Positions 1-64,000 of a stretch of DNA of 64,000 bases are shown here, one piece after another. This DNA is from Robertkochia aurantiaca (GTDB lineage Bacteria > Bacteroidota > Bacteroidia > Flavobacteriales > Flavobacteriaceae), in contig NZ_JAINZS010000004.1 of assembly GCF_020166495.1 (NCBI RefSeq), positions 434,001-498,000 on the forward strand. Direction: 5' to 3'. Position numbers and translations under genes: made by a program. Each line of letters begins with the position of its first letter. Position 1 is the first letter of the stretch. Under the pieces are notes generated by a model. It ran no database searches and was not told where the DNA came from. It saw only the letters and a program-made list of their open reading frames with translations.

Positions 1-414
1 ATTATGAACGAAGGAGAAATCGACAGCGTTTCGGTACTCACAAAAGAAAGCGTTGGTAAAATGATGCAAACCCATTGGCGATATACAGGTGATAACGGTG
101 ACACCTGGGATAACTTCTTTATGGCATACGGCTACGGAATACACCATCTCACCAATACCGAATCAGCAGATTTCATTTATCCTACCGAAAACATGAGTGG
201 CCATCCCGGCATAGCATACGGTTTACTGAGCGATCTGTATTTCGACCCGGAAACCCGAAACGGGTTGATCTTCATAACCAATGGAAGTAAACAATCATTT
301 GAGTACGGAAAAAAATCATCCTTCTACCAGGTAGAAGAAGATGTATTTCAATCCACTCTACCCTTTATGTCTGATTTCCTGAATAAACAACCCGAAACTG
401 AAGGCAGCCGATGA
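1..414 (+). CDS. Serine hydrolase (beta-lactamase-related), C-terminal part
   Basis: The reading frame is open to the left edge, so only the last 137 or so residues are visible and the true start lies outside the window. The tail contains GHPGIAYG, which fits the third motif region (HxG in place of KTG) of class C beta-lactamase-like serine hydrolases, followed by a strand pattern (NGLIFITNG) typical of their C-termini. The catalytic SxxK would be upstream and cannot be checked. These enzymes are usually exported esterases or D-aminopeptidases. The stop overlaps the start of the NhaC-type transporter by four bases (ATGA), so the two are probably translated from one mRNA. The family call is moderately sure; the substrate is unknown. 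Confidence 0.6.
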   Translation: MMNEGEIDSVSVLTKESVGKMMQTHWRYTGDNGDTWDNFFMAYGYGIHHLTNTESADFIYPTENMSGHPGIAYGLLSDLYFDPETRNGLIFITNGSKQSFEYGKKSSFYQVEEDVFQSTLPFMSDFLNKQPETEGSR

Positions 415-1769
415 TTGACTACGGATTCATCAGTCTGATACCTACACTGGCGGTGATCGCCATTGCCTTATGGACCAAAAAGACCTTTGAGGCGCTTCTG
501 GGCGGAACTGTTCTTGGTTACCTGATACTTTCGGGGCAAGGATTTTTCGGAGATTTCACTTCCGGACTCCTCACCGTGATGCAAAATGACACCATTGGCT
601 GGGTAATCATGGTGTGCGGGCTCTTCGGTTCCCTGATCTTTCTTCTATCACAGTCGGGAGGAACGCTTGCATTCTCAAAGAGAATGCTGAAATATACCCG
701 ATCCAGAAACAGTGCACTGCTGGTTACCTGGTTCATGGGACTGGCTATCTTTATCGATGACTACCTCAACGCTCTTACGGTAGGAGCTTCGATGAAAAAA
801 GTTACCGACAAGTATAAGGTGCCAAGGGAAATGCTGGCATACATAGTAGATTCAACAGCGGCTCCTATTTGCGTACTGATACCTCTGTCAACCTGGGCCA
901 TCTACATTTCAGGGCTTTTGGAAAACGAGGCCGTAGTAGCCCAGGGAGAAGGTCTACAGGGATACCTCAGTGCCATACCATTCATCATTTACGGTTGGGT
1001 GGCAGCTTTTATGGTTCCCCTGGTTGCCACAGGGATTATCCCTGCGATAGGACCAATGAAAAAAGCAGAAAAAAGAGCCGCCGCCGGTCAACTCATACCT
1101 GACAACTCAGAGGCCATTGCCTTAAAAATACCCGAACCTGAACACGATAAAGAACCCAGGCTACGACATTTCACTCTGCCTCTGCTTGTATTGATAGCGG
1201 CAACCATATTATTTGAAGTAGATGCCCTTAAGGGTATCATCACGGCCATCGTATTTACAGTAACATATTACGCCGTAGAAAAGGTAAGGCCAGTATTCAA
1301 GGCTGTGGAAGATGTCTTTTCAGGCTTTAAGACCATGCTATACGCATTGGCTATAGTAGTGATGTCTTTCGTATTAAAGGAGGTAAATGATCAATTAGGC
1401 TTGAGCCAATATGTGATCGATACCGTATCCCCTCTGCTGAACCGGGACCTGCTTCCCGTAATAACTTTTCTCGCACTGGCACTGGTTACTTTTGCCACAG
1501 GTTCATTTTGGGGAGTTTATGCGATATCCTTTCCCATTATCATTCCGCTGGCTAAAGAAATGGGAGTAGATGTATGGCTGGCAACCGGAGCAGTAATTTC
1601 AGCTGGTGCATTTGGGTCACACTCCTGTTTCTATGGCGATGCAACGATATTATCGGCATCAGCCACCGGATGCAATAATGTAGCTCACGTGATGACCCAG
1701 CTCCCTTATACCCTGATAGCAGGTTTTATCACAGCTGTTATCTACTTGTTTCTCGGTATGTATATCTAA
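411..1769 (+). CDS. Na+/H+ antiporter NhaC family transporter
   Basis: A 452-residue polytopic inner-membrane protein with about ten to twelve hydrophobic segments. The stretch FIDDYLNALTVG near residue 118, then DSTAAPICVLIPLSTWA near residue 147, are hallmarks of the NhaC branch of the ion transporter superfamily; GSFWGVYAISFPIIIPLA and GSHSCFYGDATILSA lie in the second half. The family exchanges Na+ for H+, and some members carry organic anions or amino acids (MleN exchanges malate and lactate). Translational coupling (four-base overlap) to a serine hydrolase suggests that the transported solute could be related to the hydrolase product; that is inference. Length is normal for the family. 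Confidence 0.85.
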   Translation: MIDYGFISLIPTLAVIAIALWTKKTFEALLGGTVLGYLILSGQGFFGDFTSGLLTVMQNDTIGWVIMVCGLFGSLIFLLSQSGGTLAFSKRMLKYTRSRNSALLVTWFMGLAIFIDDYLNALTVGASMKKVTDKYKVPREMLAYIVDSTAAPICVLIPLSTWAIYISGLLENEAVVAQGEGLQGYLSAIPFIIYGWVAAFMVPLVATGIIPAIGPMKKAEKRAAAGQLIPDNSEAIALKIPEPEHDKEPRLRHFTLPLLVLIAATILFEVDALKGIITAIVFTVTYYAVEKVRPVFKAVEDVFSGFKTMLYALAIVVMSFVLKEVNDQLGLSQYVIDTVSPLLNRDLLPVITFLALALVTFATGSFWGVYAISFPIIIPLAKEMGVDVWLATGAVISAGAFGSHSCFYGDATILSASATGCNNVAHVMTQLPYTLIAGFITAVIYLFLGMYI

Positions 1770-1817
1770 CAATTCAGCGTAATCTGAAACCAGTTATCTT
1801 ATTTGTAAATTGCCGTC

Positions 1818-2288
1818 GTGAACGTGAAGAAAACCTATACTGTCGACGAGGCCCGGGCAAAACTTGAATATTATTGTGCCTACCAGGACCGCTGTCATAA
1901 AGAAGTAAGAGCAAAACTGAAAGATATGGGCATGATCCCTGCTGCCACAGAACAGATCATCACCCACCTGATACAGCATAATTTTCTGAATGAAGAGCGC
2001 TTTGCACGTTCCTTTGCAAGGGGAAAGTTCAACATAAAGAACTGGGGAAAGCTCAGAATTATCAGGGAACTCAAATTCCGCGAAATATCCAGATTCAATA
2101 TCGATGCCGCTCTGAAAGAAATCGATGAAGAGGTGTATCTGGAGAAGTTACACTCATTAGCTGAGTGGAGGCTTGGGCAGATCGATGAACGAAATCCGTT
2201 CAAACGCAAAAAGAAACTGGCCGACTACCTTCTTTACAGAGGCTGGGAACCACACCTGGTATACGAGCTTGTGCAGGATTTGACCTGA
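1818..2288 (+). CDS. recX: RecX family regulator of RecA
   Basis: A 156-residue protein with the repeated three-helix RecX architecture: YTVDEARAKLEYYCAYQDRC at the N-terminus, then FLNEERFARSFARGKFN and WGKLRIIRELKFREIS, the conserved RecX core. RecX binds RecA filaments and limits strand exchange. The start is a GTG at 1818; a second GTG at 1824 is equally possible, and no ATG fits. It follows the antiporter by 48 bases on the same strand and converges on the JmjC-like gene with only six bases between stops. recA is not in the window, which is common in Bacteroidota. Confidence 0.9.
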   Translation: MNVKKTYTVDEARAKLEYYCAYQDRCHKEVRAKLKDMGMIPAATEQIITHLIQHNFLNEERFARSFARGKFNIKNWGKLRIIRELKFREISRFNIDAALKEIDEEVYLEKLHSLAEWRLGQIDERNPFKRKKKLADYLLYRGWEPHLVYELVQDLT

Positions 2289-2294
2289 AGGTAT

Positions 2295-3152
2295 CTAAAC
2301 AAGGTTTGCGTGGGTGTTCCTAATAGCCTTTTCATTTTTATAATCGATCCATCGCTGTCCGTGCCACCTTCTCATCAGCACATCAAAATACCGCATAAAA
2401 ACCACGTTATAAGCCGCTTTACACAGGTGCTTAGGCGAACGGGGAAAAGCACGAAGGCTCATTGAAAACCCCGCAGTTTCATATTTCATGAAGTGCCAGT
2501 AACCTTCGGGCATATAAAGCATGTCTCCATGCTCCAGTTCGGCCACATATCCCTTCGCATGTTTTAGTGCGGGCCACCGATCAAGATCCGGTGATTCGAA
2601 ATTTATATCCTCACGTGAAATCAGTGAATGAGGTACCTTATAAAGAAATGGCGTCTGGCTGGGGGGAAATATGATACACTTCTTCCTGCCATGGAAGTGA
2701 AAATGCAGTATGTTCGAATAATCGATATCATAATGCATGAATACCTTACTGCCTTCTCCTCCAAAGAACAACATCGGCAACTGCTTGACCAGTTTAAGCC
2801 CCAGATCAGGCCAATTAAAATCATGCTGTAGTTCAGGAACTTCCCTGAGGAGATTGAACAGAAAAATGCGGTAGTTGGTAGGCCCCTCCTTCAACAGCTC
2901 GAGATAATCTTTAAAGAGCATGCGTTTATGAGGCTCATTAAATCCATCTTCATGCGAAACAGGTCGGTCATCATATAGAGGGACCTCCTTTTGACCTGCC
3001 ACCTCTTTAAAATGATCCAGATTCCATTTAGAGTAAGCAGGCCAGTCTTCAGTCATTCCACTCATTACAACAGGCCTTTGATCCCTGATATAATGCTGAT
3101 GGAATTCATCCTTATCAGCCCGGTCGATTCGTGTGACTTGAGTAAGTTGCAT
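2295..3152 (-). CDS. JmjC/cupin-like domain protein
   Basis: A 285-residue protein of the Cupin_8 (JmjC-like) family. N-terminal RDQRPVVMSGMTEDWPA is the usual family entry. A candidate iron-binding triad is visible: H140 and D142 in FMHYDIDY, and H220 in MPEGYWHFMKY. LHFHFHGRKKCIIFPP is the conserved strand before the second half of the barrel. Relatives are Fe(II)/2-oxoglutarate hydroxylases acting on proteins or small molecules; the substrate here cannot be inferred. It sits 51 bases downstream of bioB on the same strand, so it may be cotranscribed, but I see no functional link to biotin. Confidence 0.8.
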   Translation of the reverse strand: MQLTQVTRIDRADKDEFHQHYIRDQRPVVMSGMTEDWPAYSKWNLDHFKEVAGQKEVPLYDDRPVSHEDGFNEPHKRMLFKDYLELLKEGPTNYRIFLFNLLREVPELQHDFNWPDLGLKLVKQLPMLFFGGEGSKVFMHYDIDYSNILHFHFHGRKKCIIFPPSQTPFLYKVPHSLISREDINFESPDLDRWPALKHAKGYVAELEHGDMLYMPEGYWHFMKYETAGFSMSLRAFPRSPKHLCKAAYNVVFMRYFDVLMRRWHGQRWIDYKNEKAIRNTHANLV

Positions 3153-3203
3153 GAATGTAAATTCGCATGAGATCAGAAAAGAACACCTGCCCTGAAAAGG
3201 AGG

Positions 3204-4286
3204 TTATTTTCGTGATCTGGCATTTTCGTTTCTTTCGATCTTATGACCGGGTCGACTCCAGCGCGGCTTTTCTCCCAAAGGCTGGTATTGAGATGCCTCA
3301 GCTTCGACGGTCTCCGGTTTCATTTTTTTGATAAAAGGCTTCTGAGGGTTGAGCCCCAACAGCTTGAACATTTCCATATCTTCGTTGACATCCGGGTTCG
3401 GGGTGGTAAGGAGTTTATCTCCAGCGAAAATAGAATTCGCACCAGCGAAAAAACAAAGTGCCTGTCCCTCGCGACTCATACCTGTACGACCGGCAGACAG
3501 CCTGACCTGTGTTTCAGGCATGACGATCCGGGTGGTAGCGACCATTCTCACCATTTCCCATATCTCTACCGGTTTCTCCTCAGCCATGGGAGTTCCCTCG
3601 ACTGCCACCAATGCATTGATCGGCACTGATTCAGGCTGCGGATTCAGAGAAGCCAGAGCAACGAGCATTCCGGCACGGTCTTCAACCTTCTCTCCCATTC
3701 CTATGATTCCCCCGCTGCAAACCGTTACATTGGTCTTTCGAACGTTATCTATGGTCTGTAACCTGTCTTCATAACCCCTGGTAGATATCACTTCCTTATA
3801 ATATTCTTCTGAGGTATCAAGGTTGTGATTGTATGCATAAAGTCCTGCCTCAGCGAGACGCTTTGCCTGGTTCTCTGTGATCATTCCCAGCGTACAACAA
3901 ACCTCCATATCAAGTTTATTGATGGTTCTTACCATTTCCAGGACCTGGTCGAATTCAGGGCCGTCTTTGACGTTTCTCCAGGCTGCTCCCATACAAACCC
4001 TGGAACTCCCAGAAGATTTGGCGCGCAGAGCCTGTGCCTTCACCTGTTGCACACTCATCAGATCATTCCCCTCAACATCTGTGTGATAGCGAGCGGCCTG
4101 AGGGCAGTACCCGCAATCTTCCGGACACCCGCCGGTCTTTATTGAAAGAAGGGTTGAAACCTGAACGGTATTAGGGTCGTGAAATTGTCTGTGAACAGTA
4201 GCTGCTTCGTACAGCAATTCCATGATCGGTTTATTATAGATTTCGAGAATTTCCTCTTTTGTCCAATTGTGTCTGATTTCGCTCAT
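3204..4286 (-). CDS. bioB: Biotin synthase
   Basis: A 360-residue radical SAM enzyme that inserts sulfur into dethiobiotin, the last step of biotin synthesis. The CxxxCxxC cluster motif is C54, C58 and C61 in GGCPEDCGYC. YNHNLDTS, GGIIGMGE and VRLSAGR are further BioB signatures, the arginine of the last being in the position of the [2Fe-2S] ligand. The C-terminus carries about 40 basic residues-rich positions beyond the barrel (GHKIERNENARSRK), longer than E. coli BioB (346). The gene is 128 bases away from the ketoacyl synthase stop and has its own promoter-like element, unlike the rest of the cluster. Confidence 0.97.
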   Translation of the reverse strand: MSEIRHNWTKEEILEIYNKPIMELLYEAATVHRQFHDPNTVQVSTLLSIKTGGCPEDCGYCPQAARYHTDVEGNDLMSVQQVKAQALRAKSSGSSRVCMGAAWRNVKDGPEFDQVLEMVRTINKLDMEVCCTLGMITENQAKRLAEAGLYAYNHNLDTSEEYYKEVISTRGYEDRLQTIDNVRKTNVTVCSGGIIGMGEKVEDRAGMLVALASLNPQPESVPINALVAVEGTPMAEEKPVEIWEMVRMVATTRIVMPETQVRLSAGRTGMSREGQALCFFAGANSIFAGDKLLTTPNPDVNEDMEMFKLLGLNPQKPFIKKMKPETVEAEASQYQPLGEKPRWSRPGHKIERNENARSRK

Positions 4287-4344
4287 AACCTTTATTCAGT
4301 TTTGAAGGGTTTTGAAACTGCTCTGCCCTTCCTTCAATGATTTA

Positions 4345-4352
4345 CAAATGTA
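4345..4352 (-). promoter_or_regulatory. Probable bioB promoter -7 element with upstream inverted repeat
   Basis: On the minus strand these bases read TACATTTG, a match to the Bacteroidota TAnnTTTG element, about 58 bases before the bioB start. No TTG was found at the -33 spacing. Just upstream, TTCACC (4362-4367) and GGTGAA (4376-4381) form an inverted repeat with an eight-base spacer, placed where a regulator could sit. The first part is sequence evidence; an operator role is speculation. Confidence 0.45.
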
Positions 4353-4414
4353 ATAAAATGATTCACCCTGTGTTCGGTGAACTGTCTATTTTGAATATTT
4401 AGCCCCGCATTATA

Positions 4415-5581
4415 TCAATCTCTTCCGATGAGTACACTAACCGCATTCCCTCCAAAACCCACAGCATTCACCATGATATACTCCAGTTTTTCAGGATTTT
4501 TTTTAGCTGAAACGAAAGGAACGGCAATGAATTCCTGATTTTGCAGCATCAATACCCCCAGTTCGAGACTCAGGCTGCCGGAGGCACCGAAGGTATGGCC
4601 CAGCTTCCACTTATTGGTTGTCAGAGCCGGATGGTGGTCGCCGAAAACCTTGCGAATAGCCGCCATTTCGGCCAGATCACCTTTGATGGTACCCGGAGCA
4701 TGCATCACCACGGCATCAACCTTATCTGGTGAAAGGTCACCAAGAGCCATTTTCATGGAACGCTGAAAACAATCGGCCTCCGCAGAGATCGAAATATTGT
4801 GTTTAAGAGACTCTGTAGCATAACCCACTCCTGCTATCCTGGCCAGTTTTTTCCCCTTTCCGGGATTGGTCTCGATCGCGATCACCGAAGCTCCCTCACC
4901 CAGCACCATACCATTTCTCTTCTTAAAAGGATCTCCTGCTCTTGAAGGGAAGTGGCTTTCTGCTGCATCTGCATAGATCTTCAAGGCTTTCATCTGAGCA
5001 AGGGTGAATCCGGTCAAAGCGGCCTCACTTCCCCCTACCAGGAATTTGGAGGTCATCCCACTTCTCAACCAGGCAACGCCGTTGATCAATGCATGCAGGG
5101 CTGTCGAACAGGTAATGGAATGGGAAATCTCGGGCCCCCTGGTTTTAAGATCCTGAGCGATCCAAGACGAAAGATTCCCCAAAGTAGTGGTTGGTGAAGC
5201 CAGGGTGGCACATCTGCCTTCCTTTCGGTAATGATCGTAATGCTGTTCGAATAACTGTGTCGCACCACGAGATGAACCGATATTGATTCCAAAATCATCC
5301 CCGGCCTTCCACCCGGCATTTTCGACCGCTTTACGGGCAGCAATAATACCCAGCAAGACACTTTTATCGAGATCAGCATACCGGGAATCTTCATTTCTGA
5401 GAGCATCCAGCTGTTGTTGATCTGATTCAGTAAGCCCGGCAATCCATTCTTTCCGATTATCGACCTTCACCGAACTGAGATAATGCTTGTCATCCCGGTA
5501 AGCTTTCCATATGGCATCTGTGTCTGATCCCAAAGGAGAAACACTTCCCATGGAGGAAATAAATATTTCTGTATCAATCAT
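4415..5581 (-). CDS. Beta-ketoacyl synthase in the biotin operon
   Basis: A 388-residue thiolase-fold condensing enzyme of the FabB/FabF type. The triad appears complete: C158 in SITCSTALHA, H294 in VVMHAPGT and H329 in WKLGHTFGASG; NAVGFGGNAVSVL is the usual C-terminal glycine-rich end. It overlaps the bioA stop by four bases, so it is locked into the bioF-bioD-bioA unit. Known biotin-linked condensing enzymes such as BioZ are KAS III-like; this is not. I infer a role in building the pimeloyl (C7 diacid) precursor that BioF needs, since no bioC, bioH-type esterase, bioW or bioI lies nearby, but such genes could be elsewhere. The enzyme class is sure; the role is a hypothesis. Confidence 0.88.
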   Translation of the reverse strand: MIDTEIFISSMGSVSPLGSDTDAIWKAYRDDKHYLSSVKVDNRKEWIAGLTESDQQQLDALRNEDSRYADLDKSVLLGIIAARKAVENAGWKAGDDFGINIGSSRGATQLFEQHYDHYRKEGRCATLASPTTTLGNLSSWIAQDLKTRGPEISHSITCSTALHALINGVAWLRSGMTSKFLVGGSEAALTGFTLAQMKALKIYADAAESHFPSRAGDPFKKRNGMVLGEGASVIAIETNPGKGKKLARIAGVGYATESLKHNISISAEADCFQRSMKMALGDLSPDKVDAVVMHAPGTIKGDLAEMAAIRKVFGDHHPALTTNKWKLGHTFGASGSLSLELGVLMLQNQEFIAVPFVSAKKNPEKLEYIMVNAVGFGGNAVSVLIGRD

Positions 5582-6891
5582 TCCCGGCTGGTATTAGCGG
5601 TAAATTCATCAAGATGATCCAAACAGTCTTTAATAACTGCATAGATCTTATCCATTTCTTCTTTTTCAATAATGTAGGGGGCGAGAATATAAATCGTCTT
5701 GCCCAGGGGGCGTAAAAAGACACCGCGATTCATAAAGAAGTGAAAAAGGCGGTCCCTGAACGATCCGTATCGCTCTATTTTGATGTCGATATCAAGAGCG
5801 AAAATGACTCCCTTGTTGCGAACTGATGCCACCCTGGGGTGTTCCCCGATCTCCCTTGCAAATTCTTCATGCCAGCCTGAGATCTCAGAAATACGTCGCT
5901 GAATCTCATCACTCTTCAAAAGCCTTACTCCTTCGAGCGCAGCTGTGCATGCCAGGGGGTTAGCGGTATATGTATGCCCGTGAAAGAATCCCTTGCTTAG
6001 CTCATCACTATAAAAGCCATCAAAGATCTCTTTTGTGGTGCTGGTAACCGCCATCGGCATGAGTCCGGCCGTCAGAGCCTTGCTCATGCAAATGATATCA
6101 GGCTTATTCTCAAGGTGATCTGAAGCAAAAAAAGTACCTGTCTTCCCAAATCCTGTCATCACCTCGTCGGCAATGGTGATAATGCCATGCGCGCGGCAGA
6201 AAGCGATAAGTGCATCAAGCCCCCGGGCATCGTGCATTTTCATGGCGGCTGCCCCCTGAACCAAAGGCTCAAAGATAAAGGCAGCAATATCATAGCTCCC
6301 TGCAAGCTCTCTCAACCTCTCCAGCACCTTCTCGTTATTATCTCCAACCGGAACAGGTAATCGCAGCACTTCCAGTCCCATGCCTGAAAAGGGCCCGTTG
6401 TAAACGTCTAATCCTGAAACAGACATGGCTCCAAAGGTATCACCGTGAAATCCCTCTTCAAAAGCCAGCAGTACCCGTCGCTTTTGCCCCTGATTGTGAT
6501 GATACTGTAAAGCGATTTTTACTCCCACCTCGACAGCCGTTGATCCATTATCAGAGAAAAAGAGCTTATCCTGGTTGTCAGGTAATACCGAGATCAGTTC
6601 TTCTGAAAGATTTACAGCAGGCTCGTGAGTAAAGCCACTAAAAACCACATGATCAAGCCTGGTCATTTGACGGGTGACGGCATCGGTAACCTGCGGATTA
6701 CAATGTCCGTACATTGCGGTATACCACGACGATATTCCGTCGATATAGCTTTTACCATTCTCGTCTGTGAGATACACTCCCTGTGCCTTAGTAATACCAA
6801 GGGCAGAACCATGCGTTTTATGCTGAGTGAGCGGATGCCAGATATGGCGACCATCCCGCTCTGAAAGCGATATTTCTTTCACTGTCTCCAT
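5578..6891 (-). CDS. bioA: Adenosylmethionine-8-amino-7-oxononanoate aminotransferase
   Basis: PLP-dependent class III aminotransferase making 7,8-diaminononanoate from the BioF product. Motifs: RHIWHPLTQHK at the N-terminus, GISSWYTAMYGH, FSDNGSTAVEVGVKIA, ADEVMTGFGKTG and the PLP-lysine segment MSKALTAGLMP, then HGHTYTANPLACTAAL. I place the start at the ATG at 6891 (437 residues) because it is preceded by a purine-rich AAGAAGAGAG and begins close to the conserved WHPLTQH. The frame stays open to an earlier ATG at 6942, seven bases after bioD, which would add 17 residues with no family likeness. It lies between bioD and the ketoacyl synthase in one unit. Confidence 0.95.
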   Translation of the reverse strand: METVKEISLSERDGRHIWHPLTQHKTHGSALGITKAQGVYLTDENGKSYIDGISSWYTAMYGHCNPQVTDAVTRQMTRLDHVVFSGFTHEPAVNLSEELISVLPDNQDKLFFSDNGSTAVEVGVKIALQYHHNQGQKRRVLLAFEEGFHGDTFGAMSVSGLDVYNGPFSGMGLEVLRLPVPVGDNNEKVLERLRELAGSYDIAAFIFEPLVQGAAAMKMHDARGLDALIAFCRAHGIITIADEVMTGFGKTGTFFASDHLENKPDIICMSKALTAGLMPMAVTSTTKEIFDGFYSDELSKGFFHGHTYTANPLACTAALEGVRLLKSDEIQRRISEISGWHEEFAREIGEHPRVASVRNKGVIFALDIDIKIERYGSFRDRLFHFFMNRGVFLRPLGKTIYILAPYIIEKEEMDKIYAVIKDCLDHLDEFTANTSRE

Positions 6892-6948
6892 CTCTCTTCT
6901 TTTGTTCGGGCAAAGATAAGGGCTCCCGTCGGGTTCTGCCAAGATTCT

Positions 6949-7584
6949 TCAGGCAAGTTCTAAGAGATTCATGAGGGCCGGTCTGAACTCATCAGCATAT
7001 TTGCTGATGATGCTCGGAGTAAACTCCCTTTCTTCTGCGATACGTCCCAGCATCCGGCACTTACTCATCTTCAGAATGGCCTCTTCTGTTGTTGGGTGCG
7101 GTTCTCCACTAAAAATGATCAGCGGATCAAAGCCCCGTTCTTTAAGGTATTTCAAAGTCAACAGTGAGTGATTGATACTGCCAAGATAATGCCTTGATAC
7201 CACCACCACTTCGTAATCCTGATCGATCATATCGGCAATGGTGTCGGTTTCATTCAATGGGACCAGAAGTCCGCCGGCTCCTTCTATCACCAGGTGATTG
7301 GTCGTTTCCGGCTCTATGATCTCTGACAAATCTATGGTAACACCGTCAATAGCCGCCGAAGCATGCGGGCTCATAGGCGTATTCAAGGCATAACTGTTCT
7401 TAAAAAATTCCGATTTTGAATTTGTGATCAGGGCCTTCACTTTATCGGTATCTGAATAATCGAGGTCACCAGACTGTATCGGTTTCCAGTAGTCAGCTTC
7501 CAGTGCTTCAACCAATATCGCTGAAGCAATGGTCTTCCCTACCTCAGTAGAAATACCGGTAACAAATATCTTTTTCCTTTTCAT
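6949..7584 (-). CDS. bioD: Dethiobiotin synthetase
   Basis: A 211-residue P-loop ATPase that closes the ureido ring of dethiobiotin from diaminononanoate, CO2 and ATP. The nucleotide loop is VTGISTEVGKT at residues about 8-18, YWKPIQSGD is the family lysine region, and VIEGAGGLLVPL is the second conserved block. Length is typical. It begins two bases after the bioF stop and is followed by bioA, so translation of the three is probably coupled. Confidence 0.95.
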   Translation of the reverse strand: MKRKKIFVTGISTEVGKTIASAILVEALEADYWKPIQSGDLDYSDTDKVKALITNSKSEFFKNSYALNTPMSPHASAAIDGVTIDLSEIIEPETTNHLVIEGAGGLLVPLNETDTIADMIDQDYEVVVVSRHYLGSINHSLLTLKYLKERGFDPLIIFSGEPHPTTEEAILKMSKCRMLGRIAEEREFTPSIISKYADEFRPALMNLLELA

Positions 7585-7586
7585 GC

Positions 7587-8738
7587 TTAAAGGTGTTGTT
7601 CTAAAGTTTTAATAAGTGATTTGATCTCGTTTTCATCATTATAGGTATGCAGACAAATTCTCAGACGCTCTTTTCCACGAGGCACAGTCGGCGACAAGAT
7701 CGCTTTGACATCTAAACCTTCTTTAAATAACTCAGCAGAAATCTTCTTTACCTGATCATTGCCGGACACTACCAGGCAATGTATGGCAGAATGACTTTCA
7801 ATAGCACAAGACGACACCTGACTGCCGAAAAGTGTTTTTCTGAAGAGCCCGATCTGCTCCTTTATTTTTTTAGTCGCTACACCTGATAACAGCTTTTGAT
7901 GGGCAGCAATTACAGTGGCAATCGTATGAGGCGGAAGAGCGGTGGTATAAATAAGACTGCGGGAAAAATTCACCAGATAATCGGTTAGCTCCCGGCTTCC
8001 TAAAACGGCAGCTCCGTTACCACCCAAGGCTTTGCCAAAGGTAATCACCCGAGCAAAAACCTCTCCTTCCAGTCCTTTTTCAACGACCAGCCCTTCACCC
8101 TTTTTTCCATGAATTCCTACTGCGTGTGCCTCATCAACTATGAGGCGGGCACCGTATTCAGCACACAATTCAGACATGACCCTAAGCTCAGGTGAATCTC
8201 CGTCCATGGAAAAAACCGATTCCGTGACCACATAGGTTTGCGAAGAAAATTCATCTGACGAAGCAGCATATCTGTTCAGCAGTCGCTTCAGATCCTGAAT
8301 ATCATTATGCCTGAATTTATAATTGCGGGCATGACAGAGTTTGATCCCCTCCCTGATAGAAGCATGGGCATACTCATCATAAAGAATCACATCATTTCTG
8401 TTCCCCAGGGCACTCAGAAGTCCGCTGTTAGCATCAAACCCTGAATTGAAGATCAGAGCCGACTCTGAAGAGTAATACCTGCCAAGCATTACTTCCGCCC
8501 TTTCATACAAGCTGTGATTCCCTGAAAGCAACCTTGATCCCGTACTGCCATTATATCGGGAGGATACATCCAGCACTAAATCACAGGCATTTTTGTAAAG
8601 TTCACGGTCACGGGCAAACCCGAGATAGTCATTGGATGAAAAATCTGCCACTTCGCTCTGCATACCGAGAGTTCTGAATGCTCCTTCCTCCCGACGGTCT
8701 TCAAGCATGGCAGTAAGTCTGGCAGGCAATTCTTTCAT
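7587..8738 (-). CDS. bioF: 8-amino-7-oxononanoate synthase
   Basis: A 383-residue PLP enzyme of the alpha-oxoamine synthase family, condensing pimeloyl-ACP or pimeloyl-CoA with alanine, the first committed step of biotin ring assembly. Motifs: DFSSNDYLGFA, YDEYAHASIREG, VDEAHAVGIHG and the PLP-lysine segment ITFGKALGGNGAAV. It is the first gene of the bioF-bioD-bioA-ketoacyl synthase unit. A TAnnTTTG box ends only four bases before its ATG, so the mRNA may have almost no leader. A close relative, 2-amino-3-ketobutyrate ligase, is excluded mainly by the operon. Confidence 0.93.
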   Translation of the reverse strand: MKELPARLTAMLEDRREEGAFRTLGMQSEVADFSSNDYLGFARDRELYKNACDLVLDVSSRYNGSTGSRLLSGNHSLYERAEVMLGRYYSSESALIFNSGFDANSGLLSALGNRNDVILYDEYAHASIREGIKLCHARNYKFRHNDIQDLKRLLNRYAASSDEFSSQTYVVTESVFSMDGDSPELRVMSELCAEYGARLIVDEAHAVGIHGKKGEGLVVEKGLEGEVFARVITFGKALGGNGAAVLGSRELTDYLVNFSRSLIYTTALPPHTIATVIAAHQKLLSGVATKKIKEQIGLFRKTLFGSQVSSCAIESHSAIHCLVVSGNDQVKKISAELFKEGLDVKAILSPTVPRGKERLRICLHTYNDENEIKSLIKTLEQHL

Positions 8739-8742
8739 ATCT

Positions 8743-8750
8743 CAAAAATA
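8743..8750 (-). promoter_or_regulatory. Probable bioF operon promoter, close to the start codon
   Basis: Minus strand reads TATTTTTG, an exact TAnnTTTG match, followed by four bases and the bioF ATG. If transcription starts a few bases downstream of the box as usual in Bacteroidota, the mRNA would be leaderless or nearly so. No TTG is found at the expected -33 spacing. Confidence 0.4.
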
Positions 8751-8838
8751 CAACACTGATACGATTTGAGACATACCCTCGAACGATTAGACTCATTTTA
8801 TTACCTTAGAAAAAATTAAAATCTCAAATTAACACCAC

Positions 8839-10632
8839 ATGAACATTCGATTAGTCATGCTGGCCTTCCTTTTGGCAGCTTTGCCGATAAGATCTCAGGA
8901 AGCCATACATTACCACATTTCATTCGATAACGCCATACACCACCTTGCAGAAATTGATGTTTCCTTCACCCAATTGGAAGGAAAAGACCTTTCTGTTCGT
9001 ATGGCGAGAAGTTCCCCCGGAAGATATGCCATACATGAATTTGCTAAAAATGTTTTCGGATTCACTGCTGTCAACTCCAAAGGAGACACACTTCAAACAG
9101 AAAGGCCCGACCCCTACAGCTGGACCGTAAAGGAACATGACGGAACGGTAAAGGTGTCTTATTATCTGTTTGCCAATCGCGCCGACGGAACCTATAGCCA
9201 GATCGATGAAACACATGCACACCTGAATATGCCGGCAACATTCATGTTTGCTCCTGAATATGCCGAAAGACCAATCGACATATTCTTTGAGGTCAGGGAA
9301 GACCTGAACTGGAAAGTAGCCACCCAACTCAAACAAACAGGGCACAACAGATTTTCAGCACCCGATCTCCAGTACTTCATGGACAGCCCTACAGAAATCA
9401 GCGATTTCAAAGAGCGGAGCTTCATTGTTGAAGGTAAAACCGGAAAACAGGAGATTAGCTTCGTCTTACACGATAATGCTTCTGAGAGTACATTCGACGA
9501 TTATTTCGAAAAGGTCAAAAAAATCGTACTTGAGGAACGAAAAGTGTTTGGGGAACTTCCTGAATTCGACTATGATCGCTACACCTTTATCGCATGCTAT
9601 ACTCCGGGAGTCTCAGGTGATGGGATGGAACACAGAAATTCAACCATTTTGACCAGCACCTTATCAATCGAAGAAGGTGATGGTGGTTTCGAAAGAAATA
9701 TCGGGACAGTCTCTCATGAATTCTTTCATGCCTGGAACGTAGAACGCATTAGACCGGACAGTCTCGAACCTTTTGATTTTACCGGCGCAAACATGAGCGG
9801 AGCACTTTGGTTTGCTGAAGGCTTTACGAGTTACTACACCTCGCTGATGCTGATCAGGCCCGGCATCATCGATATTGAAGATTATTTAAGGCAACTAAAC
9901 CGCACATTCAATTATGTATGGACCTCCCCGGCGAGAACCTGGTTCAACCCGGTAGAGATGAGTTACCAGGCCCCATTCGTAGATGCAGCCACTGCTATTG
10001 ACCCCACCAACTTTAACAATACCTTCATCTCATATTACTCTTACGGAAGTATGCTCGGTCTTGCTCTTGACCTGAAATTAAGACAGAAAGGACTGACTCT
10101 CGATGAGTATATGAAAACAGTATGGGAAGCTCATGGAAAAAAGGAAGAACCCTACACCTTGCAAGACCTGCAAAGCCTTTTAGCGGAGTACGCCGGGAGT
10201 GAGTTCGCAAACGACTTTTTCAACAACTACATCTTCAAAAGCAGGATGCCTGATTACCACACTTTATTTGAAACCGTAGGTTTTGAACTCAAATTTGAAG
10301 AAGGACCTGGTGAAACAGGAGTGAAGTTTAAAAACAACAGGGTTACATCCACAGCGAAGATGGGTTCTCCCGCCTGGAAGGCCGGTATCGGAGAAGGAGA
10401 TACGATTATCAGCGTGAACGGACTTGAAATTACTGATGAAGACGACCTGAACGAAGTGCTTAAGGACTATCAGGCTGGAAACACGCTGAAATTAACCCTT
10501 AAAAGAAATGGGCGTATCCTGGAAAGGGAGCTGCAGGTTGAGAAAAACAATGACTATATCATCACCATAGCTCCGGATGTCACGAAAAAACAATTAAAAG
10601 CAAGAGCCTCCTGGCTGGAAGGAAAAGATTAA
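8839..10632 (+). CDS. M61 family metallopeptidase with PDZ domain
   Basis: A 597-residue glycyl aminopeptidase-like protein of family M61. A signal peptide is likely (MNIRLVMLAFLLAALPIRSQ), so it acts in the periplasm or outside. The zinc motif HEFFHAW has H293, E294 and H297, with the third ligand expected in FAEGFTSYY about 35 residues later. A PDZ domain occupies roughly residues 495-580 (GSPAWKAGIGEGDTIISVNG). The N-terminal beta-rich domain (SSPGRYAIHEFAKNV) is the usual M61 start. The substrate is unknown; family members prefer N-terminal Gly or Ala. It is transcribed alone, divergent from bioF, and ends at a terminator shared with atpC. Confidence 0.9.
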   Translation: MNIRLVMLAFLLAALPIRSQEAIHYHISFDNAIHHLAEIDVSFTQLEGKDLSVRMARSSPGRYAIHEFAKNVFGFTAVNSKGDTLQTERPDPYSWTVKEHDGTVKVSYYLFANRADGTYSQIDETHAHLNMPATFMFAPEYAERPIDIFFEVREDLNWKVATQLKQTGHNRFSAPDLQYFMDSPTEISDFKERSFIVEGKTGKQEISFVLHDNASESTFDDYFEKVKKIVLEERKVFGELPEFDYDRYTFIACYTPGVSGDGMEHRNSTILTSTLSIEEGDGGFERNIGTVSHEFFHAWNVERIRPDSLEPFDFTGANMSGALWFAEGFTSYYTSLMLIRPGIIDIEDYLRQLNRTFNYVWTSPARTWFNPVEMSYQAPFVDAATAIDPTNFNNTFISYYSYGSMLGLALDLKLRQKGLTLDEYMKTVWEAHGKKEEPYTLQDLQSLLAEYAGSEFANDFFNNYIFKSRMPDYHTLFETVGFELKFEEGPGETGVKFKNNRVTSTAKMGSPAWKAGIGEGDTIISVNGLEITDEDDLNEVLKDYQAGNTLKLTLKRNGRILERELQVEKNNDYIITIAPDVTKKQLKARASWLEGKD

Positions 10633-10635
10633 CCA

Positions 10636-10670
10636 TAAAAAAAGCGCCTGTAAAAACAGGCGCTTTTTTA
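10636..10670. terminator. Bidirectional terminator between the M61 peptidase and atpC
   Basis: AAAGCGCCTG and CAGGCGCTTT form a perfect ten-base-pair stem with a short A-rich loop. A runs on the left and T runs on the right give a U-tract in both directions, so it can end both converging transcripts. Confidence 0.85.
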
Positions 10671-10697
10671 TATGTGTTAAGGTGAAGCTTACAATGA

Positions 10698-10976
10698 TCA
10701 GTCAGCTAAAACGATCACCTTATTATCATTCATCTCAATAGTTCCGCTCTGAATAGGAAGAATGGTTTCATTCTTATCACCTTTGGTAAACCTGTCGGCG
10801 AACTCTTTCTTAAGGGTAATATCACCATAGATCTTAACAGCGCCCTTACCGAGTATAGATACGATAGGAGCGTGATGATTCAGCATCTGGAAATCCCCGT
10901 CTACTCCGGGAACCGCGACCGAGGTCACCTCTCCTTTAAACAATGTAGCTTCAGGGCTTACAATTTCTAAAAACAT
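10698..10976 (-). CDS. atpC: ATP synthase F1 epsilon subunit
   Basis: A 92-residue epsilon subunit: MFLEIVSPEATLFKGEVTSVAVPGVDGDFQ-type start split as MFLEIVSPEATLFKGEV and VAVPGVDGDFQMLNHHAP, then the second half of the beta sandwich. The protein consists only of the N-terminal beta domain and lacks the C-terminal helical hairpin that in E. coli (139 residues) inhibits ATP hydrolysis. This short form is usual in Bacteroidota. It follows atpD by 47 bases. Other F1Fo genes are not in the window, as expected where atpDC is separate. Confidence 0.93.
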   Translation of the reverse strand: MFLEIVSPEATLFKGEVTSVAVPGVDGDFQMLNHHAPIVSILGKGAVKIYGDITLKKEFADRFTKGDKNETILPIQSGTIEMNDNKVIVLAD

Positions 10977-11023
10977 AGGTCAATATCTAAATTCGGTTAA
11001 ACTTGAAACCTTTTGGGTCCCTT

Positions 11024-12535
<1,512 letters not shown>

Positions 12536-12615
12536 TTAAGTGTTTAATGTTTAGCTTATTATTTGCTGAAAAAAACCTAAAACATCAGTTCAATAAGCAA
12601 GCTTTTTTCGCGCTG

Positions 12616-12623
12616 CAAAGATA
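12616..12623 (-). promoter_or_regulatory. Probable atpDC promoter -7 element
   Basis: Minus strand reads TATCTTTG, an exact TAnnTTTG match, giving a leader of about 75 bases before atpD. The surrounding sequence is AT-rich; no clear -33 TTG is seen. Confidence 0.5.
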
Positions 12624-12703
12624 TATTTTTAATTGAAAAAATATCCTTTTTATAATTTTTTTTTACACCCCTTAACACCTCGTTCTTACCGAGATGTCCG
12701 GCA

Positions 12704-12735
12704 TAAAAAAAGACCCCTGAAAACAGGAGTCTTTC
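12704..12735 (-). terminator. Terminator of the SGNH-hydrolase/TonB receptor unit
   Basis: On the minus strand AAAGACTCCTG pairs with CAGGGGTCTTT (one mismatch) across a four-base loop and runs into seven U residues. It lies 25 bases after the SGNH hydrolase stop and separates it from the atpD promoter. Confidence 0.8.
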
Positions 12736-12758
12736 TTCTATATTGATATGTTAAATGA

Positions 12759-14246
12759 TCAGTTTGGCAGGTCGGCCGGATACAAGGTCGGAAAATCTGC
12801 GGCCTCATACCTGGGCAACACGGCGTTGTAGCTGGTCTCGATGGCACCCATCATAATATTTGCCACGTAGGCATTACCACGAGCAGTAAGGTGAATTCCG
12901 TCAAGTGAGAACAAACCTCCGAAAACCAAATCTCCGGTAAGGGTGAATTCATCGAAAGGAACTCCGCCCTGGCTGATATTCTCAAATTCGGCATTGGCAT
13001 CAACAAACGCCAGGCCATACTGACCGGCCAGAGAAGATATCACCTGGTTAAAACTTGCCGTAGCTGTCTGAACCTCTGCGATCTCATCTGTTGTAAGCAC
13101 CCACCTGTCTTCCAGAGGAACACTTACCCCATTGATCAGGGTAGGATCACCACCAACATTGGTACCTATGAAAGACGCCCCCGGCAATACCAGAAGGTCT
13201 TCAGGCTTGGTTTGGCGGTAGGAAGGCAACCCAATTGCTCCAAGATCTGTAAGGTATTCATCTACGATAACGACCGGGTTCTGACCTTCGGCAAACACTA
13301 TGGTTCTTGCTTCACGCTCTTCAGCTGAGATGGCCTGCAACGCTTCTGCCTGCAGTAATCCCTGATTATAGGGTGCAAACTGTTGATTCAGAAAAGCTGC
13401 GGTAGCCGCATCTAAAGGAACAGGGTTGTAAGGCACCGTTGTGAAATAAGGTATTCCGGTAACATCAGGAATATTGGCTACCACCCCTCCTGCTCCGTTC
13501 GCTGTAAGTACGCTTAATAAGTTATTATAAACACTCGCAAATACCTGCGGATCACTTATATCATTTGATCCATAGGTAGAAGGGTCGAAATTATTGAGTT
13601 GATTATCACCGTCACCTCCTGAAGTCGCATACCCAAGCACGTCATTGGCTCCTATCCACAGTGAAAAGAAGCTGGGGTCCTGAACGGCAGCATCTTCAAT
13701 AACCGAGGCAGATGCACTGCTGGCGAAGCGGGCATAATAAGGGTTCGCCTGCCCCAGGGGCACACCCTGAAGATTCCCGTAACCATTGGCCAGCAAATGA
13801 AAGCTCTTAGCGCCGGGAACACCCATATTATTGAAAGGACCACTGAGTTGTTGTGTAATATCTGTTGTAGGAGTCGCAGGAAGTCTTACCGGGGCCTGAC
13901 CATTAAAATAAAGTCTCGGCTCCTGTATTTGAGTCCCTCCGAATAGCAGGCCTCCGATGTTATCATTCATGAGAGGTTGAGTAAACTCCCCTCCACCGAC
14001 CACAGAGAACTGATTAGCCAGAAGATTCGGGAAAGAATTTTCCTGAGCAGCTATGAATAGCGCGCCATCTGAAAAACCTGCGGTAAGCGAGTTACCCAGG
14101 GATACATAAGTTGTAAAGTCAGCATCACCGGCACTGTATTCAACTTCTTCTGCCGGCGGCATACCCGTGGTTGCATCATCATCGCTCGAACAGGACACTA
14201 TTGCGATCGCTGCAAAAGGTATGATCCACTTTGTATATAATTTCAT
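12759..14246 (-). CDS. SGNH/GDSL hydrolase lipoprotein
   Basis: A 495-residue exported lipoprotein. The lipobox ends at C19 (AIVSC), followed by SSDDD, an acidic tract like the lipoprotein export signal that sends Bacteroidota lipoproteins to the cell surface. Block I is SLGNSLTAGF with S53 as nucleophile (GNSL rather than GDSL), block III is GAND, and block V is DGIHLTARGNAYVAN supplying Asp and His. It should be an esterase or lipase acting on an extracellular substrate. It starts 11 bases after the upstream TonB receptor, so the pair form an operon and probably act together, the lipoprotein cleaving or binding what the receptor imports. Confidence 0.88.
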   Translation of the reverse strand: MKLYTKWIIPFAAIAIVSCSSDDDATTGMPPAEEVEYSAGDADFTTYVSLGNSLTAGFSDGALFIAAQENSFPNLLANQFSVVGGGEFTQPLMNDNIGGLLFGGTQIQEPRLYFNGQAPVRLPATPTTDITQQLSGPFNNMGVPGAKSFHLLANGYGNLQGVPLGQANPYYARFASSASASVIEDAAVQDPSFFSLWIGANDVLGYATSGGDGDNQLNNFDPSTYGSNDISDPQVFASVYNNLLSVLTANGAGGVVANIPDVTGIPYFTTVPYNPVPLDAATAAFLNQQFAPYNQGLLQAEALQAISAEEREARTIVFAEGQNPVVIVDEYLTDLGAIGLPSYRQTKPEDLLVLPGASFIGTNVGGDPTLINGVSVPLEDRWVLTTDEIAEVQTATASFNQVISSLAGQYGLAFVDANAEFENISQGGVPFDEFTLTGDLVFGGLFSLDGIHLTARGNAYVANIMMGAIETSYNAVLPRYEAADFPTLYPADLPN

Positions 14247-14257
14247 GTTCTTAGATT

Positions 14258-17023
14258 TTATAGATTATTGATTGTCCAGGAAACGTAGAACTGTGAACCG
14301 ATTCTACCGGTACCAAAGGCTGTAAAATACTCTTCTCCCGTGAGGTTGGCCGCTCCGGCTTTGAAGGTAGATTTGATACTGGGAACGCGGTAATTGATCT
14401 GCGCGTCAACAACATGGAAAGAAGGCACCTGTCCGTCTCCAAAGCTTGCCTGCCAGAAAAACGTATCACTCCATCGGTAATTCACACCGAAACCAAAATT
14501 CTCGAACAATTCATTATTGCCAAAAGAAGCTTTGAACTTATGCTTAGGCGTATTGAAGTTCGGTCTGAAATCAGGATCGTCAAGCTCAAAATCAGCATAA
14601 GTATAGTTCAATCCAAGATCGAAACCATTGAGTATTCTGGCATTAACAGCGATCGATCCACCCCATGACTGCACTCCTGATTCGGCATTTGTATAGGTTT
14701 GATATGCCTTAAAGTCTCCAAACTGTAATGCTCCTAGCGCCAGTTGATCCGGAGCTCCGCCGTTACCATCAACATCACCATAGAAAGGAACAAGTACTGT
14801 TTCATTGGCGATAAAGTCATCATACTCGGTATAATAACCGCTCAGGTCTACAGATATCTTATTGACCTGTCCGCGGTAACCCAATTCATATACTCTGGCT
14901 TTTTCAGGCTCTACCAAACCAACGCTGGCCGCGGTTGGGGCACCTGCCTGAACAGAATTCAGGGTAAAAGCATTTTCATAGGCTCTGCGCCCGAGAACGG
15001 TTTCAGTTGTTTCTCCACCGTTAAGCGCTGCATTATTCACATTATAGGTTCTGACGTCACGGTCAAGGTTTTCTTCAGCCGATCCAACCAGGATAGCGGC
15101 ACCTGCATCCAACCCTATAAAAAGGTCCTGGGTAGTAGGGTTACGAAAGGCCGTCTGGAATGAAGCTCTGAAGTTGTGGTTTCTGTTTTCTCCGGCAGTA
15201 TAACCCACAGAAAAACGCGGTGTTACCTGTCCGTCGAACAATTCAGATTTGTCATAACGCATTGAACCGGTTAGCTTAAGTCTTTCATCAAGCAATTGTT
15301 TCTGAATCTGGGTATAAAGCCCGTATTCTTTATAATCTATCGGTCCGTCGATATCTGTATAGATGGTTCCGAATGAATTAAGCACGTATTCTCTGAAAGA
15401 ACCCCCTACCTGAATGTCTACAACATCGGTCAGGTGTCCAAAATTATAGTTAGCATCTACGTGGCGTAATTTAGATCCGTCCTGGAACTTTGAACCTGTG
15501 GTCAGGTCGGGATCATTAGTAACAGTTTCAAAGGCACTTTCAAACCCTGGAGTACCCGGCAACAATCTTCCGGAATCTGCAGCTCCACGAGCGATCTGGT
15601 GAGCCTGGTCACTGGTGGCTCCGCCAAGGGCAGCCTGAATATAGGCTCCTGCATATTCACCGAACCAGGTCGAATCATCTTTCCAAAGCCTGTTGATGTT
15701 GATCCCGGTAAAACGCATATCGTAAGAATCACCGGCGGTTTCATCGGTGAAGTATCCACGAACAAAGAAATTGTCATTGCGGAATTCCAGTTTATGTTGC
15801 TGCAAGAAGAAATTCTTGATGTTATAGCGGTTAGCACCCTGGTAGATGGTCGTACCCCTACCCAGTTTTGCCTGATAAATGATCTCAAAATCATCTGCAA
15901 AAGGCCTGTAGTGCAGAGCCGCATCGAATTTTACGCTTTCCGCGTTGTAGTTGGTCAGATCCTGCTCGGCATAACCCGTACGACTTACATTCTCGTTAGG
16001 CAGTAAGTTCACTGCACTTTGAGGAATCAGTCCCATAGCAGCCAAAGCGTTCCCCACACCTCTGATGTTGGTACTTACTTCATCACCATATATGTTAACC
16101 CCGTCATAATTCGGGTCAACTCTTCCGACCCCTGGATTATTCAGGTTTGAAAAATCGTTGGCAAACCAGTCTGTACCCCTGAGATACCCGAAGTTCACTT
16201 TACCGGCAAATTTCTCTGAAAATTTCTTTGCAGCACGGAAGCCTACGTCATAATATTCGTTATCACCGGCAGCTTCCTGAGAGGTCAATCCGGTTTTGAT
16301 ATAGGCGCTCACCCCTTCGAAATCGAACGGACTTTTACTGCGCATAAAAAGAATACCGTTAAAGGCATTCGCTCCGTATAATGCTGAAGAGGCACCCGGA
16401 AGTAACTCGACGCTTTGAACATCAAGTTCGGTCATACCCAAAAGGTTACCTAAAGGGAAGTTCAATGCAGGAGCTGAATTATCCATTCCGTCAACCAGCT
16501 GCACAAAACGCGTATTGGCAAAGGTGGCAAAACCACGGGTGTTGATAGACTTAAAGGTCAAACTGTTCACATTGATATCAACTCCTTTAAGGTTTTCGAG
16601 TCCGTCATAAAAGGTAGCCGAAGGAGTGGATTTGATATCTTCCAGTCCGAAGCGTTCTACCGTAACCGGCGACTCGAAAATTCTTTCCGGAGTACGGGAG
16701 GCAGAAATCACGATTTCTCCTAATTGAGTAGTCTCTTCTTCAAGTTTAATAGTGATCTGTTCAGTTGAAGAAGTCACCTGTACCGTCTGGGAAGTAAAGC
16801 CAATGCTCGACACCCGAATGGTAAATGGTGGTTCTTCATCTACAGTAAGAGTAAAAAAACCATCGAAGTCAGTAACAACTCCAACGGCTTTCCCTGATAG
16901 AATTACGTTAGCGCCCGGGATCGGTTCATTAGTTTCATCAACAACCTGTCCGGTAATTGTAGTCTGGGCATTAACGCTATATCCAATAAATAAAATCAGT
17001 GCATAGAGTAGCGTTCTCATCAT
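14258..17023 (-). CDS. TonB-dependent receptor with carboxypeptidase-like domain
   Basis: A 921-residue outer-membrane receptor. Signal peptide to about residue 19, CarboxypepD_reg-like domain at about 21-100 (TGQVVDETNEPIPGANVIL, TDFDGFFTL), plug at about 110-240 (RFVQLVDGMDN, VELLPGASSALYGANAFNG), then a large beta barrel ending in the aromatic/hydrophobic SWTINNL. It lacks a SusD partner; instead an SGNH-hydrolase lipoprotein follows 11 bases downstream. The ligand is therefore more likely an acylated or esterified compound than a plain glycan, which is inference. Confidence 0.92.
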   Translation of the reverse strand: MMRTLLYALILFIGYSVNAQTTITGQVVDETNEPIPGANVILSGKAVGVVTDFDGFFTLTVDEEPPFTIRVSSIGFTSQTVQVTSSTEQITIKLEEETTQLGEIVISASRTPERIFESPVTVERFGLEDIKSTPSATFYDGLENLKGVDINVNSLTFKSINTRGFATFANTRFVQLVDGMDNSAPALNFPLGNLLGMTELDVQSVELLPGASSALYGANAFNGILFMRSKSPFDFEGVSAYIKTGLTSQEAAGDNEYYDVGFRAAKKFSEKFAGKVNFGYLRGTDWFANDFSNLNNPGVGRVDPNYDGVNIYGDEVSTNIRGVGNALAAMGLIPQSAVNLLPNENVSRTGYAEQDLTNYNAESVKFDAALHYRPFADDFEIIYQAKLGRGTTIYQGANRYNIKNFFLQQHKLEFRNDNFFVRGYFTDETAGDSYDMRFTGININRLWKDDSTWFGEYAGAYIQAALGGATSDQAHQIARGAADSGRLLPGTPGFESAFETVTNDPDLTTGSKFQDGSKLRHVDANYNFGHLTDVVDIQVGGSFREYVLNSFGTIYTDIDGPIDYKEYGLYTQIQKQLLDERLKLTGSMRYDKSELFDGQVTPRFSVGYTAGENRNHNFRASFQTAFRNPTTQDLFIGLDAGAAILVGSAEENLDRDVRTYNVNNAALNGGETTETVLGRRAYENAFTLNSVQAGAPTAASVGLVEPEKARVYELGYRGQVNKISVDLSGYYTEYDDFIANETVLVPFYGDVDGNGGAPDQLALGALQFGDFKAYQTYTNAESGVQSWGGSIAVNARILNGFDLGLNYTYADFELDDPDFRPNFNTPKHKFKASFGNNELFENFGFGVNYRWSDTFFWQASFGDGQVPSFHVVDAQINYRVPSIKSTFKAGAANLTGEEYFTAFGTGRIGSQFYVSWTINNL

Positions 17024-17110
17024 ATTAGTTTAGTTTTTTGATGAGCTCAATATACACCTTTTTTAATTATTTAAATAAAGGGCTCTATTTATAAGTTATT
17101 CACAAAATTA

Positions 17111-18958
17111 CTACTCTACAGTAACAGATTTCGCAAGATTACGAGGTTGATCCACATTACAACCGCGCATAACTGCGATATGATAGGACAACAACTGTAG
17201 CGGGATGGTAGTAAGAAGTGGCGAAAGTCCTTCGTACGTCTCAGGAACCTCGATCACATGATCGGCGAGTTTCTTAACGTCTTTATCTCCCTCGGTAACT
17301 ATAGCGATGATCTTTCCCTTTCGTGATTTGATCTCCTGAATATTACTCACGACCTTTTCATAGTGACCTTTTTTGGTAGCTATCACCACTACCGGCATAT
17401 GTTCATCGATAAGAGCGATCGGACCGTGCTTCATCTCTGCAGCAGGATATCCTTCGGCATGAATATAAGAGATCTCCTTTAATTTAAGAGCACCCTCAAG
17501 GGCAACAGGAAAATTATATCCTCTACCGAGATACAGGAAGTTGGTAGCATCTTTAAAAATGGAAGAGATATATTTTACATGGGCATCTATCTGAAGACTG
17601 TCGGCCACTTTATCGGGAATGGTCTCCAGCTCCACCAGGTGATTATGGAATTCTGATTCACTCAACCTTCCTTTAGCCTTAGCCAGCTTAAGAGCCATGA
17701 GAGTCAATACGGTGATCTGAGTGGTAAAAGCTTTGGTTGAGGCCACGCCGATCTCCGGACCTGCGTGGGTATAAGCCCCCGCATGCGACTCTCTCGCAAT
17801 AGAAGAACCTACCACGTTACAAACCCCAAAAACAAATGCACCATTCTCCTTGGCCAGTTTTATCGCAGCCAGTGTATCTGCCGTTTCCCCTGATTGAGAA
17901 ATGGCTATAACCACATCATCCTGGTTAATAATGGGGTTTCTGTACCTGAATTCTGAAGCATATTCCACTTCAACGGGAACACGAACAAGTTGTTCAATGA
18001 TATACTCCGATACGAGTCCGGCATGCCATGAAGTTCCGCAGGCAACTACTATAATACGTTTTGCGTTCAGGAACTTTTCAAGGTTATTATCAACCCCCGC
18101 CATCTTTATGATTCCGGAATTGATTCTCAAACGCCCTCTGTAAGTGTCCTTGATAGCCTTAGGCTGCTCGTGTATTTCCTTGAGCATAAAGTGATCATAA
18201 CCTGCCTTTTCGATTTGTTCAAGATTCAATTGCAGCTCCTGAACATATGGCATCACCTGCTTATCACCTTTGATCTGCCGCACTTTCACATCGCGACCTC
18301 TTCTAATAATGGCGAGCTGCTCGTCTTCCAGGTATATGGCGTTATTCGTGTATTCTATAAAAGGAGAGGCATCTGAGGCGATAAAATATTCCCCTTCACC
18401 AACTCCGATAGCCAGAGGACTACCCAATTTGGCTACTACGATCTCATCAGGTTTGCGCTTGTCAAATACGGCGATAGCATAAGCACCAACCACCTGGTTA
18501 AGGGCAATCTGAACGGCTTTACCCAGCTTAACCCCTTCTTTGATCTGTATATCTTCGATCAGGTTGACTAAGACCTCGGTATCTGTATCTGAAGCAAACT
18601 GATATCCTCTTCCTTCCAAAGCCTCTTTTATGGAGGCATAATTTTCAATGATCCCGTTATGAATTATCACCAGGTTGCCTGAATTGGAATAATGCGGGTG
18701 TGCATTCTGATCGTTCGGCTCTCCATGAGTTGCCCAGCGGGTATGACCGATTCCCACATTACCGTGAATTACTCCGGCACTTTCTGCTTTGCTTTTCAGG
18801 TCAGCAACCTTACCCTGAGTTTTACACAGTTCAATGTCGTTATTGTTAAATAAAGCCAGACCGGCGCTATCATATCCTCTGTATTCCAAACGCTCCAGCC
18901 CCTTTGTAATGATTCCGTAGGCTTCTTTATCTCCTAAATAACCAACAATCCCGCACAT
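17111..18958 (-). CDS. glmS: Glucosamine-6-phosphate synthase (isomerizing)
   Basis: A 615-residue amidotransferase making glucosamine-6-phosphate from fructose-6-phosphate and glutamine, the entry step to peptidoglycan and LPS amino sugars. The N-terminal nucleophile is C2 in MCGIVGYLG; GHTRWATHG and the class II glutaminase domain follow, then two SIS domains (CGTSWHAGLVSEY, ISQSGETADTLAAI, LGRGYNFPVALEGALKLKE) and the C-terminal LAKSVTVE. It is the last gene of a unit with a GT5-like protein and a DUF4270 lipoprotein. Confidence 0.98.
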   Translation of the reverse strand: MCGIVGYLGDKEAYGIITKGLERLEYRGYDSAGLALFNNNDIELCKTQGKVADLKSKAESAGVIHGNVGIGHTRWATHGEPNDQNAHPHYSNSGNLVIIHNGIIENYASIKEALEGRGYQFASDTDTEVLVNLIEDIQIKEGVKLGKAVQIALNQVVGAYAIAVFDKRKPDEIVVAKLGSPLAIGVGEGEYFIASDASPFIEYTNNAIYLEDEQLAIIRRGRDVKVRQIKGDKQVMPYVQELQLNLEQIEKAGYDHFMLKEIHEQPKAIKDTYRGRLRINSGIIKMAGVDNNLEKFLNAKRIIVVACGTSWHAGLVSEYIIEQLVRVPVEVEYASEFRYRNPIINQDDVVIAISQSGETADTLAAIKLAKENGAFVFGVCNVVGSSIARESHAGAYTHAGPEIGVASTKAFTTQITVLTLMALKLAKAKGRLSESEFHNHLVELETIPDKVADSLQIDAHVKYISSIFKDATNFLYLGRGYNFPVALEGALKLKEISYIHAEGYPAAEMKHGPIALIDEHMPVVVIATKKGHYEKVVSNIQEIKSRKGKIIAIVTEGDKDVKKLADHVIEVPETYEGLSPLLTTIPLQLLSYHIAVMRGCNVDQPRNLAKSVTVE

Positions 18959-18999
18959 AGTATTCCTGTTTTTTCGTTAGATCTTAAATGAAAGAAAAA

Positions 19000-20670
19000 T
19001 TATTTCGGCTCGGTATATAATACTTCCAGCCTGACCCTTTTGACATCCATCCCATTGCCAGGCACGCTACCAAAAAGAATCGTTCCCCGCGGATCGACAA
19101 CGCCGGCCTGAGCAGTAGAAACATCTGCTCCTTCAGCCGTTCTTGCGCGAACCACCGCTCCGTTGGAAATATTAGAAGTGAGAGAAAGTCCCAACCTTAC
19201 ATTAGTAGAATCGTTTCGAATAATATTATTCAGGTGTTCGGTGATTCTGAAACGATAACGTATTCCTGTTTCATCTTCCTCATTCTTTCTACCATCAAAT
19301 ATAGCATAACGGCGATCACCGCTTACATTACCTCCGACTAAATCAAAGGTATAATCTACCAATTGCCTCTGATTCTCAGCATCATACAGAAAAAGCCGGT
19401 CAGGAATATTCAAAGTGGCATTACCGGCAGTAGCCTCTTCGTCCAGGTAGAATATCAGGTTTGCTTCATTGATCAGCCAGTCTCCGGCGATGGCTTCTCC
19501 AAACACCTGCTCTATTGGCTGACCTCCGGTAATATCAATTTCAGCATAGGTCCCCGATCCACCGCGGAGGTATATTCTTTCAGGCTCCTGCTCACTGTTC
19601 AGAGCATTGACGATATCTTCAGGATAAGTCGATTCGTCGATATAATTTACGAGATTTCCTCCCATATTAAATCTGAAGGTATCTGTAACCGTATCTATAA
19701 AATCATCTGAAGTATCATCGGTGGTTCCGTTATTGCTATAATCATCATACTCATACTCCATCTCGACATAGGCAGATGGCGTATCAAGCAGCATAGCCAG
19801 ATTATTATCCGGTATCTCTACCGAAATAAAAATACCCCGGAAAAATTCAAGGAAATTATTGGCGTTGGAAAGCACCAGTTCTCCTTCATTATCAAGTATC
19901 TTTTCCTGGAAAATAGCCGGATCAAGCTCAACACGCAAACGAGGCGTAAGTACTTCTGAAGGCTGCTGGGACTCATCAACATCGGGAGTCTCAGGATTAT
20001 CTTCTCCTTCAAAGATCAGAATCTCCTCTTCCACTATACTCACCTGATCATCGAAAAGCAAGGTCGAAAGAAAGGGCGAAGGGTCTTCATCTGAAAAGTA
20101 ATCCTGCGCATCCTGGAAATTGGAAGAGGGGTCAAGGCTTCTTAAATATTTGGTGAATTCGTATACTTTAAGAGTGAAAGCCTGATTCCTGTTGCCAAAC
20201 ACAGAATCGACGCGGTAAGGAATGGGCTCATTCTCTTCCCGCTGAGTCGTGTCTTCAAGTGCCTCAGCAAAAAACGGAAGGTTCAGATACACCCTTGTAA
20301 CTCTTTCATTTTCCTGGATAATCGATGGGTCATTATTTCCCTCCGCAGTATCCTCACTGCTTTGAGAGAAGTTGCCAAAAATCGGGTTATAGGCGGGCAT
20401 GGTTAATTGTGCCGCAAAGGAAGTTCGATACCGCCCGAAGATAGGGTGTGTCAAATCTCCCAATTGATAAGAATTCAGTCCGTTGGTGCGCACAGCACTG
20501 AGATCTGAATTGGTAACCGATACTTCATAGGTCACATTACGGGTCTGAAAGTCGCCTCCCCCGATAAGGTCGGCTCCGATAACCCTGAAATCATCTTCAC
20601 AGGCATGAAAAAAAGCTGCACCACATAAAATCAGCAGCGCCTTAACAACATTACTCTTAAATATGTTCAT
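19000..20670 (-). CDS. DUF4270 lipoprotein
   Basis: A 556-residue exported protein, lipobox ending at C24 (FFHAC) followed by EDDF, an acidic surface-export-like signal. The domain start DFRVIGADLIGG and the YQLGDLTHPIFG segment match the Bacteroidota family DUF4270, whose function is not known. It lies 13 bases after the GT5-like gene and 41 bases before glmS, so the three are likely cotranscribed. The linkage to amino-sugar synthesis suggests an envelope role. I do not assign a function. Confidence 0.85.
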   Translation of the reverse strand: MNIFKSNVVKALLILCGAAFFHACEDDFRVIGADLIGGGDFQTRNVTYEVSVTNSDLSAVRTNGLNSYQLGDLTHPIFGRYRTSFAAQLTMPAYNPIFGNFSQSSEDTAEGNNDPSIIQENERVTRVYLNLPFFAEALEDTTQREENEPIPYRVDSVFGNRNQAFTLKVYEFTKYLRSLDPSSNFQDAQDYFSDEDPSPFLSTLLFDDQVSIVEEEILIFEGEDNPETPDVDESQQPSEVLTPRLRVELDPAIFQEKILDNEGELVLSNANNFLEFFRGIFISVEIPDNNLAMLLDTPSAYVEMEYEYDDYSNNGTTDDTSDDFIDTVTDTFRFNMGGNLVNYIDESTYPEDIVNALNSEQEPERIYLRGGSGTYAEIDITGGQPIEQVFGEAIAGDWLINEANLIFYLDEEATAGNATLNIPDRLFLYDAENQRQLVDYTFDLVGGNVSGDRRYAIFDGRKNEEDETGIRYRFRITEHLNNIIRNDSTNVRLGLSLTSNISNGAVVRARTAEGADVSTAQAGVVDPRGTILFGSVPGNGMDVKRVRLEVLYTEPK

Positions 20671-20683
20671 GATGATCAGTAGG

Positions 20684-21493
20684 TTAACTTAAAACTTTTT
20701 GCTCGTAGAATTCGTGGTAAGCCTCTTCGAACTCGTAAATAGACATATGGGGCAACACGGGTTTTGACAGCTTGTCGATATATTCCTTCAGCTCTTCATT
20801 CAAATCTTCGGAAGCAACAACCACCGCGTCAGAATGATCAACAGCCACCTTTATCAAATTCGGGTAAGTCGGGTTTTCCAAAGGTGCCACGGCCTCATGA
20901 TCGATACCGTCAAATTTGATCTTATCGATCATCTTCTCATCAAGGGAGCCTTTGAACCCTTTATTATAGACCGATGTCACGATCTTACTATCTGCAAACA
21001 GAGGTTCGTCAGAATAATATCTTCTCAGATATAATGGAAACAAGGAAGCCATCCATCCATGCACATGAATGATATCAGGGCTCCAATTCAATTTTTTGAC
21101 AGTCTCTACCACTCCTTTGGCAAAGAAAATAGCTCTCTCGTCATTATCGGGAAAAAGATTCCCGTCTTCGTCAGTGAAGGTCGCCTTGCGTTTAAAATAC
21201 TCTTCATTATCGATGAAATATACCTGGATCCTCTCTTTGGGAATGGAAGCCACCTTGATGATCAGAGGCATATCCATATCATTGATTACCAGGTTCATTC
21301 CAGAAAGACGAATTACTTCGTGAAGTTGGTGTCGACGCTCATTGATATTCCCGAAACGAGGCATAAAGATTCGTATTTGTCCCCCCCTGTCATTCACCAT
21401 TCGCGGGCTTTCGTAGGCCATAGATGACACTTCATTCTCCGGCAAATAAGGGATCATTTCAGAAGCGACAAATAATACTCTTTTGTCTGTCAT
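20684..21493 (-). CDS. Glycogen/starch synthase-like protein, N-terminal GT5 domain only
   Basis: A 269-residue protein resembling the N-terminal Rossmann half of GT5 glycogen synthases: VLFVASEMIPYLP at the start, NDRGGQIRIFMPRFGNI, and PDIIHVHGWMASLFPLYLRR. The C-terminal half that carries most of the ADP-glucose site is absent, since the frame ends at 21493 to 20684 without a second domain and the next gene follows at once. The usual KxGGL loop is replaced near residue 20. It may be a non-catalytic or partner-dependent protein. It opens the unit with DUF4270 and glmS and is divergent from panC. Confidence 0.8.
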   Translation of the reverse strand: MTDKRVLFVASEMIPYLPENEVSSMAYESPRMVNDRGGQIRIFMPRFGNINERRHQLHEVIRLSGMNLVINDMDMPLIIKVASIPKERIQVYFIDNEEYFKRKATFTDEDGNLFPDNDERAIFFAKGVVETVKKLNWSPDIIHVHGWMASLFPLYLRRYYSDEPLFADSKIVTSVYNKGFKGSLDEKMIDKIKFDGIDHEAVAPLENPTYPNLIKVAVDHSDAVVVASEDLNEELKEYIDKLSKPVLPHMSIYEFEEAYHEFYEQKVLS

Positions 21494-21534
21494 AAAATCA
21501 ATTTGTTTCTTTTACACATTAGGTCTAAAGCATG

Positions 21535-21542
21535 CAAAATTA
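21535..21542 (-). promoter_or_regulatory. Probable promoter of the GT5-like/DUF4270/glmS unit
   Basis: Minus strand reads TAATTTTG, an exact TAnnTTTG match, about 42 bases before the start of the GT5-like gene, in the divergent region shared with panC. Confidence 0.4.
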
Positions 21543-21573
21543 CAAAAAATATGCCTAATTAGTTTAAAATATA

Positions 21574-21581
21574 TAGCTTTG
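21574..21581 (+). promoter_or_regulatory. Probable panC promoter -7 element
   Basis: TAGCTTTG matches TAnnTTTG and sits 21 bases before the panC ATG. Together with the minus-strand box at 21535 it makes a divergent promoter pair in about 109 bases. Confidence 0.5.
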
Positions 21582-21602
21582 CACGCTGTTAATTTTTACT
21601 AA

Positions 21603-22451
21603 ATGTTTGTTTTCAAGCATAAAAACGACCTGATTTCACATCTGGACAAAGAACGATCTTCGGGTCATTCCATAGCCCTGGTTCCCACCATGGGTGCCTT
21701 GCATGAAGGACATCTTTCTTTGATCAAAAGAGCCCTCTCAGAATGCGACCGTGCGGTGGTAAGCATATTTGTTAACCCCACCCAATTCGACAATCCTGAA
21801 GACCTCGAAAAATATCCGCAGAACCTGGAAAGCGACCTGGCTTCCCTGCAGGACCTGAGCGACGAGATTATCGTCTTCACACCCTCTGCTTCAGAGATGT
21901 ACAATACCGATGTTAAGGCCCAGGCCTTCGATTTCGACGGTCTCGAGCACCAGATGGAGGGGAAGTTCAGAAAAGGCCATTTTGACGGGGTTGGCACCAT
22001 AGTAGGGAAATTACTCGAACTGATCGAACCGGACCGGGCGTTTTTCGGTGAGAAGGATTTTCAACAGCTGCAGATCATCAAAAAGCTGGTCGAAAAACAG
22101 CAACTACCGGTTACCATAGTTGGCTGCCCTATTTCCAGGGAAGAAAACGGACTTGCAAGGAGTTCAAGAAATGAACGACTAAGTCCCGAGCAACGCGATC
22201 AGGCGGCTTTTATTTACAAAAGCCTTAGGGAAGCGCGTGAAAAGATCAAGACAGAAAACGCTGATTCTGTGATAGATTGGATTGAAAAATCGTTTAAAAG
22301 TCATCCTTTTCTAAACCTGGAATACGCTGAGATCGCTGACGAAAATACCCTGAAACCTGTTAAGGAACTGGAAAAAAATAAAAATTACAGGCTCTTTATT
22401 GCAGTATACGCAAATGATGTTCGCCTGATAGACAACATAGCTCTAAATTAA
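21603..22451 (+). CDS. panC: Pantoate-beta-alanine ligase
   Basis: A 282-residue enzyme joining pantoate and beta-alanine with ATP to give pantothenate. VPTMGALHEGHLSLI carries the HxGH nucleotide motif, FGEKDFQQLQ and ENGLARSSRNERLSP are the other signatures. Length is normal. It is followed by panD after 12 bases, so the beta-alanine supplier and user are made together. Confidence 0.97.
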   Translation: MFVFKHKNDLISHLDKERSSGHSIALVPTMGALHEGHLSLIKRALSECDRAVVSIFVNPTQFDNPEDLEKYPQNLESDLASLQDLSDEIIVFTPSASEMYNTDVKAQAFDFDGLEHQMEGKFRKGHFDGVGTIVGKLLELIEPDRAFFGEKDFQQLQIIKKLVEKQQLPVTIVGCPISREENGLARSSRNERLSPEQRDQAAFIYKSLREAREKIKTENADSVIDWIEKSFKSHPFLNLEYAEIADENTLKPVKELEKNKNYRLFIAVYANDVRLIDNIALN

Positions 22452-22463
22452 TAACTTTGTACC

Positions 22464-22814
22464 ATGCAAATTGAAGTTGTAAAGTCTAAAATTCACCGTG
22501 TTACAGTAACCGGAGCAGACTTAAATTACATTGGAAGTGTGACTATTGACGAGGCTCTTATGGAAGCCTCCAATATCATCGAAGGAGAGAAAGTACAAAT
22601 CGTTAATATCAACAACGGCGAAAGACTTGAAACCTATGCCATAAAAGGTAAAAAGAACAGCGGTGAGATCACCCTGAACGGTCCTGCAGCAAGAAAGGTT
22701 CAAAGAGGAGACGTAGTTATCATCATCTCTTATGCCTTACTTGACTTTGAGGAAGCTAAAGAATTCAAACCGTCACTGATCTTTCCCGACGAATCTACCA
22801 ATACCCTGAAATAG
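22464..22814 (+). CDS. panD: Aspartate 1-decarboxylase precursor
   Basis: A 116-residue pyruvoyl-dependent enzyme making beta-alanine from aspartate. The self-cleavage site is G24-S25 in [10 protein letters not shown], exactly where the family cuts to give the pyruvoyl group. K9 (VKSKIHR) and the [11 protein letters not shown] region are conserved. It lies between panC and the flippase-like gene with short gaps. Confidence 0.97.
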
Positions 22815-22816
22815 CC

Positions 22817-23782
22817 TTGAAAGGGAATGCTGCCAGGATCCTGAAACTAATACTCCCGCTTATGCTGGGAGTATTTCTGATCTGGTATACCTATCACAAC
22901 ACCTCAGCAACAGATCGTGCCAACATCCTGGAAGCTATCAGAAATGCCGATTATTTCTGGGTGATCATCTCTGTGCTAATGGGTTCGCTTAGCCATGTTT
23001 CAAGAGCCATGCGTTGGAACCTTTTGTTACAGCCCATGGGGTATAGCCCCAGGTTCTGGAACAATTTTATGGCCATACTTGCAGGGTACCTGGCGAACCT
23101 CGGTATCCCACGCTCCGGAGAAGTGCTTAGAGCAACTACCATTTCCGGATATGAGCAAATTCCCTTTGAAAAAAGTTTTGGCACTATCGTGGCCGAAAGA
23201 ATCGTAGATATGATCATGCTCCTGTTGGTGGTGGTCATTGCAGCCATACTGCAAACCGATATCATTTTAGAGTTTCTCACTGCCCGGAATTATTCACTGA
23301 ACAACCTTCTGCTGGCATTGCTGGCTGTCACTGTCTCGGGCATACTCTTCCTTTATGTGGTCAGAAATTCTGATCATAAACTTTTTAAAAGGATCAGGGT
23401 GTTCATTAGCGGCCTCTGGGAAGGGCTGACCAGCATCTTCAAAATGAAGAGAAAAGGGCTGTTCCTGCTACATACCCTGCTGATCTGGGGTCTCTATATA
23501 GGTATGTTCATCGTGATCAAATACAGTATTCCTGAAACCCGGGACGCAGGTATGAGCGCAATTATTGTAGCTTTTGTCGCCGGTGCATTTGCCATGAGCG
23601 CCACTAACGGGGGTATAGGTGTTTACCCCATTGCTGTAGCAAAAGTGCTTACCCTGTACGGAATTCCCGCCGCTGCAGGTGATGCTTTCGGATGGATCAT
23701 GTGGACCTCACAAACATTAATGGTCATCATTTTCGGCGGATTATCATTCTTCCTTTTACCCCTATACAATAAGAGGAAATAA
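22817..23782 (+). CDS. Lysylphosphatidylglycerol synthase-type flippase-like membrane protein
   Basis: A 321-residue integral membrane protein with about eight hydrophobic segments, of the family of the N-terminal flippase domain of MprF (UPF0104). SHVSRAMRWNLLLQPMG, GYLANLGIPRSGEVLRA and the pattern SATNGGIGVYPIAVAKVL are family marks. It lacks the lysyl-transfer domain. The start is probably TTG at 22817, two bases after the panD stop; the first in-frame ATG (22862) would cut into the first membrane segment. Relatives move lipids across the inner membrane, but the substrate here is unknown. Confidence 0.82.
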   Translation: MKGNAARILKLILPLMLGVFLIWYTYHNTSATDRANILEAIRNADYFWVIISVLMGSLSHVSRAMRWNLLLQPMGYSPRFWNNFMAILAGYLANLGIPRSGEVLRATTISGYEQIPFEKSFGTIVAERIVDMIMLLLVVVIAAILQTDIILEFLTARNYSLNNLLLALLAVTVSGILFLYVVRNSDHKLFKRIRVFISGLWEGLTSIFKMKRKGLFLLHTLLIWGLYIGMFIVIKYSIPETRDAGMSAIIVAFVAGAFAMSATNGGIGVYPIAVAKVLTLYGIPAAAGDAFGWIMWTSQTLMVIIFGGLSFFLLPLYNKRK

Positions 23783-23816
23783 TTCTTTATCTTAAGACCC
23801 CATAAACCGATCACCT

Positions 23817-24959
23817 ATGAAAAATTTTGCTATTGTTCTGCTGGGACTATTGTTCTGTATTCCAGCTGCTTCACAAAAGACCACCACGACCATCCATTCA
23901 TTCAAACTTGACGATCAAAGAAAAATTCACATCTATACTCCGGAAGACTACGACCAAGAGAAAGAGTATCCGCTGCTGGTTGTTTTAGACGGCGATGTGC
24001 TTTTTGATCTCGTGACCGCCAATGTAAAATACTATACCGGCTTAGACGAGATGCCCGGAAGCATCGTCGTGGGTATCGAACAGAAAGGCACGCGCTATGA
24101 AGACACATTTTATAGCGATGAAAACGGAATGCCTGATAAAACCGGCAACCAGTTCTTTGAATTCATAGGTATGGAACTCATTCCCTATATGGAGAAAAAC
24201 TACAAACTGGCAAACTTCAAAGGCATTATCGGGCACGGTTCTACAGCCAACTACCTGAATTATTTCCTCTTTAAAAAGAGTCCTCTTTTTGACGCCTATA
24301 TCAGCCTTTCACCTTCGCTGGCTCCCAATATGGAACAAAATATCCCGGGCCGAATGACGGGTATAGAAAAGATGCGTTTTTACTACCTGGCAACCTCAGC
24401 CAATGACGACAAGGAAAACAACAGGCGTATCAACATCCTGCATAACAATCTAAATCAGATCAAGAACGAAAATTTGTATTACTACTTCGGTAATTTCGAA
24501 ACCGGGAATCACTATTCTGTCGCCTCCTATGCCATTCCCCAGGCCATGGATCAGATCTTCAAGATCTACAAACCAATCAGTATAGAAGAATATAAAGAAC
24601 AGGTTTTAACTTACGACGGTCCGCCACACCAGTATCTACTCGACAAATACACCACTATCGAGAATCTTTTCGGTTTTAAAAAGCCGGTTACCCTGAATGA
24701 TTTCATGGCTATCTATGCTGCCGTAAAGAAAAAGGAAGATTACGAATCACTAAATGAGCTGAGCGAGATCGCCAAGGAAGAATATCCCAACACCATGCTG
24801 GGTTTTTATCTGGAAGCAGAATACCTCGAGCAAATGGGGGAGCCTAAAAAAGCTATGCGCACCTATGAAAAAGCCTTTGGTATGAAGGAGATCGATTTCC
24901 TCACCAAAGATCATGCTCTTGAAAAAATAGACCGAATCAAGGCTGATTTCGGCTGGTAA
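23817..24959 (+). CDS. Alpha/beta-hydrolase-fold esterase-like protein
   Basis: A 380-residue exported protein (signal peptide to about residue 19) with the putative esterase (esterase D) fold at residues 25-255 and a helical, TPR-like tail at 300-380. YPLLVVLDGD and GSIVVGIEQKGTRYEDTFY fit the family. At the nucleophile elbow the sequence is IIGHGSTANY: the position of the catalytic Ser in GHSxGG is G141, with S142 next to it. NHYSV with H232 resembles the catalytic His region. It may be a non-catalytic binding protein or use the shifted serine. It stands just before radA. Confidence 0.75.
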   Translation: MKNFAIVLLGLLFCIPAASQKTTTTIHSFKLDDQRKIHIYTPEDYDQEKEYPLLVVLDGDVLFDLVTANVKYYTGLDEMPGSIVVGIEQKGTRYEDTFYSDENGMPDKTGNQFFEFIGMELIPYMEKNYKLANFKGIIGHGSTANYLNYFLFKKSPLFDAYISLSPSLAPNMEQNIPGRMTGIEKMRFYYLATSANDDKENNRRINILHNNLNQIKNENLYYYFGNFETGNHYSVASYAIPQAMDQIFKIYKPISIEEYKEQVLTYDGPPHQYLLDKYTTIENLFGFKKPVTLNDFMAIYAAVKKKEDYESLNELSEIAKEEYPNTMLGFYLEAEYLEQMGEPKKAMRTYEKAFGMKEIDFLTKDHALEKIDRIKADFGW

Positions 24960-24974
24960 AAATTTATTGAATAC

Positions 24975-26336
24975 ATGGCCAAGACCAAAACCGCGTTTTA
25001 CTGTCAGAACTGCGGAACCCAATATGCCAAGTGGCAAGGACAATGTTCTTCCTGTAAAGAATGGAATACCATCGTTGAGGAAGTTGTTCAAAAGGAAGAG
25101 AAAAAACCCTGGAAAGAGGAAAGTTCAGGAAAAACAGCCAAAGTTCGTCCGTTAAAGATCAAAGACATCGACAGTTCGGGTGAAAAACGCATCAGAACTG
25201 GAAATGCAGAATTCGACCGTGTGCTGGGCGGAGGCCTTGTTCCGGGATCCATGACGCTCTTAGGAGGGGAACCCGGTATCGGGAAAAGCACCCTGCTTCT
25301 TCAGATAGCCCTTCAATTACCCCTTTCCACTCTCTATGTCTCAGGCGAAGAAAGCCAGAAGCAGATCAAGATGCGAGCAGACAGGATCTTTGCAGACAGC
25401 GAGAATTGCCTGGTGCTAACAGAGACCAAAACCCAGCAGATCTTTAAGCAAATTAGCGCTGTACAGCCTGACATCGTAGTGATCGACTCTATTCAAACCC
25501 TGCAAACCGAATACGTCGAGTCATCGGCAGGAAGCATCTCACAAATTCGGGAATGCACTTCAGAATTCATCAAATTCGCCAAGGAGACCGGGGTGCCGGT
25601 GATCCTTATCGGACATATCACCAAAGAAGGCCATATAGCAGGTCCGAAGATACTCGAACACATGGTCGATACCGTGTTGCAGTTTGAAGGAGACAGAAAC
25701 TATGTCTACCGTATTCTAAGAGCCCTGAAGAACCGTTTCGGTTCCACCGCCGAACTGGGCATCTACGAAATGATCGGCAGCGGGCTTCGGGAGGTCAGCA
25801 ACCCCTCAGAGATCTTATTGTCTAAATCTGAAGAGGAACTCAGTGGTACGGCCATCGCCTCCACCCTGGAGGGCATGCGACCCCTCATGATCGAAATACA
25901 GGCCCTTGTAAGTACGGCGGTCTATGGAACTCCTCAAAGAAGCTGTACCGGTTTCAACAGCAAAAGACTCAATATGCTGCTGGCGGTTCTCGAGAAAAGA
26001 GCCGGTTTCAGACTGGGTGCAAAAGATGTATTCCTGAATATTACCGGAGGGATCAATGTCGACGACCCTGCCATTGACCTGGCAGTGGTAGCTGCGGTGC
26101 TTTCATCTAATGAAGACACTCCCATTCCACGTGATATCTGCTTTGCCGGGGAGGTCGGGCTGGCAGGAGAAATTCGTCCGGTGCAACGTATCGACCAACG
26201 GATCAGTGAATCTGAAAAGCTCGGATTCTCAACGATCATCATTTCCAAACAAAGCAAGGTTAGTCTGAACAAACCGGGTATCAATATTCGCAAGGTCTCC
26301 CGTATAGAAGATGTCGTTCACTATCTTTTTGAATAA
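24975..26336 (+). CDS. radA: DNA repair protein RadA
   Basis: A 453-residue RecA-like branch-migration helicase. A four-cysteine zinc finger is formed by C10, C13, C24 and C27, Walker A is GGEPGIGKST at 97-106, the family motif KNRFGST follows, and the C-terminal Lon-like domain contains DVFLNITGGINVDDPAIDLA. RadA processes recombination intermediates with RecA. It begins 15 bases after the esterase-like gene and converges on the aldo/keto reductase with eight bases between. Confidence 0.97.
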   Translation: MAKTKTAFYCQNCGTQYAKWQGQCSSCKEWNTIVEEVVQKEEKKPWKEESSGKTAKVRPLKIKDIDSSGEKRIRTGNAEFDRVLGGGLVPGSMTLLGGEPGIGKSTLLLQIALQLPLSTLYVSGEESQKQIKMRADRIFADSENCLVLTETKTQQIFKQISAVQPDIVVIDSIQTLQTEYVESSAGSISQIRECTSEFIKFAKETGVPVILIGHITKEGHIAGPKILEHMVDTVLQFEGDRNYVYRILRALKNRFGSTAELGIYEMIGSGLREVSNPSEILLSKSEEELSGTAIASTLEGMRPLMIEIQALVSTAVYGTPQRSCTGFNSKRLNMLLAVLEKRAGFRLGAKDVFLNITGGINVDDPAIDLAVVAAVLSSNEDTPIPRDICFAGEVGLAGEIRPVQRIDQRISESEKLGFSTIIISKQSKVSLNKPGINIRKVSRIEDVVHYLFE

Positions 26337-26344
26337 GTACCGGA

Positions 26345-27382
26345 TCAGGGAGCCGGATTTGGAATCTCGTTATGAATCACACTTATCTCCTTAAGAATTT
26401 CAGGATCTAACTCTATATCTATACTAGCTATATTTTCCTTTAGTTGTTCCATCGAGGTGGCTCCAATGATATTGCTGGTCATAAAAGGTTGTTGATTGAC
26501 AAAGGCCAAAGCAAGGTGAGTCAGGGAAAGTCCATGTTCCCTTGCCAGCTTATCATAGCGCTCTGTAGCCGCCACGCCCTGAGGTTTGCTGTAACGATTG
26601 TAATTAGGGAAAAGCTTGATACGTGATCCTTCCGGCATTCTCCCTCCCAGGTATTTTCCGCTGAGCGTCCCGAATCCAAGAGGTGAGTAAGCCAGCAAAC
26701 CGATATTCTCTCTCATGGCTACCTCAGCATTACCCGTTTCAAACAACCTGTTTAACAGGTTATAGGGATTCTGAATGGTGATCATTCTCGGTAAATCATG
26801 ATTCCTGCTTTCCTCAAGGAATCTCATCACGCCCCATGGATTTTCATTCGACAGCCCCACATGTCTGATCTTCCCGGCCTTTACCAATTCCTGCAGACTC
26901 TCTAGAACGCTCCTGAAATTATCATTCCAGCTCTCTTCCGGATCGTGAACATAGCCTCGCTGCCCAAAATAATTTGTATTTCTTTCCGGCCAGTGTAATT
27001 GATACAGGTCGATATAATCTGTCTGCATTCTTTGCAGGCTTTTATCTACAGCATCGAAAAGTTCTTCCCGTTTAAAGCCACCTGTTCTTATATGCTTTGT
27101 CATGGGAGCAGGACCTGCGATCTTCGAGGCGAGGATAATATCTTTTCGCTTTCCTGTCTTTTTGAACCAGCTTCCTATGATTCGTTCTGTCTCTCCCTGG
27201 GTTTCAGCCCGTGCAGGAACAGGGTATAATTCTGCCGTATCAAAAAAATTGATTCCCTGATCCACAGCATAATCCATCTGTTGATGACCTTCCTCCTCAT
27301 TATTCTGCTGTCCCCAGGTCATGGTTCCAAGACAGATCTTGCTTACAGATATATCAGTATGTGGTAATTTCGTGTATTTCAT
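26345..27382 (-). CDS. NADP(H)-dependent aldo/keto reductase, Tas-like
   Basis: A 345-residue TIM-barrel oxidoreductase. INFFDTAELYPVPARAETQG contains the catalytic Asp and Tyr, ILASKI the Lys and IDLYQLHWPERNTNYFG the His; the last segment and the length are close to E. coli Tas. C-terminal SNIIGATSMEQLKENI is the coenzyme-binding end. The substrate is unknown. It begins 15 bases after the exonuclease III stop on the same strand. Confidence 0.9.
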   Translation of the reverse strand: MKYTKLPHTDISVSKICLGTMTWGQQNNEEEGHQQMDYAVDQGINFFDTAELYPVPARAETQGETERIIGSWFKKTGKRKDIILASKIAGPAPMTKHIRTGGFKREELFDAVDKSLQRMQTDYIDLYQLHWPERNTNYFGQRGYVHDPEESWNDNFRSVLESLQELVKAGKIRHVGLSNENPWGVMRFLEESRNHDLPRMITIQNPYNLLNRLFETGNAEVAMRENIGLLAYSPLGFGTLSGKYLGGRMPEGSRIKLFPNYNRYSKPQGVAATERYDKLAREHGLSLTHLALAFVNQQPFMTSNIIGATSMEQLKENIASIDIELDPEILKEISVIHNEIPNPAP

Positions 27383-27397
27383 ATTTCAATTATGCGT

Positions 27398-28159
27398 TTA
27401 ATCTAACTCCACTAAAACGGGACAATGATCACTGTGTCTGGCCTCAGGCATCATAACGGCCCTGCTAAGGCGATCTTTGAGAGAATCGGCGACCAGATTA
27501 TAATCGATGCGCCATCCTTTATTATTATTGCGGGCATTAGCTCTGTAACTCCACCATGAATACTGGTGAGGTTCCTCATTAAAGAACCTGAAGCTATCGA
27601 CAAAACCACTCTTTATAAAATCATCGAGCCATGCTCTCTCTTCCGGCAGGAAACCAGAAACCTTTGCATTTCTAACCGGGTCGTGAATATCGATAGCCCT
27701 GTGACAGATATTATAGTCACCCGAGATGATCAGATTGGGCACTTCCTGCTTAAGAGCGTCTATGTAATCCCTGAAATCATCCATATAACTGAACTTACGA
27801 TCCAGTCTTTCGATATTGGTACCTGAAGGCAAATACATACTCATCACAGAGACATCATCAAAATCGGCCCTGATGTTTCTCCCTTCCTCATCCATATAAC
27901 CGATCCCTGTGCCATACACTACACGATCAGGCTCTGTCTTTGAAAGAATAGCCACCCCACTATACCCTTTTTTCTCTGCGCTGTACCAGTAATGATACGG
28001 GTACCCGGCCTCCTCAAAGATATTCAGATCCAGCTGTTCAGGCCTGGCTTTGGTTTCCTGGATACATACCACATCAGGAGATGCGGCTTCCAGCCATTCA
28101 ATAAAGCCCTTTCTAACCGCTGCTCTTATTCCGTTTACATTGTAGGAGATTATTTTCAT
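27398..28159 (-). CDS. xth: Exodeoxyribonuclease III
   Basis: A 253-residue AP endonuclease/3'-5' exonuclease of the ExoIII family for base-excision repair. ISYNVNGIRAAVRKGF, the catalytic Glu in CIQETKA, SGDYNICHRAIDI, and HSDHCPVLVEL are all present. I use the ATG at 28159, which puts MKIISYNVNG at the N-terminus as in relatives; the frame can extend three codons to a TTG at 28168. Confidence 0.95.
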   Translation of the reverse strand: MKIISYNVNGIRAAVRKGFIEWLEAASPDVVCIQETKARPEQLDLNIFEEAGYPYHYWYSAEKKGYSGVAILSKTEPDRVVYGTGIGYMDEEGRNIRADFDDVSVMSMYLPSGTNIERLDRKFSYMDDFRDYIDALKQEVPNLIISGDYNICHRAIDIHDPVRNAKVSGFLPEERAWLDDFIKSGFVDSFRFFNEEPHQYSWWSYRANARNNNKGWRIDYNLVADSLKDRLSRAVMMPEARHSDHCPVLVELD

Positions 28160-28257
28160 AGCAATCAAGATTGAGTTCGCTAAAATAAGGATTATTAATG
28201 GCTTTCCCCACAGCCATCAACACCCCTGCGCCCCACAGGCTTTGAATTAAATATGTG

Positions 28258-28265
28258 TATTTTTA
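28258..28265 (+). promoter_or_regulatory. Possible promoter element directly before the TonB receptor start
   Basis: TATTTTTA resembles TAnnTTTG with the last base changed and ends four bases before the ATG at 28270. This is the same spacing as at bioF and glyS. Weak evidence on its own. Confidence 0.25.
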
Positions 28266-28269
28266 TCTC

Positions 28270-30312
28270 ATGAAAAAACTTTGCCTGCTACTTCTTTTTG
28301 CCGGGTTCCTGACCTGTGCCTGGTCGCAACAAACCACCGATACCCTGTCTGCCGTAATTCTGGAATCTGAAAAGCTGGAACGCCCCAGGCAATTAGTGCC
28401 GATGGCAGAAATATCGACTGCTTCATTTCAGCGCTATAATCCGGCCGATCTGATCAACCCATTAAATGAAACCCCGGGTGTATATGTTTTTTCGGGAAGC
28501 TTAAACACCAACCGACTAACCATAAGAGGAATCGGGTCCCGCACCCCCTTTGGAACCAACAAAGTAAAGGCATACATCAACCAGATACCCGTTACTAACG
28601 GCGTAGGTGAAACCTCCTTTGGAATTTTCGATCCCGAAGCCCTGCGATCAATCGAGGTAATCAGGGGGCCGGCATCAACCGTTTACGGGGCTAATCTTGG
28701 CGGTACCCTTTTGTTAAACCCTTTTCTCCCCGCCAAAGGAAGTTCTTTTATCAGCAGCAGCCAGACACTTGGCTCTTTCGATCAATATAAACAAAACACC
28801 CAGGCAGGGATTTATGAGAATGATATGGCCATACTGTTTTCCTATGATCACCTGCAGCAACGCGGGTACAGAGATAACAACCGGTATAACCGAAACGGCT
28901 ACCTTCTCAATATCAGGAAATCATTCAGTGAAACCTTTAACCTGAAGCTGCTGATCAACCATATCGATTATTTTTCAGAAATACCCAGCTCATTAAACCG
29001 TGATGACTACCTGAATAACCCTACAAAGGCGGCAGACAACTGGGCGGCAGCTCAGGGATACGAAGATGATAACACCACCCTCGCAGGAATTACGGCTGAA
29101 ACACGAATCGCTCCACGACTACTGAATACCACCAGCCTGTTTATGACCTACAACGATCATTACGAACCCCGCCCTTTTAATATCCTGGATGAAACTACAC
29201 TGGGATCAGGATTCAGAACTCTTTGGCAATATGCGCTCTCCAACAGCTTACAAATCAATGCCGGTGCTGAATACCTGAAAGATCGTTATGAATGGAACAC
29301 CTATGAAAATCTTTTCGAAACAGATAACAATGAAGGAAGCGTACAAGGCTCTCTTCTGAGTCAAAACCGGGAGTACAGGAGGTTCTTCAATACCTTTGCA
29401 GAGCTCAAATGGGAGCTGGAACGCTTTAGAGTGCAAGCCGGTATCAATTACAACAACACCCTCTTTGAATTCAATGATCTCCAGTCAGCAGGGCCTGACT
29501 CAATGATCGAACGAGATTTCAGCGGGGTTTGGTCACCTAACCTTACCATCGCCTATCAGATCACCTCGCATCTCAGTCTGTTCGCCAATACAGCGCACGG
29601 TTACTCATACCCCAGTCTCGAAGAGACACTTAACCCGGAAGGCACCATCAATCCCGAGATCAAGCCCGAATCGGGATGGAATCATGAGATCGGCTTTACA
29701 CTGGAGGACTACGGATTCAACCTGAAGTCATCACTTTACTACATGAGAGTGAGCAACCTCCTGGTGGCAGAGCGCACGGCTGAAGATCAGTTCATAGGCC
29801 GTAATGCCGGAAAAACCGATCATGTCGGACTGGAATATTCACTTTTGAAAAGCCTTCTCTCACAACCGGGCTATAAGTTGGATGTCTTTATCAACGGGAG
29901 CCACAACTGGCACCGATTCAGCCAATTCGTCGACGATGGAAATGATTTTTCTGGCAATAACCTGACAGGGGTGCCTTCGTATGTTGTTGTTCCGGGCCTA
30001 ATGGCTAACCTGGCGAATCACTACTACCTAAATATAACCGGTCAGTTCGTAGGTGAGGTACCCATTACTGATGCCAATGATCTGTACAGCGAGTCATACG
30101 GCATCATCAATTTGAGGGGCGGTTATACCACTTCGGTGCTTGAGAATTTATCTATAGTTATAAACGGAGGCATCAATAATCTGTTTGACAAGAAATATGC
30201 CTCTTCCGTACTCATAAATGCCACAGGATTTTCAGGCGCTGCTCCCAGGTACTACTATCCCGGACTGCCGCTGAACTACTTCATCAACTTAAGACTTCGA
30301 TGGAACCTATAA
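28270..30312 (+). CDS. TonB-dependent receptor, siderophore type
   Basis: A 680-residue outer-membrane receptor that starts directly with the plug after a signal peptide (MKKLCLLLLFAGFLTCAWSQ), without a carboxypeptidase-like domain. DTLSAVIL may be the TonB box; LTIRGIGSRTPFGTNKVKAY, IEVIRGPASTVYGANLGGT and the barrel with NNLFDKKYASS and the final LRWNL are typical of iron-siderophore receptors. I take the ATG at 28270 since an upstream ATG (28255) adds only five residues ahead of the signal peptide. It is a single gene, so ligand assignment to iron is by architecture only. Confidence 0.9.
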   Translation: MKKLCLLLLFAGFLTCAWSQQTTDTLSAVILESEKLERPRQLVPMAEISTASFQRYNPADLINPLNETPGVYVFSGSLNTNRLTIRGIGSRTPFGTNKVKAYINQIPVTNGVGETSFGIFDPEALRSIEVIRGPASTVYGANLGGTLLLNPFLPAKGSSFISSSQTLGSFDQYKQNTQAGIYENDMAILFSYDHLQQRGYRDNNRYNRNGYLLNIRKSFSETFNLKLLINHIDYFSEIPSSLNRDDYLNNPTKAADNWAAAQGYEDDNTTLAGITAETRIAPRLLNTTSLFMTYNDHYEPRPFNILDETTLGSGFRTLWQYALSNSLQINAGAEYLKDRYEWNTYENLFETDNNEGSVQGSLLSQNREYRRFFNTFAELKWELERFRVQAGINYNNTLFEFNDLQSAGPDSMIERDFSGVWSPNLTIAYQITSHLSLFANTAHGYSYPSLEETLNPEGTINPEIKPESGWNHEIGFTLEDYGFNLKSSLYYMRVSNLLVAERTAEDQFIGRNAGKTDHVGLEYSLLKSLLSQPGYKLDVFINGSHNWHRFSQFVDDGNDFSGNNLTGVPSYVVVPGLMANLANHYYLNITGQFVGEVPITDANDLYSESYGIINLRGGYTTSVLENLSIVINGGINNLFDKKYASSVLINATGFSGAAPRYYYPGLPLNYFINLRLRWNL

Positions 30313-30340
30313 AAAAACCCCGGGGTAACCGGGGTTTCTG
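30311..30340. terminator. Terminator between the TonB receptor and glyS
   Basis: AAACCCCGG and CCGGGGTTT pair across a five-base loop. Seven A residues on the left make a strong U-tract for the minus-strand glyS transcript; on the plus strand the tail is only three T residues, so it may serve the receptor less well. Confidence 0.8.
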
Positions 30341-30353
30341 AATTTACTTTGAC

Positions 30354-31898
30354 TTACTGAATTCGCTTCAGCCAGCTGCTCATAGCTGTTTCTTCATCGA
30401 TTATTCCTTTCAGGTCTGAAATAGGAACCCTTTTCTGCTCCATACTGTCACGGTGTCTGATAGTAACCGTTTCATTATCCAGAGTTTCATGGTCTACAGT
30501 AATACAGAAAGGCGTACCTGCAGCATCCTGTCTTCTGTAACGCCTTCCCACGGCATCCTTTTCGTCGTAGTCAACGTTGAAATCCCATTTCAGTTCATCA
30601 AATATCTTTCTCGCTATCTCAGGAAGGCCGTCTTTCTTAACAAGCGGTAAAATGGCCGCCTTGTAAGGAGCCAGTACAGCCGGAAGCCTCAGTACCGTGC
30701 GGCTTGTGCCATTCTCCAGTTCTTCTTCCTGAAGAGCACTGGAAAATACAGCCAGAAACATACGGTCAAGACCAATAGACGTTTCGAGCACGTAAGGTAT
30801 ATAGCTCTTATTTTCTTCAGGATCGAAATATTGCAGCTTTTTCCCACTGAATCTCTCATGGCTGGCAAGATCGAAATCGGTACGGGAGTGGATCCCTTCC
30901 AGTTCTTTAAACCCAAAAGGAAAACGGAATTCGATATCAGAAGCAGCATCGGCATAATGAGCCAGCTTTTCATGATCGTGATAGCGGTAATTCTCCTTAT
31001 CGATTCCTAGTGACAAGTGCCATTTCATACGATGTTCCTTCCAGTACTCGTACCATTCCTGCTGAGTGCCCGGCTTGATAAAGAACTGCATCTCCATCTG
31101 TTCGAACTCCCGCATTCTGAAAATGAACTGACGCGCTACGATTTCATTTCTGAAGGCCTTACCTATCTGGGCGATACCGAAAGGAATTTTCATCCTCCCT
31201 GTTTTCTGCACATTGAGGTAATTCACAAAAATACCCTGGGCTGTTTCAGGCCTTAAATAAAGATCCATTGCCGACTCGGCGGTTGCTCCGAGCTTTGTAC
31301 CGAACATAAGGTTAAACTGCTTGACATCTGTCCAGTTTTTACTACCTGTATCAGGATCAGCAATACCCAACTCTTCGATGAGAGCCTTAACGTCTGCCAG
31401 ATCTTCCTTCTCTAGGGATCTTCCCAGTCGCTTTAAAATGGTATCGATCTCTTCCTGGTACCTGAGCACTCTTGGGTTGGTAGAGAGAAACTGCTCCTTG
31501 TCGAAATCAGCTCCGAAACGCTTTTCGGCCTTCTTCACTTCCTTTTCGATCTTAGCTTCGATCTTGGCTGCATGATCTTCTACCAAAACATCGGCCCTGT
31601 AACGCTTCTTGGAATCTTTGTTATCTATCAAAGGGTCATTAAAAGCATCAACGTGCCCTGATGCCTTCCATGTGGTAGGATGCATAAAGATCGCAGAATC
31701 AACGCCCACGATATTTTCATGCATTTGTACCATGGCCTTCCACCAGTATTCCTTGATATTTTTTTTCAGTTCAGCACCGTTCTGACCGTAGTCATAAACA
31801 GCGCTTAGACCATCATATATTTCACTTGAAGGAAAAATATACCCATACTCCTTGGCATGGGATATTACTTTCTTGAATGATTCTTGTTCGTTTGCCAT
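30354..31898 (-). CDS. glyS: Glycine-tRNA ligase (dimeric class II type)
   Basis: A 514-residue class II synthetase. GHVDAFNDPLIDNK is in the N-terminal active-site part, FRNEIVARQFIFRMREFEQ is motif 2 and SIGLDRMFLAVF is motif 3; the C-terminal anticodon domain begins with LAPYKAAILPLVKKDG. It is the alpha2 form, unrelated to the alpha2beta2 enzyme of E. coli, and sufficient on its own. A TAnnTTTG box ends four bases before the ATG. Confidence 0.97.
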   Translation of the reverse strand: MANEQESFKKVISHAKEYGYIFPSSEIYDGLSAVYDYGQNGAELKKNIKEYWWKAMVQMHENIVGVDSAIFMHPTTWKASGHVDAFNDPLIDNKDSKKRYRADVLVEDHAAKIEAKIEKEVKKAEKRFGADFDKEQFLSTNPRVLRYQEEIDTILKRLGRSLEKEDLADVKALIEELGIADPDTGSKNWTDVKQFNLMFGTKLGATAESAMDLYLRPETAQGIFVNYLNVQKTGRMKIPFGIAQIGKAFRNEIVARQFIFRMREFEQMEMQFFIKPGTQQEWYEYWKEHRMKWHLSLGIDKENYRYHDHEKLAHYADAASDIEFRFPFGFKELEGIHSRTDFDLASHERFSGKKLQYFDPEENKSYIPYVLETSIGLDRMFLAVFSSALQEEELENGTSRTVLRLPAVLAPYKAAILPLVKKDGLPEIARKIFDELKWDFNVDYDEKDAVGRRYRRQDAAGTPFCITVDHETLDNETVTIRHRDSMEQKRVPISDLKGIIDEETAMSSWLKRIQ

Positions 31899-31902
31899 GC
31901 CG

Positions 31903-31910
31903 CAAAAATA
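31903..31910 (-). promoter_or_regulatory. Probable glyS promoter, close to the start codon
   Basis: Minus strand reads TATTTTTG, an exact TAnnTTTG match, then CGGC and the glyS ATG. A transcript starting at the usual distance would be leaderless. Confidence 0.4.
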
Positions 31911-31933
31911 TGGTTTTTAACAAAAAAGGAATC

Positions 31934-32854
31934 CTATTTAAGGGTAAAAACTGAAGAAGCAATCAGGTTTTCACCATAAAAGAGATTAACGCGATATTCC
32001 CCGGCATCCTGCAGATCATCAACAATGATATAATCGCAGATACCCATAGGCTTATTCTCATAATCGACCACGATCTTTTTGCTGTAGATCAGCTTCTTAT
32101 TACCGATCATATTGAAATCCTTCTTACCCAGAATACGTTTTTTAGGGTCGATGAACTGAAGATAAAATTCTCTTTCTCCGGGTTTGATGAGGGTAGTGGG
32201 AGCAAGGTTGAAGCAAGCTCTGAGCCTTTCGGTTTTTGCAACCCGATCGGTCTCCAGGACTTTTCCGTTTGACCGAACCTTATAGGCTGTCCCCTCAAGA
32301 GAACTTACATTCAGCAGGTTTCCCCCCTTAACCCTGGCCGCCAGTTGTATATTCTCATTGATGAGTGAATCTGTAAACTGGGTAAGGTCTTCGTTCTCCG
32401 ACTTCAGGGCATTACTGTAGCGTTCGAGTTCAATATACCGGAGATTGGTGCTGTCGATCTCACGGCTCAGCAGGTAATTCTGCCTTTGAATACTGTCTGT
32501 TAACCGCTTCAATTGCTTATTCTCTTCTCTCATTGCAGCCAATTCCCTCCTGTATCGCCCCAATATCTGGTAATCGACCTCCATATGCTCTATAGAGTCA
32601 AGAAGCAGGGCAATGCGTCGTCTGCTGTAATCGATCTCTTCGATATGCGACTCGTTCTCCCTGGCAAGGGTCTCAAGATCGGTCTCGATCTCTTTAAGAT
32701 CTTCAACGATCATACCCTTGGCATTCTCCAAAAAGGATACCTTTTCTTCAGTCTCGATGTAGTTCAGATAGGAAAAAGCGGTCAGAGCGGCAATACAAAC
32801 CAGCAACACCCCTAAGATCAATTTCTGGCCTAACTGCTTTCTTTGTACACTCAT
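31934..32854 (-). CDS. Membrane-anchored coiled-coil protein of unknown function
   Basis: A 306-residue protein I cannot assign. One membrane segment lies at about residues 10-30 (LILGVLLVCIAALTAFSYL), a long heptad-rich coiled coil at about 35-170 with several DSI/DSL repeats (LLDSIEHM, LTDSIQRQ, FTDSLINE), and a beta-rich C-terminal domain at 175-306 (LRACFNLAPTTLIKPGEREF, YIIVDDLQDAGEYRVNLFYGENL). Similar proteins occur widely in flavobacteria and have been labelled as chromosome-partitioning by chance coiled-coil likeness, which I do not accept. It is probably an envelope protein with the C-terminal domain in the periplasm. It is divergent from the ComF-like gene. Confidence 0.7.
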   Translation of the reverse strand: MSVQRKQLGQKLILGVLLVCIAALTAFSYLNYIETEEKVSFLENAKGMIVEDLKEIETDLETLARENESHIEEIDYSRRRIALLLDSIEHMEVDYQILGRYRRELAAMREENKQLKRLTDSIQRQNYLLSREIDSTNLRYIELERYSNALKSENEDLTQFTDSLINENIQLAARVKGGNLLNVSSLEGTAYKVRSNGKVLETDRVAKTERLRACFNLAPTTLIKPGEREFYLQFIDPKKRILGKKDFNMIGNKKLIYSKKIVVDYENKPMGICDYIIVDDLQDAGEYRVNLFYGENLIASSVFTLK

Positions 32855-32874
32855 TAAAAAAATAAGTAGATTTG
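32843..32874 (+). promoter_or_regulatory. Promoter of the ComF-like gene
   Basis: TTG at 32843-32845 and TAGATTTG at 32867-32874 are separated by 21 bases, matching both elements of the Bacteroidota consensus (TTG at -33, TAnnTTTG at -7). The GTG start of the gene is 23 bases downstream. The -33 element lies inside the first codons of the divergent coiled-coil gene. Confidence 0.55.
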
Positions 32875-32897
32875 AGAGTAAGTTATTCCCTGACTCC

Positions 32898-33596
32898 GTG
32901 ATTGATTCGGTAAATATAATAAATGATCTTCAATATCTGTTTTTCCCTGATTGCTGTCTGGGTTGCGAAAAGATCATCACCAAAAAAGCCTACCCCCTTT
33001 GTGTGCATTGCCGGCATGAATTACCCCTTACCTCGTATAATCGTCTCACCGAAAACCATACAGATCGTATTCTCTACGGGAGGGTACGACTGAGGCACGC
33101 CTACTCCCTTTTGTGGTATCACAGAAACAGCCTGGTTCAGCGAATCATCCATCAAATAAAATACAGGCATCAGGAAGCAGCGGGAGCGTTTTTCGGACGG
33201 TGGATCGGCCACCAATTACTGGAATACCCGGAACTGACTTCTGTCGATATGGTCATACCCGTTCCTTTACACCCTGAAAAGAAACGCAAACGAGGGTATA
33301 ATCAGACCGAGAAGATGGCCTGGGCCATGGCTGAAGTATTGCAAGCAGAATTCAGGAAAGACATTCTGAAAAGAACCGCAGGCAAACGCACACAGACGAA
33401 AGTCAATCGCATCAACAGGAATTTCAATGAAGACAACCCTTTTATGGCCGAACCCCGCGTTGACCTGAGAGGAAAGCATATCCTGTTAACAGACGATGTG
33501 ATTACAACCGGAGCGACACTCGAATTCTGTGCCCATGCACTCGCTTCACATCCCGAAGTCACCCTGAGTATTGCGACCCTTGCAATTACTGCCTGA
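32898..33596 (+). CDS. ComF family phosphoribosyltransferase-like protein
   Basis: A 232-residue protein with a start at GTG 32898. An N-terminal zinc-binding region has four spaced cysteines (CCLGC and LCVHC, residues about 19-38), followed by a phosphoribosyltransferase fold with VIPVPLHPEKKRKRGYNQTE and the PRPP loop LLTDDVITTGATLE. In transforming bacteria ComF is needed for DNA uptake, binding single-stranded DNA; in other bacteria, including this one, the role is open, and salvage of purines has been suggested. It is alone behind its own promoter. Confidence 0.88.
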   Translation: MIDSVNIINDLQYLFFPDCCLGCEKIITKKAYPLCVHCRHELPLTSYNRLTENHTDRILYGRVRLRHAYSLLWYHRNSLVQRIIHQIKYRHQEAAGAFFGRWIGHQLLEYPELTSVDMVIPVPLHPEKKRKRGYNQTEKMAWAMAEVLQAEFRKDILKRTAGKRTQTKVNRINRNFNEDNPFMAEPRVDLRGKHILLTDDVITTGATLEFCAHALASHPEVTLSIATLAITA

Positions 33597-33647
33597 ATTG
33601 TGTTTCTGGAGAAAAATATCGTTATTTTGCAGCTCTAAATACATCTG

Positions 33648-35258
33648 ATGAATTACAGTCGAGCCATACGAATACTGGCTGCATTAATGCTTTTTATAGG
33701 GGTCACCAATTGTGCCAAGAGAGGAAACCCAACCGGCGGCCCGAAAGACGAAACTCCGCCTGAAATCATTTCAGCACGACCTGAAAATGGTTCAACGAAT
33801 TTTCAAGGGGATGAGTTTCGTATCAACTTTGACGAGTTCATCAAACTCCAGGACCTGCAGAAGAACCTGGTGGTATCACCTCCCCTTGCCTACCAGCCTA
33901 TCATCTATCCGCAAAGCGGTGCAGGTAAATATCTCAATGTTGAGATCATAGACACTCTGAAAGAAAATACCACCTATGTTTTTAATTTCGGACAAGCCAT
34001 CGTAGATAACAATGAGGGAAATCCCTACCCCTTCTTCACATATGTATTCTCGACTGGTGATTATATCGACTCTTTAACTCTCGAAGGGTTTGTATCTGAT
34101 GTACAACTGAAACAACCCGACCCTTATATTTCAGTGATGCTCTGGGAGATGGACTCGACTTACACAGATTCGGTCATTTATAAAAACCCGCCAAAATACA
34201 TCACTAACACCCTTGACAGTTCTGTCACTTTCAGGCTTACCAACTTAAAGGCCGGTCGGTATAAGATGATCGCACTGCTCGATGAAGCCAATAATTATGT
34301 TTTCGACCCGAAAACCGACAAGATCGGATTTGTAGAAGAGCCGATTACCCTTCCAAACGACACCCTTTATGAGATCGAATTGTTTATGGAAGAGACCGAA
34401 TTCAAGGCACTGCGACCTTCCCTGCTAAAAAAGAACAAGATTGCATTTGGCTACGAAGGAGACCCTGAAAAAATGGCTGTCAACATACTTTCAGAAGTCC
34501 CCGATGATTTCAGAAGTAAAACCATCAAAAGCATCAAGTCAGATTCGCTGTATTATTTCTTTACTCCTTTTGAGACCGACTCTCTTGTTTTTGAAGTATC
34601 ACGGGAAGTACCTGTCGACACTTTTACGGTACGAATCAGAGACCTCTATCCCGATTCATTGAATATCTCACAATACGAACAACAGAAGTTCGGAGTGAAC
34701 AATCCCTTCCAGCTCCACGCCAGTATACCTGTGATAAAGGTTGAAGACAGCCTTATCGGCCTGATCGACCAGGATTCAACACAACTGGAGTTCACTTATA
34801 CCCTTGACAGCCTGAAAAACCTGCTCATCTTCAACTGGAATAAGGAGCCTTCGCGTAAGTATAATATTTCGCTTAATCCGGGAGCCATCACAGATTTCTT
34901 TGGCAACACCAACGATTCACTCTCTTATCTTGTGAGCACCAAGAGTCTGGCTGACCTCGGAAGTATCACGGTTAACATCGGTAATGCAGATCAGTTCCCC
35001 CTGATACTGCAACTCACAGATGATAAAGGAGAGGTAAAGTATGAAGCGACCATTAGAGAAGAAAACCCGTCGCATTCTTTCAGAAACATTTCTCCGGGAA
35101 ATTATCTTATCAGGGTCATACACGACACCAATGGTAACGGGAAATGGGATACAGGAAGTTTTTTAGAAAACCGTCAACCTGAAAAGATCAGTTACATGGC
35201 ACAACCCGTCGAGTTGCGACCAAACTGGGAGATCGATCAGACCTTTACTTTAGAGTAA
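33648..35258 (+). CDS. Lipoprotein with bacterial Ig-like (Big_5) domain
   Basis: A 536-residue exported protein. The lipobox cysteine is at about residue 23 (GVTNCAKRG), followed by RGNPTGGPKDETPPEI; no acidic tract follows the cysteine, so it may face the periplasm. A Big_5 domain occupies about 37-135 (ARPENGSTNFQGDEFRINFD). The rest is beta-rich, ending in an RVIHDTNGNGKWDTGSF segment that recalls calcium-binding EF-like loops of SdrD-type folds. Function unknown; the family is common in flavobacteria. The stop overlaps the 3' end of the converging nitrilase gene by 14 bases. Confidence 0.8.
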   Translation: MNYSRAIRILAALMLFIGVTNCAKRGNPTGGPKDETPPEIISARPENGSTNFQGDEFRINFDEFIKLQDLQKNLVVSPPLAYQPIIYPQSGAGKYLNVEIIDTLKENTTYVFNFGQAIVDNNEGNPYPFFTYVFSTGDYIDSLTLEGFVSDVQLKQPDPYISVMLWEMDSTYTDSVIYKNPPKYITNTLDSSVTFRLTNLKAGRYKMIALLDEANNYVFDPKTDKIGFVEEPITLPNDTLYEIELFMEETEFKALRPSLLKKNKIAFGYEGDPEKMAVNILSEVPDDFRSKTIKSIKSDSLYYFFTPFETDSLVFEVSREVPVDTFTVRIRDLYPDSLNISQYEQQKFGVNNPFQLHASIPVIKVEDSLIGLIDQDSTQLEFTYTLDSLKNLLIFNWNKEPSRKYNISLNPGAITDFFGNTNDSLSYLVSTKSLADLGSITVNIGNADQFPLILQLTDDKGEVKYEATIREENPSHSFRNISPGNYLIRVIHDTNGNGKWDTGSFLENRQPEKISYMAQPVELRPNWEIDQTFTLE

Positions 35259-36033
35259 ATTCATCGCGATCATTAAGGAATCGCAATTTCTTTCGTGTTT
35301 TCATCATTTTCTCATGATCGAGAGTTACCCTGAAAACACCCTCCTGCTCTGTATAAACCAGTGCATTTCCAAGCGGATCAATAGCGGCAGAATGCCCGGT
35401 ATACAAATGTTTGTTGGGATCTTTTCCAATACGATTTACACCCACACAATACGCCATGTTCTCAATGGCACGAGCTCTTAGCAGGATATCCCAAGCCTGT
35501 ACTCTCTTATCCGGCCAATTAGCCACATAGATACAGAGATCATAATCACAGGTGTTTCTTGACCATACCGGAAATCTCAGGTCATAACACACTTGTGGTA
35601 ATATCTTCCACCCTCTGAGTTCGAGGACATTGTTGGATGCTCCGGGTTCATATACCTTTTCCTCACCAGCAAGGGTAAAAAGATGTTTTTTATCATAATA
35701 ACCTCTGATCCCCTCTTCCTCGACCATTAAAAATCGATTGTAATACTTGCTATCTTCGGTGATTACCAGGCTTCCTGCTATAGCCATATCATAATCAGCA
35801 GCCATCCTGATAAGCCACTGTACTGTTTCGCCATCCATCTCTTCAGCCACCTCAGCAGGACTCATCGTAAAACCCGATGCAAACATCTCAGGTAATATCA
35901 ACAGGTCAACAGAAGCCCCTTTCAGATCGGCATTTTCCATTAAAGCTTCTATATGATCGCGGTTGGTTTTTGCATCATGCCATTCCAAAGAGGTCTGAAG
36001 CAAAGCCACTTCCAGGGTTTTATTCATATTCAT
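35245..36033 (-). CDS. Nitrilase-superfamily amidase (omega-amidase-like)
   Basis: A carbon-nitrogen hydrolase of about 262 residues. The Glu-Lys-Cys triad is seen in LILPEMFASGF, YDKKHLFTLAGE and LPQVCYDLRFPVW. The latter two match the YafV/omega-amidase group that hydrolyses 2-oxoglutaramate or 2-oxosuccinamate, which is metabolite repair linked to transaminases. The frame opens to an ATG at 36078, but this would run 20 bases into the upstream gene and adds a non-conserved leader; ATG 36033 or 36027 puts the conserved strand VALLQTSLEW near the N-terminus. Confidence 0.88.
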   Translation of the reverse strand: MNMNKTLEVALLQTSLEWHDAKTNRDHIEALMENADLKGASVDLLILPEMFASGFTMSPAEVAEEMDGETVQWLIRMAADYDMAIAGSLVITEDSKYYNRFLMVEEEGIRGYYDKKHLFTLAGEEKVYEPGASNNVLELRGWKILPQVCYDLRFPVWSRNTCDYDLCIYVANWPDKRVQAWDILLRARAIENMAYCVGVNRIGKDPNKHLYTGHSAAIDPLGNALVYTEQEGVFRVTLDHEKMMKTRKKLRFLNDRDEFTLK

Positions 36034-36058
36034 TTTATTTCGCTTAAAGATAAGCAAA

Positions 36059-38707
36059 TCAATGTTCTCCCGGATCATAACCCACAGGTGCTGTCAGTAA
36101 CGAATCTTGTGTCGCTCCGACAACCTCCCATTCAGACAGGTTAAAAATGTTGCTGCTCTGCAATATTCCTGCCTTACGTCTTGCTCTGCCATCCTGAAAA
36201 TCCCATAGAGTACCGGTTCCGTCTGTTCCCGGTTGTCCGAATATATCCACGCGGTTTCCATTGCCGTCTATCAGCTCAATACTGTCATCACCGTTAGAAT
36301 CTGCAGGACCTCCCGCATCGCCTTCGATATCGGGGCTGAAGCCATAGATCATTTCGAACTCGACAGCATTTGCAGCAATGACCACGGTCTCCTTTGGTTG
36401 TATATAACCCGACAATCTTATGACGCTCGAAGAAGTATACGAGCTATTCGCATTGGTATATCTTCTGAGCTCCCAGCGATCAAGACGAACACCCTTTTCT
36501 GACGCATTATATAATTCCAGGAATCTTCCGTTTGACCCGGATATGGTATTAGCCGGATCGGCGATCTCAGAAATCAAAACCGATGAACTAGTGCGTACCA
36601 TACTGCAATCAACAGGTGGATCAGCAAAGTTCAGGTCATTCATGTTTCTAAGGTGAAGAAGATCATTCATGTAAATACCGCTAACATTTCCTGATCCTTC
36701 AGGGAAGCTCTGATCAGCAAAATTCGCCTGTTCAGGTACAAATAATGCCAGGCTATTGTAGCAATCTTCTACAGAGTTTGAACTCACGGGAAGTAATATA
36801 TCCACAGCTGCAACACCGGTGATCGTTATTAATTCTCCCTCCTGCAAAGACCCTAACGAATCTTCCAAAGTCAGTGATCTCGGTTGAAAATCAACGAACC
36901 CTGAGCCCGCACTTATCCTGTCAATGGGAATTTCGTACAGATGAATTAATCCTCCGGTTTCATCAATTCTTACGTTCAGAAGGGCCAGCTTAATTTCTGA
37001 ATCCTGTGCGATGCTATGAGCCTCATTAAAATGTACCAAAACGGGCTTTGTTCCCACTTGCATCATCATCATTTCCTGAGGAAAGTGACCTGAAACATAA
37101 TCAGAGGTCACCACGCCCTCAATGACGATATTTTCAGTGATCCTGTCGGCTCCCACCAGCTCATCTAACTGTTCGCCACTGATTGATCCGGCTCTTTCAA
37201 ATATATCACAGGTTTTGTTTGTCAGGCCTGAAAAATCACCTGTATTACGAACTCTTAAACCTATACCTTCCTCTGACCTGACCACTATACCCAAAACATT
37301 GCCGTGCAGATCAGGTACGGGCTCGTTCGATCCGCTAAAACCGTTTTCTATGATTACGGGCATTAAATCTCCTTTACAATCTGCCAACATCAGAGTGCTT
37401 TGTTGTTCAAATAACACGGTCTGAAAGGTCTCAAAATGCACATTTTTCAACATGGCCAGAGTACCGGCATGTTCTTCAGAGATCTGGTCGATCTCCAGTT
37501 GTTTCACGGTGACCGAATCAGTTTTATCACTGGTGTAGAAATTTCTGTAGTGCCTGGCTTCAGGCAACATCTCATACGCAGAATCTGAGGCATCCCTGTA
37601 TCCAATTTGTAGTTCCTGATGCTCTTCGTATAACCATAAGTCATCTCCGGACACAACCATGGTTTCACCGGTTTTGAACTCTTTTGATCCTGTCCCACCC
37701 CTCTCGAGATTTAATCTGATACCCGAATTCTCTTCCTGCATATATACCCTATCAGGAAAATTGCCGAAATGATCAGTTGCTGTTACCGTAGCTTTGAAAA
37801 CCATCCCATTCAAACTTAAAGGAGTCCCCTGGTAAAGCGACCTGATTTCTGCAAGGGATGTATTAACAGCAGGAGGCGAACAGGCATAAGCAAAATTATC
37901 ACATCGCTTTCCTGCCAATTGAATGTCAGACTCCTGATTGATTTTTAAAAAGTAACCCCTGGAATCCCTTTTCAAAATGCCGTTAACTGAAAAACTGCCT
38001 GTTGGCGGAACAGCATTAAAAAATTCAGCGTATCCACTGCTTTCCAGGGGAAGAACAGCTCCATGACAATCGAGCAGCTTTAAACGGGTTTGCTCTTTTT
38101 CAACAGCAAAACTGCGGCAGAGATCTTCAGGTGCCAATTCTGCTTTTTCGATTTGTATCCAGGTATTTAGATAGGTATCAGATAAACGGGTAATTTCCAC
38201 CTTTTCAGGAGCCAGATCGATAACAGGGTCACAAGAGAGTACCAGGTGTTTGTCAATGGCGGCAGCAGGCAGTCTTCCGACAGACGGCTGTCCGAAAAAG
38301 TGGGTAATCCCACCCACCTCAAGGGCACCATACCGTTTATCAATGTAAAGGTCTTTCATGTTTATCCAGATTCGTGAGCCCTTCGGATATCGCAGATGCA
38401 GATCGGGCAGGTCCAGCTTTATAAGTATCCCCGCTGTCTCGCCTCCTGAGTTATCCTGCATATACAATTCCCCGAAGTGATTCCCCGCAGCATCATCGGA
38501 AACAACCACCCCACTCAGCACCATATCCTCCATTATTCGTTCCGGACCTTCCTGATAGTCTTTTTCCAATAGCTGTAAAACACCGGTAACGGCATACTCC
38601 CCAACATCGCATGCAAAAAGGGGTTGATAGTCATCGGTTTTAATACACGAGCACAAAACAGAAAAAACAATAACAGTTAAGACCGGTTTCAGACAATGCT
38701 TCATCAC
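36059..38707 (-). CDS. DUF5689 and lamin-tail-domain lipoprotein
   Basis: An 882-residue exported lipoprotein (lipobox ending at C21 in VLCSC, then IKTDDY). It contains three DUF5689-like, OB-fold-like repeats beginning near residues 55, 285 and 510; each has a GVV(V/T)SD or GMVFKATVT strand followed by an MQDNSG or MQEENSG segment. A lamin-tail domain spans about 715-880 (LISEIADP, FLELYNAS, IELIDGNGNRVDIFG). LTD and OB folds occur in secreted nucleases and nucleic-acid or surface-binding proteins. Its start codon overlaps the stop of the upstream TonB receptor by one base, so it is the lipoprotein partner of that receptor. Confidence 0.82.
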   Translation of the reverse strand: MMKHCLKPVLTVIVFSVLCSCIKTDDYQPLFACDVGEYAVTGVLQLLEKDYQEGPERIMEDMVLSGVVVSDDAAGNHFGELYMQDNSGGETAGILIKLDLPDLHLRYPKGSRIWINMKDLYIDKRYGALEVGGITHFFGQPSVGRLPAAAIDKHLVLSCDPVIDLAPEKVEITRLSDTYLNTWIQIEKAELAPEDLCRSFAVEKEQTRLKLLDCHGAVLPLESSGYAEFFNAVPPTGSFSVNGILKRDSRGYFLKINQESDIQLAGKRCDNFAYACSPPAVNTSLAEIRSLYQGTPLSLNGMVFKATVTATDHFGNFPDRVYMQEENSGIRLNLERGGTGSKEFKTGETMVVSGDDLWLYEEHQELQIGYRDASDSAYEMLPEARHYRNFYTSDKTDSVTVKQLEIDQISEEHAGTLAMLKNVHFETFQTVLFEQQSTLMLADCKGDLMPVIIENGFSGSNEPVPDLHGNVLGIVVRSEEGIGLRVRNTGDFSGLTNKTCDIFERAGSISGEQLDELVGADRITENIVIEGVVTSDYVSGHFPQEMMMMQVGTKPVLVHFNEAHSIAQDSEIKLALLNVRIDETGGLIHLYEIPIDRISAGSGFVDFQPRSLTLEDSLGSLQEGELITITGVAAVDILLPVSSNSVEDCYNSLALFVPEQANFADQSFPEGSGNVSGIYMNDLLHLRNMNDLNFADPPVDCSMVRTSSSVLISEIADPANTISGSNGRFLELYNASEKGVRLDRWELRRYTNANSSYTSSSVIRLSGYIQPKETVVIAANAVEFEMIYGFSPDIEGDAGGPADSNGDDSIELIDGNGNRVDIFGQPGTDGTGTLWDFQDGRARRKAGILQSSNIFNLSEWEVVGATQDSLLTAPVGYDPGEH

Positions 38708-41436
38708 TATTGTAGATTCAGGCTAAGATTTATAAAGAATGTTCTGCCGTAGCCCCGCCAATATTTATTACCGAACCGGGGTAAGCCGGTCAATTCATCT
38801 GACCGGAACTGAGCATAGTTCCCGTTTCTGTTTTGTTCAAATCCACCGGTAAAATACATCTGGTCAAACAGATTATTTATACCAATGAACAAACTGAGAT
38901 AAGCAGAACCCATAAGCCATGACTTTCCACCTGTCAGATTAAGTAAATAGGCAGACGGTAATTTTTCCTGAATCAATGCATTCTGCAGCTGCAAGGAAGA
39001 TACCTGCTCTGTATTTCCACTCTCAGGGTTAATAAGAAAGGCTGAGGTTCTGCGATTATAGGAGATCGCCACATAATTATCTTCCAGCAGATTCGCCGTC
39101 GCGGCGAACCACCAGTAGTCGGGAGACCTGTATTCAAGGCCGGCTGAAAAAGCCTTTTGCGGACCGGAGGAAACCCGGTAACCGGTAATAGCTGCGGTAC
39201 CCAGAGATGCAAATCCTAGGTCATTGATAGACTCTGAAGAATCTTCACCGGGATCAAAATTCACAGCCACCTCCGGATCGCTTGTATAGCGATAGTCACC
39301 GTACCCTATCACCGCAGAGCATGATAAAGAGGAAGTGATCTGATATGATGCAGACCATTCCATACCGAGGTGTCGCTGACCTATACCGGTCACTACCTCC
39401 TGCACAAAATCGCTCCCCATCCCACTGTCCATATAGAAATAGTTGATAGCTCTGTGATCTGTGAGATTCGCACCATAAAAAGAGAACTTAGCGGTAAGAT
39501 TTTCAAGCCTCAGGTAGTAATTAAGATCGATATAGGATACTTTTTCGAGTTCCGGCCCATCGACGATACGATCGTTTTCACGTACATTCACATAAAGGTC
39601 GGTTATGGGCGGGGGATCGTTTAAAACAGCCAGATTCACGTCAAATATATGCCGTCCTGTATACTTAAACCGTACTCCTGCCTTATATCCGGAAAAACCC
39701 ATTTCCTGTTTTTCACCTTCACCAAATGAATCGTCAGGATATTTTTCATTTAAAAACATTCCCGTTCTCCGGTAGCTCGCAAGTCCGTATTTCCCGGCCA
39801 TATAGGCCTCAAATTGATTGCCTTTGTAATACACCTGAAGAAAGGAGTGCCCTTGTTTATAGCCGATCTGATAGTGATACCCGAAAATATCGTCAAGATA
39901 TTTTACATCAGACCCGTTCAGGTCATTACGACTTCCGCTGAACGGGTCAGAATCTGAGTGATACTCAGCACCCAGCAGATCGTTGATACGGGCATGTTGA
40001 TCGTAGTTGTTGTTTCCAAGAATGATACCCCCTTCGAAATGAACCAATTTCCAGGGCCTGAAGAGAAAGCCGGTAAATGCCTTAATGTTATTGACCAGCG
40101 TACGATCGTCATAAATCATATAAGCTGCCTCTCCCTGTTTGTTTAAGTTTACCTGATAGAGAGAGGCCCAATCAATCTGAGGGGATTCCATCAGTGCGTT
40201 TCTCGCTAAATCAGCTGCTTCGAAATTTGCACCGGAGAACGCACTCAGATAAAAGCCCGGCATATACCTGTAATAAACAGGGTCAGGATTAGGAGCATTG
40301 TAATAACCTAACCGTTCACGATCCCGTGATCCGAATGTATAACTTACAGCAGAGCGCAGTTCAAAACCAGCTTTAACATATGTATAATTAAACTGAAAAA
40401 AAGGCTGTTTATATCTTCTCATACGGCTGCTTCTGATCTCGCCATCATGCAAACCCCAATAAGGATTATAGCGTCGTCCGAATAAGTCTATGCTCTCTTT
40501 TGTGAGCGATGCAGAGCCTCCCCTTTTTACCGGGGTGTACCATCCCAGAAGGGTGAATGTGTGCCGCTTCAGGCGAATCTCAGTCTGAGCAAAAAAAGCA
40601 TGCGCATTGTAAGGCGTGCCGTCAACATAGCCCTGTTCTGCCCATCTCTTCGAGGCGGAAACAGTTTGAAACCAGGTTCCCTTTTCGTTTGCATGAGTAT
40701 AGGTCAGGGCGATTCTGCCCAAATAGGTTCTATTGGCCGCAGAGGATGTCAGTCTGAGACCCGGACGTTGTTTTGAAGATCGGGTATCGATCGAGCTACT
40801 GCCTGTAAGTCCTCCAAATGTAAATGGTACATATTGCAGTCCGGGGGAATTCTCCCGCACACGGAAAACATCGTTCAATCCGCCCATTATATTCCATTCA
40901 GGACTTCCCCATAACAGATCGTTCAAAGGCAGCCCGTTCAGATTCAAAAGAGTATGTTTTCGATCCAGCCCCTTCACCCTGTAAAATGCCTGGGAAAAAT
41001 CAAAAGCAGCTCTGCGGGTAAATACATCATCATTGGCATTAAGCATGAGTATATTGCCACTTACATCCTGTTCTGTAAGCTCTGCTTCACTGAGGGTAAT
41101 GATCTCCGGTGATGCTAAATCAACCTTTAAAGGGGTTAGCAGTACCGGGCCCAGATCTGTGATCTCTGATTCATTGACCTGAGCAGATAATCGTAAGGTT
41201 TCATACCCCTCTGCTTCAACTGTGAGCACATAGGTTCCCCCGCTTAGCTGATTAATTTGAAAATAACCCCGCTGATCAACAAAAGATGAAACCATTGATC
41301 CCTCCAATTGCAACACGGCGAATGAAACAGGTCGATGGTCAAATTCACTTAGCACCTGACCTGCTATTAAAGCATTCTGAGCGAAACAGCAGCCTCCGGC
41401 AATAAAAAGAGATATTGAAGAAAATAAACGAAACAT
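38707..41436 (-). CDS. TonB-dependent receptor paired with the DUF5689/LTD lipoprotein
   Basis: A 909-residue outer-membrane receptor: signal peptide to about 19, CarboxypepD_reg-like domain at about 22-105 (AGQVLSEFDHRPVSFAVLQL), a divergent plug at about 115-230 (LLNLNGLPLNDLLWGSPEW), and a barrel ending FFINLSLNLQ. The plug lacks the typical RGxxS and VEVLRGP wording seen in the window's other receptors. It is translationally coupled to the lipoprotein gene and divergent from a secreted endonuclease/exonuclease/phosphatase gene 47 bases away. Probable ligand: a nucleic acid or phosphoester compound, by context only. Confidence 0.85.
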   Translation of the reverse strand: MFRLFSSISLFIAGGCCFAQNALIAGQVLSEFDHRPVSFAVLQLEGSMVSSFVDQRGYFQINQLSGGTYVLTVEAEGYETLRLSAQVNESEITDLGPVLLTPLKVDLASPEIITLSEAELTEQDVSGNILMLNANDDVFTRRAAFDFSQAFYRVKGLDRKHTLLNLNGLPLNDLLWGSPEWNIMGGLNDVFRVRENSPGLQYVPFTFGGLTGSSSIDTRSSKQRPGLRLTSSAANRTYLGRIALTYTHANEKGTWFQTVSASKRWAEQGYVDGTPYNAHAFFAQTEIRLKRHTFTLLGWYTPVKRGGSASLTKESIDLFGRRYNPYWGLHDGEIRSSRMRRYKQPFFQFNYTYVKAGFELRSAVSYTFGSRDRERLGYYNAPNPDPVYYRYMPGFYLSAFSGANFEAADLARNALMESPQIDWASLYQVNLNKQGEAAYMIYDDRTLVNNIKAFTGFLFRPWKLVHFEGGIILGNNNYDQHARINDLLGAEYHSDSDPFSGSRNDLNGSDVKYLDDIFGYHYQIGYKQGHSFLQVYYKGNQFEAYMAGKYGLASYRRTGMFLNEKYPDDSFGEGEKQEMGFSGYKAGVRFKYTGRHIFDVNLAVLNDPPPITDLYVNVRENDRIVDGPELEKVSYIDLNYYLRLENLTAKFSFYGANLTDHRAINYFYMDSGMGSDFVQEVVTGIGQRHLGMEWSASYQITSSLSCSAVIGYGDYRYTSDPEVAVNFDPGEDSSESINDLGFASLGTAAITGYRVSSGPQKAFSAGLEYRSPDYWWFAATANLLEDNYVAISYNRRTSAFLINPESGNTEQVSSLQLQNALIQEKLPSAYLLNLTGGKSWLMGSAYLSLFIGINNLFDQMYFTGGFEQNRNGNYAQFRSDELTGLPRFGNKYWRGYGRTFFINLSLNLQ

Positions 41437-41471
41437 TTTACTATTTTACTGTATTAATGTAGTTTATTTTC

Positions 41472-41479
41472 TATATTAG
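41472..41479 (+). promoter_or_regulatory. Possible promoter element before the phosphoesterase gene
   Basis: TATATTAG fits TAnnTTTG with one change and ends four bases before the ATG at 41484 (AAAG between). The 47-base intergenic region must also hold the promoter of the divergent TonB receptor. Confidence 0.3.
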
Positions 41480-41483
41480 AAAG

Positions 41484-42578
41484 ATGAAATGGGATGTTAT
41501 TTCGATGAAAAGTATTTATTTATCGCTTTTATTCGGTTTTACAGTGACCTGCTTACCCGCTCAAACAGTCAGGGAATACCAACCTTACCTCTTTGTATTT
41601 TATAACCTTGAAAATCTTTTTGACACGAAAGATGATCCTGAAACAAAAGATGACGAAAGAACACCGCAGGGGAGATACCGATGGTCTGAGAAAAAATATC
41701 TCACCAAACTGCATGCGATTGCCGATGCCCTCATGAAATTGGGAAAACAAAAGGAACAGATGCCATCTCTTATTGGCCTTGCAGAGATAGAAAACAGAAA
41801 AGTACTGGAAGATCTTACCACTCTGACCGATCTTTCTGCATATAATTATAAGATCATACAGTTCGATTCTCCCGACGAAAGGGGAATAGATGTCGCCTTG
41901 TTATATCAGCCTGATCATTTTATTGTGAACAACAGTGTACCGGCCAGACAGCTCATGCATAATGAATACGGATATATTGATGAAACCCGCGATCAGCTTG
42001 TCGTCACCGGTTACCTGTCAGGTACGCTTTTAGCTATTGTTGTGGTGCACTGGCCTTCCAGAAGCGGCGGAAGACAACGCAGCAATGCCATGAGAAACCA
42101 GGCAGCCTTTCGAACCAGTGGTATAGTTGATTCCCTCAGGCTCAGGCATGATCAAATTCCTGTTATCGTAACCGGTGACTTCAATGATAACCCGAAAGAC
42201 AACAGCCTGGCGGTTATTTCCGTTTGTGACAAAGTAAGGGCACAAAAGTCAGATAAATTATACAACTTGATGTGTGCCCTGTATAACAAAGGAATTGGCA
42301 GCATCGGCTACAGAGACCAGTGGCATCTTTTCGATCAGTTCCTCGTCTCTCATAATATGATCACAGGAAGTGGCGATTTTCTTTATTGGAAAGCAGGGGT
42401 ATTTAACGATATGTCCCTTCAGCAATCTGCAGGCCGCTACAGATCATACCCGAAGCGGTCATACTCCGGTGGGAGATTCACCGCCGGATACAGCGATCAC
42501 TTTCCAATTTATATGTTTCTATTGAAGCCTGTCTCAGGAGAGCCAGATGTCGTAAGGAATACGCAGCAGGATCAATAA
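41484..42578 (+). CDS. Secreted endonuclease/exonuclease/phosphatase family protein
   Basis: A 364-residue protein with a signal peptide (cleavage near LPAQ, residue 27). The fold's catalytic residues are visible: FYNLENLFD (Asn), GLAEIENRKVL (Glu), VVVHWPSRSGG (His), VTGDFNDNP (Asp and Asn) and GYSDHFPIYMF (Asp-His). These metal-dependent enzymes cut phosphodiester bonds in DNA, RNA, phospholipids or inositol phosphates. The start could also be the ATG at 41505. Divergence from the receptor/DUF5689 pair suggests one extracellular scavenging locus. The last 45 bases overlap the converging cytochrome-b-like gene. Confidence 0.85.
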   Translation: MKWDVISMKSIYLSLLFGFTVTCLPAQTVREYQPYLFVFYNLENLFDTKDDPETKDDERTPQGRYRWSEKKYLTKLHAIADALMKLGKQKEQMPSLIGLAEIENRKVLEDLTTLTDLSAYNYKIIQFDSPDERGIDVALLYQPDHFIVNNSVPARQLMHNEYGYIDETRDQLVVTGYLSGTLLAIVVVHWPSRSGGRQRSNAMRNQAAFRTSGIVDSLRLRHDQIPVIVTGDFNDNPKDNSLAVISVCDKVRAQKSDKLYNLMCALYNKGIGSIGYRDQWHLFDQFLVSHNMITGSGDFLYWKAGVFNDMSLQQSAGRYRSYPKRSYSGGRFTAGYSDHFPIYMFLLKPVSGEPDVVRNTQQDQ

Positions 42579-42968
42579 GAGACCAATACCGTAGAATAAC
42601 CCGATACGGGCAAATTTCTTTTTGGAGGTCAGTGCCTTCTTATGCTTGCTCCAGCCAATGGTTATCAGGGCCACTGCAATGATATTGGTAAGGGGATGTT
42701 CCAGTAACAGCAGTCTGAGCAGACTATTACCCATCACCTCTCCGGTTCCCCAGGCGTTCAGGTTTGGGGTCACGAAATACAAAATCAGACCGATTACCAG
42801 CTGAATATGAGTGAAAATCAATGCGAAAAGACTAATTCTTAAGTCTTTTGCAAGGCTGAATTCCTTGTTTTTAAAATACCCGACTGCCGCATTTAATACA
42901 GCGATTATGAGTACAAAAAGTGTGAAATAAGCCCAGTATGAGTGAAGTACTTTGATGGTTGAATACAT
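42534..42968 (-). CDS. Small four-helix membrane protein (cytochrome-b-like)
   Basis: A 144-residue inner-membrane protein with four hydrophobic segments and histidines placed near membrane edges (VLHSYWAY, LIFTHIQLVIGLILY, LLLLEHPLTNIIAV, GWSKHKKAL), which suits haem coordination. Related flavobacterial proteins are labelled cytochrome B; I have no proof of haem binding. The ATG at 42968 fits the first helix; the frame extends to 42992 without added likeness. The last 15 codons overlap the 3' end of the converging phosphoesterase gene; the end of helix four (LLILLRIPYDIW) lies in the overlap. Confidence 0.75.
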   Translation of the reverse strand: MYSTIKVLHSYWAYFTLFVLIIAVLNAAVGYFKNKEFSLAKDLRISLFALIFTHIQLVIGLILYFVTPNLNAWGTGEVMGNSLLRLLLLEHPLTNIIAVALITIGWSKHKKALTSKKKFARIGLFYGIGLLLILLRIPYDIWLS

Positions 42969-42989
42969 ATCTTGAGAAATTAAGAAATT

Positions 42990-42997
42990 CAAATGTA
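42990..42997 (-). promoter_or_regulatory. Probable promoter of the cytochrome-b-like gene
   Basis: Minus strand reads TACATTTG (exact TAnnTTTG), 21 bases before the ATG at 42968. The 15 bases CAAATGTAATAAAAT on the plus strand are identical to those at the bioB promoter (4345-4359). Confidence 0.5.
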
Positions 42998-43012
42998 ATA
43001 AAATTCTAACAT

Positions 43013-43040
43013 AAAAAACCCCGCACCAGGCGGGGTTTCT
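43013..43040 (-). terminator. Terminator of the Oar-like receptor gene
   Basis: AAACCCCG and CGGGGTTT pair across a seven-base loop; on the minus strand the stem is followed by six U residues. It begins 18 bases after the receptor stop. Confidence 0.85.
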
Positions 43041-43057
43041 TGTAACTATATTTCAGA

Positions 43058-46000
43058 TCAGTTAAATAAGTAACGTACTCCGAATTGAATCTGCCATCTT
43101 GAGCTTTGAATCCCTGCATCATCCAGCTGAATGATACGATCAGGCAGGCTTGGATTAAAGGTGAACTCAGGATCCGGACCACCTTGTTCTGTAGTGATCA
43201 ATCCAACCTCTCCAAATCCAGGCACAAATTTCTTCTTACCCCAATCTTTATTGATCAGATTGGTGAAGTTGAAGATATCTGCTGAAAGCTGGAGGGTATG
43301 CGATTTCTGTCCGATGTTCAGGGTGAAATCCTGAAGCACTTTCAGGTCAATGATATTGCTCCATGGCCCCCATTCACCGTTACGCTCGGCATACTGACCT
43401 CTGCGGCCTCTCAGGTATTCATTCCCCTCGATAAAGGCATCCAGAGCCTCCCACTGCTCCTGAGCTGTGGTTACGGTAGCACCATTATCGAATGAGGTGT
43501 CGATCAGGTTGATCTCATCCTGGCTGGCAGGTACATAGATCAGCGCATTATCTCTTGAATCGTCGTTCAACAGGTCACGCCCTTCATTATAGATGTATGT
43601 GATCGGTTGAGACTGTGATCCTTCATAAAACAGACCAATGGTGGTCTTCACATTTTCATTCCAGTTCAATGCGTATGAAACATTGGCGATCACACGACTT
43701 CCCTGAGCAAAATCAGAACGGGTGGTTGGAAGATTCGAGTTTTTACCATTAACCGTCTGGATATTTCTCCATTGAGAACTGTTCTGTGAAGAAGTTCCGT
43801 CGAAGATAGCACGTGCATCTCCGTAGGTATAGGAAACACTACCACCGAACCCGTTACTGAATGGCTTGGTAAGCGTAAAGGTGGTGTTCCAGCTATAGCC
43901 TTCACTGGTATTCGAAAGCAGGTAAATACCTCCGTATGTAGGATCGATAAGATCGAATCTGTTGTAGAACGGTCGATTATCAGCCCCGTTTAGAGTACCT
44001 ACAGGCCCCTTGATGTTTAGGTTCTCGTAATAAACGGCATTGATGTTGTCGTTCCAGATCCCCTCAGCTGTAAAAACAAGATCCCAGATCGGAAGTTTCT
44101 GATCGATCGCCAGGTTGGTTTTAAAAACCTGTGGCAACATAAAGTCTGAAGCGATAAGGTCGATATTTCCACCTGTTCCCCCTGAACCGGGCTCTACATT
44201 TACGGGCTGGTCATTAACATCAGGGTTGAAGCTGTCTACATCGGTATTAAATGAAGCGGCAAATCCACTGGTTATACCGTTGTTATTATAAGCTCCTCCT
44301 GGCCATACCAGAGGAAGTCTTGAAGTAAAGATACCGAACCCTCCACGTACCTGGGTGGTACGGTTTCCGAACACGTCCCAGTTAAATCCTGCACGAGGCG
44401 ATACGTGAATGATGGTGCTTACCGGCTGACCGACTCTTGCACCCTGCAGGTCTTTCCCCTGAGCCTCGAGCAGATCTACCGTACGATTGTTAAAATCATT
44501 GTTTACCGGTCCTTGATCCCAGAAAGGAGTATCAAAACGAATACCCGCCGATACCCTTAAATTATCACTTACCTGCACCTGGTCCTGTACATAGAATCCT
44601 AATTGGAAAATTGAGAATTCTGCAGCACCGGCAGAGGCATCACCTACTGTACCGTCACCTACGAGTGAATAACCGTGCTGATAGAAATCGAGTGCATCAG
44701 GATCGTTATTTATGAATCCCTGTACACTGGTATAGGTATAGTCTCCGTAGTTGAAAGGGAAGAACAGGTTTTTCGAATTTGAATACTCATTGTGGGTACC
44801 CAGTGTGATGGTATGTCTTCCTTTATAGATCTCGAAGTTATTGGTAAAGGTAAAAATATCCTGGTCAAGCAGGTTCGCCGTAGAGAAAGGCTCAGACCCC
44901 AGGCTGATGAATCCTTCACCGTCGAAGATATCAACCGTTGGGAAAGGCTGCCCTGAAGGATCCCGGTCATCACGAACCTGGGTGTATCCCATGATCAGGC
45001 TGTTTGAATATTTATTACCAGAGTAGTTCCACTCTATCGAGGTAGAATTGGTCTTTGAAATAAATTCTTCTGATCCGTTGATAAAACCGATATTGGAATT
45101 CCCTGAACTTCTCGCTTCCAGGTTATCTGCTCCCACATAACTGTGTTTGAACATCAGTTTATTACGATCATTAATGTTCCAGTCGATACGGGCAGTGATT
45201 TTATCACTGACCAAAGTACGGGTATTGTCTGCATAACCACCCGGATCATATCCGTAAGTGTTTATAAGGAACTGACGAAGGTTTTCAAGCTCGGCAGCCC
45301 CGCTGTCTCCCCTGTAATTGGAAAGATTGAAGGGTTGAGGAGTCTCATCATCCTGACGCTCGTAGTTCACGAAGAAGAACAATTTGTCTTCGATGATCGG
45401 TCCGCCCAGGCGGAAACCATATGTCTGAGCTGAAAAGTCACTCAGCCTTTCACGGGTTTCACCCTCTCCGACAAGCGAAGGCGGGGTCTTACCAGCCAGC
45501 GATTCATTACGCAGGAAATAATAGGCAGACCCTTCAAAATTGTTATCTCCAGATCGGGTAATGGCACTGATCGCACCTCCTGAGAATCCGGAAATTTTCA
45601 CGTCGAAAGGCGCAAGCTGCACCTGAAATGATTCGATCGCATCCACAGAAAACGGGTTTACCCCGGTTTGTCCTCCGTTGGTACCTGAACCTGCAAGTCC
45701 GAACACATCGTTATTCACCGCACCATCAATATAGATCGCATTGTAACGGTTGTTCTGACCACCTACTGAAATAGAGAATCCGTCGTTACCTTCAGTAATA
45801 GACGCCTGAGGAGTTACCCTCACAAAGTCAGCGATCGATCTTGAGGCAGCCGGAATGGTCTGCACCTCTCTGTTGGTAATGGTGGTTTCTGCACCTGTTT
45901 TGTTGGCACTGAAAATACCGGTAGAAGTCCCGGTTACAACAACCTCATCAAGCTCAGTGGCAGATTCCTGCAATTGCGCGTTGATTCTTTCTGTCTGCCC

Positions 46001-46300
46001 CAGTTGCAGGTAAAGATCTGACTGGGTTGCATCCTGGAAACCAATATAAGAGATGGTTACCTGGTAAGGTCCGCCCGGTCTCATACCCGAAAGACGGTAA
46101 AATCCGTCAAAGTCGGTAGTCGCACCATAAGTGGTACCTGACGGAAGGTGAACAGCTACGACATTGGCTCCCGGTAAGGGTTCACCATTATTGTCTTCTA
46201 CCTGCCCACCCATAGAGGCAGTTGTTACCCCTTGAGAATAACCTGCGATTGCCGTAAAAAGCATTACGACCAGCAGGCACAATCGGTTAAAATTACTCAT
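43058..46300 (-). CDS. Oar-like TonB-dependent receptor
   Basis: A 1080-residue outer-membrane protein: signal peptide to about 22, CarboxypepD_reg-like domain at about 28-115 (GQVEDNNGEPLPGANVVAV, TDFDGFYRLSGMRPGGPY), plug at about 120-260 (VVVTGTSTGIFSANKTGAET, NRYNAIYIDGAVNNDVFGL, SGFSGGAISAITRSG) and a long barrel ending in QFGVRYLFN. The wording matches the Oar family, named from Myxococcus, in which the OmpA-related protein is needed for development; recent work on Oar links it to protein export across the outer membrane. It stands alone between two terminators. Confidence 0.9.
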   Translation of the reverse strand: MSNFNRLCLLVVMLFTAIAGYSQGVTTASMGGQVEDNNGEPLPGANVVAVHLPSGTTYGATTDFDGFYRLSGMRPGGPYQVTISYIGFQDATQSDLYLQLGQTERINAQLQESATELDEVVVTGTSTGIFSANKTGAETTITNREVQTIPAASRSIADFVRVTPQASITEGNDGFSISVGGQNNRYNAIYIDGAVNNDVFGLAGSGTNGGQTGVNPFSVDAIESFQVQLAPFDVKISGFSGGAISAITRSGDNNFEGSAYYFLRNESLAGKTPPSLVGEGETRERLSDFSAQTYGFRLGGPIIEDKLFFFVNYERQDDETPQPFNLSNYRGDSGAAELENLRQFLINTYGYDPGGYADNTRTLVSDKITARIDWNINDRNKLMFKHSYVGADNLEARSSGNSNIGFINGSEEFISKTNSTSIEWNYSGNKYSNSLIMGYTQVRDDRDPSGQPFPTVDIFDGEGFISLGSEPFSTANLLDQDIFTFTNNFEIYKGRHTITLGTHNEYSNSKNLFFPFNYGDYTYTSVQGFINNDPDALDFYQHGYSLVGDGTVGDASAGAAEFSIFQLGFYVQDQVQVSDNLRVSAGIRFDTPFWDQGPVNNDFNNRTVDLLEAQGKDLQGARVGQPVSTIIHVSPRAGFNWDVFGNRTTQVRGGFGIFTSRLPLVWPGGAYNNNGITSGFAASFNTDVDSFNPDVNDQPVNVEPGSGGTGGNIDLIASDFMLPQVFKTNLAIDQKLPIWDLVFTAEGIWNDNINAVYYENLNIKGPVGTLNGADNRPFYNRFDLIDPTYGGIYLLSNTSEGYSWNTTFTLTKPFSNGFGGSVSYTYGDARAIFDGTSSQNSSQWRNIQTVNGKNSNLPTTRSDFAQGSRVIANVSYALNWNENVKTTIGLFYEGSQSQPITYIYNEGRDLLNDDSRDNALIYVPASQDEINLIDTSFDNGATVTTAQEQWEALDAFIEGNEYLRGRRGQYAERNGEWGPWSNIIDLKVLQDFTLNIGQKSHTLQLSADIFNFTNLINKDWGKKKFVPGFGEVGLITTEQGGPDPEFTFNPSLPDRIIQLDDAGIQSSRWQIQFGVRYLFN

Positions 46301-46338
46301 GTTAATCTGATTTTAGTTAGCGATGCAAAAATGCGGCT

Positions 46339-46346
46339 CAAAAATA
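46339..46346 (-). promoter_or_regulatory. Probable promoter of the Oar-like receptor gene
   Basis: Minus strand reads TATTTTTG, exact TAnnTTTG, with a leader of about 35 bases. A region of TTAA repeats lies just upstream; no clear -33 TTG. Confidence 0.5.
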
Positions 46347-46374
46347 CGATAAGTTTTAACTTAACATTAACCAT

Positions 46375-46426
46375 TTTAAAAAAAATAAAGGACTCAATGC
46401 CTGATAAGTATGACATTAAGCCCTTT
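46375..46426 (-). terminator. Terminator of the DUF3108-TDO-M23-pgi unit
   Basis: On the minus strand AAAGGGCTTAATG pairs along 13 bases with CATTGAGTCCTTT (two G-U pairs) around a 14-base loop, followed by UAUUUUUUUU. It starts 34 bases after the pgi stop. Confidence 0.75.
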
Positions 46427-46459
46427 CGTCGATGGATTTTTACAGAAGTTACTTAAAAG

Positions 46460-48100
46460 TTAAGCTTTCAAAAATCTCGCGATCAATTTTTGTGTTGAAG
46501 CATCATGATCATGTGTGGATTTCCCCTCAAACTCTTCCAGAATAACATTTGCCAGCTGCTTACCGAGCTCGACACCCCATTGATCATAACTGAAAATATT
46601 CCATACCACTCCCTGTACAAATATCTTATGTTCATAAAGGGCAATTAGCTCTCCCAGTGCCTGGGGGGTCAATTTGTCAAAAAGGAATGTATTGGTTGGC
46701 TTGTTTCCTTCAAATACCTTAAATGGTACCAGATCAGCCACCTCATCTTCAGATTTTCCTTTCTGCCTGAACTCATCAAGCACGGTGTCCCGATCTTTAC
46801 CCGTAAGCAGGGCTTCAGTCTGTGCAAAACAATTAGCCATGAGCTTTTGATGATGCCCGCGATCGCCATACAGAGATTCACTGAAACCTATGAAATCTGC
46901 AGGTATCAACTTAGTTCCCTGATGAATCAACTGGAAAAACGCATGCTGCGAATTGGTTCCCGGCTCTCCCCAGATGATGGTTCCTGTTTGATAATCTACT
47001 TTATTTCCGGAACGATCCACACTCTTACCATTGCTTTCCATTATGCCTTGCTGCAAATAAGCCGACAAACGATGCAGATACTGTGTATAGGGTATAATGG
47101 CTTCGCTTTCTGCGTCGAAGAAATTATTATACCAGATACTGAGCATACCCAGTACCACCGGTATGTTTCTCTCAAAAGGTGTTTCCCTGAAATGCTGATC
47201 CATGGCATTGGCGCCATTCAGCAAGCGGTCAAAGTTATCATAACCAAGCCCAAGAGAGATCGAGAGACCAACGGCACTCCATAAAGAAAAACGACCACCA
47301 ACCCAATCCCACATAGGGAATACGTTCTCATCGGCTATACCAAACTCCCTGATCTTTTCAAGGTTAGTCGATACAGCTACAAAATGTTTGCCCACATCCT
47401 GCTGTGTTCCGGCCTGTAAGAACCAGTTACGAATGGTTATTGCATTGCTCAGGGTCTCCTGAGTCGTAAATGATTTGGAAACGATAATAAACAGGGTGGT
47501 TTCCGGATCGAGATCCTTTATGGCTTCCATTACATGATCACCATCCACGTTGCTTACAAAATGTACCTTCAGGTGATTGCGGTAATAGGCCAGGCTCTCC
47601 ATAACCATAGCCGGCCCCAGGTCAGAACCACCGATACCGATATTGACCACATCTGTAAATGCCTTCCCCGTAAAACCCTTTTTTTCTCCTGATATCACCG
47701 ACTCAGAGAATGTTTTTATCTTCTCTTTCACTTCATAGACCTCAGGAATTACATTTTCACCATCAACGGTCACCTTTTCACCTGATCTGGCCCTTAAAGC
47801 CGTATGCAAAACTGCCCGGCCCTCGGTTTCATTGATGATATCTCCGGTAAAATATTTGTTGATCGCCTCATCCAGCTTGCATTCATTTGCCAGTTCGATC
47901 AAGATATCCATGGTCTTCTGATCGATCCTGTTCTTGGAATAGTCCAGATACAGATCGTTCCACTCGAGGGCAAATTTCTCTGCCCGCTGTGGGTCATTTT
48001 TGAAAAGGTCCATCATGTGGACCTCTTTCATATCTTTAAAATGCTCCTGAAGTGCTTTCCAGGATTTGGTTTCGGTGGGGTTAGTTGCTGCTAATGCCAT
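46460..48100 (-). CDS. pgi: Glucose-6-phosphate isomerase
   Basis: A 546-residue enzyme interconverting glucose-6-phosphate and fructose-6-phosphate. [15 protein letters not shown], the phosphate-site [11 protein letters not shown], and [19 protein letters not shown] with [11 protein letters not shown] are family signatures; C-terminal [14 protein letters not shown] is the second PROSITE-type motif. The start overlaps the end of the M23 peptidase gene by 20 bases. It is the last gene of a four-gene unit and is followed by a terminator. Confidence 0.98.
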
Positions 48101-49400
48101 CTTCTTCTTTTAATGTTATCAATTCAGATTCCAGACTCTCATCCTTTTGTACTGTTTTAAACTCAATCTTATCCAGTTGAGTTTTCACAGGTGCAATAAA
48201 GTCCAGGTAACGGGTCTTCAGGGAATCACTTATAGGCTCGGCATCAGGGAGGTCCTGTTTGAACGGGTCAACCTGACGACCGTTCTTCCAGAATCGGTAA
48301 CATACGTGCGGACCACTGGTATTTCCGGTCATACCGACCGTACCGATCACATCACCTTGTTTTACAAAATCACCCACTTTAACCTTTCGTTTCTGCATAT
48401 GCAGGTATTGGGTGGTATATGTAGCATTATGTCTAACCTTCACGTAATTACCGTTCCCTCCTCTTCGGGTTGATTCGATCACCGTCCCGTTGGCTGTGGC
48501 GAGTATGGGTGTTCCTACAGGAGCCGCAAAGTCGGTGCCTTTGTGTGGTCTGATTCTGTTACCGTAATACGCAATTCGTCGCTTGAGATTATATCTCGAT
48601 GAAATACGGCTGAATTGTACCGGCGCCCTCAGAAAGGCTCTTCTCAGGTTCTTGGCATCCTCGTCAAAGTAATCGACAATTCCTTTGGTCGAATCGGTCA
48701 TAAACCTGAAAGCATAGATCGGTTTCCCCCTATGTTCAAAATACGCCGCATGTATTTTATCAACCCCTGCGTATATGGTATCATCAATGTATTTCTCAGT
48801 ATAAACTACTTTAAACCGGTCTCCCTGATCGATGCGGAAGAAATCAATGGTCCACGCATAGATATCAGAAAGTCGGTAAGCTACATTCACATCCATATTA
48901 TTATCGGCCAATGTCTCATACAACGAACTGTTGATAACTCCCGAAGCCTCTCTTTGAACGAGTTTTACCGGCTTCTTTCCCTTAACCACCTGGGTGGAAT
49001 CACTAAAATCGACAACCACGTAGTCAATACTGTTCGGCTGGTAGATAAAGCACCTTGGGCGCTGCAGGCTATCACCTTTGGAACACAGCAGGGTATATGG
49101 CTTACCGGCCTGGAGACTGGCAATGTTAAAAGAGTCTTTCACTTTTTCAACGATGTGATAGATCTCGGGATACTCCATCTTGTTGCGTTGAAGGATCTCT
49201 CCGAAACTGTCGCCAAACTTAATGGTATCCCTGATCACTATATAATCGTTCAGGTTATAACCAAACTCCCTGATCTCTACAGGTTCGGCCTTCTGTTCAG
49301 GCACCGTTACGGTTTCCTCCATTTCAGCTGATTGCTTTTCCTTCTTACATGCTGACATCAAAACGATCATCAGCAATCCTGCCATAACACTTCTTGTCAT
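48081..49400 (-). CDS. M23 family metallopeptidase lipoprotein
   Basis: A 439-residue exported lipoprotein (lipobox C18 in LMSAC, then KKEKQ). The N-terminal half (about 60-250) is the LysM/OapA-like region found in MepM-type peptidases; the M23 domain spans about 270-380. Zinc ligands H286 and D290 lie in RPHKGTDF. The third block reads GPHVCYRF, so the usual HxH is H365-V-C367, with Cys in the ligand position. [21 protein letters not shown] is otherwise normal. It should cut peptidoglycan cross-links. It starts right at the TDO stop and overlaps pgi. Confidence 0.9.
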
Positions 49401-50366
49401 TTATTCATTCGTTTGAGGATTAAAAATATGCTCTACCCACTGTTTGCCCCAGTCGGCTTTTTCTTTTGCGCTCCAAAATTCAGGAAAAAAGATGATTTTC
49501 TGAAAACTGGGTGGTAAATATTGTTTCCAATTCGTTCCGCCTGTGGCATCTATGGTCTTTTTTTCCTTGCTGAGATGCCTGTAGGCCGCCCCCATATGCA
49601 TAAGGTTCCAGTTCACATTGGCATTTACATCGAGATGCCTCATCGCTTCGATCAGCAACTCATTCTCCCGAACTTCTTTGGGAAGAGACAGGTATTTTTC
49701 ATAAAGAGTCACCCCTTTTACTTCCTTTGCAATACGGATAAACCTGGGGGTATACCTGTATTCGAATTGTTTGAGGGTGAGTGTTTTTTCACCTGTCTTG
49801 CTATCGATCGCCCCTCTCTTCCAATAGATATTTTCGTAAAGTGTTTCTACCGGATCATCAGGACTGAACTCCCCCTGAGCAGATTCAGGCAAAAGATTAT
49901 AAAGGGGAGTAGAATAAATCTCGATCATTCTGAACTGAGCCGACTGAAATCCACTGGCCGGTAATAACGACATTCGATACCTTAAAAATTGCTCACGCTC
50001 CATCCCGTTTATCATGATATCAAATGACGATATCAATACCCGGTAATAATTATTGATTCGATTGATCTTTTGAATGTAGAAGTCAGCTTTTTGCAGGCGG
50101 TCGTCGATCAGTTGCTTTTGCTCATGTATGATCAACTTGAAGTACAACTCAGTAATCTGGTGATACATGATAAAAATTTCCTCGTCAGGAAAATGGGTCC
50201 GGGGAACCTGTATGCTCAACAAGGTATCCAGGTGAATATAGTCCCAATACGTGAGATATCTTTGATACAGGAGGCCGTCAAGATAAGAACCCAGGTCCTG
50301 TCCCGAGTTCCGGTACTTTTCCTCCAGTTTTCTTATACGCCCTTCGATCTCGGGTTTTACAGACAT
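49401..50366 (-). CDS. kynA: Tryptophan 2,3-dioxygenase family protein
   Basis: A 321-residue haem dioxygenase of the TDO family. YWDYIHLDTLLSIQVPRTH and FIMYHQITELYFKLIIHEQ contain the conserved substrate-pocket residues including the distal His region, WNLMHMGAAYRHL holds a candidate proximal haem His, and DATGGTNWKQYL the conserved TGG loop. TDO opens tryptophan to N-formylkynurenine. No kynurenine formamidase, KMO or kynureninase is in the window. It overlaps the DUF3108 stop by one base and abuts the M23 start, an operon with no obvious metabolic theme. The family is sure; catalytic competence is likely but unproved. Confidence 0.85.
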   Translation of the reverse strand: MSVKPEIEGRIRKLEEKYRNSGQDLGSYLDGLLYQRYLTYWDYIHLDTLLSIQVPRTHFPDEEIFIMYHQITELYFKLIIHEQKQLIDDRLQKADFYIQKINRINNYYRVLISSFDIMINGMEREQFLRYRMSLLPASGFQSAQFRMIEIYSTPLYNLLPESAQGEFSPDDPVETLYENIYWKRGAIDSKTGEKTLTLKQFEYRYTPRFIRIAKEVKGVTLYEKYLSLPKEVRENELLIEAMRHLDVNANVNWNLMHMGAAYRHLSKEKKTIDATGGTNWKQYLPPSFQKIIFFPEFWSAKEKADWGKQWVEHIFNPQTNE

Positions 50367-51157
50367 TAATCGGCTACTATTTTAAATTGATGTTTCAGTC
50401 CCTTAAAAGCGTTGAGATCAGCCTTCAGAGATCCGATCATAAGATCAGCCTGTATTCTGACAGGCACACGATTTTCATCGTCAGATACCCAAAGGGTCAC
50501 ACTCTCCTCTTCTTTAAAGACCCTTCCTGATTGCACGTAAGGCCTGAATTTCAAACACTGAATTTTTCCGAATTTGGTATTGAGAGTCTCTCGTCCCAGA
50601 AATCTCAGTTTGAACTTAAAGGTCTCATCATCATCATAAAGCAGGTCCAGTTCAATCTCTTTCCCCTTGTAAAGGTCATCGGCCGAATACTGACTGCGCA
50701 AATAATAAAAGGCAGAAAGCAGATCCTGTATGCCCGAAGGGGTATGTATAACCTTCACTGTTCCCTTTTTATTGTTTGTCACCACGGCTTCTTTTTCACT
50801 GTGATCGAAATCGATCTCCAGGTCTTTGGTATAACCGCCTTCATCGATTTGCCTGATGAAACGATAGGGCTTCATGTCTTCCTTGCCGAAATAGCTTTCA
50901 TAGTTGTCGTCAACCTTAAAGAACCAGTTGGCGATTCCGGTTGTTTTTCCCTGTCCGACCACGTGATATACATCACGACCATCCAGCTTTTCCTCAGTCA
51001 GGGTGAGACTTGCAAAACTGGCGTTCAATATCCCGTAATGTATGCGGAACTGAAACCATTCACCCCCTTTAAAATTGGGATCAATAATGGTCTCATCGCG
51101 CTGAACGGAAAATGACGTCAGTAACAAAATCAATAAAAAAGGGGCTGTTTTTTTCAT
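50366..51157 (-). CDS. DUF3108 domain exported protein
   Basis: A 263-residue protein with a signal peptide (MKKTAPFLLILLLTSFSV). GEWFQFRIHYGILNASFASL at about 31-50 opens the DUF3108 fold, continuing with YHVVGQGKTTGIANWFFKVDDNY and VTLWVSDDENRVPVRIQADLM. The family is periplasmic and of unknown function, with a fold suggesting lipid or lipoprotein handling. It is the first gene of the unit ending with pgi. Confidence 0.85.
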   Translation of the reverse strand: MKKTAPFLLILLLTSFSVQRDETIIDPNFKGGEWFQFRIHYGILNASFASLTLTEEKLDGRDVYHVVGQGKTTGIANWFFKVDDNYESYFGKEDMKPYRFIRQIDEGGYTKDLEIDFDHSEKEAVVTNNKKGTVKVIHTPSGIQDLLSAFYYLRSQYSADDLYKGKEIELDLLYDDDETFKFKLRFLGRETLNTKFGKIQCLKFRPYVQSGRVFKEEESVTLWVSDDENRVPVRIQADLMIGSLKADLNAFKGLKHQFKIVAD

Positions 51158-51246
51158 GACTGAAAACTTGGCGTAAAAATAATAAATTCAAACACATCTA
51201 TGATGCTAACGCTCTAATTTACAATTATTGTTCCAAGAAATACGGA

Positions 51247-51352
51247 CAATAAAAAACCCGGCGTAAAGCCGGGTTTTCCATTAACCAACCAAAAACTTTA
51301 AATTATGAAAACTTTACTTAAAGTATGCAAAAGGGCACCACCCACTTTTGCG
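51247..51352 (-). ncRNA. Candidate small RNA of about 105 nt
   Basis: On the minus strand a promoter box (51364-51357) is followed by hairpin 1 (51351-51327, GCAAAA/UUUUGC with an inner GGG/CCC), hairpin 2 (51324-51311, ACUUU/AAAGU with a four-base loop) and a terminator with a ten-base-pair stem and U-tract (51277-51251). No reading frame of note lies in that span on this strand. It could be a free small RNA, or the processed 3' end of the HPPD transcript, whose stop is about 110 bases upstream. Whether it belongs to a known Bacteroidota family such as Flavo-1 cannot be judged here. Ends are estimates. Confidence 0.45.
51251..51280 (-). terminator. Terminator of the small RNA / HPPD transcript
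   Basis: AAAACCCGGC (51253-51262) and GCCGGGTTTT (51268-51277) form a perfect ten-base-pair stem with a five-base loop, and the minus-strand product ends in six U residues. Confidence 0.85.
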
Positions 51353-51356
51353 ACTG

Positions 51357-51364
51357 CAAATATA
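51357..51364 (-). promoter_or_regulatory. Promoter box for the candidate small RNA
   Basis: Minus strand reads TATATTTG, exact TAnnTTTG, about 110 bases after the HPPD stop and about five bases before hairpin 1. No TTG at -33. Confidence 0.45.
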
Positions 51365-51473
51365 CACCTGTTATCAGGTTCTCACAGTCTTTACGGAAAG
51401 TTTAACTATGTGTCTGTGAATCTGTCAAAAGCTTCACTTTATAATTGTCGAAAATTCAATAATGAGCGTGTTT

Positions 51474-52613
51474 TTACAAAGTACCTCTCATTTCCTGTTC
51501 CCTTTCTATCGCTTCGAAAAGCGCTTTAAAGTTTCCTTTTCCGAATGATCGCGCCCCTTTGCGCTGAATGATCTCAAAAAACATGGTAGGCCTGTCAAGA
51601 ACCGGTTTGGTGAACAGTTGAAGCAGATAGCCTTCATCATCTCTGTCGATCAGGATTCCTAATTCTTTGAGCGGCTCCAGGTCTTCGTCTATCTCACCAA
51701 CACGATCCAGCACGGTATCGTAATAAGTCTCCGGCACATACAGGAACTCAACACCGCGTTCTTTCAGCTGTTTCACCGTTTCGATGATATTATCGGTAGC
51801 AACTGCTATATGCTGAACTCCGGCCCCGTTATAGAATTCGATATACTCCTCTATCTGAGATTTTTTGCGCCCGGTAGCAGGTTCATTAATAGGAAACTTG
51901 ATCCTTCCGTTCCCGTTGCTCATAACCTTACTCATCAGGGCGGTATACTCGGTAGAGATATCTTTGTCATCAAAAGAAACCATCTGTGCGAATCCCATCA
52001 CCTTGGCGTAGAACTCACACCATTTGTTCATTTCATTCCAGCCTACATTACCCACCATATGATCGATAAACTTCAGACCTACTTCTGAGGGTTTGTACTC
52101 AGGGTCCCACTTTCTGAAACCGGGCATAAATGCTCCTTTGTAATTCTTTCGTTCCACAAAAATATGAACGGTTTCTCCATAGGTATGTATCCCGGAAAGC
52201 ACTATTTCACCATGCTCATCCTTTAAGGTATGAGGCTCCATATAACTTTCAGCTCCGCGTGCGGTGGTTTCTTTATAACTCTTTGCGGCATCATCGACCC
52301 AAAGGGCTATAACCTTAACCCCATCTCCGTGCTCTTCGATATGCCTGTTGACCTCACCTCCTTTTGTCAGTGGAGAAGTAAGCACCAATCGTATTTTATC
52401 CTGCTGTAACACATAAGATACACGGTCTTTTTTACCGGTTTCCAGACCTGAATAAGCCACAGGCTGGAACCCCCATGCCGACTGATAATAATGAGCAGCC
52501 TGCTTGGCGTTACCTACGTATAATTCCACATAATCTGTTCCCAGAATCGGCAGAAAGTCTTCCGCTTCCTGCATCTCTTTATTTAGTTTTAATGATGTTG
52601 TATCTGTTGCCAT
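51474..52613 (-). CDS. hppD: 4-hydroxyphenylpyruvate dioxygenase
   Basis: A 379-residue Fe(II) enzyme converting 4-hydroxyphenylpyruvate to homogentisate. It has two vicinal-oxygen-chelate halves: DYVELYVGNAKQAAHYYQ at the start and FIDHMVGNVGWNEM at about 184. Iron ligands are the His of FIDHMVGN, the His of GVQHIAVATDN and the Glu of PTMFFEIIQRKG. It follows homogentisate dioxygenase by 116 bases, so the two consecutive tyrosine-degradation steps are probably coexpressed. Confidence 0.96.
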   Translation of the reverse strand: MATDTTSLKLNKEMQEAEDFLPILGTDYVELYVGNAKQAAHYYQSAWGFQPVAYSGLETGKKDRVSYVLQQDKIRLVLTSPLTKGGEVNRHIEEHGDGVKVIALWVDDAAKSYKETTARGAESYMEPHTLKDEHGEIVLSGIHTYGETVHIFVERKNYKGAFMPGFRKWDPEYKPSEVGLKFIDHMVGNVGWNEMNKWCEFYAKVMGFAQMVSFDDKDISTEYTALMSKVMSNGNGRIKFPINEPATGRKKSQIEEYIEFYNGAGVQHIAVATDNIIETVKQLKERGVEFLYVPETYYDTVLDRVGEIDEDLEPLKELGILIDRDDEGYLLQLFTKPVLDRPTMFFEIIQRKGARSFGKGNFKALFEAIEREQEMRGTL

Positions 52614-52729
52614 TGTTCTTTTATTTTAAAAAATTCATTCTGCACTTTTCTGTTTTCATGTATTCCCTATTCACACCTCACCACATGGCTCTCAGATGGG
52701 GTGTGATATCAACGCGATAAGCCAGCATA

Positions 52730-53887
52730 TTATTCCAACCAGGATTTATAATAAGATTCATCTGCTATCTTCATGGCATCCTCTGTTACCATAAGCGGTT
52801 TAAAAGTGTCTACCATTACTGCCAGCTCATCGGTTTTGGTCTTTCCGATACTTCGCTCCACCGCACCTGGGTGAGGCCCGTGAGGAATTCCGGCGGGGTG
52901 CAGTGAAATGTGACCTGCTGCTATATCATTCCGACTCATGAAGTCTCCGTCTACATAATAAAGTACCTCGTCAGAATCTATATTACTGTGATTATAAGGC
53001 GCAGGTATACTTTCCGGATGGTAATCATACAGTCTGGGTACAAAACTGCATACCACAAAGGCATCGGTCTCAAATGTCTGATGCACCGGTGGCGGTTGAT
53101 GAATTCGACCGGTTATAGGCTCAAAATCATGTATGCTGAGTGCATACGGAAAGTTAAAACCGTCGTAACCCACTACGTCAAACGGGTGGGTGGCATAGAT
53201 CATATTAAAGATCTCATTTTGCTTTTTGATCTTCATAAGGAACTCACCCTTCTCATCATTTGTCTCCAGCTCATGTGGGGGCCTTATATCCCTTTCGCAA
53301 TAAGGAGAGTGTTCCAACAACTGGCCGAACCAGTTACGGTATCTCTTAGGCGTATAGACAGGCCTGCGTGATTCAACAATAAACAGCCTGTTATCACTGG
53401 TATTGAAATCCAGCTTATAGATCACTCCTCTGGGTACTACCAGATAATCGCCGTATTTAAAATCGATATTCCCCAGGTGAGTCCTCAGCTTTCCTTCACC
53501 GCGGTGAATAAATATAATCTCGTCGGCATCGGCATTCTTAAAAAAATAGTCTTTTGTCGATTCCTGCGGAGCGGCCAGGTAAATGGTACAGTCGCTGTTC
53601 GTCAATACAGGCTTACGGCTCTGCAGGTAATCTTTTTCTTCAGGAACCTTAAAGCCATGAAAGCGATATGATTTGATATTGTTCTCAAATGCTATTTTTG
53701 GCGTCACATCGACCTTTCCTTCTATCTCCCTGACCTGCGTGGGCCGGTGAACATGATAGAGATTAGACGACATCCCGTCAAAGCCGATCGTACCGAAAAG
53801 CTGCTCGTAGTAGAGGTTACCGTCAGGTTTCTTAAAAATTGTATGTCTTTTATGGGGAATATCCCCCAACTTATGATAAAATGGCAT
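52730..53887 (-). CDS. hmgA: Homogentisate 1,2-dioxygenase
   Basis: A 385-residue cupin-fold dioxygenase that opens homogentisate to maleylacetoacetate. MPFYHKLGDIPHKRHTIF and LYYEQLFGTIGFDGMSS form the N-terminus; NADADEIIFIHRGEG and GDYLVVPRG belong to the barrel, and HPAGIPHGPHPGAVE carries iron-site histidines. It is shorter than the animal and Pseudomonas enzyme (about 430-445), as in other flavobacteria. Fumarylacetoacetase and maleylacetoacetate isomerase are not in the window. Confidence 0.94.
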   Translation of the reverse strand: MPFYHKLGDIPHKRHTIFKKPDGNLYYEQLFGTIGFDGMSSNLYHVHRPTQVREIEGKVDVTPKIAFENNIKSYRFHGFKVPEEKDYLQSRKPVLTNSDCTIYLAAPQESTKDYFFKNADADEIIFIHRGEGKLRTHLGNIDFKYGDYLVVPRGVIYKLDFNTSDNRLFIVESRRPVYTPKRYRNWFGQLLEHSPYCERDIRPPHELETNDEKGEFLMKIKKQNEIFNMIYATHPFDVVGYDGFNFPYALSIHDFEPITGRIHQPPPVHQTFETDAFVVCSFVPRLYDYHPESIPAPYNHSNIDSDEVLYYVDGDFMSRNDIAAGHISLHPAGIPHGPHPGAVERSIGKTKTDELAVMVDTFKPLMVTEDAMKIADESYYKSWLE

Positions 53888-53909
53888 TTCTCAATCGTTT
53901 GATTACTGA

Positions 53910-53940
53910 CAAATATCGGAATAATTAATCGAGTTGTCAA
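53910..53940 (-). promoter_or_regulatory. Promoter of the homogentisate/HPPD unit
   Basis: On the minus strand TTGACA (53940-53935) is followed after 17 bases by GATATTTG (53917-53910), a one-base variant of TAnnTTTG. The homogentisate dioxygenase ATG is 22 bases downstream. Both elements and the spacing fit the Bacteroidota consensus. Confidence 0.5.
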
Positions 53941-53950
53941 TTTTAGCTGT

Positions 53951-56176
53951 CTAAAACCAAAAACCTACATTGAAGACCCACAGGTCATTAGAAGCCTCCG
54001 GCGACCAGGTGTATTTCACCTCCAGTGGTCCCAGAAATGATTCGAAACTATAACCCACCGCATAACCGGTATAATCGGGCAGGGTAAACCATTCTCCGGT
54101 TTTAAAAATCCCGTCTGCGGCATTCGAGAAATTGGCCTTGAAGTTCAGGTGATTATTGCGAATGAACTCCCAGTCTGTGGTAAAGGTCGCTTTTACGTAA
54201 CTGTCACCACCAAAGCTTATAAAATCATATCCCAGAAAAGGGGTAAAGTTATTGATAAGGTCATTTCCATAACCCCCAAGAATGAAATCGAGTGAGTTCA
54301 CATCGGTATTCCCGATATAGAAGCCTCCTTCAGTAAAAAAGTTAAAAGCCAGGTTTCCTGTAATGGGAAAAGCAAATCCCATGCGGGCCTTTGCGATAGA
54401 GAACTCATTAAAATCCTGGTCATCGAAATCTGTTGAAAGAAAGTACAGGTGAAAGTCACCATCAAAAAAGAAACCGGTAGTGGGAAAATACTTGTCGTCG
54501 AGGGTATCCAGCTTTAAAAAGCCATAGGTACTCAGGTAGTTGCTGTTATTGAAGACTATGAAATCATCCTGCTCGTCGATGATGGTCTTGGTTTCCAGCT
54601 TCAGATATTTGTGCTCCAGACCCAATCCGAAAACGAACTGTTCTCCCCAGAGGGTCTGCACATAGAATTGATTGGTAAAATCACGTACTTCGAGGTCTAT
54701 TCGATTCACCCCGGGTATGTCACCCCCGGGATTACGAACATTGGCAAAATTAAAATCTATATCCTGAACAAAGCTATTGAAACGGGAACGAAAGCCAAGA
54801 CTCCAATAGGTTCCTTTATCTATAAAATACTCTAATTCATAACGTATCTGATCACCCAAAACAAAATCAAAAGACAGGGCATCATCACTAACGAGCAGGT
54901 TTTTTCGGGTAAGGTTGATCAAACCTCCGGTACCATATAATCCATCATAATGCACCCCTAGTTTCAGGAACATATCGGTCTGGCTCTCCCTTAATTTCAG
55001 ATTGACATTATACCCTTCGCCCTCAGGCCGTATCACATAACGCACGCTTTCGAAATTATTGGTAGCTACAAGGGTGTTAATCCCGTTTTCAAATTCATCA
55101 AAATTTGTAGGTTCGTAGTTCTCATAGCGTATCTTTCCCTTTACGTAAGCACGGGAATATTTTTTATTCCCGTCGATAAGTACATGTGCGATTTGAAATG
55201 AATCTTTCAGCCTGGTATTTATCGAAATATCCCTGTTGAACCCCTGACGAGAGGCTATGCTCTCTAATTCACCCTTATGCTTTAAAGCCTGACGATACCC
55301 GCTTTTGATGATGCTGTCACTTTGACTAAACGAAATGACTGAGTATTCTTTTATATCAGGCTTGATGTAGAGGTCGGTTCGCGATCGCTTTTGTTCCATG
55401 TCCCGAACGGTCCGGTAATTATTGATCTGCATCAAAACTCCGGTTGCCGATTTAAGATCTTCTCTTTTAGCCAGGGCATCCTGTACATCGACCCCTATCA
55501 CTATATCGGCTCCCATGGCCCTGACGCTGTCTATTGGATAATTATTAACCACCCCGCCATCAATAAGTAGTCTTCCGTCGATATCGACAGGTTCAAAAAG
55601 CGAGGGGAAAGCGCCACTGGCACTGATACTTAAGGGAAGGTATCCGCTATCCAGCTTAACGGGATCACCGGTCTCCACATCGGTAGCCATACAAAAAAAT
55701 GGGATCGGCAGCTCATTATAATCCTCTATATCATTCACATGAAACAACACCTCAGCGAATCTGTTGTAGATCTTCTGTCCTGTAGATATGGACTGAGGAA
55801 TGCTGATTTTAAAATTGTTAAAAGGAAGGGTCAATGCATATTTTTCAGCATTCTGCTTTTCGTAAAACGACATAGAAGATCTGGGTACATTACCCTGAAT
55901 AAGTTCCTCCAGATCAGAATTGCTGAAAATGGAATCGATCTGTTTGGCACTGTAACCTGAAGCATACAGAGCACCCACTATGGCCCCCATACTCGTTCCA
56001 CCTATATAATCAACCCGCACCCCGGCTTCCTCCAGTACTTTTAAAACACCAATATGCGCCAGCCCTTTAGCGCCTCCTCCACTGAGTACAAGCCCAACTT
56101 TCAGGTCTTCTTCCTGAGCGTTCACAAGACTTAAACACAACAGTAGGATCGATATGGTAAAACGAAGGCGTATCAC
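53951..56176 (-). CDS. Patatin-like phospholipase with POTRA and Omp85 barrel
   Basis: A 741-residue outer-membrane protein. A signal peptide is followed by a patatin domain from about residue 25 (LVLSGGGAKGLAHIGVL oxyanion loop, nucleophile Ser in GGTSMGAI, Asp in LLIDGGVVNNYP). A POTRA-like segment begins near 320 (AHVLIDGNKKYSRAYVKGKI), and a BamA-type barrel fills the rest, ending VFNVGFWF. This order matches type Vd autotransporters (PlpD). The frame extends to a TTG at 56185, but that codon lies inside a TAnnTTTG box, so I prefer the GTG at 56176. It is six bases or so behind uvrC. Confidence 0.88.
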   Translation of the reverse strand: MIRLRFTISILLLCLSLVNAQEEDLKVGLVLSGGGAKGLAHIGVLKVLEEAGVRVDYIGGTSMGAIVGALYASGYSAKQIDSIFSNSDLEELIQGNVPRSSMSFYEKQNAEKYALTLPFNNFKISIPQSISTGQKIYNRFAEVLFHVNDIEDYNELPIPFFCMATDVETGDPVKLDSGYLPLSISASGAFPSLFEPVDIDGRLLIDGGVVNNYPIDSVRAMGADIVIGVDVQDALAKREDLKSATGVLMQINNYRTVRDMEQKRSRTDLYIKPDIKEYSVISFSQSDSIIKSGYRQALKHKGELESIASRQGFNRDISINTRLKDSFQIAHVLIDGNKKYSRAYVKGKIRYENYEPTNFDEFENGINTLVATNNFESVRYVIRPEGEGYNVNLKLRESQTDMFLKLGVHYDGLYGTGGLINLTRKNLLVSDDALSFDFVLGDQIRYELEYFIDKGTYWSLGFRSRFNSFVQDIDFNFANVRNPGGDIPGVNRIDLEVRDFTNQFYVQTLWGEQFVFGLGLEHKYLKLETKTIIDEQDDFIVFNNSNYLSTYGFLKLDTLDDKYFPTTGFFFDGDFHLYFLSTDFDDQDFNEFSIAKARMGFAFPITGNLAFNFFTEGGFYIGNTDVNSLDFILGGYGNDLINNFTPFLGYDFISFGGDSYVKATFTTDWEFIRNNHLNFKANFSNAADGIFKTGEWFTLPDYTGYAVGYSFESFLGPLEVKYTWSPEASNDLWVFNVGFWF

Positions 56177-56182
56177 AAAATA

Positions 56183-56190
56183 CAAAGTTA
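56183..56190 (-). promoter_or_regulatory. Possible promoter box before the patatin gene
   Basis: Minus strand reads TAACTTTG, exact TAnnTTTG, six bases before the GTG at 56176 and one base after the uvrC stop region. It would again give a nearly leaderless mRNA. Confidence 0.3.
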
Positions 56191-56191
56191 G

Positions 56192-57979
56192 TTAATGAAA
56201 GGCCTCATAGACCTTTTGGGCTTTCGAAGGACCGATAATTTCAGTGAGATCGTGCAGGGAAGCCTCTTTAATTCTTTTCAGGGATTTAAACTCCCTCAGC
56301 AATTCTTCAGAGGTCTTTTCTCCAATTCCCTTTATAGTGGCAAGTTCAGAATTAATCGCTGCTTTACCGCGCTTATTACGATGAAAAGTGATCCCGAATC
56401 GATGTGCTTCATTTCTGAGATGCTGAATGATTTTAAGGGTTTCTGATTTCTTATCAAGGTACATGGGCACAGGGTCTCCGGGGTAAAAGATTTCTTCAAG
56501 TCGCTTGGCGATACCAATTATGGCAATCTTTCCTCTTAGCCCGAGGCGATCTAAACTTTTCAAAGCAGCATTTAATTGCCCCTTCCCCCCGTCAATAACA
56601 ATCAATTGAGGTAATGAAGCGTCTTCCTCCAGCAACCTGCGGTAACGTCGATGAACGACTTCCTCCATGGAGGCATAATCATCGGGCCCTTCAACGGTCT
56701 TGATATTATAATGCCGGTATTCTTTCTTACTGGGTTTTCCGTCTTTAAAAACAACGCAGGCAGCAACCGGGTTTGTACCTTGTATATTCGAGTTATCAAA
56801 ACATTCTATATGTTTTGGCTCGCGACTCAGTCGAAGGTCCTTTTTCATCTGTTCCATGATACGGCTAACATGACGATCGGGATCTGTGATTCGTATCTGC
56901 TTGAGTTTATCCTGTCGATAGAATTTGGCATTCCGCTCTGAGAGCTCCACTATACGCTTTTTATCCCCCAACTTGGGAACCGTCACTTTCACGTCTTCAC
57001 CGATGTCTACGGGAAAGGGCACGAATATCTCACCAGATTTTGAATGAAATCGGTTGCGCAATTCAACGATGGCCAATTCAAGTAGCTCCTTGTCATCTTC
57101 CTCCAGCTTCTTTTTGATCTCAATGGTATGTGCCCTGATGATCGAACCATAGGAGAGCTGCAGAAAATTCACATAGGCGTATTTATCATCAGATATAATA
57201 CTGAAAACATCCACATTGCTGATCTTCGGATTGACCACCGTAGACTTGACCTGGTAGTTTTCCAGCACCTCAATCTTTTCTTTTACCTTTTGAGCTTCCT
57301 CAAAGCGCATCTCCCCGGCCAGACTTTTCATCTGTTCTTTGAATGATTTTAGGGAGTCTTTAAAATTTCCTTTTATGATTTCCCTTATCGCTGCCACCTG
57401 TTCATCATATTCAGCCAGTGATTGCAGACCTTCACAAGGTCCCTTACAATTTCCAAGGTGATACTCGAGGCAAACTTTATATTTCCCCGAGGTGATTTTC
57501 TCTTCAGACAGATCATAATTACAGGTGCGAAGAGCATACAGTCCTTTGATCAATTCCAGCAGCGTTCTGATTGTCTTCATACTGGTATAGGGCCCATAAT
57601 ATTCTGAGCCGTCCTTTATCAGCTTACGGGTTGGGAAAATTCTTGGAAATCGTTCATTCTTTATGCAGATCCAGGGATAAGACTTATCGTCTTTGAGCAT
57701 CACGTTATAGCGAGGCTGGTATTTTTTAATAAGATTATTCTCCAGCAGAAGGGCATCTGTTTCTGTTGGCACCACCACATGCCTGACTTCCTCGACCTTA
57801 CGCACCATGACTCTGGTCTTCCCATATTCATGACGCTTGTGAAAGTATGACGATACCCGCTTCTTCAGATTCTTAGCCTTGCCTACATATAACAGTTTCC
57901 CGTTCTTATCGTAAAACTGGTATACTCCCGGTCCGGAGGGGAGTGACTGCACCTGGATATCCAACGAATCTTTACTCAT
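56192..57979 (-). CDS. uvrC: Excinuclease ABC subunit C
   Basis: A 595-residue nuclease making both incisions in nucleotide excision repair. GIY-YIG domain at about 14-95 (GPGVYQFYDKNGKLLYVGKA), cysteine cluster at about 165-180 (CLEYHLGNCKGPC), UVR motif near 205-240, C-terminal RNase H-like nuclease (IECFDNSNIQGTNPVAACVV, VIDGGKGQLNAAL) and a helix-hairpin-helix end (ATIKGIGEKTSEELL). Length is normal. uvrA and uvrB are not in the window. Confidence 0.97.
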   Translation of the reverse strand: MSKDSLDIQVQSLPSGPGVYQFYDKNGKLLYVGKAKNLKKRVSSYFHKRHEYGKTRVMVRKVEEVRHVVVPTETDALLLENNLIKKYQPRYNVMLKDDKSYPWICIKNERFPRIFPTRKLIKDGSEYYGPYTSMKTIRTLLELIKGLYALRTCNYDLSEEKITSGKYKVCLEYHLGNCKGPCEGLQSLAEYDEQVAAIREIIKGNFKDSLKSFKEQMKSLAGEMRFEEAQKVKEKIEVLENYQVKSTVVNPKISNVDVFSIISDDKYAYVNFLQLSYGSIIRAHTIEIKKKLEEDDKELLELAIVELRNRFHSKSGEIFVPFPVDIGEDVKVTVPKLGDKKRIVELSERNAKFYRQDKLKQIRITDPDRHVSRIMEQMKKDLRLSREPKHIECFDNSNIQGTNPVAACVVFKDGKPSKKEYRHYNIKTVEGPDDYASMEEVVHRRYRRLLEEDASLPQLIVIDGGKGQLNAALKSLDRLGLRGKIAIIGIAKRLEEIFYPGDPVPMYLDKKSETLKIIQHLRNEAHRFGITFHRNKRGKAAINSELATIKGIGEKTSEELLREFKSLKRIKEASLHDLTEIIGPSKAQKVYEAFH

Positions 57980-58157
57980 AATTCTTTCACTAATATACTA
58001 CAGTTATGCCACAATGAAGAAGGGTTTCGGAAGGCAATAATGGTCAATAGCATCTCATCATACCCCAAAGCTGTCAATATACCCCGCTTATGGGCCATCA
58101 CTTGAAATTTCTCTTTATATTAGCAATAAGCCGGATGAAAATTGAATTGATAAGACT

Positions 58158-58562
58158 ATGGACAGAACTATTGATTTAACCTGTATAGTATGTAATGACG
58201 AGCAGTACCTGGAGATCGCTTCAAGGTTTTACGATATCAATCAGTTTTTCAACCACATCACTACTTTTCAGAATCCCGAAAAAGCTTTGGAGTTCTTTAA
58301 GAATGTCCTGGAACAGCAAGCAGAGCCTCCTGCCAACATCCTTCTTGACCTCTGTATACACATTGACAAAGTTCCTGAGTTCATGGACGCTTTTTGTGAG
58401 ATCGAGAACATATCAGGAAGTCCTGTAAACATTTACCTGGTACAATCAGGCATCAATCGGGTTGAGGTCGAAAGACTCAGGGAATATAATTCCAGAAGTC
58501 CTTTTAATCTTATGGCGGTAAGCCTGAAGGAGGTGCAGGGACTGGTCACTGAACTTCCATAA
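58158..58562 (+). CDS. Degenerate receiver-like (CheY-fold) orphan protein
   Basis: A 134-residue single-domain protein. The strand and helix pattern fits a response-regulator receiver: IDLTCIVCND at the start, ANILLDLCIH with D64 at the phospho-acceptor position, VNIYLVQSGIN with S97 at the Thr/Ser position. The usual first acidic pair is reduced to ND (13-14) and the conserved Lys-Pro near the end appears to be missing (NLMAVSLKE). No kinase or output domain is adjacent. It may be a pseudo-receiver signalling by binding alone. It lies seven bases before the folate gene, in the same unit. Confidence 0.6.
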   Translation: MDRTIDLTCIVCNDEQYLEIASRFYDINQFFNHITTFQNPEKALEFFKNVLEQQAEPPANILLDLCIHIDKVPEFMDAFCEIENISGSPVNIYLVQSGINRVEVERLREYNSRSPFNLMAVSLKEVQGLVTELP

Positions 58563-58568
58563 AAGACA

Positions 58569-59144
58569 ATGATGCCGACTAAGCCTGAATTACGTAAAAA
58601 ATACAGGGAATTAAGAAGTCAGCTCTCCCTCGAGGAAATCGAAAAGAAAAGTCTGGCCATCGCCAACAGGGCTCTTTCTGAAGATATCTGGAAAGGAACT
58701 TACTACCATCTTTTTCTCAGCATTGCGCAAAAACGAGAGATCGATACCGGTTTTATGCTATCTGTTTTACATGGAAAAGATAAACAGGTGGTGGTGCCAA
58801 AAAGCGACTTCCGAAATTATACTCTCGAACATCTATTACTGGAGGAAGAGACCGTACTTCGTATCAAATCGTATGGAATACCTGAGCCGGATTCAGGCGA
58901 ACCCGTAGATCCCGAACTCATCGATGTTGTGTTTATTCCGCTGCTCGCCTACGATAAACGAGGCTACAGGGTTGGGTACGGAAAAGGCTTTTACGATCGC
59001 TTTTTAAAAGACTGCAGAAAAGATGTCATCAAGGTGGGGTTATCATTCTTCGGTCCGGAAGAAGAGATCCCAGACATTAATCCGCACGACATACCCGTTG
59101 ATCTGGTCGTAACCCCTGACAGGTGTTACAGATTCTCAACCTGA
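58569..59144 (+). CDS. 5-formyltetrahydrofolate cyclo-ligase
   Basis: A 191-residue enzyme (MTHFS family) converting 5-formyl-THF to 5,10-methenyl-THF with ATP. KPELRKKYRELRSQLS is the N-terminal basic motif, VVVPKSDFRNYTLE and the ATP-loop GYRVGYGKGFYDRFL are conserved. The stop overlaps the lspA 3' end by 19 bases. Two start codons (MM) are adjacent; either works. Confidence 0.95.
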   Translation: MMPTKPELRKKYRELRSQLSLEEIEKKSLAIANRALSEDIWKGTYYHLFLSIAQKREIDTGFMLSVLHGKDKQVVVPKSDFRNYTLEHLLLEEETVLRIKSYGIPEPDSGEPVDPELIDVVFIPLLAYDKRGYRVGYGKGFYDRFLKDCRKDVIKVGLSFFGPEEEIPDINPHDIPVDLVVTPDRCYRFST

Positions 59145-59776
59145 GTCTCCTGTTTTTCTTCTTTCTTCGGAAAGGCCTTTTTGTTAAAAACCAGCAAAAT
59201 ACCCACTCCTACGCTGATGGCAGAATCAGCGATATTGAACACGGGCTCGAAAAACCTGAAGTTATTGCCTCCTATAACCGGAACCCAGTCAGGCCAGGTC
59301 GTATCTATCATAGGGAAATGAAGCATATCAACCACCTTTCCATGAAACAGCGAACCATATGGTTCCTCAGGAAATATTTCGGCCACAGTACCATAACTGT
59401 CACTGAATATCACTCCGTAAAATACCGAATCGATAATGTTTCCAAGTGCTCCTGCAAAAATCAGCGATACGGCCAGGGTTAGCGTAGTATTGCCATTCTT
59501 CCTGATGATATCATAAAGCCAATAACCGATCCCACAAATGGCAAACAATCGGAACACCGTAAGCATAAGCTTTCCTGTTCTTTCAGAAACGAATGGTAGA
59601 ATATCACTGATCTTCGTGCCCCAGGCTGCTCCTTCGTTCTCTATAAACAAGATCTTAAACCAGTCGAAAACCTCAACGTATTCCCCAAGGGTAAAATGAG
59701 TCTTTATATAGATCTTTGAAATCTGATCGACCAGTAAAACAAGGACGATAAGTAATGTGGCTTTTTTTAGTGACAT
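59126..59776 (-). CDS. lspA: Lipoprotein signal peptidase
   Basis: A 216-residue inner-membrane aspartic protease removing lipoprotein signal peptides, needed for the many lipoproteins in this window. Four membrane helices are visible; FIENEGAAWG, GALGNIIDSVFYG with D116 and FNIADSAISVG with D184 are the conserved blocks and the catalytic pair. I choose the ATG at 59776 (MSLKKATLLIVL) because it starts the first helix as in relatives; an in-frame ATG at 59815 adds a polar 13-residue leader. Confidence 0.96.
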   Translation of the reverse strand: MSLKKATLLIVLVLLVDQISKIYIKTHFTLGEYVEVFDWFKILFIENEGAAWGTKISDILPFVSERTGKLMLTVFRLFAICGIGYWLYDIIRKNGNTTLTLAVSLIFAGALGNIIDSVFYGVIFSDSYGTVAEIFPEEPYGSLFHGKVVDMLHFPMIDTTWPDWVPVIGGNNFRFFEPVFNIADSAISVGVGILLVFNKKAFPKKEEKQETQVENL

Positions 59777-59835
59777 ATCATATTCGTTGTAAATCCCGGC
59801 ATACCGAAAAAGCAAAAGACGGTTAAGGCCGGCGC

Positions 59836-59843
59836 CAAAAATA
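59836..59843 (-). promoter_or_regulatory. Probable lspA promoter -7 element
   Basis: Minus strand reads TATTTTTG, exact TAnnTTTG, in the gap between the DUF4097-like gene and lspA, about 60 bases before the chosen start. Confidence 0.45.
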
Positions 59844-59849
59844 AGAATA

Positions 59850-60470
59850 TTATTCCTTATGGTTCAGGTAAACATCTCCCTGTACGGTCGAAAGTTTTAC
59901 CCTGTCTGCTCCTGATTGAAATGGTTTCCCGTAAATACGACCGAATTTACTCAATACTTTCATATCGGCCCTGCCTCCATTCCAGATAATATCACCCGTA
60001 AGCGTTTCGACAGTAATTCTCCCTGAAACATCACGAAGCCTCACGGGTCCCGATTCATTCCAAATACTTAGCTGCTCAAAATCTCCAGAAGTTTCCACGG
60101 TGGTGTTACCTCCCTGAATTACGCACATACGGGATGCCGGAACATATATTATGAGATTGACTGAAATGACCTTATGGGCACTTAGCTTATCGCCTGGGTT
60201 CTCAAATGCCGGACTGAAAGACGTTCCCAAAACCAGTGTACTGCCTTCATGCTGCTGGCTCAGAATCACATCTTTCCCGATCTCGCCCTCGGTATGAGCC
60301 GTTATCTGAACCGTGTTCTTTTCATGAGTATGCAGCTCTATTCGGTAGGCCCTTCTCGCATCAATCTCCACAGTTCCGATTCCTGTGGCATCCAGTTCTT
60401 TATCATATTGCTGTTGTCCCCTGCAAAATGCAGCGAAAAACAACAAGAGCATTAAAATTCTTTTCTGCAT
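59850..60470 (-). CDS. Exported DUF4097-like beta-solenoid protein
   Basis: A 206-residue protein with a signal peptide (MQKRILMLLLFFAAFCRG). The rest is built of short repeated strands (ISVNLIIYVPASR, GRITVETLTGDIIW, DRVKLSTVQGDVYL), the pattern of DUF4097/adhesin-like single-stranded beta helices. Function unknown. It lies between traR and lspA, which are commonly next to each other in flavobacteria. Its ATG follows the U-tract of the traR terminator by almost no bases, which is odd for a gene needing its own mRNA. Confidence 0.7.
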   Translation of the reverse strand: MQKRILMLLLFFAAFCRGQQQYDKELDATGIGTVEIDARRAYRIELHTHEKNTVQITAHTEGEIGKDVILSQQHEGSTLVLGTSFSPAFENPGDKLSAHKVISVNLIIYVPASRMCVIQGGNTTVETSGDFEQLSIWNESGPVRLRDVSGRITVETLTGDIIWNGGRADMKVLSKFGRIYGKPFQSGADRVKLSTVQGDVYLNHKE

Positions 60471-60496
60471 AAAAAAACGCTCCCTCGAGAGCGTTT
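60471..60496 (-). terminator. Terminator of the ileS-traR unit
   Basis: AAACGCTC and GAGCGTTT pair around a six-base loop; the minus-strand product ends in seven U residues. It directly abuts the start codon of the DUF4097-like gene. Confidence 0.8.
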
Positions 60497-60521
60497 AGAT
60501 TTTATCAGGTTTGTTAATGAT

Positions 60522-60908
60522 CTATTTCGATTGCATATTTTTAGCCTCGATACTCAGTGTTGCGTGAGGAACGAGCTTTAAGCGTTCCTTATTGATGAGC
60601 TTCCCGGTTACGCGGCATATCCCGTAGGTCTTGTTTTCGATCCTGACCAATGCATTTTTAAGATCGCGAATGAATTTTTCCTGCCTTATCGCCAGCTGGG
60701 TATTCGCTTCACGACTCATGGTTTCTGAGCCCTCTTCGAAAGCTTTAAATGTCGGAGAGGTATCATCTGTTCCATTGTTCCCGTCATTCTTGTACGAGCT
60801 CTTTAATAGCTCCAGGTCCTGTTTGGCCTTTTCTATTTTCTGTTCGATAAGAACTCTGAATTCTTCCAGCTCCTTATCTGAGTACCTTGCTTTAACATCT
60901 GTGTCCAT
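60522..60908 (-). CDS. TraR/DksA family protein lacking the zinc finger
   Basis: A 128-residue protein with the DksA-like coiled coil (residues about 10-90, acidic tip NGTDDTSP) and globular end. The zinc-finger block reads YGICRVTGKLINKERLKLVP, then HATLSIEA: only C98 remains of the four ligands. DksA-type proteins enter the RNA polymerase secondary channel and act with ppGpp. This single-cysteine form is typical in flavobacteria as far as I know. It follows ileS by four bases and ends at a terminator. Confidence 0.88.
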   Translation of the reverse strand: MDTDVKARYSDKELEEFRVLIEQKIEKAKQDLELLKSSYKNDGNNGTDDTSPTFKAFEEGSETMSREANTQLAIRQEKFIRDLKNALVRIENKTYGICRVTGKLINKERLKLVPHATLSIEAKNMQSK

Positions 60909-60912
60909 AGTA

Positions 60913-63900
60913 CTAATGTTTTTGAATAAACAATTTGGTTTTCACCTCATCAAAAGCAACTTCGGTGCCTGATTCAAGATGATCTTCAAAATTGAGCTGG
61001 GCGGCCAGGGTCTCTGTTTTGATATATTCAAGATTACTCCTTACTGCGTTTTCTACAACTCCGTCTTTTTGAAGCTTAACATCGATCTTGTCGGTCACCT
61101 CAAATCCTGAATCTTTTCTCAGGTTCTGAATGCGGTTTACCAACTCACGGGCAACTCCTTCCTTTCGTAAATCTTCGGTAATGGTCACATCAAGTGCAAC
61201 GGTTATATTACCTGAACTGGCTACCAGCCAGCCTTCAATGTCCTGAGATGAAATTTCTACTTCATCGATTCCTAAAGTAATACTTTTTCCATTAATTTCA
61301 ATAGAAATACTACCGTTCTGCTCGATTTCCTGTATTTCTTCCTGACCGAATTTACTTATCTCGCTGGTTATCAATCTCATATCCTTCCCGAAACGAGGTC
61401 CCAAAACTTTGAAATTCGGTTTGATCTGCTTGATCAATATATCTGAAGCGTCATCAAGAAGCTCGATCTCCTTCACATTTACCTCAGACTTGATCAGGTC
61501 TTCAACAGCTCTGATCTCTGACTTCTGCAACTGGTCCCTGACGGGAATCATCACTTTCATCAGCGGCTGCCTCACCTTGATACCTTCTTTCTTACGAAGT
61601 GAAAGCACCAGGGAAGATATTCTTTGCGCTTTTTCCATCCGGCTTTCCAGCTGATCATCAATATACTTTTCTTCACTCACCGGGAAATCGGCCAGGTGTA
61701 CACTCTGAAATTTCTCCTTTCCGGTGGCCTTTATCAGGTCGGTATATAAACGATCCATATAGAATGGTGCAATCGGAGCCGCCAGTTTGGCAACCGTTTC
61801 GAGACAGGTGTAGAGCGTCTGGTAAGCAGAGATCTTATCCTGACCATAATCACCCTTCCAGAACCGCCTTCTGCTCAAACGTACATACCAGTTACTGAGA
61901 TTCTCCTGAACAAAATCAGAAACGGCACGTGCAGCACGGGTAGGCTCGTAATCAGAATATGCTTCATCTACCTTTTTGGTCAGGGTATTCAACTCTGATA
62001 ATATCCAGCGATCGATCTCCGGTCTTTTATCAAAAGGCACATCAGGTTCTGTATAATCAAAACCATCGATATTGGCATAAAGACTAAAGAATGAGTAGGT
62101 ATTGTATAAGGTTCCAAAAAACTTCCTGCGTACCTCAGCAACCCCTTCAAGGTCGAATTTCAGGTTATCCCAGGGGTTGGCATTGCTGATCATGTACCAG
62201 CGGGTTGCATCAGGACCATAGGTATTGATAGTCTCAAAAGGATCTACGGCATTACCCAACCTTTTCGACATCTTTTGTCCGTTCTTATCCAGTACAAGCC
62301 CGTTCGATACCACGTTCTTGTAAGCAACCGAATCGAACACCATGGTTCCGATCGCATGCAGGGTGTAGAACCAGCCGCGTGTCTGATCGACACCTTCGGC
62401 TATATAATCTGCAGGAAAAGCATCTTTCCCATCGATCATTTCACGGTTTTCAAAGGGGTAATGCCATTGAGCGTATGGCATAGAGCCTGAATCGAACCAA
62501 ACATCGATCAGGTCGGCTTCGCGCTTCATGGGCTTCCCTGAAGGCGACACCAGCACGATCTGGTCGACCACATTCTTATGCAGATCTATATGATCATAGT
62601 TCTCATCGCTCATGTCTCCGATCTTGAAATCGGGAAATATATCTTCTTTCATCAGGCCGGCTTCCACCGCCTTGTTCATTTCTTCCTTAAGTTGCTTTAC
62701 CGAACCGATGATCACTTCTTCCTTCCCATCCTCGGTACGCCATATAGGTAACGGAATACCCCAGAATCTGGATCGGGATAAATTCCAATCATTGGCGTTC
62801 TGCAACCAGTTGCCAAAACGACCTTCACCCGTAGCTTTTGGTTTCCAGTTTATCTGTTGATTGAGCTCGAACATGCGCTCTTTCACTTCTGTCACTTTGA
62901 TGAACCAGGAATCAAGGGGATAATATAAAACAGGCTTATCGGTACGCCAGCAGTGCGGATAACTGTGAACATATTTCTCAACCTTGAAGGCCTTATTCTC
63001 TTCCTTCAGCTTGATGGCGATCTCAACATCAACCGATTTTTCAGGTGCTTCGAGACCTGTGTAATATTCGTTCTTTACGTATTTACCTCCTATTTCCGGC
63101 AGCTCTTCCCGAAATCTACCCTGAAGATCTACCAGTGGAACGGGGTTATTCTGATCGTCAAGCACCAGCATAGGCGGAACCTCGGGCTCTGCCTCTCTGG
63201 CCACTTTGGCATCATCTGCCCCAAAGGTAGGTGCCGTATGCACGATCCCGGTACCGTCTTCTGTGGTAACGAAATCGCCGGCGATCACTCTGAATGCATT
63301 TTCTGCATCGCGGTAAGGCTTTGCATAATCGAGCAGTTGCTCATATCTTACTCCAAGCAAATCAGAACCTTTAAAGGCTTTAATCACCAGGTAAGGCACT
63401 TTTTTGTCTTTCTCTGTATATGATTCCAGATCGGCTTCATCTTTGGCCTTTCTGAACTTACCTGAAAAGACAGAGTTTACCAGATTCTTCGCCAGCACTA
63501 CATGAGTTGGCTGGTGGGTGTAGAGATTATACGTACGCACCAGTACGTAATCGATCTTTTTCCCTACGGTAAGGGCTGTATTCGATGGCAGGGTCCATGG
63601 AGTGGTCGTCCAGGCAAGCAGATGAACTTCTCCGTATCCACGCAGAATCTCAGGCAGGCTTTCATCGACAGTTTTAAACTGCGCTGTTACGGTGGTATCT
63701 GTCACATCTTTATAGGTGCCCGGCTGATTCAGCTCATGTGAACTCAGCCCGGTACCGGCCTTAGGAGAATAGGGCTGTATGGTGTAACCCTTGTATATAA
63801 GCCCCTGGTCATAAATGTTTTTAAGCAGCCACCATACGGTTTCCATATATTTGGGCTCGTAGGTGACATAAGGATCCTGCATATCGACCCAATAACCTAT

Positions 63901-64000
63901 CTTCCGCGTCATGTCGTTCCAGATATCGGTATAACGCATGACAGCCTCCTTACAGGCCTTGTTGTAATCTTCAACAGAGATTTTGGTACCTATGTCTTCT
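60913..64000 (-). CDS. ileS: Isoleucine-tRNA ligase, 5' end outside the window
   Basis: About 1028 residues of a class I synthetase are visible; the frame is open to the right edge and includes EDIGTKISVEDYNKACKEAV before the first in-window ATG, so the gene starts beyond 64000. The editing domain (TTPWTLPSNTAL, DDAKVAREAE with GTGIVHTAPTFGADD), DVWFDSGSMPYAQW, the KMSKR loop (KNGQKMSKRLGN) and the anticodon and C-terminal domains are present. It is the long, eukaryote-like type with an extended C-terminus. It charges tRNA-Ile and heads the unit with traR. Confidence 0.97.
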   Translation of the reverse strand, partial: EDIGTKISVEDYNKACKEAVMRYTDIWNDMTRKIGYWVDMQDPYVTYEPKYMETVWWLLKNIYDQGLIYKGYTIQPYSPKAGTGLSSHELNQPGTYKDVTDTTVTAQFKTVDESLPEILRGYGEVHLLAWTTTPWTLPSNTALTVGKKIDYVLVRTYNLYTHQPTHVVLAKNLVNSVFSGKFRKAKDEADLESYTEKDKKVPYLVIKAFKGSDLLGVRYEQLLDYAKPYRDAENAFRVIAGDFVTTEDGTGIVHTAPTFGADDAKVAREAEPEVPPMLVLDDQNNPVPLVDLQGRFREELPEIGGKYVKNEYYTGLEAPEKSVDVEIAIKLKEENKAFKVEKYVHSYPHCWRTDKPVLYYPLDSWFIKVTEVKERMFELNQQINWKPKATGEGRFGNWLQNANDWNLSRSRFWGIPLPIWRTEDGKEEVIIGSVKQLKEEMNKAVEAGLMKEDIFPDFKIGDMSDENYDHIDLHKNVVDQIVLVSPSGKPMKREADLIDVWFDSGSMPYAQWHYPFENREMIDGKDAFPADYIAEGVDQTRGWFYTLHAIGTMVFDSVAYKNVVSNGLVLDKNGQKMSKRLGNAVDPFETINTYGPDATRWYMISNANPWDNLKFDLEGVAEVRRKFFGTLYNTYSFFSLYANIDGFDYTEPDVPFDKRPEIDRWILSELNTLTKKVDEAYSDYEPTRAARAVSDFVQENLSNWYVRLSRRRFWKGDYGQDKISAYQTLYTCLETVAKLAAPIAPFYMDRLYTDLIKATGKEKFQSVHLADFPVSEEKYIDDQLESRMEKAQRISSLVLSLRKKEGIKVRQPLMKVMIPVRDQLQKSEIRAVEDLIKSEVNVKEIELLDDASDILIKQIKPNFKVLGPRFGKDMRLITSEISKFGQEEIQEIEQNGSISIEINGKSITLGIDEVEISSQDIEGWLVASSGNITVALDVTITEDLRKEGVARELVNRIQNLRKDSGFEVTDKIDVKLQKDGVVENAVRSNLEYIKTETLAAQLNFEDHLESGTEVAFDEVKTKLFIQKH

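Follow-up and report, generated by a model that had tools for sequence, protein, structure and literature searches.

A FabF-related ketosynthase of the biotin operon as a candidate pimelate enzyme in Robertkochia aurantiaca and other Bacteroidota

The biotin operon of R. aurantiaca

We have analyzed a stretch of 64,000 nucleotides of the Robertkochia aurantiaca genome (the window), in which the genes for biotin synthesis lie on the minus strand in the order bioF-bioD-bioA-KAS-bioB, followed by a Cupin_8 gene. The KAS gene (4415..5581, minus strand, ATG start) codes for a KAS I/II-type beta-ketoacyl synthase of 388 aa, recognized by Pfam, structure and profile matches, that we propose as a condensing enzyme dedicated to pimelate. 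Its neighbors, all on the same strand, are bioB (3204..4286; TIGR00433, 403 bits versus a cut-off of 225), bioA (5578..6942; TIGR00508, 533 bits versus 405; the open reading frame begins at TTG 6942, with ATG 6891 as the likelier start), bioD (6949..7584; TIGR00347, 117.6 bits versus 83.3) and bioF (7587..8738). The first three pass their NCBIfam equivalog cut-offs, and bioF falls below its own (best match TIGR00858, 329 bits versus 426) and is named from this match and its position in the operon.

The stop codon of bioA (TGA) and the start codon of the KAS gene (ATG) share the bases ATGA at 5578..5581 of the minus strand (tcat on the plus strand). The overlap of four bases described in the initial annotation is therefore real, but the two genes are separate frames and cannot be called fused, as they had been there. 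No methyltransferase or esterase was found among the eight window genes scanned (RecX, Cupin_8, bioB, KAS, bioA, bioD, bioF and an M61 peptidase), in agreement with the earlier remark that neither bioC nor an esterase gene adjoins the KAS gene.

The Cupin_8/JmjC-like protein downstream of bioB (2295..3152, minus strand), identified by Pfam and by locus comparison, is a common neighbor of this gene. It was located near bioB in 31 of the 80 closest named loci (the best 80 of at least 564) and could be functionally connected with biotin or with BioB.

A separate clade of KAS I/II enzymes

The window KAS passes both ketoacyl synthase Pfam domains and is a member of the KAS I/II (FabB/FabF) superfamily, with its fold, the Cys-His-His triad, the Lys, the Asp and the GFGG loop. 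The AlphaFold model (mean pLDDT 87.8, pTM 0.91) had FabF structures as its best structural matches (1kas, TMq 0.88); the alignment used for the structure model included 41 of the 80 named rows plus the window protein. However, identity to E. coli FabF was 22.4% over the aligned columns, and the profile search against the FabF equivalog TIGR03150 gave 161 bits, so far below the cut-off of 493.75 that by this definition the protein is not FabF. A chance or artefactual open reading frame could be rejected because the frame is conserved, at 36–62% identity, in 31 relatives. Identity with BioZ, a KAS III, was discarded on the basis of the KAS I/II pair of Pfam domains and of the second histidine of the triad, H329.

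In the tree, a single branch with support 98/98 split the window KAS and 45 relatives from 15 other ketosynthases. The latter include E. coli FabF, the R. aurantiaca FabF adjoining acpP, and enzymes of the aryl-polyene and polyketide types that were typed from their gene context. This tree took in 10 of the 80 named rows; several rows in it are long and of unsure placement. The window KAS forms a separate clade, apart from FabF.

Linkage to biotin genes

We searched a sample of 60 genomes, that of R. aurantiaca included, for orthologs of the KAS. They were found in 32, at 231 bits or more, and the next match was at 112 bits. At least one bio gene was present in the stretch around the gene in 28 of the 32 carriers (the window and 27 of the 31 fetched loci), often in the order bioF-bioD-bioA-KAS-bioB. 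The four carriers with no bio gene in the stretch were L043, whose contig has bioB at a distance of about 16 kb, L062 (a contig of 11 kb), L067 and L069. A scan of contigs retrieved at least 564 relatives, of which the closest 80 were kept, hence with a bias to near kin. In this set (the best 80 of at least 564) a bio gene was located within about 7 kb of the KAS in 79 loci, and bioA in 76. The linkage to bio genes, whose conservation the initial annotation had singled out as a point to map, is found in both samples. Distant carriers from four other families (f19, f21, f23 and f41) had bio genes beside the KAS in all six loci.

The spacing between bioA and the KAS gene varied along the 76 loci, with 23 within 30 bases, 52 within 200 and five above 1000, taking bioA as the nearest labelled upstream gene and starts as the first ATG, GTG or TTG. 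The exact overlap of four bases appeared in one of the 76 close loci (L117) and is not a conserved feature. The same overlap was seen again in a distant family (L177:8162-8165, KAS 32% identical); given its single occurrence among the close loci, it may be due to chance or to repeated origin.

Some loci contain additional genes. A protein of about 125 aa, absent from the window, is encoded between bioF and bioD in L048:3096-3476, L050:3248-3625, L052:11214-11591, L060:4242-4619 and L183:10421-10801, and the L048 copy has a weak match to DUF2007, below the cut-off. A SET-domain protein is found between bioA and the KAS gene in L053:6649-7233 and L056:6891-7481 (by Pfam match in L056, L053 being alike by eye).

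Co-occurrence with bioB and with other pimelate routes

In the sample of 60 genomes bioB was over the cut-off in 35, namely all 32 KAS carriers plus G007, G040 and G053. None of the 25 genomes without bioB over the cut-off had the KAS, and FabF-like matches were still present in them. BioC was over the cut-off in one genome, G007 (the next best match was partial, with 86 bits). BioE was found in two, G040 and G053, each with a bioL-bioE-bioF-bioD-bioB-bioA cluster; the protein was named from this gene order and from six diiron ligands, shifted by two, that fall on invariant Glu and His residues of the two proteins, the six ligands being those given for the Elizabethkingia meningoseptica enzyme (PMC12915131). 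Therefore, the three bioB genomes of this sample that lack the KAS are exactly the BioC genome and the two BioE genomes. BioW was found in none of the 60, with the controls from Bacillus subtilis and Methanocaldococcus jannaschii detected.

We have examined the same pattern in a wider sample, made up of 392 Bacteroidota genomes with a completeness of 95% or more. In it, 35 carriers were identified by the KAS profile with 244 bits or more (the next had 165). bioB was over the cut-off in 173 genomes and BioE was detected in 14; with a threshold of E <= 1e-28 there were 102 genomes with BioC, and the curated cut-off was passed by 58 of these. All 35 carriers had bioB and bioD, and none had BioC or BioE; along the 392 genomes KAS, BioC and BioE were mutually non-overlapping. 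The P values of the association (4e-14 and 4e-17) ignore relatedness and are not to be taken as real probabilities. The family of R. aurantiaca contributed 48 genomes to this sample. Here bioD was present in the 29 KAS carriers and the single genome with BioE; the six genomes with bioB only and the 12 lacking bioB did not have it. Of the 30 genomes of the family in which bioB and bioD are both present, 29 have neither BioC nor BioE at the thresholds used, and the KAS is found in all 29.

If a known route elsewhere in the genome made pimelate, the KAS could be an accessory. In favor of this, the R. aurantiaca genome does have five KAS III-like genes. However, the search for bioC, bioW and bioZ-type genes that had been suggested with the initial annotation, here covering BioC, BioE, BioW and BioZ-like KAS III, gave for BioC a best model match that was partial and of 59 bits against a cut-off of 184.95, and no match for BioE or BioW. 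At the columns of S83 and R146 of Mesorhizobium BioZ, none of the five KAS III had Ser or Arg. We equate these two columns with the S84 and R147 described for BioZ, assuming an offset of one residue between the Agrobacterium and Mesorhizobium numberings, so the result is moderate evidence against a BioZ among the five. At the column of S287 some of the five do have Ser, and one has an Arg one column off. Altogether we regard a known route of this kind, with an accessory KAS, as very unlikely.

Genomes with bioB that lack KAS, BioC and BioE

In the wider sample, 36 of the 173 bioB genomes had none of the three genes, indicating that the phylum also uses other routes or salvage. The family of R. 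aurantiaca accounts for six of these 36. In the fetched stretch they have bioB without bioF, bioA or bioD, and bioD gave no match in them at E <= 1e-10. For these reasons they fit the salvage of desthiobiotin (PMC9561691) and are not counter-examples. Eight others were checked for bioD, which was present in G066, G148, G182, G201, G303, G307 and G409 and absent in G244. Besides, G178 (L197) and G219 (L203) have whole clusters of bioB, bioF, bioD and bioA without the KAS. Genomes with bioB and bioD that lack KAS, BioC and BioE imply at least one further early route, or diverged versions of BioC or BioE below the thresholds. Those seven bioD-positive genomes, together with G178 and G219, may harbor a further pimelate route in Bacteroidota.

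One such case can be tentatively named. In G130, also one of the 36, a KAS III 41% identical to Mesorhizobium BioZ (L201:3896-4885) overlaps bioA by ten bases, and judging from this similarity it likely represents a BioZ route in a Bacteroidota genome without the KAS.

Two genomes stand out for a BioL-like gene. In G430 (L191), from the family of R. aurantiaca, BioE is present and the BioL-like gene adjoins bioB. G436 (L190) has the BioL-like gene and bioB, but neither bioD nor BioE was matched in it, as though the regulator had outlived a lost BioE route.

Active site and acyl pocket

The residues C158, H294, H329, K324 and D302 and the GFGG loop of the window KAS align with C163, H303, H340, K335, D311 and 399-402 of E. 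coli FabF, and the triad C158, H294, H329 is thus as complete as first noted (the nucleophile is encoded by TGT at 5108..5110, minus strand). Along 114 distinct KAS sequences Cys158, His294, His329, Lys324, Asp302 and Phe376 were invariant. These counts of residues omit L048 and L057, which have long N-termini.

The acyl pocket is different. In FabF, Ile108 and Phe202 have been named as gating residues of this pocket (PMC7138838), and the I108F change in Bacillus subtilis FabF places the residue inside it (PMC3996569). This pair was not found in the KAS clade (114 distinct rows). At the place of Ile108 (mature E. coli numbering) all 114 sequences have an arginine, Arg105 in the window (codon CGT, 5267..5269, minus strand), and Phe202 is replaced by Met in 106. 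Alignment with phmmer, hmmsearch or MAFFT left no gap in this column, and in an alignment of 32 rows that did include L048 and L057 the Arg appeared in all 32. None of the 15 other ketosynthases has Arg there; in them the residue is I, V, L, S or K. The sequence patterns that retrieved the named loci exclude the position of Arg105. By alignment, then, Arg105 would be placed in the acyl pocket of the KAS.

Other replacements accompany it. Val134 of FabF is Ser and Ile138 is Thr in all 114 sequences, Ala162 is Thr in 112, Gly198 is Thr in 113 and Gly201 is Gln in 113, all of them positions that in FabF structures lie in or near the pocket. Of 116 rows, 115 have Pro at the place of Thr305 and all have Asn at that of Thr403. 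Regarding the positions that contact AcpP, K65, K69 and R127 are mostly lost, and R68, K128 and R206 are mostly still Lys or Arg.

A second housekeeping FabF or FabB, whose expression would be merely tied to the supply of biotin (which limits the formation of malonyl-CoA), would explain the conservation of the triad, the Lys, the Asp and the Phe gate. Against it, a normal acpP-fabF pair is already present elsewhere in the genome (L091), the 25 genomes lacking bioB do without the KAS and keep their FabF-like matches, and the arginine in the acyl pocket is invariant. We find such a role most improbable, and an ordinary copy of FabF is ruled out by the score, the tree, the pocket and the co-occurrence.

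A proposed role in pimelate synthesis

The linkage to bio genes, the co-occurrence with bioB, the exclusivity with respect to BioC and BioE, the residues of the pocket and the support of the clade all argue for a dedicated, FabF-related ketosynthase. Judging from these genomic patterns, we consider it probable that this enzyme elongates a starter with a free carboxylate (malonyl or glutaryl) towards pimeloyl-ACP and so replaces BioC/BioH, BioZ or BioE. The initial annotation had suggested a separate way to build the pimelate chain. This part of it is supported by the linkage, by a distribution that tracks complete biotin synthesis and by the absence of BioC, BioE and BioW, but its premise, that no FabF-type pimelate enzyme was known, is not, since Desulfovibrio vulgaris has such a candidate in DVU2563 (PMC10102598).

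Pimelate can in principle be made from three malonates, and the hydrophobic pockets of ketosynthases should reject the free carboxyl, which is the reason given for the methyl ester mask of E. coli (PMC7645780). In the KAS, a dicarboxylic starter would sit on Cys158 with its free carboxylate held by Arg105 together with the Ser and Thr at the places of Val134 and Ile138, and the enzyme would condense this starter with malonyl-ACP. Reduction by the FabG, FabZ and enoyl reductase of general fatty-acid synthesis would then take the chain to pimeloyl-ACP (or it might be passed to CoA) for use by BioF. With a ketosynthase that tolerates the carboxylate, the methyl ester of BioC/BioH would not be needed.

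The starter of first choice would be malonyl-ACP, with two rounds from C3 to C5 and C7. The second choice, a case within the same general proposal, would be a glutaryl thioester, as glutaryl-CoA or glutaryl-ACP derived for example from lysine breakdown, that would require a single round as in BioZ. KAS I/II enzymes usually take ACP-bound starters, and no gene forming glutaryl was seen in the clusters (by eye, BLAST having been run with biotin genes only), and for these two reasons we rank malonyl before glutaryl. In favor of the latter, BioZ, although a KAS III, performs glutaryl chemistry in alpha-proteobacteria (PMC8024396). The Mesorhizobium operon bioB-bioF-bioD-bioA-KAS III has its ketosynthase behind bioA, as in the window. 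A starter of five carbons might also be suited by an Arg at position 108 of FabF, which is a guess based on FabF structures. The genomic data are compatible with both starters alike, and we see the glutaryl version as plausible and rather unlikely.

A dedicated ketosynthase working on malonyl could go further, and the KAS alone might realize the old proposal of three malonates, with an unprotected malonyl gripped by Arg105, both condensations carried out by this one enzyme and the remaining steps left to the general fatty-acid enzymes, a scheme that would apply to several families of Bacteroidota. This we put forward tentatively, as slightly less likely than not.

Most Flavobacteriia have the last four genes of biotin synthesis (PMC9561691). 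Within the literature examined, their first step has thus had no assigned enzyme outside BioE. If the proposal is true, one gene would fill this missing step, and the KAS would answer the objection that hydrophobic ketosynthase pockets bar a free carboxyl (PMC7645780). The reading also yields a prediction on a single residue, Arg105.

Comparison with known systems

The nearest known situation is that of D. vulgaris, where DVU2563, a ketosynthase annotated as FabF, is found in the biotin cluster DVU2558-2565, whose genes are important for growth without biotin (PMC10102598). As described there, a FabF-type KAS also lies within a bioF/A/D/B cluster with no bioC or bioH, and an elongation of malonyl-ACP free of esters has been proposed (PMC10102598). 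A FabF-type KAS linked to bio genes without bioC, the mark of this Desulfovibrio type, is what we have found in the flavobacterial loci. However, the D. vulgaris cluster also encodes an ACP of its own along with FabZ-like proteins and a putative oxoacyl-ACP reductase (PMC10102598), whereas the flavobacterial KAS stands alone as far as the following queries reach. The 80 loci were compared by BLAST with AcpP, FabG, FabD, FabH, one BioC and a pair of genes from a polyketide-type cluster of R. aurantiaca. An ACP was found in one (L108, the only locus without bio genes) and a FabG-like protein in another (L158), and FabD, FabH, BioC and the two polyketide-type genes had no match in the open reading frames. 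The comparison of DVU2563 with the flavobacterial KAS is one of description and gene context. Flavobacteria are mostly aerobes. Carriers of the D. vulgaris type, on the other hand, are anaerobes of few phyla (Desulfobacterota, Chrysiogenetes) (PMC10102598). In a plasmid collection, the best 40 of 614 records matched by tblastn with the KAS were 27.5–29.3% identical and carried annotations of FabF or unspecific ketosynthases.

The BioE-BioL pathway of Elizabethkingia and Chryseobacterium, with BioE also in some Flavobacteriaceae, is likewise an alternative early step within the same order (PMC12915131). BioE, a diiron oxygenase, nevertheless works by cleavage of long acyl chains, and it did not overlap with the KAS carriers in the 60 or in the 392 genomes. 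With E. coli FabF the KAS has in common the fold, the Cys-His-His triad and the equivalents of Lys335, Asp311 and Phe400, and differs from it in the Arg and the polar residues of the acyl pocket, in the change of Thr305 to Pro and in the loss of some of the AcpP contacts.

BioZ, as the KAS of the window, is encoded behind bioA and bypasses BioC/BioH, and the S84, R147 and S287 at the end of its tunnel have been proposed to neutralize the carboxylate, the product being finished by the fatty-acid synthesis system (PMC8024396). The difference is that BioZ is a KAS III with a Cys-His-Asn triad, while the window KAS belongs to the Cys-His-His class of FabB and FabF (PMC7645780). By analogy, an Arg-bearing KAS I/II enzyme, alone in its operon, would fit as a further solution of the BioZ-type logic. 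We found no description of this KAS in the biotin operons of Bacteroidota in the open-licence literature. A FabF-type KAS in a biotin cluster was already known from D. vulgaris, and it is the stand-alone form of Bacteroidota that is new within that literature.
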